Shown in pieces: positions 1-20,573 of a DNA stretch of 20,573 nucleotides (position 1 is its first letter; every line of letters begins with the position of its first letter). The notes beneath the pieces are model-generated. The model was given only the letters and a program-made list of their open reading frames with translations, was not told the origin of the DNA and searched no databases. Source of the DNA: a virus; IMG/VR virus record IMGVR_UViG_3300032240_001881, positions 1 to 20,573 of that record; one strand, given 5' to 3'. The translations under genes were made by a program, and so were the position numbers.

Positions 1-4
1 ATAA

Positions 5-21
5 ACATACTTGCTGTATGT
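5..21. repeat. Short inverted repeat at a promoter start site
   Basis: ACATAC at 5-10 and GTATGT at 16-21 are exact inverted copies separated by five bases. The repeat lies just downstream of the -10 box of the minus-strand promoter at 26-54 and overlaps its expected transcription start near 19-20. It could be an operator or a hairpin at the very 5' end of the transcript. No binding protein can be named. Confidence 0.35.
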
Positions 22-25
22 ATAT

Positions 26-54
26 ATTATACTGTAAAATTAATCTATTGTCAA
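26..54 (-). promoter_or_regulatory. Consensus sigma70 promoter reading out of the left edge
   Basis: On the minus strand a perfect TTGACA (plus 49-54) is followed by a 17-nt spacer and a perfect TATAAT (plus 26-31). This is the full host housekeeping sigma-factor consensus. It lies just downstream of the methylase stop codon and would drive the next minus-strand gene, whose start is beyond position 1. It suggests early or middle transcription by unmodified host polymerase. Confidence 0.75.
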
Positions 55-71
55 TGACAGGTTTTACCATA

Positions 72-980
72 TTAAACAACGTCAAACAAATTAGTATCTA
101 GTTCTTGTTGTTTTTTAACCACAGGCACAGAAGTTGGCATAGCGTAGTTCATAATTAGAATTTCTGTGCCTTTGCTCTTTGTACTGTAATTGGCCTTCTT
201 ACTGCTACGAGTTGCGGCACTACGATAAACAGATTGACTATGCCAATTAAATTGAGTTTCTGGATAAAACAATTTCAAATCATCAAAATCATAATAACTC
301 AACGCAAACTTGCCTTGTATTTTGGACAAAGTATCTGCTAGTTCTTCATGCTTTTCTCTGGGAAAATCTTTGCTATAATAAAATTCCATATTGTAGTATG
401 GTGGATCTACATAAAAGAATGTATCTGGACTATCATATTTTTTGATTAGATCAATACAATCCATTTGCTCTACATTGGTAATCTGTCGGAGTCTATCTGT
501 GATAACAGTATTGCTGAGTTTGTTCCTCAGTGTGTCGTACTTGCTTGGATACTTACCGCCTGCTTTGGTTTCTGTAAAGTATGGAACATTTTTGGTGCTA
601 AGTGGAGTACCAGCAAATACCTGTGTTTGTAGATAAAGATACTTAACACACAGATCTATATCACCTAATTGTACTTTGGTCCAATCTAGTGTGGCAAATA
701 ATTCTTGTTGATATTGTTTATATAATGCTGTATCACTTTTGGGTGTAGCTGTCATTTTGGACAATACAGCAGCAGGATCTTGTCTAAAACATTCATAGAC
801 ATTGGCTAGCAGTGGATTAAAGTCATTATAGACTCTGGTCGTGGCCTGTGCTACTTTAGGGCTTTTAACGGATACCCATCCAGCACCTCCAAATACTTCT
901 ACAAAAGTAGGAAACGTATTTGGGAACAGTGGATCCATCCACTTTACATGATGTGCTTTACCGCCGATATATGGAAACAT
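72..980 (-). CDS. dam: DNA adenine (N6) methyltransferase, Dam/D12 class
   Basis: A 302-residue protein of the D12 class of adenine-N6 DNA methylases, which transfer a methyl group from S-adenosylmethionine to adenine in a short DNA target. The class order is visible: YIGGK at residues 4-8, the SAM-binding FVEVFGGAG around 26-34, a YNDFNPLLANVY stretch at 51-62, and the catalytic DPPYY at 192-196. The central region is probably the target-recognition domain, so the target cannot be read from sequence. Length is in the normal range for Dam-like enzymes. The ATG at 980 must be the start because YIGGK begins three residues later, and it has no ribosome-binding site. Instead a perfect sigma70 -10 box ends five bases upstream, suggesting a leaderless mRNA. 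In phages such enzymes usually protect DNA from host restriction or regulate packaging. Which applies here is unknown. Confidence 0.93.
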   Translation of the reverse strand: MFPYIGGKAHHVKWMDPLFPNTFPTFVEVFGGAGWVSVKSPKVAQATTRVYNDFNPLLANVYECFRQDPAAVLSKMTATPKSDTALYKQYQQELFATLDWTKVQLGDIDLCVKYLYLQTQVFAGTPLSTKNVPYFTETKAGGKYPSKYDTLRNKLSNTVITDRLRQITNVEQMDCIDLIKKYDSPDTFFYVDPPYYNMEFYYSKDFPREKHEELADTLSKIQGKFALSYYDFDDLKLFYPETQFNWHSQSVYRSAATRSSKKANYSTKSKGTEILIMNYAMPTSVPVVKKQQELDTNLFDVV

Positions 981-985
981 AAGTT

Positions 986-1014
986 ATTATAACATAGATT
1001 GTTATAATTGTCAA
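986..1014 (-). promoter_or_regulatory. Consensus extended sigma70 promoter for the methylase, leaderless
   Basis: The minus strand reads TTGACA (plus 1009-1014), a 17-nt spacer, then TGTTATAAT, so the -10 box (plus 986-991) is perfect and carries the extended TGn element. Only AACTT separates the -10 box from the methylase ATG at 980. The A of the ATG sits six bases past the box, where transcription should start. Confidence 0.85.
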
Positions 1015-1018
1015 CCAA

Positions 1019-1255
1019 TTAAAACAGCTTCTTTGGTAGTTGTTGATCGGACATTTTCTTACGCCACCGTGCCCGGGCGGCTCCTTTTTTACGTTTACGT
1101 ACAGTGGTAGGTTTTTCAAAAAACATATTTTCTTTTACGATTTCTAAAATACCAAGATCGTCCACTTTCTGTTTGAATTTTCTCAATGCCACACTTAGCG
1201 GAAGATCGCCGACCACAATTATTGTACCGCGTCCTTTTGGTTTATTTTTGTTCAT
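1019..1255 (-). CDS. rpsU: Ribosomal protein bS21 homologue
   Basis: A small very basic protein of 78 residues (from the ATG at 1255) that matches bacterial small-subunit protein bS21. It has the LPLSVALRKFKQKVDDLGIL helix, then FFEKPTTVRKRKK, matching the family's FYEKPTTERKR signature, and an Arg/Lys-rich tail. bS21 binds near the 3' end of 16S rRNA and helps select mRNAs during initiation. Phage bS21 copies are known from large aquatic phages and are thought to replace or supplement the host protein. An in-frame TTG at 1273 would add six residues, but the ATG is preferred. The start lies inside the end of clpX (14-nt overlap), so translation is probably coupled. The 3' end abuts the -35 box of the methylase promoter. 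Confidence 0.93.
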   Translation of the reverse strand: MNKNKPKGRGTIIVVGDLPLSVALRKFKQKVDDLGILEIVKENMFFEKPTTVRKRKKGAARARWRKKMSDQQLPKKLF

Positions 1256-2474
1256 TTTTGGTCTTTTTATCAAAAATCATTATAGCTGTATTTCCTAATA
1301 CAGTATCTTTACTTATTACAATTTTGGATAAACCGCGGTCTACAAGGTTAACAGCATCAAATTGATAAGGTAATAAGATTTTTTCTATGATATTCTTTAA
1401 ACCACGAGCATTGGTCTTAAGGTCTTTGGCTTTTTCAGCAATAAGACTCAATGCGTCATCTTCAAATTCTAATTTAATTCCATCAAGTTCAAAAATATAT
1501 TGATATTGTTTAACAATGCTATTTTTTGGTTCCAGCAAAACTTTAACTAGATTTTCCACACTTAGTTCGTCAACATTGGTCACCATACCAAAGCGTCCAA
1601 TAAACTCAGGAATAAATCCATATTGAATAATATCCTTGGGTATGACTTTACGATATAACTCTGAATCATCTTTGATTGTAGAAACAGCAGATCCAAATCC
1701 AACACCTTTGGTGTTTGTACGTTGTTGTATGATCTTATCCAAACCTACGAATGCTCCACTGCAGATAAACAAAATACTTCTAGTATCAATTTCCTGCATT
1801 TCAGATCCAGGATGCTTACGTTTTCCTGTATATGGAACACGCATGATACTGCCTTCGACCATTTTGAGCAATGCTTGTTGTACGCCTTCGCCGCTGACAT
1901 CTCTGCTGATATTGACACTCTCGCCTTTACGGGCAATCTTATCAATTTCATCAATGTATACAATACCTCGGCTGGCTTTTTCAATGTCACCATCGGCTTC
2001 GTTGATCAGTCGTAGTAGAATACTTTCTACATCATCTCCGACATAACCTGCTTCCGTAATACCGGTGGCATCGCATATGGCAAAAGGAAGATCTAAATAT
2101 TCGGCTATCTTCCTGGCCAACATGGTCTTACCACAGCCAGTTGGACCCAATAGCAATACATTGGTCTTTTCTAATTCTATATCTTTGCTGGGATTGTTGA
2201 TACGTTTGAAGTGTTGACTAACTGCCACACTAAGAGAAATCTTAGCATCGTCCTGACCAATTACATATTCATCAAGGAACTCTTTGATCAATACAGGATT
2301 TAAGAAGTTTTTGTCAGTGGGGAATTTTTTAATTTTTTCGTCAACTAATATATCCACACAGAGATCTATACAGTCGTTACAAATCGCAGCATTTTCACCT
2401 ACGATGAGTTTTTCTACATCTTCTTTGCTCTTGCCACAGAAATCGCAGCTATGATGTTTATCTTGTTTATTCAC
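1242..2474 (-). CDS. clpX: ClpX, AAA+ unfoldase of the ClpXP protease
   Basis: A 410-residue full-length ClpX. Visible in order: the N-terminal zinc-binding domain (C10, C13, C32, C35), Walker A GPTGCGKT at 110-117, pore loop GYVG at 143-146, Walker B IVYIDEID at 171-178, the [15 protein letters not shown] signature, the RKH loop at 219-221, a ClpP-docking loop with VGF at 258-260 (IGF in Escherichia coli), GFIPEFIGR at 286-294, and the sensor-2 arginine in ARGL near 358. All parts needed for ATP hydrolysis, translocation and SsrA-tag recognition are present. It probably works with host ClpP, since no clpP is seen here. The start is GTG at 2474, overlapping the preceding gene by 8 nt. The bS21 gene starts within its 3' end. 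It may degrade tagged or host regulatory proteins during infection. Confidence 0.96.
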
Positions 2475-2856
2475 CTAGTATACTTTCTAAAAATTGTTCT
2501 ACTCGATTAACTCTATTACTATTAATGTGGCTATAAACACTGGCTAGATTATCATCTGTAGTTTTATAATATGTTCCACTTTTGCCTAGAGCATAACCGC
2601 TTAGAGCCTGTGTAATATAATTTACACAATCTATGTTTATATACTTATACTCGCAACGATTGGATGCGTACAAAAACCAAGTGGCATTTGGTTCGCCAGA
2701 ATATATGTAGAAATTAACGTCTTGTTTAAATGTAGCAGTTGACAACCATTGACTAATTGCGTCTTGTTCTTCTTCTGTAACGTGTGAAAATAGTATACTT
2801 GTATTACTATTCTCAAAAATATCAGGAGGAGATATCAGTGTTATTTTTCCTTGCAC
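2467..2856 (-). CDS. Hypothetical protein, 129 aa
   Basis: A soluble-looking protein of 129 residues that I do not recognise. It begins with a beta-like stretch (KITLISPP), has an acidic helix (TEEEQDAISQWL), an aromatic middle and a C-terminal helix ([13 protein letters not shown]). No signal peptide, membrane segment or catalytic motif is visible. The start is GTG at 2856, with AAGG eight bases upstream inside the end of the previous gene. It sits between a membrane protein gene and clpX, one base after the former and overlapping the latter by 8 nt, so it belongs to the same operon. A ClpX adaptor role would be speculation from position only. Confidence 0.8.
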   Translation of the reverse strand: MQGKITLISPPDIFENSNTSILFSHVTEEEQDAISQWLSTATFKQDVNFYIYSGEPNATWFLYASNRCEYKYINIDCVNYITQALSGYALGKSGTYYKTTDDNLASVYSHINSNRVNRVEQFLESILGE

Positions 2857-2857
2857 A

Positions 2858-4111
2858 TTAGGCCTTTTTATCTTTGCTGGCTTGTAAGTACTCTTCAGAT
2901 GTTATTGTATTGGTCCAAAGATTACTTTCTTGTTGTTCTTCATTTTGAACATATCCTGTAGGAACAGCATTTCTATGATATACTTGTCCATTTACATATA
3001 CATATTCGCCATCGATAGAATGTGATCGAGCTGGTTCGCTTACTTGTTCAATTTGAACATCATTTACAGGGATAGTTTCTTCAATGGGTTCATTAATTAC
3101 GCCACATTCGTGATTGGGGCAATGTAATCCTATATTAGGAATATCTACTAATTCAGTACCACACTTGCTACAATTGATAGGTTCAAACTCTGTACCTTTA
3201 GGTTCTTCTATAACAGGTTCATCTGGCATAGGAATATTATCATTGCTGGGCTGTTCTTCTTCGACTTCCTGCTTGGGCATCTTAATTCCAACAATGGTTC
3301 CATTGCTATCTTTTAGAACACCAGTTTTGCCTTCACGTTCTCTAAACTCTTGGAAACTCATTTGGCTAGCCAACAATAGAATAACTGCCAGTGGATCAAA
3401 TACCACAATCAGTGTAATGATAACCCAGGTCACTGCTTTTTCTAAGATAGACTGATCAGTGCTGCCATAGAAGAAGGCTGCTATATATTTTATTGGTCCT
3501 ACTTCTGCTTCCACTTTACGAACTTCTGCGGCAATAGGGGCCCGTTCTTCAGTAAGACTACTAATTGTTTTCTGTTCGGATTCGATGTCCTGAAGCAGTC
3601 TAGCACGGTCCTTGGACTGGCTGCGTCGTAGCGCAACTGATTTCTCCGCACCTTTTTCTGAATCTGACCGTGCCATAACTTGGTCCACAGCCTCATCCAT
3701 CTGTTTAAGTTGTTTGCGGTTGGCATTGATGTTTTCCTTTGCTGTGTTAATCTTTTCATCATATACTGCTATCTTGGCCATGACATCACCACTGACTAGA
3801 TTTTGATCACTATGTGCCTTACTCAAGAATCCAAAGATACCCATGCTAGTGATAATCATTAATACCACAATGGCCGCAAACAGGTATGTCTTGATCAGTA
3901 GTGGAGCAGTCTTCCAATTTTGTTTAAGCCATACTGTGGCCACTAACTTACTAACTTCTAAGGTAGTTCCCATAATGATAATAGGAACAACTGCGGCGGC
4001 GAAAATGGCTGTAAGGCCTACCACTGAGTAGTAAACCGCCACTGCCGAAATACTTAGACCACTGAGTAGTGCGAGATATGCTATAAACTTTTCGTTGAGT
4101 GTTGGTTTCAT
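2858..4111 (-). CDS. Membrane protein with coiled coil and zinc ribbon
   Basis: A 417-residue protein with a clear architecture but no function I can name. Hydrophobic segments lie around residues 10-50 (probably two), 72-95 and 224-248, giving about four membrane spans. Between the third and fourth is a charged heptad-like coiled coil (about 110-205) rich in Glu, Lys, Arg and Gln. After the last span come an acidic Pro-rich linker and a zinc ribbon with C314, C317, C331 and C336, then a tail of about 80 residues without motifs. By hydropathy it is an inner-membrane protein. The large gene size and operon position suggest it matters to infection, perhaps as a membrane-anchored scaffold, but this is inference. 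Confidence 0.85.
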   Translation of the reverse strand: MKPTLNEKFIAYLALLSGLSISAVAVYYSVVGLTAIFAAAVVPIIIMGTTLEVSKLVATVWLKQNWKTAPLLIKTYLFAAIVVLMIITSMGIFGFLSKAHSDQNLVSGDVMAKIAVYDEKINTAKENINANRKQLKQMDEAVDQVMARSDSEKGAEKSVALRRSQSKDRARLLQDIESEQKTISSLTEERAPIAAEVRKVEAEVGPIKYIAAFFYGSTDQSILEKAVTWVIITLIVVFDPLAVILLLASQMSFQEFREREGKTGVLKDSNGTIVGIKMPKQEVEEEQPSNDNIPMPDEPVIEEPKGTEFEPINCSKCGTELVDIPNIGLHCPNHECGVINEPIEETIPVNDVQIEQVSEPARSHSIDGEYVYVNGQVYHRNAVPTGYVQNEEQQESNLWTNTITSEEYLQASKDKKA

Positions 4112-4118
4112 ACTTTAT

Positions 4119-4583
4119 TTATTTTGCCAAATTACATAAATCTTCGAAACTGTCAACTTGATATTTCCACCATTGACTTTCACCGCCAAGCCCATCTTTA
4201 CCAAATGGAATACTAATAGCATTGGAATTAAGGTGCTTATGTGCTGATGCCGGAATATGAAGGAAATATTGTTTACCTTCTATGATATTAGTTACAACAC
4301 ACAGCATAGGAGCAGTGGTATTGATATTTATATGAGCCTTATAGTGATCAGAACTTATTGCCTTTTTAACCTGCGCTGACTTAATTTGTTTTCCAGTTAC
4401 TAAATCAATATTAGGAGTATTTTTATCGCACATGTCAACTCCGCTGGCTACACTAATAGCACGTTCTGCTAGTTCACCGTGATTAATAAGATCGTGCCTT
4501 CTTAAAAGCACAATTGCTTCCATTAAAGTCATTTTTTTATTAACATCTACACCAAAATATGCTTCTGCTAAAATGTCTCTCAT
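4119..4583 (-). CDS. Hypothetical protein, 154 aa
   Basis: An unrecognised soluble protein of 154 residues starting MRDILAEAYF. I chose the ATG at 4583 because it follows the stop of the upstream gene by one base (TAATATG) and has GGAGA at a proper distance. The frame is open further upstream, but only as a shadow of the neighbouring gene. The N-terminal half is helical (MEAIVLLRRHDLINHGELAERAI). The C-terminal half is beta-like, with conserved-looking aromatic clusters (QYFLHIPASAHKH, ESQWWKYQVDSFEDL). No catalytic motif is obvious. It is part of the operon transcribed from the promoter at 5325-5353. Confidence 0.8.
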   Translation of the reverse strand: MRDILAEAYFGVDVNKKMTLMEAIVLLRRHDLINHGELAERAISVASGVDMCDKNTPNIDLVTGKQIKSAQVKKAISSDHYKAHININTTAPMLCVVTNIIEGKQYFLHIPASAHKHLNSNAISIPFGKDGLGGESQWWKYQVDSFEDLCNLAK

Positions 4584-4584
4584 A

Positions 4585-4977
4585 TTATCTCCGCATCTTA
4601 GAAATATCAATGGCCTCTTCATCACTGAACACAGGCACAGCATTGCTCTTGTGCATGGTAGCAATGCCTTTAACCTTGGTACCTGTATATACTTTAGCAG
4701 GTGCCAATGTAGCCACACCTAGACCACTGTTAAGACTAGGGATATGTTTTGTATTAGTACGGCCCACTGGTGTGTCAAGTTTGTAGACCAGTGGCTCAGC
4801 TGCCATGGCACGTCGACGTCGACGTTCTTCTTGTTCAACACCTTGTCGCTTGAGTAGTTCTTTCCATGCCGAGTCAAGTTCACGAGCACGTTGAGCCTCA
4901 GCAGCATTACGGAATTTAAACTTGCCTTTCTTCTTACCAGTTGTAGTAAGAGCAGGCCCACATAAGTGCATGGACAT
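4585..4977 (-). CDS. Basic hypothetical protein, 130 aa
   Basis: A basic protein of 130 residues beginning MSMHLCGPAL and followed by a Lys-rich patch (TGKKKGKFKF). Next come a long charged helix of Ala, Arg and Glu (about 24-60, including RRRRR near 53-57) and a more extended C-terminal half. There is no signal peptide or membrane segment. The charge pattern is compatible with nucleic-acid or virion-protein contact, but no family can be named with certainty. Its ATG shares one base with the stop of the upstream gene (TAATG), indicating translational coupling. The methionine two residues in is an alternative start. Confidence 0.8.
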   Translation of the reverse strand: MSMHLCGPALTTTGKKKGKFKFRNAAEAQRARELDSAWKELLKRQGVEQEERRRRRAMAAEPLVYKLDTPVGRTNTKHIPSLNSGLGVATLAPAKVYTGTKVKGIATMHKSNAVPVFSDEEAIDISKMRR

Positions 4978-5294
4978 TATGCTACCAATTCTGTTGACTG
5001 TGCTGATGTAATGGCCATTTGCTCCACGGCACGCCAGTTCTCTTTAGTCAATCCGGTAAAGCGGAGAATTGTTCCATTTGGAGCAATCTTGAAACTGCCT
5101 GCTACTACCCAAATTTGGAAACCTGTGGTATCAACTCCTGCCAGTTTTCGAACCACACCATTGATCTCTCCTGACGCTTTATCGCGTCCACGATTCCAAT
5201 GATATGTACTTTTATTACCTTCCCAACGTTGAGAATCTCCAGAAGATTCAGTACAAAATTGGGCAAGTGCTGTCATAGTAAGTTCTGCGGACAT
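4977..5294 (-). CDS. Hypothetical protein, 105 aa, first gene of the operon
   Basis: An unrecognised protein of 105 residues (MSAELTMTAL...). The ATG at 5294 is chosen because AAGGAG stands eight bases upstream, whereas the longer open frame starting at 5342 includes the promoter. A central stretch rich in Trp, Tyr, Arg and Gly (RWEGNKSTYHWNRGRDKASG) is followed by beta-like segments (FQIWVVAGSFKIAPNG) and a helix (KENWRAVEQMAI). It is the first gene behind the sigma70 promoter at 5325-5353, so it is probably expressed early and strongly. Confidence 0.8.
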   Translation of the reverse strand: MSAELTMTALAQFCTESSGDSQRWEGNKSTYHWNRGRDKASGEINGVVRKLAGVDTTGFQIWVVAGSFKIAPNGTILRFTGLTKENWRAVEQMAITSAQSTELVA

Positions 5295-5324
5295 GGATAA
5301 CTCCTTTTGTGTGTAAGTCTTATA

Positions 5325-5353
5325 ATTATAAGGTAAAATCAATAAAAAGTCAA
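5325..5353 (-). promoter_or_regulatory. Sigma70 promoter of the clpX-bS21 operon
   Basis: The minus strand carries TTGACT (plus 5348-5353, one mismatch to consensus), a 17-nt spacer and a perfect TATAAT (plus 5325-5330). A leader of roughly 25 nt with AAGGAG precedes the first ATG at 5294. This is the only strong promoter seen for the seven-gene minus-strand operon ending with bS21. Confidence 0.8.
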
Positions 5354-5368
5354 CCTAGATTTCAGCAA

Positions 5369-5376
5369 AATAAATA
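5369..5376 (+). promoter_or_regulatory. Possible T4-type late promoter box of the RuBisCO-like operon
   Basis: AATAAATA differs by one base from the T4 late consensus TATAAATA and ends five bases before the ATG at 5382. No ribosome-binding site is visible, so a transcript from this box would start at or next to the ATG and be leaderless. No convincing sigma70 promoter was found for this operon. The call is tentative because A/T-rich octamers occur by chance. Confidence 0.45.
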
Positions 5377-5381
5377 TCTAC

Positions 5382-6095
5382 ATGGTTAATATAATAATCC
5401 CAATGGCCGGAGAAGGTAGCCGGTTTCCCAAAGATCAATACCTACCCAAACCCCTAATAGATGTAAATGGCAAGCCAATGATAGTCCGAGCTATAGAAAG
5501 TTTGGGCATAGATGGCCAATACCATTTCATTATTCGGAGAAATGAGTTCACTCAAATTATTGTGGAGATAATCAGTAAAACGGTTAAGAATCCTAGATTT
5601 GTTGAAGTCACACAAACCACAGCCGGACCTGCGTCTAGTGCCATGATGTTCAAAGATAAAATTAATAATGATCAAGAATTGGTCATTGCTAACTGTGATC
5701 AAATCATGGAATGGGACACAGATCTTTTCTTTCATAATGTTAGACTTTATGATGGCGCTGTAGTAACATATCACAGTGACACTGATAAAAACAGTTATGC
5801 TCGTTTAGACAAGCAAGGACAAGTCACTGAGATCAGAGAAAAACAGGTAATCAGTAATATCAGTCTTAATGGAATACACTATTGGCGTCAAGGTCGACAT
5901 TTTGTCAATAGTGCCGAAGAAATGATTGCCAACGATGACCGGGCGCCTAATGGAGAATTCTATATTGCTCCAACATATAACTATATGATCAAGCAAGGTC
6001 TCAAAGTTGGTATTCATCATATTCCCAATGAGCAACATCATGCTGTAGGTGTCCCAGTAGATTTAGAAAGATTCTTAAAACATGATAAAGCGTAA
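5382..6095 (+). CDS. Sugar-phosphate nucleotidyltransferase family protein
   Basis: A 237-residue protein of the NTP-transferase (sugar nucleotidyltransferase) fold, which joins a sugar-1-phosphate or similar phosphate to a nucleotide. The N-terminal nucleotide-binding signature is plain: a hydrophobic strand IIIPMAGEGSRFP (residues 4-16), then LPKPLIDVNGKPM with the active-site Lys-Pro. ANCDQIMEWD near 104-113 carries the metal-binding aspartate, and NGIHYWRQG resembles the family's later strand. No left-handed beta-helix acyltransferase domain follows, so this is the minimal form. The substrate is unknown. The start is fixed by the signature and has no visible ribosome-binding site. It is the first gene of a three-gene overlapping operon with a cupin and a RuBisCO-like protein, the only plus-strand genes here. 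It may activate the product or substrate of those enzymes. Confidence 0.88.
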   Translation: MVNIIIPMAGEGSRFPKDQYLPKPLIDVNGKPMIVRAIESLGIDGQYHFIIRRNEFTQIIVEIISKTVKNPRFVEVTQTTAGPASSAMMFKDKINNDQELVIANCDQIMEWDTDLFFHNVRLYDGAVVTYHSDTDKNSYARLDKQGQVTEIREKQVISNISLNGIHYWRQGRHFVNSAEEMIANDDRAPNGEFYIAPTYNYMIKQGLKVGIHHIPNEQHHAVGVPVDLERFLKHDKA

Positions 6096-6405
6096 TATCG
6101 ACGAGTTTTATAGAGGATGGTTCATTGGCAACTTTGAGCCATCATTGCTTAAAACAGATCAATTTGAAGTTAGTATATTAAAACATGCCCAAGGTGAACA
6201 TTGGCCCAAACATTATCATGCCATAGCCACAGAATATAATGTTCTGTTAAAAGGTTCTATGAAAATCAACGGCGAGTTGATGACCGAAGGTGATGTATTC
6301 GTTATTGAACCAGGTGAGGCCGCAGAGCCTGAATTTCTAGAAGATTGTACACTCGTATGTGTTAAAACACCAAGCCTACCAGGAGATAAGTATGAAGTTC
6401 TTTAA
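6082..6405 (+). CDS. Small single-domain cupin protein
   Basis: A 107-residue cupin. The first cupin motif is complete: the spacing G-x5-H-x-H-x4-E-x6-G is met by the stretch starting GEHWPKHYH (about residues 38-58), giving two His and one Glu as metal ligands. The second motif (GDVFVIEPGE, about 70-79) is recognisable, but the usual third histidine is replaced by Glu or Ala, so metal binding may be altered. Single-domain cupins of this size include sugar-phosphate isomerases and epimerases as well as binding proteins. The gene overlaps the nucleotidyltransferase by 14 nt and the RuBisCO-like gene by 14 nt, so all three are probably translationally coupled. The exact reaction cannot be read from sequence. 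Confidence 0.87.
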   Translation: MIKRNIDEFYRGWFIGNFEPSLLKTDQFEVSILKHAQGEHWPKHYHAIATEYNVLLKGSMKINGELMTEGDVFVIEPGEAAEPEFLEDCTLVCVKTPSLPGDKYEVL

Positions 6406-7582
6406 AGAACGCAGCGAAATTAAACTAGATGATTATTACATTGCCACCTATGATATGGCCAGTAGTAAAAATTTAAAAGAAGCGGCATGGAATCTTGCCA
6501 TTGGACAAAGTGTAGGTAATCCCAATGTTCGTAATGAATGGGAGACCGATGAACTATTTGAAAATCATAGTTGTATTATTCTCGGCAATGAACGTCGATT
6601 AGAAACCATGCGTCAAGGCACAGTAGAAATTGCTTTTCCTGTTGCCAACACAGATTGGGACACAGATGGTATAAGTCATCTACTATGTCAACTCATGGGC
6701 GGCCATGTAGATATTGATATTATAACCAAATGTCGTTTGATAAAATTAGAATTGCCCAAAACGGTGACCAGTCATTTCTTAGGTCCAAAGTTTGGTCTAA
6801 GTGGTTTTAGAAAGTTTACAGGACAATACAATAAACCATTGTTTGGCAGTATTGTTAAACCTAAGATTGGTATCACTCCTGAAGTATTATTGGAAATGGT
6901 CAAACAAATGGTAGATGGTGGTGTTGATTTTATCAAAGAAGATGAAATTATGAGCAATCCTGCCTGTGCTCCATTAGAACGCAGAGTAGATTTAATCTCT
7001 AACTATTTGGCCAAACAAAGTCAAAAGGTAGTGTTTTGTCATACTATTAACTGTGATCCACATGCAGTTATGGATCGTGTAAAACGTGTACACGAACTAG
7101 GTGGCAACGGAGTACATATTAATGTGTTCAGTGGACTAGGCGTATATAATAGTATCCGTAAATTAGATCTACCATTATTCCTACATTTCCAAAAGTCAGG
7201 CGATAAGGTATTCACTGATGCTAGCCACCGATTCAGTATCAGTTGGCCAGTTATATGTCAGTTGGCCACAATGATGGGTGTAGATACTATTCAAACAGGA
7301 ATGATAGGCGGTTATTCAAATGATGATCCTGCTGAACTAGCTGAAAGTATTCGTGTACTAAGAGATGGTAACACCACACCAGTTCTAAGTTGCGGAATGC
7401 ATGCTGGATTGGTAGACTATGTCACTGAACAAGTTGGTCAAGATTATATGGCCAATGTTGGCGGAGCAGTTCACGGACATCCTGGGGGAACCATTGCTGG
7501 TGCTCGAGCCATGCGGCAAGCAATTGATCGTACTTATGAATCGGAATATGATCAAGCAATAGCTAAATGGGGTAAAGTATAA
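6392..7582 (+). CDS. RuBisCO-like protein (form IV type), probably not a carboxylase
   Basis: A 396-residue homologue of the RuBisCO large subunit. The start at 6392 follows AGGAG by six bases. Landmarks by comparison with the plant enzyme: KPK at 156-158 (K175/K177), GGVDFIKEDE at 176-185 with K182 (the carbamylated K201), D184 and E185 (D203/E204), H265 (H294), SCGMH at 333-337 (S379 region) and VGGAVHGHPGG at 356-366 (G403/G404 phosphate loop). Carboxylase residues are missing: R295 is replaced by F266, H327 by Ser/Trp near 284-285, loop-6 K334 by Y308, and the E60 and N123 regions do not match. This pattern fits RuBisCO-like proteins, which act as enolases, isomerases or decarboxylases (for example MtnW in methionine salvage). 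It is shorter than true RuBisCO (about 470). It is cotranscribed with a nucleotidyltransferase and a cupin and ends at a strong terminator. Such a gene in a phage is very unusual. Confidence 0.93.
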   Translation: MKFFKERSEIKLDDYYIATYDMASSKNLKEAAWNLAIGQSVGNPNVRNEWETDELFENHSCIILGNERRLETMRQGTVEIAFPVANTDWDTDGISHLLCQLMGGHVDIDIITKCRLIKLELPKTVTSHFLGPKFGLSGFRKFTGQYNKPLFGSIVKPKIGITPEVLLEMVKQMVDGGVDFIKEDEIMSNPACAPLERRVDLISNYLAKQSQKVVFCHTINCDPHAVMDRVKRVHELGGNGVHINVFSGLGVYNSIRKLDLPLFLHFQKSGDKVFTDASHRFSISWPVICQLATMMGVDTIQTGMIGGYSNDDPAELAESIRVLRDGNTTPVLSCGMHAGLVDYVTEQVGQDYMANVGGAVHGHPGGTIAGARAMRQAIDRTYESEYDQAIAKWGKV

Positions 7583-7588
7583 AATAAA

Positions 7589-7616
7589 AAAGCCTAAACA
7601 ATTAAATTTAGGCTTT
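7589..7616. terminator. Bidirectional terminator between convergent operons
   Basis: AAAGCCTAAA (7589-7598) and TTTAGGCTTT (7607-7616) form a perfect 10-bp stem with an 8-nt loop, with A-rich sequence before and T-rich sequence after. It ends the RuBisCO-like operon on the plus strand and the Ala/Lys-rich and acidic frames on the minus strand. The acidic frame's stop codon lies within the stem. Confidence 0.88.
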
Positions 7617-7802
7617 CTTATATTGTTTCATGGCCTTTGCCCGGGCCACGGCTAATCTAACTAGAACATAGTCAGAAAGCTCATCATCTTCATCGTGTTG
7701 ACATTTGTCAGTACACTTTTCCAAGTCAGGACGGCGATAAGCAATATGGAGATCTGGAAAATCTTCAGTATCGTCATCGTCGTCATCTTCGGCTATTGAA
7801 GA
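7608..7802 (-). CDS. Acidic reading frame without a normal start codon
   Basis: An open frame of about 64 codons that looks truly coding: an acidic start (AEDDDDDTEDFPD), then LHIAYRRPDLEKCTDKCQ, another acidic patch and a basic helix ending AMKQYKKA. The frame is open from 7895 down to the stop at 7608-7610, yet contains no ATG, GTG or TTG except a late internal ATG. It begins directly behind the stop codon of the Ala/Lys-rich gene, in the +1 frame. Options are a programmed frameshift fusing it to that gene, a rare start codon (CTG or ATA), a sequencing or assembly indel, or a decayed gene. The coordinates give only the part beyond the upstream stop. Confidence 0.4.
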   Translation of the reverse strand, partial: SSIAEDDDDDDTEDFPDLHIAYRRPDLEKCTDKCQHDEDDELSDYVLVRLAVARAKAMKQYKKA

Positions 7803-7803
7803 A

Positions 7804-8079
7804 TTACTTAGTAGCGGGTTTGGTAGCTTCTTTGGTAGCAGGTGCCGCTTCGCTTTTGACAGGCGTTGCCTCTGCTTTCTTTTCGTGCTTCTTTTCTACT
7901 TTCTTTTCAGTCTTGTGAGGAGCAGCCTGAGCAGTAACAGCGGAAGCAGGAGCTGCTGGAGTAGCAGGTGCTGTCACTGCTGGAGTAGCAACAGGAGCAG
8001 GAGTAGCTGTTTTAGCAGGCTCAGTGGCAAAAGCAGCGGTGGCTACCAAAGTAGCGATAAGAGTAGCGATAGTTTTCAT
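7804..8079 (-). CDS. Secreted Ala/Lys/Pro-rich protein
   Basis: A 91-residue protein starting at the ATG at 8079, which has AAAGGAAA at a good distance. A typical Sec signal peptide (MKTIATLIATLVATAAFA) is followed by a mature part made of Ala, Pro, Thr and Val (residues 20-54) and then alternating Lys/Glu/His blocks (KTEKKVEKKHEKKAE) and Ala/Thr/Lys to the end. It should be a small, unstructured, positively charged periplasmic protein. Similar low-complexity exported proteins occur in proteobacteria, but no function is certain. It might bind peptidoglycan, lipopolysaccharide or nucleic acid. It follows the porin gene, separated by a terminator, so it probably has its own promoter. TATATATA at about 8127-8135 is a weak candidate. 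Confidence 0.78.
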   Translation of the reverse strand: MKTIATLIATLVATAAFATEPAKTATPAPVATPAVTAPATPAAPASAVTAQAAPHKTEKKVEKKHEKKAEATPVKSEAAPATKEATKPATK

Positions 8080-8186
8080 TTCAAAGTTTCCTTTAGGTTT
8101 AAGTTTTGTAGCAACATTATTGTCCCTACATATATATAACGCGGTAGCCCTCGACTCAGTTGACACAATTTGGATATATTTGTCCA

Positions 8187-8210
8187 AAAGAAAAGGCCCC
8201 GAAGGGCCTT
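8187..8210 (-). terminator. Terminator of the porin gene, UUCG tetraloop
   Basis: On the minus strand AAGGCCC, the tetraloop TTCG and GGGCCTT (plus 8193-8210) form a perfect 7-bp stem followed by TTCTTTT. The UUCG loop and U-tract mark it as a strong intrinsic terminator, 22 nt past the porin stop codon. Confidence 0.9.
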
Positions 8211-8231
8211 GTTTACAGATCTAATTTTGGA

Positions 8232-9119
8232 TTAGAAACTGTATTCTAGACCAGCACCATAACGTGTGGTATCAGTGGCAGCACTCTCTTTCAAATAACG
8301 AGCCAATACTTTGGTGTTTTTACCCAAAGAGTAATTAGCACCTACGTTATAAGCGGTACGATCACCATTTACACCATAGCTAGCCATTGCGGTTAGTGTA
8401 GGAGTTACTGTTTGAGTAACACCAACGCTCTTACCTTGGTTTGCTACATTGGCTACCTTGCTATCAGAATATAATCCGAAAACAGTTGTACCAGTTTTGT
8501 CAAGACTAAACTTAGCGCCATAAGCATCAGTTGTGCTTGTTACACCATTGTCGAAACGAGCCCAGGTAGCAGACACAGGGCCTTTGGCATAAACCAAACT
8601 AGCTGTATATGGATTTGGAGTACCAGCTACTTCGCTGTTAGACAACTCATACTTGCCTACAAGTCCTTGAACAAGTGTAGCAGATACAAATACTGTATTG
8701 CTCAAACGAGTTCCTTGATAGGAGTGAATAGCGGCTGCGCTAGATCCAAACAAATCTCCACCCATGGCATCAAATGAGTCCAATGATTTGGTTAAGGCAG
8801 TTTTGTCACGGCCAAGACCAATCGAACCATATTTGTTTGATAGACCAACAAGGGCTACACGATCTCCAAGTGTAGTGGCTGTTGGAGCATCAACACCTAC
8901 ATTGGCTTCGACTGTTACAAATGCTGTCAAACCATTGCCAATGTTGTCGCTGGCTTTGATACCGATACGGCTTTTATCATTGGTTAAAGATGTTACAGAT
9001 GCTGCTGTGCCTACAGTAGATGATTCTTCATAGACACGAGCCATTCCATAAACGGAGACATCGGCCTGGGCGAATCCCATTAGACCGATTGATAATGCAA
9101 ATATTGCAAGTTTTTTCAT
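8232..9119 (-). CDS. Outer-membrane porin, betaproteobacterial type
   Basis: A 295-residue Gram-negative general porin. The ATG at 9119 is preceded by AAAGGAAA. A signal peptide (MKKLAIFALSIGLMGFAQA) is followed by the first strand, DVSVYGMARVYEE. Further porin hallmarks follow: DKSRIGIKASDNIGNGLTAF, RVALVGLSNKYGSIGLGRDKT and repeated amphipathic strands ending in Tyr or Phe. The C-terminus GLEYSF has the terminal phenylalanine used for insertion by the BAM machinery. These motifs are closest to betaproteobacterial trimeric porins, although those are usually longer (about 350 or more). It should form a water-filled channel in the host outer membrane. A T4-type late promoter precedes it and a UUCG terminator follows. 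Expressing it could change nutrient uptake or block adsorption of competing phages. Confidence 0.93.
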   Translation of the reverse strand: MKKLAIFALSIGLMGFAQADVSVYGMARVYEESSTVGTAASVTSLTNDKSRIGIKASDNIGNGLTAFVTVEANVGVDAPTATTLGDRVALVGLSNKYGSIGLGRDKTALTKSLDSFDAMGGDLFGSSAAAIHSYQGTRLSNTVFVSATLVQGLVGKYELSNSEVAGTPNPYTASLVYAKGPVSATWARFDNGVTSTTDAYGAKFSLDKTGTTVFGLYSDSKVANVANQGKSVGVTQTVTPTLTAMASYGVNGDRTAYNVGANYSLGKNTKVLARYLKESAATDTTRYGAGLEYSF

Positions 9120-9169
9120 ATTAAAATTTCCTTTTGTTTTATAAGACAACTATTGTCATCCTATAGATT

Positions 9170-9177
9170 TATTTATA
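9170..9177 (-). promoter_or_regulatory. T4-type late promoter of the porin gene
   Basis: The minus strand carries a perfect TATAAATA, the T4 late-promoter -10 octamer read by the phage sigma factor (gp55 type). It stands about 50 nt upstream of the porin ATG, with a ribosome-binding site between. There is no -35 box, as expected for this class. Confidence 0.65.
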
Positions 9178-9202
9178 GTGACTATCTCTCACCATTAAAT
9201 TA

Positions 9203-9337
9203 TTAGTTTATGATTTCTTCGTACTCGTCCTTGGTGACGCCGCATTCTGGACAGCAGAAGTTATCATCTAGATCTTCCCAAAGACCTTCTGTGGCTTCAT
9301 CGTGAACATGACCACAAACTACGCATACATGATCCAT
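9203..9337 (-). CDS. Rubredoxin (stand-alone C-terminal part of rubrerythrin)
   Basis: A 44-residue protein with the two rubredoxin iron knuckles: CVVCG at residues 5-9 and CPECG at 29-33, separated by an acidic stretch with the usual aromatic residue (LWEDL). The four cysteines C5, C8, C29 and C32 would bind one iron in a one-electron carrier. Its length and sequence match the C-terminal rubredoxin domain of rubrerythrin rather than a full rubredoxin of about 52 residues. Its ATG overlaps the stop of the ferritin-like gene (TAATG), so the two are translated together and probably act as a two-subunit rubrerythrin reducing hydrogen peroxide in the cytoplasm. Confidence 0.93.
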   Translation of the reverse strand: MDHVCVVCGHVHDEATEGLWEDLDDNFCCPECGVTKDEYEEIIN

Positions 9338-9816
9338 TATAGTTTCTCCAATTGTTGTTGATATGCTGCCGCATGACGTTGTTCAACTTTCTTCAAGGCG
9401 GCAAAACGTTTTTCTGCTTTTTTCAATAGCAATGAATGTTTTTCGGCCTTGTCTAATATGGCCTGAAATGCTTCAGCATGTTCTTTGCTTTCAGCAATTT
9501 GTGCTCTGGCTTCGTTGGCAGCATCAATTTGATTTTCTCTAATGGCCAACCATTCAAACTGTGGATACATTTCTGTATACTCGTAGGTTTCGCCTTCGAT
9601 GGCTTTTTCCAAACATTCTCTGGTAGTTGGTTTACCGATCAGCAATTCTAAATGACTCCAAGCATGGAGTAATTCTTGATCTGCGGTATGTTCGAAATGT
9701 TGGGCAATTTCCTCATGACCTTCTTCACGAGCAATTTTTGCGAAATATCGATACTTGACATGTGCTTGGCTTTCACCGGCTAATGCTTTCTCGAGATTAT
9801 TGATAGTAGCTGACAT
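9337..9816 (-). CDS. Rubrerythrin-like ferritin-fold protein (diiron domain only)
   Basis: A 159-residue four-helix-bundle protein related to the N-terminal domain of rubrerythrin. The diiron ligand motifs appear in order: GESQAHVKYRYFA (about 14-26), ADQELLHAWSHLE (45-57), EGETYEYTEMYP (73-84) and AESKEHAEAF (108-117), the E-x-x-H and E-x-x-Y patterns of the family. A basic C-terminal helix of about 35 residues replaces the rubredoxin domain, which is encoded by the next gene with a one-base overlap. Rubrerythrins reduce hydrogen peroxide in the cytoplasm. The start at 9816 has AAGGAG nearby and a sigma70 promoter upstream. The pair may protect phage replication or host metabolism from oxidative stress. 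Confidence 0.9.
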   Translation of the reverse strand: MSATINNLEKALAGESQAHVKYRYFAKIAREEGHEEIAQHFEHTADQELLHAWSHLELLIGKPTTRECLEKAIEGETYEYTEMYPQFEWLAIRENQIDAANEARAQIAESKEHAEAFQAILDKAEKHSLLLKKAEKRFAALKKVEQRHAAAYQQQLEKL

Positions 9817-9839
9817 TGTGTGTCTCCTTGTAAAATTAT

Positions 9840-9868
9840 ATTATACGTTTATTTAATATTGAAATCAA
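9840..9868 (-). promoter_or_regulatory. Sigma70 promoter of the rubrerythrin-rubredoxin operon
   Basis: The minus strand shows TTGATT (plus 9863-9868), a 17-nt spacer and a perfect TATAAT (plus 9840-9845), followed by a short leader with AAGGAG before the ATG at 9816. Confidence 0.72.
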
Positions 9869-9916
9869 CTATAAAATGATATTTTTCAATTGTAATTTCC
9901 TATTACAGTTATAGGA

Positions 9917-9939
9917 AAAAGAAACCCGCCGAAGCGGGT
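9917..9939 (-). terminator. Terminator of the tmRNA gene, UUCG tetraloop
   Basis: On the minus strand ACCCGC, the loop TTCG and GCGGGT (plus 9924-9939) form a perfect 6-bp stem followed by TTCTTTTT. It closes the tmRNA transcript and separates it from the rubrerythrin promoter. Confidence 0.9.
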
Positions 9940-10187
9940 CCTGGTTGTTTTGGTAATAAGGTATTTCCTACCTCACCTTAACCTTAAGCGGCTAAAGAAT
10001 ATAAACTATCGTTTGCCTTTAGTTTGATTTGCTTGATTTACAGTCATCGCCTACTGTGTAGATCTCATCAATACTCTTTGCTCAATCGATCACCATGTCA
10101 TCCCCACCTAAATATACTTCATACATTTAGGTGGAGATGCCGACTTCGAAGTCGGGTCTTGACCACTTTTTTATCAAAGCATTAAAC
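9940..10187 (-). ncRNA. ssrA: Permuted (two-piece) tmRNA, tag ANDSLYSLAA
   Basis: A tmRNA rescues ribosomes stalled on broken mRNA and adds a degradation tag. The tag frame (plus 9987-10016, minus strand) encodes ANDSLYSLAA and ends in TAA, close to the common ANDENYALAA. The acceptor halves are in reverse order: CATCTCC (10133-10139) lies upstream of GGGGATG (10099-10105). They form seven pairs with G3-U70, the alanine identity pair, followed by discriminator A73 (10132) and CC. The last A is not encoded. The T arm CCGACTTCGAAGTCGG (10140-10155) directly abuts the acceptor strand, though with a 6-nt loop instead of 7. Between the halves an inverted repeat (about 10106-10132) forms the spacer hairpin to be cut out. 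A P2-like helix can pair CAAAG and ATTGA of the coding piece with CTTTG and TTTAAT of the acceptor piece (near 10175-10186), overlapping the end of the endonuclease gene. Outer ends are approximate. Confidence 0.92.
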
Positions 10188-10940
10188 TACAATTCTGTGT
10201 TGTGGCATGCTTTTTTTTAGCCTGCCACTATTAAATCCTTTAAGTTTATATTCTTGTTCTTTTTCGAACAATATATAATGTTCTTTAATACCGTTATTTA
10301 CCCAAAGTTTTTTGGGTATGTGTCCTTTTTTACCTCTACACCATCCCTCTGGTATAGAATCATTTATTGTAATACGTTTAACTTCTTTGGTCAATATATT
10401 AGAAATCCATATTCTGCCAAACTGGGAATTCTTTTCTCCCTGACTATGCCCTTTTTCTATAAAGGTATTTTTTCGTTTGGCATTTGCTTCAGGTGTATTT
10501 GCTTTGTTACCTAACATTCGCATCCGATTTGGTTCTCTTGTCCAATCATATTTGCGTTGCCAATTTGGATCCTTGAATAAATTAGTTTCTCTATTTCCTG
10601 ATTTTAATCCACCTATCCTGGATTTTTGTTTTTGTATTTCAGTTCCATTATAATGATCCCATCCTCCTAGACCACCTTTGTGCATATTGTAAGTATCAGG
10701 TCTCTTGACAAAATCTTCTGTAACAACTTCTGATTCTTTATCGGCCATTTCTTTTAAGGATGAGCAGTAGTGTAAAACTTCTTTCTTAAAGTTTTCTATA
10801 CCATATTTTTTAATAGCGGCAGTGATTTGTTTTCCGGAACCGTAGTATCCATTTTCAGAAGGATGTTTAGAAGATTTATGTTTTCCAACATAAATCTTAC
10901 CATTCAATAAGTTTGTTATTTGATAGACATAGTAATACAT
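10182..10940 (-). CDS. GIY-YIG homing endonuclease
   Basis: A 252-residue protein with an N-terminal GIY-YIG nuclease domain: YYVYQITNLLNGKIYVGKHKS (about residues 2-22; written with a break as YYVYQITNLL / NGKIYVGKHKS), then YYGSGKQITAAIKKYG and a glutamate-rich helix (DKESEVV) holding the metal-binding Glu. The C-terminal half is basic, with repeated KxRIGGLKSGN- and NTPEANAKRK-like stretches that resemble the DNA-binding NUMOD modules of phage endonucleases. Such enzymes cut at a specific site and spread their own gene by repair. The ATG at 10940 starts just before the fold. A GTG at 10964 could add eight residues. The gene ends inside the 5' part of the tmRNA, so tmRNA or neighbouring DNA may be its homing site. 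It is stand-alone; no intron core was recognised. Confidence 0.9.
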   Translation of the reverse strand: MYYYVYQITNLLNGKIYVGKHKSSKHPSENGYYGSGKQITAAIKKYGIENFKKEVLHYCSSLKEMADKESEVVTEDFVKRPDTYNMHKGGLGGWDHYNGTEIQKQKSRIGGLKSGNRETNLFKDPNWQRKYDWTREPNRMRMLGNKANTPEANAKRKNTFIEKGHSQGEKNSQFGRIWISNILTKEVKRITINDSIPEGWCRGKKGHIPKKLWVNNGIKEHYILFEKEQEYKLKGFNSGRLKKSMPQHRIVV

Positions 10941-10954
10941 AAATGTATTTATGT
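10937..10954 (-). promoter_or_regulatory. Palindrome with late-promoter-like box at the endonuclease start
   Basis: ACATAAAT-GT-ATTTATGT is an 18-nt inverted repeat that contains the endonuclease ATG. The minus strand reads CATAAATA (plus 10946-10953), one base from the T4 late octamer, ending five bases before the ATG. A transcript from it would be leaderless. A longer transcript would hide the ATG in a hairpin, a control known for phage homing endonuclease genes. No ribosome-binding site is visible. Confidence 0.45.
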
Positions 10955-10979
10955 CAGACGACACTTCGACACCGCTTAT

Positions 10980-11091
10980 TTAACACACATAATGAAAGAG
11001 CACTTGCATACCTTCTAGGGCATATACAACCCGTTTACAACTATTCAACCTTACGCCTCTTTCCTGACCCAGGCTTCTCAGTGTGTGTTAA
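10980..11091 (-). ncRNA. Structured non-coding element of unknown function
   Basis: The 135-nt gap between the endonuclease and the next gene holds a nested set of inverted repeats. TTAACACACA (10980-10989) pairs with TGTGTGTTAA (11082-11091) over 10 bp. Inside, GAAAGAG and CTCTTTC (minus strand) pair over 7 bp, with CTGA/TCAG and wobble-containing TATGCC/GGTATG hairpins between. This looks like a folded RNA with a closing stem and a multi-branched core. I do not recognise it as a tRNA, riboswitch or intron core. No open frame here looks coding. Confidence 0.45.
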
Positions 11092-11099
11092 TCTTAATT

Positions 11100-11414
11100 T
11101 TAACGCTGATAGCAATTACGCTCACGATAAATCTGTCCGTCTGGAGTTTGGATCTCTTTCCAATCTGTACAAACAGTTGTGGGTTGTTGAACAATCACAG
11201 GACGTTGAACAATCACTGGCTGCTGTTGTACCACTGTCTGTGGTTGATTAGCATTGGCGATAACTGCTCCAGCAATTCCACCAAGGATCAATGGTGCTAC
11301 CCAATCATTGCGTTCAACAATGACAGTACGTCCTTCTGGATAACGATGATGCCACTGAGCACTAGCTGATGTAGCTGCTACTAACATAGTAATTACAAGT
11401 ACAAGTTTTTTCAT
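11100..11414 (-). CDS. Secreted small protein with glycine-zipper-like segment
   Basis: A 104-residue exported protein. The ATG at 11414 has GGAGAAAG upstream. A signal peptide (MKKLVLVITMLVAATSASA) leads into QWHHRYPEGR. A short hydrophobic Gly/Ala segment (APLILGGIAGAVIANA, like a glycine zipper) comes next, followed by a Gln/Val/Pro low-complexity stretch with repeated QQPVIVQ/QRPVIVQ units. The C-terminal part has two cysteines (TVCTDWKEIQTPDGQIYRERNC) that could form a disulfide. The layout resembles small envelope proteins of proteobacteria. Function is unknown; association with the host inner or outer membrane is inferred. Its start lies just inside the transcript of the methyltransferase gene, with a 14-nt gap. 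Confidence 0.8.
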   Translation of the reverse strand: MKKLVLVITMLVAATSASAQWHHRYPEGRTVIVERNDWVAPLILGGIAGAVIANANQPQTVVQQQPVIVQRPVIVQQPTTVCTDWKEIQTPDGQIYRERNCYQR

Positions 11415-11428
11415 TTCTTTCTCCGGTT

Positions 11429-12064
11429 TTAATAAAAACATTGTGGTATAAACTTTGGAGTATTCCTAGTGGCCACAGTATCTTCATGGTTATCTTTTAA
11501 TTTAACAGTATAACCTAAATTTGATAAACGTTGACCAATTTGCTTTAATGCTTCGTAGTCACTGTTTACATTACTTTCATATTTAATCATGTCCGGTAGT
11601 TGATGTTCTAGTTGATATTTTTCGTAGTAATTCAACATACCATTGAGAATATCAACATCACCACCTTCGGTGTCAATCTGTAGATAGCCAATCTTTTCAA
11701 CATCATACTTTTTGGCAAACATTTCAAATGTAAAACATTCAACTTTTTGAGTTTTAACCAAATGCATGATATTCTGATGTAGTGTATGTGGCTTACCCAT
11801 GGAATTACATCCAGAAAGCCACCATCCTAAATTCATAGAACTAATAATTTGATCAGGAATATAAAATATCTCTGATTCTGGATTTTGTTTGTAGGCGTCG
11901 TCACCTAAAATTGCACCGCATACTTTAATTACTTGATCAGGATTGGGTAGCATATCCAAATATTCCTGTAGTGGTTCTACAGATATTCCACTGATATCAC
12001 CTTTGACTTCTTCAATAGCGGTGCCAAATTTTGATGTGCCTATTTCGACAAAATCATAGTTCAT
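11429..12064 (-). CDS. FkbM-family methyltransferase
   Basis: A 211-residue SAM-dependent methyltransferase of the FkbM type. Visible are the SAM-binding strand FVEIGT at 5-10 (motif I, shortened), ISVEPLQEY at 27-35 with the acidic residue after strand 2, and the family signature LQIDTEGGDVDIL at 128-140. The tail YESN...LGYTVKL is beta-like. FkbM enzymes methylate hydroxyl groups of sugars or small molecules, and phage and surface-polysaccharide gene sets often carry them. The target here is unknown. The ATG at 12064 has AAAGGA upstream. It lies between envelope-type genes, so methylation of a host surface glycan or virion glycan is possible, but this is inference. Confidence 0.87.
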   Translation of the reverse strand: MNYDFVEIGTSKFGTAIEEVKGDISGISVEPLQEYLDMLPNPDQVIKVCGAILGDDAYKQNPESEIFYIPDQIISSMNLGWWLSGCNSMGKPHTLHQNIMHLVKTQKVECFTFEMFAKKYDVEKIGYLQIDTEGGDVDILNGMLNYYEKYQLEHQLPDMIKYESNVNSDYEALKQIGQRLSNLGYTVKLKDNHEDTVATRNTPKFIPQCFY

Positions 12065-12090
12065 AACAATCCTTTAAGTTAAGTAATATT

Positions 12091-12711
12091 TTACTTGTTT
12101 GCTAGTGGATTGTCAATGGCTTTCTGTATCTTTTGGTCAAGTTCTTTTTTCAGTACTTCTACTTCTTTGGTAACTTCTTTCTTCAAAGTTTGAGTTTCGG
12201 CATTGATCTCTCTACGTGCCTGGGCCATTTCTGTACGAACTGCTGCTGCTTCGCTGCGGGCCTTGTCCAAATCTTCCCTGACACCCTTACGCATATCACG
12301 CATTTCATTTTCGGATTCACGCTGTGCTTGTTTAACACTACGCTCAACTTGTTCAGTAACGCTTTCATTGCGGCGGATATCATTCTTAAGATCATTTTTG
12401 ATATCACGAGTATAATCACTGGTCTTACCACTATTCTCTTCAATGACTGCTAGTCGCTTGTCAAACCCGCTAAGGTCTGGAGCAGAATAATCAGCAATCT
12501 TTTTCTTCATACTTTGGTAGTCTTTGTAAACTTCAAAGGCACCATATAGACCACCTAGTCCAGATGATACAATAGTAAATGCCACCATTAGTTTTGCTGG
12601 TGTAAATTCATAACCACCAATACTAATAACAGTATCTTTACTAGCATACTTTTTTGCTGCTGCTTCAAGTTCATCAACTTTGGCATCTACACTTTTAATT
12701 TCTTCTGTCAT
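12091..12711 (-). CDS. Membrane-anchored coiled-coil protein
   Basis: A 206-residue protein with a short charged N-terminus and one membrane segment (about 39-60, ending LGGLYGAFEVY). A very long coiled coil then runs from about 75 to 200, full of Glu, Lys, Arg and Ala heptads. There is no signal peptide cleavage site, so it should sit in the inner membrane with a rod-shaped domain on one side. No enzyme motif is visible. It is followed after 2 nt by the Gln-rich secreted protein's stop, making it part of the same late minus-strand operon. Confidence 0.82.
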   Translation of the reverse strand: MTEEIKSVDAKVDELEAAAKKYASKDTVISIGGYEFTPAKLMVAFTIVSSGLGGLYGAFEVYKDYQSMKKKIADYSAPDLSGFDKRLAVIEENSGKTSDYTRDIKNDLKNDIRRNESVTEQVERSVKQAQRESENEMRDMRKGVREDLDKARSEAAAVRTEMAQARREINAETQTLKKEVTKEVEVLKKELDQKIQKAIDNPLANK

Positions 12712-12713
12712 TT

Positions 12714-15308
12714 TTATCTCCTATATTGTTGGTCCACCATTTCTTGATGTAACCTATCACTGCCTAATTGTCTTAATGCCTTTGCATTATCGACCACTGT
12801 TTGTCCCTTATAAACTTCCTTAGGTTCATAAAAGGCCGCATCTCTTAACGCAACATTGTATGCTTCAAATCCTTTTGGTTGTAGAGCCATTGATGCAATA
12901 TCAACGTTGCCTGCTAGATCATTTGGTTGTACATTTCTATTAACTGTGCTGGTTTGTTGTTGTATATTTTCTTGCATCATTTCAAAACGTTGTTGCATTA
13001 AATCTGATAGTGGACTACCAGCTCGGGCATTCCCAAAACTGGCTATTTGTATTGCGGGCGCTTCAACTTCATTTACTTTTGTTTCAGTGCGAAATTGTAC
13101 AGCAGGTGCCTGCGCAGGTGTTGACTGTGTAGTATTATTATTTAAACTGGACAAATTAATTCCAATTGGATTACTTCTAACTGCCAGTCCCAAACCACTG
13201 CCAGTTTGTACAGCAGTTTCTTGAGTTGAAACAACAGGAGGTTTTATTATATTTGTAGTAGATGATTGTACATCTTGTTGAATATTAGCATATACAGGTT
13301 GTTGTATCTGTACCATACTGGCAAACGATTGTGTTTGTTGCTGCTGTACTTCAACCTGTTGTTGAACTTGTTGTGTCACTTTATTAGACTGTGATGATTG
13401 TGTTTGTTGCTGCTGTTGTACTTCAACCTGTTGTTGAACTTGTTGTGTCACTTTATTAGACTGTGATGATTGTGTATTGGCACTTTGCTGAATTTGCTGT
13501 GATTGACCTGATTGTTGAACCACCGCTTGTGTGGATGCCTGTGTGGTTTGACTGGAGAACTGTGCTGCTGCCTGAGCACCGTTAGCACTCATATCATTTA
13601 ATGCGGCTATTGCCGCTGTGGCTGTGGCCTGTGATTGCTGTGTGGAACCTTCCACTACCTTAGCAGCATTTTGTACGGCTATTTGCTGTGTGGCTTGATC
13701 ACGAGCCTGTGCAGTCTTAACCACGCTCAAAGCCAGTTTGCTAGGTCCGCCGCCGCCAGTAGATGGACCTGCTTGTTGTGGACCAGCACTCGGAGGCGTA
13801 GCACTGGCTGTTGCTGTCTGTGGAGGACCACCTGCGGGTTGTGGACTTGTAGGTGCGGGCCCTGCTTGTTGTGGACTAGGCTGTGCTGGATTATCTTGTG
13901 CTACCACTGGATTCTGATTTGGATCTTGTACAGTACTTGCTGACTGTTGTTGAGGGGCTTGCTGGGCAGGTTGCTGTTGTGCTTGTTGTTGTGGTTGTGC
14001 AGGATCAGGACTTGCTAATGCTGGTGCAGATTGTACTACTTCGGGAGTTGCTGCTGCTGGTGTAGGCGCTGCTGCCGGAGCACTGGCACTGGCCACTGTT
14101 GAACCTAGGATCATATTCTTGGCATAGGAAGTGGCATACCCTGGGCAAGTAGGGCTGTATAATGGATTAGTTGCACAAGGATCAGGTTTATAAAGAGCAT
14201 TAACATACATATTTTGAATTGCCGCATTACCTGATGTACTAGCACCCAGTGTAAAATTACCCAATGATAATGAATTTGTTGTACTGGCAAGTAAAAACTG
14301 ATATGAAACATTTTCAGCAGTATTAGGAGTACTTCTACTTTGTGTGGCACTATAAATTACATCATTACTACTATTAGTTAATCGTACTCTCATAGTAGCA
14401 TTTGGGTTTGTATTCATATACCAACTACATGAGCCATCTTGATTAGTAGCAGTACATTCAGATCTACCATTGCCTAAACTATAATTATAACCATAGTTGA
14501 AACCGTATACTTCAACACCTGCTCCAGAACTTTTAAGTGCTGTATTGATAGCAAATGAATTGTAGACTATATCACCGTTGGACATTAGATTTGGATTTAC
14601 TAAATTACCGCTAGTGACCACGCTACTAAATCCTGAACAACTAGGACTATAGGCAGGATTAAGAGTACAGGGATCAACTCGATATTTTAAACTAAAACTA
14701 ACGTTGGTAATTTCTGGACCATAATTACCAGCCCAGTAGTTATTGTCCTTACCAATAAAGCCTACCTGTGCATTGCTGTAGTTAGTAGCTGCTACAGGAT
14801 TGGCAAATGTTTCGCTAAAGTTGAAATTGGTCCAGTTGTATTTTTTATTGGTCTGACTCACATAATCATATGTAGCAGCAACACCTCCCGCAGCATTGTA
14901 AAACTTAACATAGGCATCTAAGTAATCTTGACGTCCATCATCCCATCCGTTGCCATTTTTAGCACGAAAGCCAAAATTAAAACCACTGAGTTGTACTCCT
15001 GTGCCACCTGCGGCCAGTGCTCGGTTTATATTGACAACTTGATTTAAGTCTATTTGACCATAACTGAAATTGATATCGCCCGATGCTGCACGAACACTGG
15101 GTTTAGGGCCGCAATTGCCAGGTTGGCCAGACTGGAAACATATTGTATTAACATAGACACCATTGTTCCACGTGCTGGTTGTATCTGTAGGTGCAGTACC
15201 GGTATTGATTAAATTACCGGTAGTAGAATCAACAGTTTGGGCCTTAGAATGACTTATAAACGATAGCGCCAAGCAAAGCACCAAGGCCCATTTTAGTATA
15301 CGTGTCAT
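12714..15308 (-). CDS. Large secreted two-module protein with Gln/Pro/Ala-rich stalk
   Basis: An 864-residue exported protein. Signal peptide 1-23 (MTRILKWALVLCLALSFISHSKA). Two homologous beta-rich modules follow at about 85-227 and 245-391: NINRALAAGGTGVQLSGFNFGF matches (broken here) FAINTALKSSGAGVEVYGFNYG, and each module ends in DPC-x2-NP-x-YSP-x-C. The rest is low complexity: Ala/Pro/Gln to about 520, then Ser/Gln/Thr with a 24-residue tandem repeat (614-660), and a mixed C-terminus. The two beta modules could bind glycans or assemble a fibre; this is inference. The ATG at 15308 has GAGGAAAA at proper distance, although the start lies 65 nt inside the Asn-repeat gene. I do not recognise the family with certainty. 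Confidence 0.85.
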   Translation of the reverse strand: MTRILKWALVLCLALSFISHSKAQTVDSTTGNLINTGTAPTDTTSTWNNGVYVNTICFQSGQPGNCGPKPSVRAASGDINFSYGQIDLNQVVNINRALAAGGTGVQLSGFNFGFRAKNGNGWDDGRQDYLDAYVKFYNAAGGVAATYDYVSQTNKKYNWTNFNFSETFANPVAATNYSNAQVGFIGKDNNYWAGNYGPEITNVSFSLKYRVDPCTLNPAYSPSCSGFSSVVTSGNLVNPNLMSNGDIVYNSFAINTALKSSGAGVEVYGFNYGYNYSLGNGRSECTATNQDGSCSWYMNTNPNATMRVRLTNSSNDVIYSATQSRSTPNTAENVSYQFLLASTTNSLSLGNFTLGASTSGNAAIQNMYVNALYKPDPCATNPLYSPTCPGYATSYAKNMILGSTVASASAPAAAPTPAAATPEVVQSAPALASPDPAQPQQQAQQQPAQQAPQQQSASTVQDPNQNPVVAQDNPAQPSPQQAGPAPTSPQPAGGPPQTATASATPPSAGPQQAGPSTGGGGPSKLALSVVKTAQARDQATQQIAVQNAAKVVEGSTQQSQATATAAIAALNDMSANGAQAAAQFSSQTTQASTQAVVQQSGQSQQIQQSANTQSSQSNKVTQQVQQQVEVQQQQQTQSSQSNKVTQQVQQQVEVQQQQTQSFASMVQIQQPVYANIQQDVQSSTTNIIKPPVVSTQETAVQTGSGLGLAVRSNPIGINLSSLNNNTTQSTPAQAPAVQFRTETKVNEVEAPAIQIASFGNARAGSPLSDLMQQRFEMMQENIQQQTSTVNRNVQPNDLAGNVDIASMALQPKGFEAYNVALRDAAFYEPKEVYKGQTVVDNAKALRQLGSDRLHQEMVDQQYRR
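13327..13467 (-). repeat. Tandem repeat of about 72 bp inside the Gln-rich gene
   Basis: Two nearly identical copies lie head to tail: 13327-13395 (69 bp, one codon shorter) and 13396-13467 (72 bp), followed by a partial third start. They encode two copies of a unit containing QSSQSNKVTQQVQQQVEV. The near identity at DNA level shows a recent duplication that can change length by slippage or recombination. Confidence 0.85.
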
Positions 15309-16707
15309 CTATTTTTTCCTCTTCCACTGCTGGAACTTTTTCTTTGTTTTCTTCCCAGGCTAATTTGGCTTGTTCGCCAATCTTACCTTCGTATGGGCAA
15401 GGTGTTCCTGCTGCCATCATAGCGTCAAATATACGACGGTCTTGACACATAGTAGCCACTGCGGCTACCTTCATACCCATATCATATAATGTTTTGGCCA
15501 ACTTCAATCTTTCGCAATTTAGATCACGTATGGTACCACCACCACTGACACCAAAGATCTGTGTCTGTACACTACCACTGGATCCTGTGGTACATAGATC
15601 ACCATTGCCGCCGCTCATCATTGATGGTGCAACTGCTGTAGGCGGAGGTTGAATAACACGCTGTGTGATATCACTGGTGTTGACATTGTTATTAGTCATT
15701 GTACCACTGTTGATATTTTGATTAACATTGGCGTTTTGATTAACATTAGTATTGGTACTGGTACTAGTATTAACATTGTTGTTGGTCATACTACCACTTT
15801 GAACGTTGTTGTTAGTCATCGTACCACTGTTGATATTGGTATTAACATTATTACTAGTTGATGAATTTTGATTAACATTGTTATTGTTGTTGGTCATTGT
15901 ACCACTATTAATGTTGGTATTGGTACTAACATTGGTGTTGACATTGTTATTATTATTGGTCATCGTACCGCTATTGATATTATTGTTAGTATTAACGCTG
16001 GTACTAGAGTTGACATTATTGTTGTTATTGGTTGCGGTACTTGTACTAGTGCTGGCATTGACGTTATTGTTATTATAGGTCATTGTACCACTGTTAATAT
16101 TATTGTTGGTATTAACACTGGTGCTAGAATTGACATTATTGTTATTATAAGTCATCGTACCTGAGTTGATATTGTTATTTGTATTAACATTATTACTGTT
16201 ACTGGTACTAGTACTTGTGCTGGCATTAACATTATTATTGTTATAAGTCATCGTACCTGAGTTGATATTGTTATTTGTATTAACATTATTACTGTTACTG
16301 GTACTTGTGCTGGTATTGACATTATTGTTATTGTTGGTCATTGTACCAGTATTAACGTTGTTGTTATTAAACGTTTGAGTTCCGCTATTAACGTTGTTAT
16401 TATTGTTGGTATATGTCACTGCTCCTGACATAACATTATTGTTGTTATTGTTATTGGTCATTGTACCAGTATTAACATTATTATTGTTATTGGTATTAAC
16501 GCTGGTGCTGCCCACAGTGGTTTGGTTGATATTAGTTATAGTGCCACTATTGACGTTATTGGTGTTGATAGTACTTGTGCTTGTGCTAGTACTGTTGGTA
16601 TCAACCAAACTTTTAGAATCATAGCCGCCTTGATTGATCACAGCCTGCGCCCAAACTGTACATATAAAGAACATGGCAGTAGCCCATGCTAGTATTTTCT
16701 TAAACAT
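15244..16707 (-). CDS. Secreted Asn-repeat protein with conserved Cys-rich C-terminal domain
   Basis: A 487-residue exported protein. Signal peptide about 1-20 (MFKKILAWATAMFFICTVWA). Residues about 45-345 are irregular repeats of the type NNNNVNSGTMT and NNVNTSTSTS, of roughly 11 residues, which would suit a stacked beta-solenoid or amyloid-like fibre. The C-terminal 130 residues are a normal domain with four cysteines: GDLC, DLNCERLKLAKTLYDMG, ATMCQDRRIFDAM and GTPCPYEG. A short hydrophobic tail (MGLGALLGAIVYKSF) could insert into a membrane. The ATG at 16707 has GGGGAG upstream, and TGTAAATA may be its late promoter. The last 65 nt also encode the next gene's signal peptide in another frame. 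Function unknown; a surface or virion fibre is inferred. Confidence 0.85.
   Translation of the reverse strand: MFKKILAWATAMFFICTVWAQAVINQGGYDSKSLVDTNSTSTSTSTINTNNVNSGTITNINQTTVGSTSVNTNNNNNVNTGTMTNNNNNNNVMSGAVTYTNNNNNVNSGTQTFNNNNVNTGTMTNNNNNVNTSTSTSNSNNVNTNNNINSGTMTYNNNNVNASTSTSTSNSNNVNTNNNINSGTMTYNNNNVNSSTSVNTNNNINSGTMTYNNNNVNASTSTSTATNNNNNVNSSTSVNTNNNINSGTMTNNNNNVNTNVSTNTNINSGTMTNNNNNVNQNSSTSNNVNTNINSGTMTNNNVQSGSMTNNNVNTSTSTNTNVNQNANVNQNINSGTMTNNNVNTSDITQRVIQPPPTAVAPSMMSGGNGDLCTTGSSGSVQTQIFGVSGGGTIRDLNCERLKLAKTLYDMGMKVAAVATMCQDRRIFDAMMAAGTPCPYEGKIGEQAKLAWEENKEKVPAVEEEKIDDTYTKMGLGALLGAIVYKSF
15660..16560 (-). repeat. Degenerate tandem repeat array encoding Asn-rich units
   Basis: About 900 bp consist of short related units built from GTTAAT/GTCAAT, AACAATAAT and GGTACAATGAC-like words on the minus strand, in lengths that are multiples of three. 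They stay in frame with the Asn-repeat protein. Unit order and number look scrambled, pointing to repeated duplication and loss. Confidence 0.85.
16145..16305 (-). repeat. Exact 65-bp direct repeat pair within the Asn-repeat gene
   Basis: Positions 16145-16209 and 16241-16305 are identical by eye, at a 96-bp period (32 codons). This is the freshest duplication in the array and probably a hot spot for deletion or expansion. It may also be a weak spot for short-read assembly. Confidence 0.8.
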
Positions 16708-16732
16708 TGTATATAACTCCCCGGTGTGTACT

Positions 16733-16740
16733 TATTTACA
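16733..16740 (-). promoter_or_regulatory. Possible late promoter of the Asn-repeat gene
   Basis: The minus strand reads TGTAAATA, one base from the T4 late octamer TATAAATA, 26 nt before the ATG at 16707, with GGGGAG between. The 72-nt gap holds otherwise only an A/T-rich weak hairpin after the tail-fibre stop codon. Confidence 0.45.
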
Positions 16741-16779
16741 CCGCTATTAGGAGTTATTAACCTTGTATATTAAAAAATA

Positions 16780-18492
16780 TTATACTTTAGTAGGGAAGAA
16801 ATAGAATGCCACAGTTCCTCCAGATCCGCTGCCGCCAATGGCTCCGGTTTGATGATTGGTTGAAGCTGCACCACCGCCACCGTTGCCATAAGTAGTGCTA
16901 GGACTGCCTGTGCCAGAAGATCCAAAACCTAAACCGTCTGGTCCATAAGATATGCCGCCAGCACCGCCTCCTCCACTACCGCCTCGGCCAGAGTAAGGAG
17001 TGCAAGGACCTGCTGAAGGCTGTGAGTTTGCAAGACCGCCCCCGCCGCCAGCGCCTACTGTATATGTTATAAATGAGACAAATCTAAGATTTAGACTTCT
17101 GGTAGCGCCGGCTCCGCCACATCCGCCGTAGCCATATCCTAGTAGTTGGTATCCATCAGTAGCCCCAGGGTAGCCGTTGCCTAATCCACCACCACCAGCA
17201 TAAGACCCACCTTGGCCACCACATATATATGGAGCACACGCACCCAGCGCTCCTTTAAGACCAATCCCAGAGTGATCACGACCACCGCCCCCTCCGCCAT
17301 AGGCAACATCAATAGGTGTTCCGTTTATTGAGATACGTGAATCTAGTCCGTTGCCTCCCCGACTGCCAGGTACGCATCCTGGTGAACCATTTGCTCCGCC
17401 ACCGCCGCCCGCTCCTACAGTATAGGCTATGGTATCCCCAGGGGTAACAGATACAGCACAGGCCCACGGAGTTGTTTTTACTAGTCCAGCTGATCCGCCC
17501 CCGCCTGCAGCTACACCGCCTCCACCACTTCCACCGCCCCCGCCCCCGCCACCAATCAACATATAACTCATGTAGTTCATGCCAGTGGGCACAGACACAG
17601 ATCCTGATGTGGTATAAGGACCGTATAAAATTGGTGTTGTACTGATATCATTGACTACTATATTACTTGATTTCAAACGAGGGAACCCATTCCCTGAGTA
17701 AGAAATGTAAAGATCAAAATCCTCTGTGCCTTCAGTAACCAAATCTGAATAAGGAGTTATGGTAAAAGAACCTTGACCAGATCCATTGGTGGTAAAAGTA
17801 TCAGTCTCCACAAGGTCAAAAGAATCAGTTCTAGGATAACCTGTGATATAATTGTGATAAACTTGATATCTGAATGTAGCATTAGGGAAACTAGTGGCAA
17901 TAGTGAATGTACTACCACTACCTTCGTTGAGAGTAGTAGGCTGGCTGACCCATGAATAACTCTGACTTGTATCTGCAGAGAATGATAATGTAGACGTATA
18001 AGTTGCGTATCCACTCTTGCTAATAGTGGCTGTAATTGTTCCCGCAGTATATGGAATTGCTAGATTCAACAAAAGCACCGATGTGCCACCATAGGTAAAA
18101 TTTCCTGTGGCATTTCCACTACTGGTGTAGTCATTAATTTGAGCATTGCTGGTTGCTATGGTAACTGAATACGCAAAATTGCCACTGGGATTGTTAGGAC
18201 TCATAGCAGCAAAATTCATTGACAATGAAAACTGAGTATCAGCAGGAGTACCACCAGTGTGCCCTTGATTGGTAAAAGTTGCAAATATAGTCTTTAGAGC
18301 AGAGGTACCATGAAATGTATCCATGCTAATAGCACCACTGGTAGCGATAAGACCGCGGCCGCCATCAGAAGTACCACTAGGCACATTGGCTCCACCTCTA
18401 TAGTATTCACTTAAACTTATAGGATTGCTGCCACCAAATTCTGTTTGAATCTGGCTCATTGATATGCTATTTGGATAAACAGGTAACGTCAT
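16780..18492 (-). CDS. Tail-fibre adhesin with glycine-rich receptor-binding region
   Basis: A 570-residue phage tail-fibre or adhesin protein. The N-terminus (MTLPVYPNSISMSQIQTEFG, then ISLSEYYRGG) matches the opening of many phage tail-fibre proteins. Beta-rich segments follow, including a Calx-beta-like domain at about 182-283 (STFTIATSFP ... TEGTEDFDLYIS). Residues about 314-565 are very Gly-rich, with runs of five to eight glycines separated by short variable loops, as in T-even-type gp38 adhesins whose glycine-helix bundle presents receptor-binding loops. Several cysteines in the loops are unusual. It should bind a host surface receptor. The ATG at 18492 has AAGAGAG upstream, and a perfect late promoter octamer lies about 20 nt upstream, fitting a virion protein. 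Confidence 0.88.
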   Translation of the reverse strand: MTLPVYPNSISMSQIQTEFGGSNPISLSEYYRGGANVPSGTSDGGRGLIATSGAISMDTFHGTSALKTIFATFTNQGHTGGTPADTQFSLSMNFAAMSPNNPSGNFAYSVTIATSNAQINDYTSSGNATGNFTYGGTSVLLLNLAIPYTAGTITATISKSGYATYTSTLSFSADTSQSYSWVSQPTTLNEGSGSTFTIATSFPNATFRYQVYHNYITGYPRTDSFDLVETDTFTTNGSGQGSFTITPYSDLVTEGTEDFDLYISYSGNGFPRLKSSNIVVNDISTTPILYGPYTTSGSVSVPTGMNYMSYMLIGGGGGGGGSGGGGVAAGGGGSAGLVKTTPWACAVSVTPGDTIAYTVGAGGGGGANGSPGCVPGSRGGNGLDSRISINGTPIDVAYGGGGGGRDHSGIGLKGALGACAPYICGGQGGSYAGGGGLGNGYPGATDGYQLLGYGYGGCGGAGATRSLNLRFVSFITYTVGAGGGGGLANSQPSAGPCTPYSGRGGSGGGGAGGISYGPDGLGFGSSGTGSPSTTYGNGGGGAASTNHQTGAIGGSGSGGTVAFYFFPTKV

Positions 18493-18510
18493 ATAATACT
18501 CTCTTTTGAG

Positions 18511-18518
18511 TATTTATA
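18511..18518 (-). promoter_or_regulatory. T4-type late promoter of the tail-fibre gene
   Basis: A perfect TATAAATA on the minus strand, 19 nt before the tail-fibre ATG, leaves a short leader of about a dozen bases that contains the ribosome-binding site. It supports use of a T4-like late sigma factor. Confidence 0.75.
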
Positions 18519-18529
18519 TAAAATTAAAG

Positions 18530-18637
18530 GTATAAAAGTGACGGACTCCCTAGGGCCTGAATATAGCCTCCGCCTAGCCGAGTAGCTTCTCACTACCCCA
18601 ACTTGCTACGCAAGTTTATCCCTACCAGATATATTAT
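18530..18637 (-). other. Non-coding gap with hairpins after the M15 gene
   Basis: About 105 nt without a gene. AACTTGC (18600-18606) and GCAAGTT (18610-18616) form a 7-bp hairpin with a 3-nt loop. CTAGG near 18550 pairs with CCTAG near 18573, and GTAG/CTAC words lie between. It is more G/C-rich than the surrounding sequence. It may end the upstream transcript or be a small structured RNA. No U-tract follows the hairpins, so an intrinsic terminator is not clear, and it does not fold as a tRNA by eye. Confidence 0.4.
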
Positions 18638-19537
18638 TTACGCATTAGAAAGATCGTAGAGTCCGGTTACACCCGGGCCTTTACAGTTCTTATCATTCAT
18701 AAATGTCAACACCTGCCCTTTATTGCCAGCAGCATTGAAGCTGATGTGATGCCAGGGCTTGCCCGTGCCTGTGGTTTTGTATTCTAATATGAATTGATCA
18801 TAGGCGATATTGTCTCGTACCCACTGTGCTCTAACAAAATATTCAGCCTTACTGGCTTGACTGTATTGTATATCACAGGCCATGCCAAATGGATGTTGAC
18901 TGGTGCTCGATCCCACACCTTTGGCACGGAATGAGCAGGTCATGAATGCGTCTGGATATTTCTTCTTGATGGGATCAAAACAGTTCTTAACCAAGTTGGC
19001 TAGATTCTGTACCACAACTTCCACAGTTGTACCATTTTGTGGTGCTATACTGGCAACGTCGTAGGGGAATACCACACCAGGTTGTTTGGTCACATCTTTG
19101 ACCTTGTATGTTTTTCCTGTTCCGGCTGGAGCCGCTGGGCTGACATACAATACTATGTTGTCTGTATCTGCTGATATAGTTACAGTGGCAGTTGATCCAT
19201 TATTAACCACGCCCGGAGCAGTATCTGCCTGTTTGGCGTTATTACCAGCTTGACTACCCGCTGTGACCTGTTCTTGTGTGATAACACCTTGTTTGATTAA
19301 CTCTGCTGTACGTGCATCTACAGCAGCTTCATCAGTATTGCCTTCGGTTTCTTCGCCCAGCGTTTGATCAGCAGCGAACTGTGGATTAGCTATATAAGCA
19401 GTGATTGCTGCCGCGGTAGCTGTGGCCGCACCATCTTGCCATAGAGCAATTGGTACAAAGTTAGCATAGACATTGCCGCTATGATAAACATCCTCGATAT
19501 TTTTAGTTAATCCGTCCGGTGCTGGTATATAAGGCAT
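18638..19537 (-). CDS. Virion-type protein with M15-like peptidase domain
   Basis: A 299-residue protein. The first 20-130 residues are Ala/Thr-rich and resemble phage structural linkers. The C-terminal domain (about 170-299) has the zinc pattern of M15 D-Ala-D-Ala carboxypeptidases and phage endolysins: SQHPFGMACDIQYS with H215 and D222, and PWHHIS with H263/H264, preceded by DQFILEY. This enzyme type cuts peptide cross-links of peptidoglycan. There is no signal peptide. Fused to a structural-looking N-terminus and located in a virion gene cluster, it probably belongs to the tail or baseplate and opens the wall at entry. A free endolysin is the alternative. The ATG at 19537 has AGGAAAAT upstream. 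Confidence 0.82.
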   Translation of the reverse strand: MPYIPAPDGLTKNIEDVYHSGNVYANFVPIALWQDGAATATAAAITAYIANPQFAADQTLGEETEGNTDEAAVDARTAELIKQGVITQEQVTAGSQAGNNAKQADTAPGVVNNGSTATVTISADTDNIVLYVSPAAPAGTGKTYKVKDVTKQPGVVFPYDVASIAPQNGTTVEVVVQNLANLVKNCFDPIKKKYPDAFMTCSFRAKGVGSSTSQHPFGMACDIQYSQASKAEYFVRAQWVRDNIAYDQFILEYKTTGTGKPWHHISFNAAGNKGQVLTFMNDKNCKGPGVTGLYDLSNA

Positions 19538-19561
19538 ATATTATTTTCCTGTATGCTTTAT

Positions 19562-19855
19562 TTAACGAAGGGCAATACCAGTGGTTCCTTCTAGATATTG
19601 TTTTGATGCTTCTTCTTTACTGCCTACAATAAAAAATGTATTGGCTTTGGCCAGAGTTACTTCGGCTTCTTTACCTAGAAATACCCAAGGTATCATTCCT
19701 AGACCTTGACCATTCATGGTCAGTGCCAGTGGACGATTAACGGTGATTGTTTCTGCATCTTCTCTGTCAAATCTAGCAATGATTTCATCACCGTTGATTA
19801 ATTTAATACTGACTACATCTCCTGAGGAGAAATTTTTACTGACATTTATTAACAT
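19562..19855 (-). CDS. Small Sm/Lsm-like beta-barrel protein
   Basis: A 97-residue protein whose first 50 residues read like an Sm-type fold: GDVVSIKLINGDEIIARFDR followed (after DRE) by DAETITVNRPLAL, that is, a bent strand with a central Gly-Asp and a second strand ending in an Asn-Arg motif. Sm-like proteins such as Hfq bind RNA as rings, but the match here is only to the fold pattern. The C-terminal part has beta-like then helical sequence (ANTFFIVGSKEEASKQYLEG). It lies one base after the stop of the upstream gene, with AAAAGGAA as ribosome-binding site. The assignment to RNA binding is weak. Confidence 0.75.
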   Translation of the reverse strand: MLINVSKNFSSGDVVSIKLINGDEIIARFDREDAETITVNRPLALTMNGQGLGMIPWVFLGKEAEVTLAKANTFFIVGSKEEASKQYLEGTTGIALR

Positions 19856-19856
19856 T

Positions 19857-20312
19857 TTATTCCTTTTCTTCTTTGGGTAATTCGCATAATTTCTCTAGCA
19901 TCTTATAATGATCGTAGGCTTTCTTCAGTGCTTCGAAGTGTTCTAATTTGTCTGGGTCTGGAACCAGTATGGCCAAACGCTGGGATATTGTTTCCATAAA
20001 CTCGCCAAGATCGTGACCGTTTACTTTAACTTTACCTTCGAACTCTGCATCACCTTTTACATTTAATGATGATTGACTATTATTGAGAGTTGCCCAGTTT
20101 GAGCCGCTGGTGCCGTTGGTGGTATAATATGTTCCATTAAGACTACTTGTGGGAATAGTTCCACCACTGCCTGATGCACCAACAGTGACATTGTATTGGG
20201 GATATGGGCCTATCATACTTGAAGTTAGATAGGGTATACTGGTTGTGTCCAATGTAATAGTATCAGAGCTGTTTCCAGAAATTATCATACTATCAATATC
20301 ATCTAGATTCAT
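19857..20312 (-). CDS. Virion-type hypothetical protein, 151 aa
   Basis: A 151-residue protein of unknown role. The first half is Ser/Thr/Gly-rich and low complexity (SGNSSDTITLDTTSIPYL, GASGSGGTIPTSSLNGTYY). Next comes a short beta segment, LNVKGDAEFEGKVKVNGHD, like repeats found in phage fibre and structural proteins. The last 45 residues are a charged helix (ETISQRLAIL ... HYKMLEKLCELPKEEKE), which could trimerise or bind a partner. The position beside the M15 and tail genes fits a structural or chaperone role. Its ATG overlaps the glutaredoxin stop by 4 nt (ATGA). Confidence 0.8.
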   Translation of the reverse strand: MNLDDIDSMIISGNSSDTITLDTTSIPYLTSSMIGPYPQYNVTVGASGSGGTIPTSSLNGTYYTTNGTSGSNWATLNNSQSSLNVKGDAEFEGKVKVNGHDLGEFMETISQRLAILVPDPDKLEHFEALKKAYDHYKMLEKLCELPKEEKE

Positions 20313-20530
20313 TTTAAGTATTCCTTGAGTGCATCAAACCCACCAACATGAGCACCTTCGATAAAGATCTGTGGAACACTACGAGCATTAGGCACTGCCT
20401 CTAATAGTTCTTCTTTGGTGTATCCGTCACCAATCTTGCGTTCTTCAATTTGATAACCTTTGGCTTTTAATAATGCGTATGCTTGATCACAGTAAGGGCA
20501 GTGATACTTACTCCATAATATTGCTTTCAT
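20309..20530 (-). CDS. Glutaredoxin
   Basis: A 73-residue complete glutaredoxin. The active site CPYC is at 11-14, the cis-proline TVP-type motif appears as SVPQIFI (about 51-57) and the GGFDAL signature at about 63-68, all diagnostic of the family. It reduces disulfides with glutathione and, in T4-like phages, supplies electrons to ribonucleotide reductase. The start at 20530 has AAGGAAA upstream. The preceding gene, of which only the 3' end is in the window, lies 14 nt away, so they share an operon. If that gene is a ribonucleotide reductase subunit the pairing would be classical, but the visible tail is too short to tell. Confidence 0.94.
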   Translation of the reverse strand: MKAILWSKYHCPYCDQAYALLKAKGYQIEERKIGDGYTKEELLEAVPNARSVPQIFIEGAHVGGFDALKEYLK

Positions 20531-20544
20531 TTTTGTTTTCCTTT

Positions 20545-20573
20545 TTATAGATCTGGCAGTTCATCATAGGCCA
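20545..20573 (-). CDS. 3' end of an unidentified gene (partial)
   Basis: The minus strand at the right edge reads a frame ending AYDELPDL and TAA at 20545-20547. An acidic C-terminal tail just upstream of glutaredoxin would fit a ribonucleotide reductase small subunit, but eight residues cannot prove it. Confidence 0.45.

Follow-up and report, generated by a model that had tools for sequence, protein, structure and literature searches.

A two-piece tmRNA gene of a freshwater phage overlaps a SegB-like endonuclease gene and may be its homing site

The homing endonuclease SegB of phage T4 reportedly lies beside tRNA genes, as Brok-Volchanskaya is said to have described in 2008. In T-even phages, SegB drives the inheritance or amplification of the tRNA region (PMC2988022, PMC13096335). 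Phages also carry tmRNA genes: Methylophilales phage Melnitz, like other aquatic phages, has a two-piece ssrA and was reported along with a count of 53 two-piece tmRNAs in phage genomes (PMC9004378), 79 phage sequences are listed in the tmRNA database (PMC11915505), and huge phages have been described that encode tmRNA together with SmpB (PMC7162821). Here we report a permuted tmRNA gene in a stretch of 20,573 bases of a freshwater phage from IMG/VR, hereafter called the window, in which the open reading frame (ORF) of a GIY-YIG endonuclease ends inside the tmRNA gene. It is this setting, the overlap with an endonuclease, that is new; two-piece phage tmRNAs as such were already known. In a literature search that mostly did not extend to subscription papers, we found no endonuclease at a phage tmRNA and no synteny of phage tmRNA and clpX.

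A preliminary description of the window, made from its sequence alone, had proposed a permuted two-piece tmRNA with its own degradation tag. Two Rfam covariance models scored above their cut-offs on the minus strand and agree with this proposal, namely RF04321 (tmRNA_permuted) at 10191-9984, with 105.2 bits and an E value of 5.8e-20 (cut-off 47), and RF01850 (beta_tmRNA) at 10257-9920, with 101 bits and an E value of 4.8e-30 (cut-off 84). ARAGORN did not call a tmRNA in the window. RF04321 covers only the base pairs of the tRNA domain (PMC11915505), so that a match to it does not require a post-tag pseudoknot. The whole permuted tmRNA occupies 10191-9920 on the minus strand and, as read from the sequence, has the 3' acceptor half first and the 5' half second (Table 1). 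Each element that had been named can be recognized, that is, the tag, which has a stop codon and a hydrophobic -AA end, the 7-bp acceptor with G3-U70, which is the alanine identity pair, A73, the abutting T arm, the resume context (CUAAAG-GCA) and the UUCG terminator; the spacer hairpin, too, forms when the 24-nt segment folds with its flanks. The fold of the tmRNA precursor is better than that of 200 out of 200 shuffled sequences (z -4.7), and Rfam matched neither a riboswitch nor a group I intron there. The earlier suggestion of a minimal tmRNA, based on few or no pseudoknots after the tag, is correct for that part, where there is a hairpin only and the second stem of the beta-type pseudoknot is absent, but not for the part before the tag, where PK1 is present. 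Not mentioned in the preliminary description were P2, PK1, the endonuclease ORF with its stop codon inside the tmRNA gene, the mosaic origin of this gene and the synteny with clpX.

Table 1. Features of the window at and around the tmRNA gene
Feature	Position	Strand	Basis or remark
Phage ClpX, 410 aa	1242..2474	-	Motifs, synteny
Rubrerythrin, next gene downstream of tmRNA	9337..9816	-	Same order in L170
Intrinsic terminator, UUCG hairpin and U run	9922..9941	-	Sequence
Coding piece: acceptor 5' strand, D domain, P2 5' strand, PK1, tag, post-tag hairpin	9944..10105	-	Sequence, Rfam; 3' end putative
Post-tag hairpin GGUGAGGUA-GGAAA-UACCUUAUU	9955..9977	-	Homologous to first stem of relatives' post-tag pseudoknot
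Tag frame ANDSLYSLAA-stop	9984..10016	-	Sequence, Rfam, relatives' tags
PK1, stems ACAG/CUGU and UGA/UCA	10034..10057	-	Compensatory variants in relatives
Acceptor 5' strand GGGGAUG	10105-10099	-	7 bp with 3' strand, includes G3-U70
Intervening segment, 24 nt	10106..10129	-	Hairpin with its flanks; excision from mature RNA inferred
Acceptor piece	10130..10191	-	Sequence, Rfam, covariation
CC	10131-10130	-	Next base U, replacing A of CCA
A73	10132	-	Sequence
Acceptor 3' strand CAUCUCC	10139-10133	-	Abuts T arm directly
T loop UUCGAA, 6 nt	10150-10145	-	Sequence
T stem CCGAC/GUCGG	10155-10151 with 10144-10140	-	Sequence; T arm is 10155-10140
P2 3' strand UGUAG	10191-10187	-	Pairs with 5' strand 10061-10057
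GIY-YIG (SegB/SegE-like) homing-type endonuclease ORF, 260 aa	10964-10182	-	Pfam, homology
Candidate remnant (12 nt), GAATAGTTGTAA, from the 5' end of a displaced resident tmRNA	11035..11046	-	Identical to L170; weak

Relatives were collected by a DNA pattern and, independently of the RNA, via four neighbouring proteins. Covariation was examined in 21 genes, comprising 20 endonuclease-linked genes (the window included) and one endonuclease-free relative, most of which had been recovered via the endonuclease protein. Across acceptor, T stem and P2, 99.4% of the cells of this alignment are paired, both sides have changed in 10 of the 15 pairs, which was matched by 0 of 500 shuffles, and G3-U70 is invariant (21/21). 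Compensatory exchanges are also present in PK1, where UGA/UCA is replaced in relatives by CGA/UCG, UGGA/UCCA, UUCUC/GAGAA or AGGA/UCCU. The tag frame survives in close relatives with three stops, TAA, TGA and TAG, as in the variants ANDSLYSIAA-UGA (L170), ANDELYSMAA-UAG (L043, L369) and ANDSQYSMAA. Acceptor pairing, G3-U70 and tag frame, originally noted in a single sequence, are thus all kept in related phages, and this pattern indicates that the window tmRNA is a conserved, selected RNA gene. Downstream of the tag, where the window has the hairpin only, an H-type pseudoknot is found in many relatives, its second stem measuring 5-8 bp. Two peculiarities remarked upon earlier, the 6-nt T loop and the CCA end without its final A, are both present and both recur: the loop occurs with a compensated stem in the endonuclease-linked genes L203, L211 and L215, and the A is likewise unencoded in L170 and L202. 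Neither is thus an error of the window contig, and a sequencing error as the origin of the T loop is ruled out by these three relatives.

The same peculiarities, together with the loss of the post-tag stem and the failure of ARAGORN to call the gene, could be taken as signs of a decaying tmRNA pseudogene or a host fragment that has lost its function. This reading is highly improbable given that compensatory exchanges are seen in PK1 as well as in each of the three helices, and given the retention of the tag frame with different stops, the strong terminator and covariance model scores far above cut-off, and we rejected it on the grounds of covariation and the conserved tag frame. Judged by its sequence and that of its relatives, the window locus is very likely a functional two-piece tmRNA.

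Several observations concern tmRNA genes beyond the window. Long tags of about 26-36 residues are present in relatives (L203, L205, L219, L220, L222, L225, L045), with recurring motifs GxVxV and FRF/KFS; where tRNA-like halves are similar, these long tags alternate with short ones of the form AND...LAA. The tag at L211:10789-11022, ANDDTFLLAANA, does not end in -AA and might resist ClpXP. Among virus contigs from aquatic environments, permuted tmRNAs are common, with at least 119 stretches recovered from IMG/VR by one strict pattern (loci L002-L120). In the cultured Sinorhizobium jumbo phage Phosso (L458, PV764938.1 349596-350198), a permuted tmRNA is present but not annotated; its spacer is 411 nt long and its tag is ANDNVSTKVALAA, and the phage has clpX too.

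A betaproteobacterial host is suggested by a single feature, the beta-type RNA. By DNA, the window has no direct relative among sequenced phages; a homology search with the porin in genomes, intended to identify the host, found no relative, and the D-loop variant AUCGAUU of the window tmRNA is absent from the genome collection except for one small MAG contig. The porin itself (Porin_4; 8232-9149, minus strand) is a phage-encoded Gram-negative outer-membrane porin that is kept in related phages, with 87% DNA identity to L170. Rubrerythrin has more than 260 relatives in viral contigs, many of them near tmRNA genes. Further genes of the window include one for a RuBisCO large-chain-like protein (6359-7582, plus strand; Pfam RuBisCO_large, E 1.7e-39), which adjoins a nucleotidyltransferase and a cupin-like ORF; this protein has 55 relatives in IMG/VR and none among 50,697 phage records. 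At 15244-16707 (minus strand), a 487-aa protein consists largely of Asn/Thr/Ser-rich repeats (NNNNVNTGTMT...).

The endonuclease ORF terminates at the 5' end of the tmRNA gene, with its stop codon (10184-10182) within that gene, and its last codons (..IVV*) serve also as a P2 strand. The protein matches Pfam SegE_GIY-YIG (E 1.3e-7), and its nearest named relative is T4 SegB, with 42.6% identity over 79%. All 30 of the closest homologues (L201-L230) directly precede a permuted tmRNA, 28 of these being complete and 2 cut by the contig end, and the spacing of the two genes is fixed to a few nt among homologues that are at least 54% alike. Of 16 such ORFs checked, 15 are intact, and the gene is under purifying selection, with a dN/dS of about 0.1-0.35 at a dS near saturation. 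The majority of phage tmRNAs are without an endonuclease.

Comparison with contig L170/L118, which has the same order of small ORF, tmRNA, rubrerythrin and porin and corresponds to the endonuclease-free allele, revealed that the two halves of the window tmRNA differ in their closest relatives. The tRNA-like half (10200-10057) agrees with the endonuclease-bearing L211 at 124/144 and with L170 at 97/144, whereas the tag half (10056-9905) agrees with L170 at 142/152 and with L211 at 79/152. The switch lies at 10057/10056, between P2 and PK1. All collected genes were also ranked half by half; L013 and L023 in this ranking are identical to the contigs L202 and L215. Endonuclease-linked genes supply the six tRNA-like halves closest to that of the window, and the closest tag halves come from genes without the endonuclease. 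These comparisons identify the window tmRNA as a mosaic, in which the tRNA-like half comes from endonuclease-bearing phages and the tag half from the resident gene. An endonuclease-free allele and a breakpoint of this kind are what co-conversion of the sequence flanking a homing endonuclease leaves behind. A methyltransferase-like ORF (11429-12064, minus strand) present in the window is missing at the same position in L170, constituting a second insertion among otherwise syntenic genes.

A truncated second acceptor piece lies ahead of the start of the endonuclease gene in 14 of 28 loci (12 distinct remnants). These remnants start near P2 and break off at the T arm, most of the breaks falling between -5 and +8 nt relative to the start of the T loop; examples are L211, with ...AAGACGTGGGTTC up to the break, and L201, with ...AAGACGCGAGTTCGA. 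Their scores of 24-45 compare with a shuffled maximum of 16-20, and among control loci with an endonuclease-free tmRNA only 1 of 123 reaches 23. The 12-nt candidate in the window has a p of about 0.005 against L170 alone; when a library of 128 pieces is the reference, it does not reach significance. Remnant-like scores were also found near distant Seg genes, but those inspected proved to be intact tRNA T arms, which score 20-28, extend to the acceptor end and are without the tmRNA-specific 5' part, and we thus rejected them as tmRNA remnants. At the Acinetobacter phage AM101 Seg gene, which overlaps a tRNA, a remnant was not found.

The T loops of endonuclease-linked genes often differ from those of endonuclease-free genes. 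A canonical UUCRA T loop is present in 3 of 25 genes with the endonuclease and in 91 of 125 without it when kinship is ignored; within the clade, 30 of 57 endonuclease-free genes have it (Fisher p 5e-4, with shared descent ignored). An altered T loop occurs also in about half of the endonuclease-free genes of the clade. GGC(A/G)G T loops are the norm in alphaproteobacteria, and the idea that loops of the GGCAG type are aberrant was discarded because they correspond to the alphaproteobacterial consensus. They are thus plausible functional replacements rather than damage.

It is conceivable that the window contains an ordinary phage two-piece tmRNA with an endonuclease as a mere neighbour in intergenic space, and that mosaic and remnants result from general recombination at a conserved RNA gene. 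Most phage tmRNAs have no endonuclease, phage tRNA clusters commonly house Seg genes, and T4-like phages recombine freely, all of which would agree with this view. We nevertheless regard it as unlikely, because the partner is the same for 30 of 30 nearest endonucleases at a near-fixed spacing, and because truncated upstream acceptor pieces, with breaks near one point, occur at 14/28 loci compared to 1/123 controls.

Our preferred explanation, which we consider probable, combines a functional phage two-piece tmRNA with its use as the home of a homing SegB-like endonuclease. This grade is a compromise between the two components, the function of the tmRNA, of which we are highly confident, and the homing, for which the chances are roughly even. 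The homing component starts from the observed fusion of the two genes, the mosaic, the remnants in relatives and the altered T arms. It holds, with that even chance and from sequence comparisons, that the endonuclease may target the T arm of phage tmRNA genes, insert there and supply a cut-proof acceptor half, so that the tRNA-like half spreads and the tag stays. The endonuclease would cut the T-arm DNA of endonuclease-free tmRNA genes, and the remnant and the 3' part of the tmRNA would provide the homology arms for repair. Repair would import the endonuclease along with a complete acceptor piece carrying an altered T arm, by which the gene would be restored and the cut site lost. What was the 5' end of the tmRNA would stay behind upstream, becoming a remnant, and the tag half of the resident gene would be retained. 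As an outcome, tRNA-like halves would move between phages, with the tag half of each phage staying in place. In the infected cell, host tRNA enzymes would remove the 24-nt spacer, the host would complete the CCA end, AlaRS would charge the tmRNA, and host SmpB would carry it to stalled ribosomes. Proteins ending in ANDSLYSLAA would then be delivered to ClpXP, possibly with phage ClpX and, in the largest relatives, phage ClpP.

The phage ClpX retains the zinc finger, Walker A and B motifs, GYVG pore loop, RKH loop and a VGF (IGF-type, ClpP-binding) loop. Both genes are visible in 41 loci, and in every one of them the tmRNA precedes clpX on the same strand, at a distance of 2.8-9.8 kb; a permuted tmRNA is present in 40 of 50 clpX records. 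ClpP was found in 8 of these 50 records, including all five over 160 kb. Neither SmpB nor SspB was found in the 50 clade records, and on this basis we rejected a self-sufficient phage trans-translation. Conversely, among 50 records picked mainly for tmRNA, rubrerythrin or endonuclease, a ClpX zinc finger exceeded the cut-off in only 9; an obligatory pairing of tmRNA and ClpX as a general rule was therefore dismissed. The linkage to clpX is a property of a single phage clade, where it may reflect shared ancestry. The synteny of tmRNA and clpX is conserved in this clade, and we infer from it that the two may be functionally coupled.

A possible consequence is that the tmRNA acts mainly in redirecting proteolysis, with host proteins tagged for a phage-controlled ClpXP, and not in ribosome rescue as such. 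The intact motifs of phage ClpX and its conserved order with the tmRNA, the presence of phage ClpP in the largest relatives and a similar role proposed for Melnitz (PMC9004378) are in favor of this alternative, which we consider doubtful: many tmRNA phages are without ClpX, and the tag end SLAA is close to the host-type ALAA, so that host ClpXP should presumably read the tag as well.

If the preferred explanation of a working tmRNA that serves as a homing site is correct, homing endonucleases would constitute a new way for tmRNA genes to move, with the RNA gene being exchanged half by half. The locus offers natural T-arm and pseudoknot variants for structure-function work on tmRNA, and the link between phage tmRNA, ClpX and sometimes ClpP renders phage-controlled tagging and proteolysis testable. 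Phage tmRNAs are probably undercounted, because ARAGORN, a standard survey tool, misses the window gene and the tmRNA of Phosso is unannotated.

In comparison with known systems, the lytic myophage Melnitz resembles the window in having a complete permuted tmRNA with its own tag. Its ssrA is of the alpha type and accompanied by a glutamine riboswitch, whereas the window combines a beta-type body with an overlapping endonuclease and clpX synteny, and has no riboswitch match. Betaproteobacterial permuted tmRNA (RF01850; RF04321, PMC11915505) shares with the window the gene order, acceptor, T arm, P2 and PK1, the tag and the terminator, but the window has a 6-nt T loop and a post-tag hairpin in place of the pseudoknot. 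T4 segB stops 5 nt short of tRNA-Arg, and in AM101, too, a tRNA gene directly follows the Seg gene. T4 SegB drives the inheritance of adjoining RNA genes and is a GIY-YIG protein like the window endonuclease; by contrast, the partner in the window is a tmRNA, the ORF overlaps this partner, and a truncated partner copy lies upstream in relatives and, as a weak candidate, in the window. Two other kinds of mobile DNA similarly use the T-arm end of a tmRNA gene that stays functional, namely group I introns within the T loop and integrative islands (PMC11915505). The window differs from these in having neither intron nor integrase, and the copy that restores the gene would arrive with a free-standing endonuclease.
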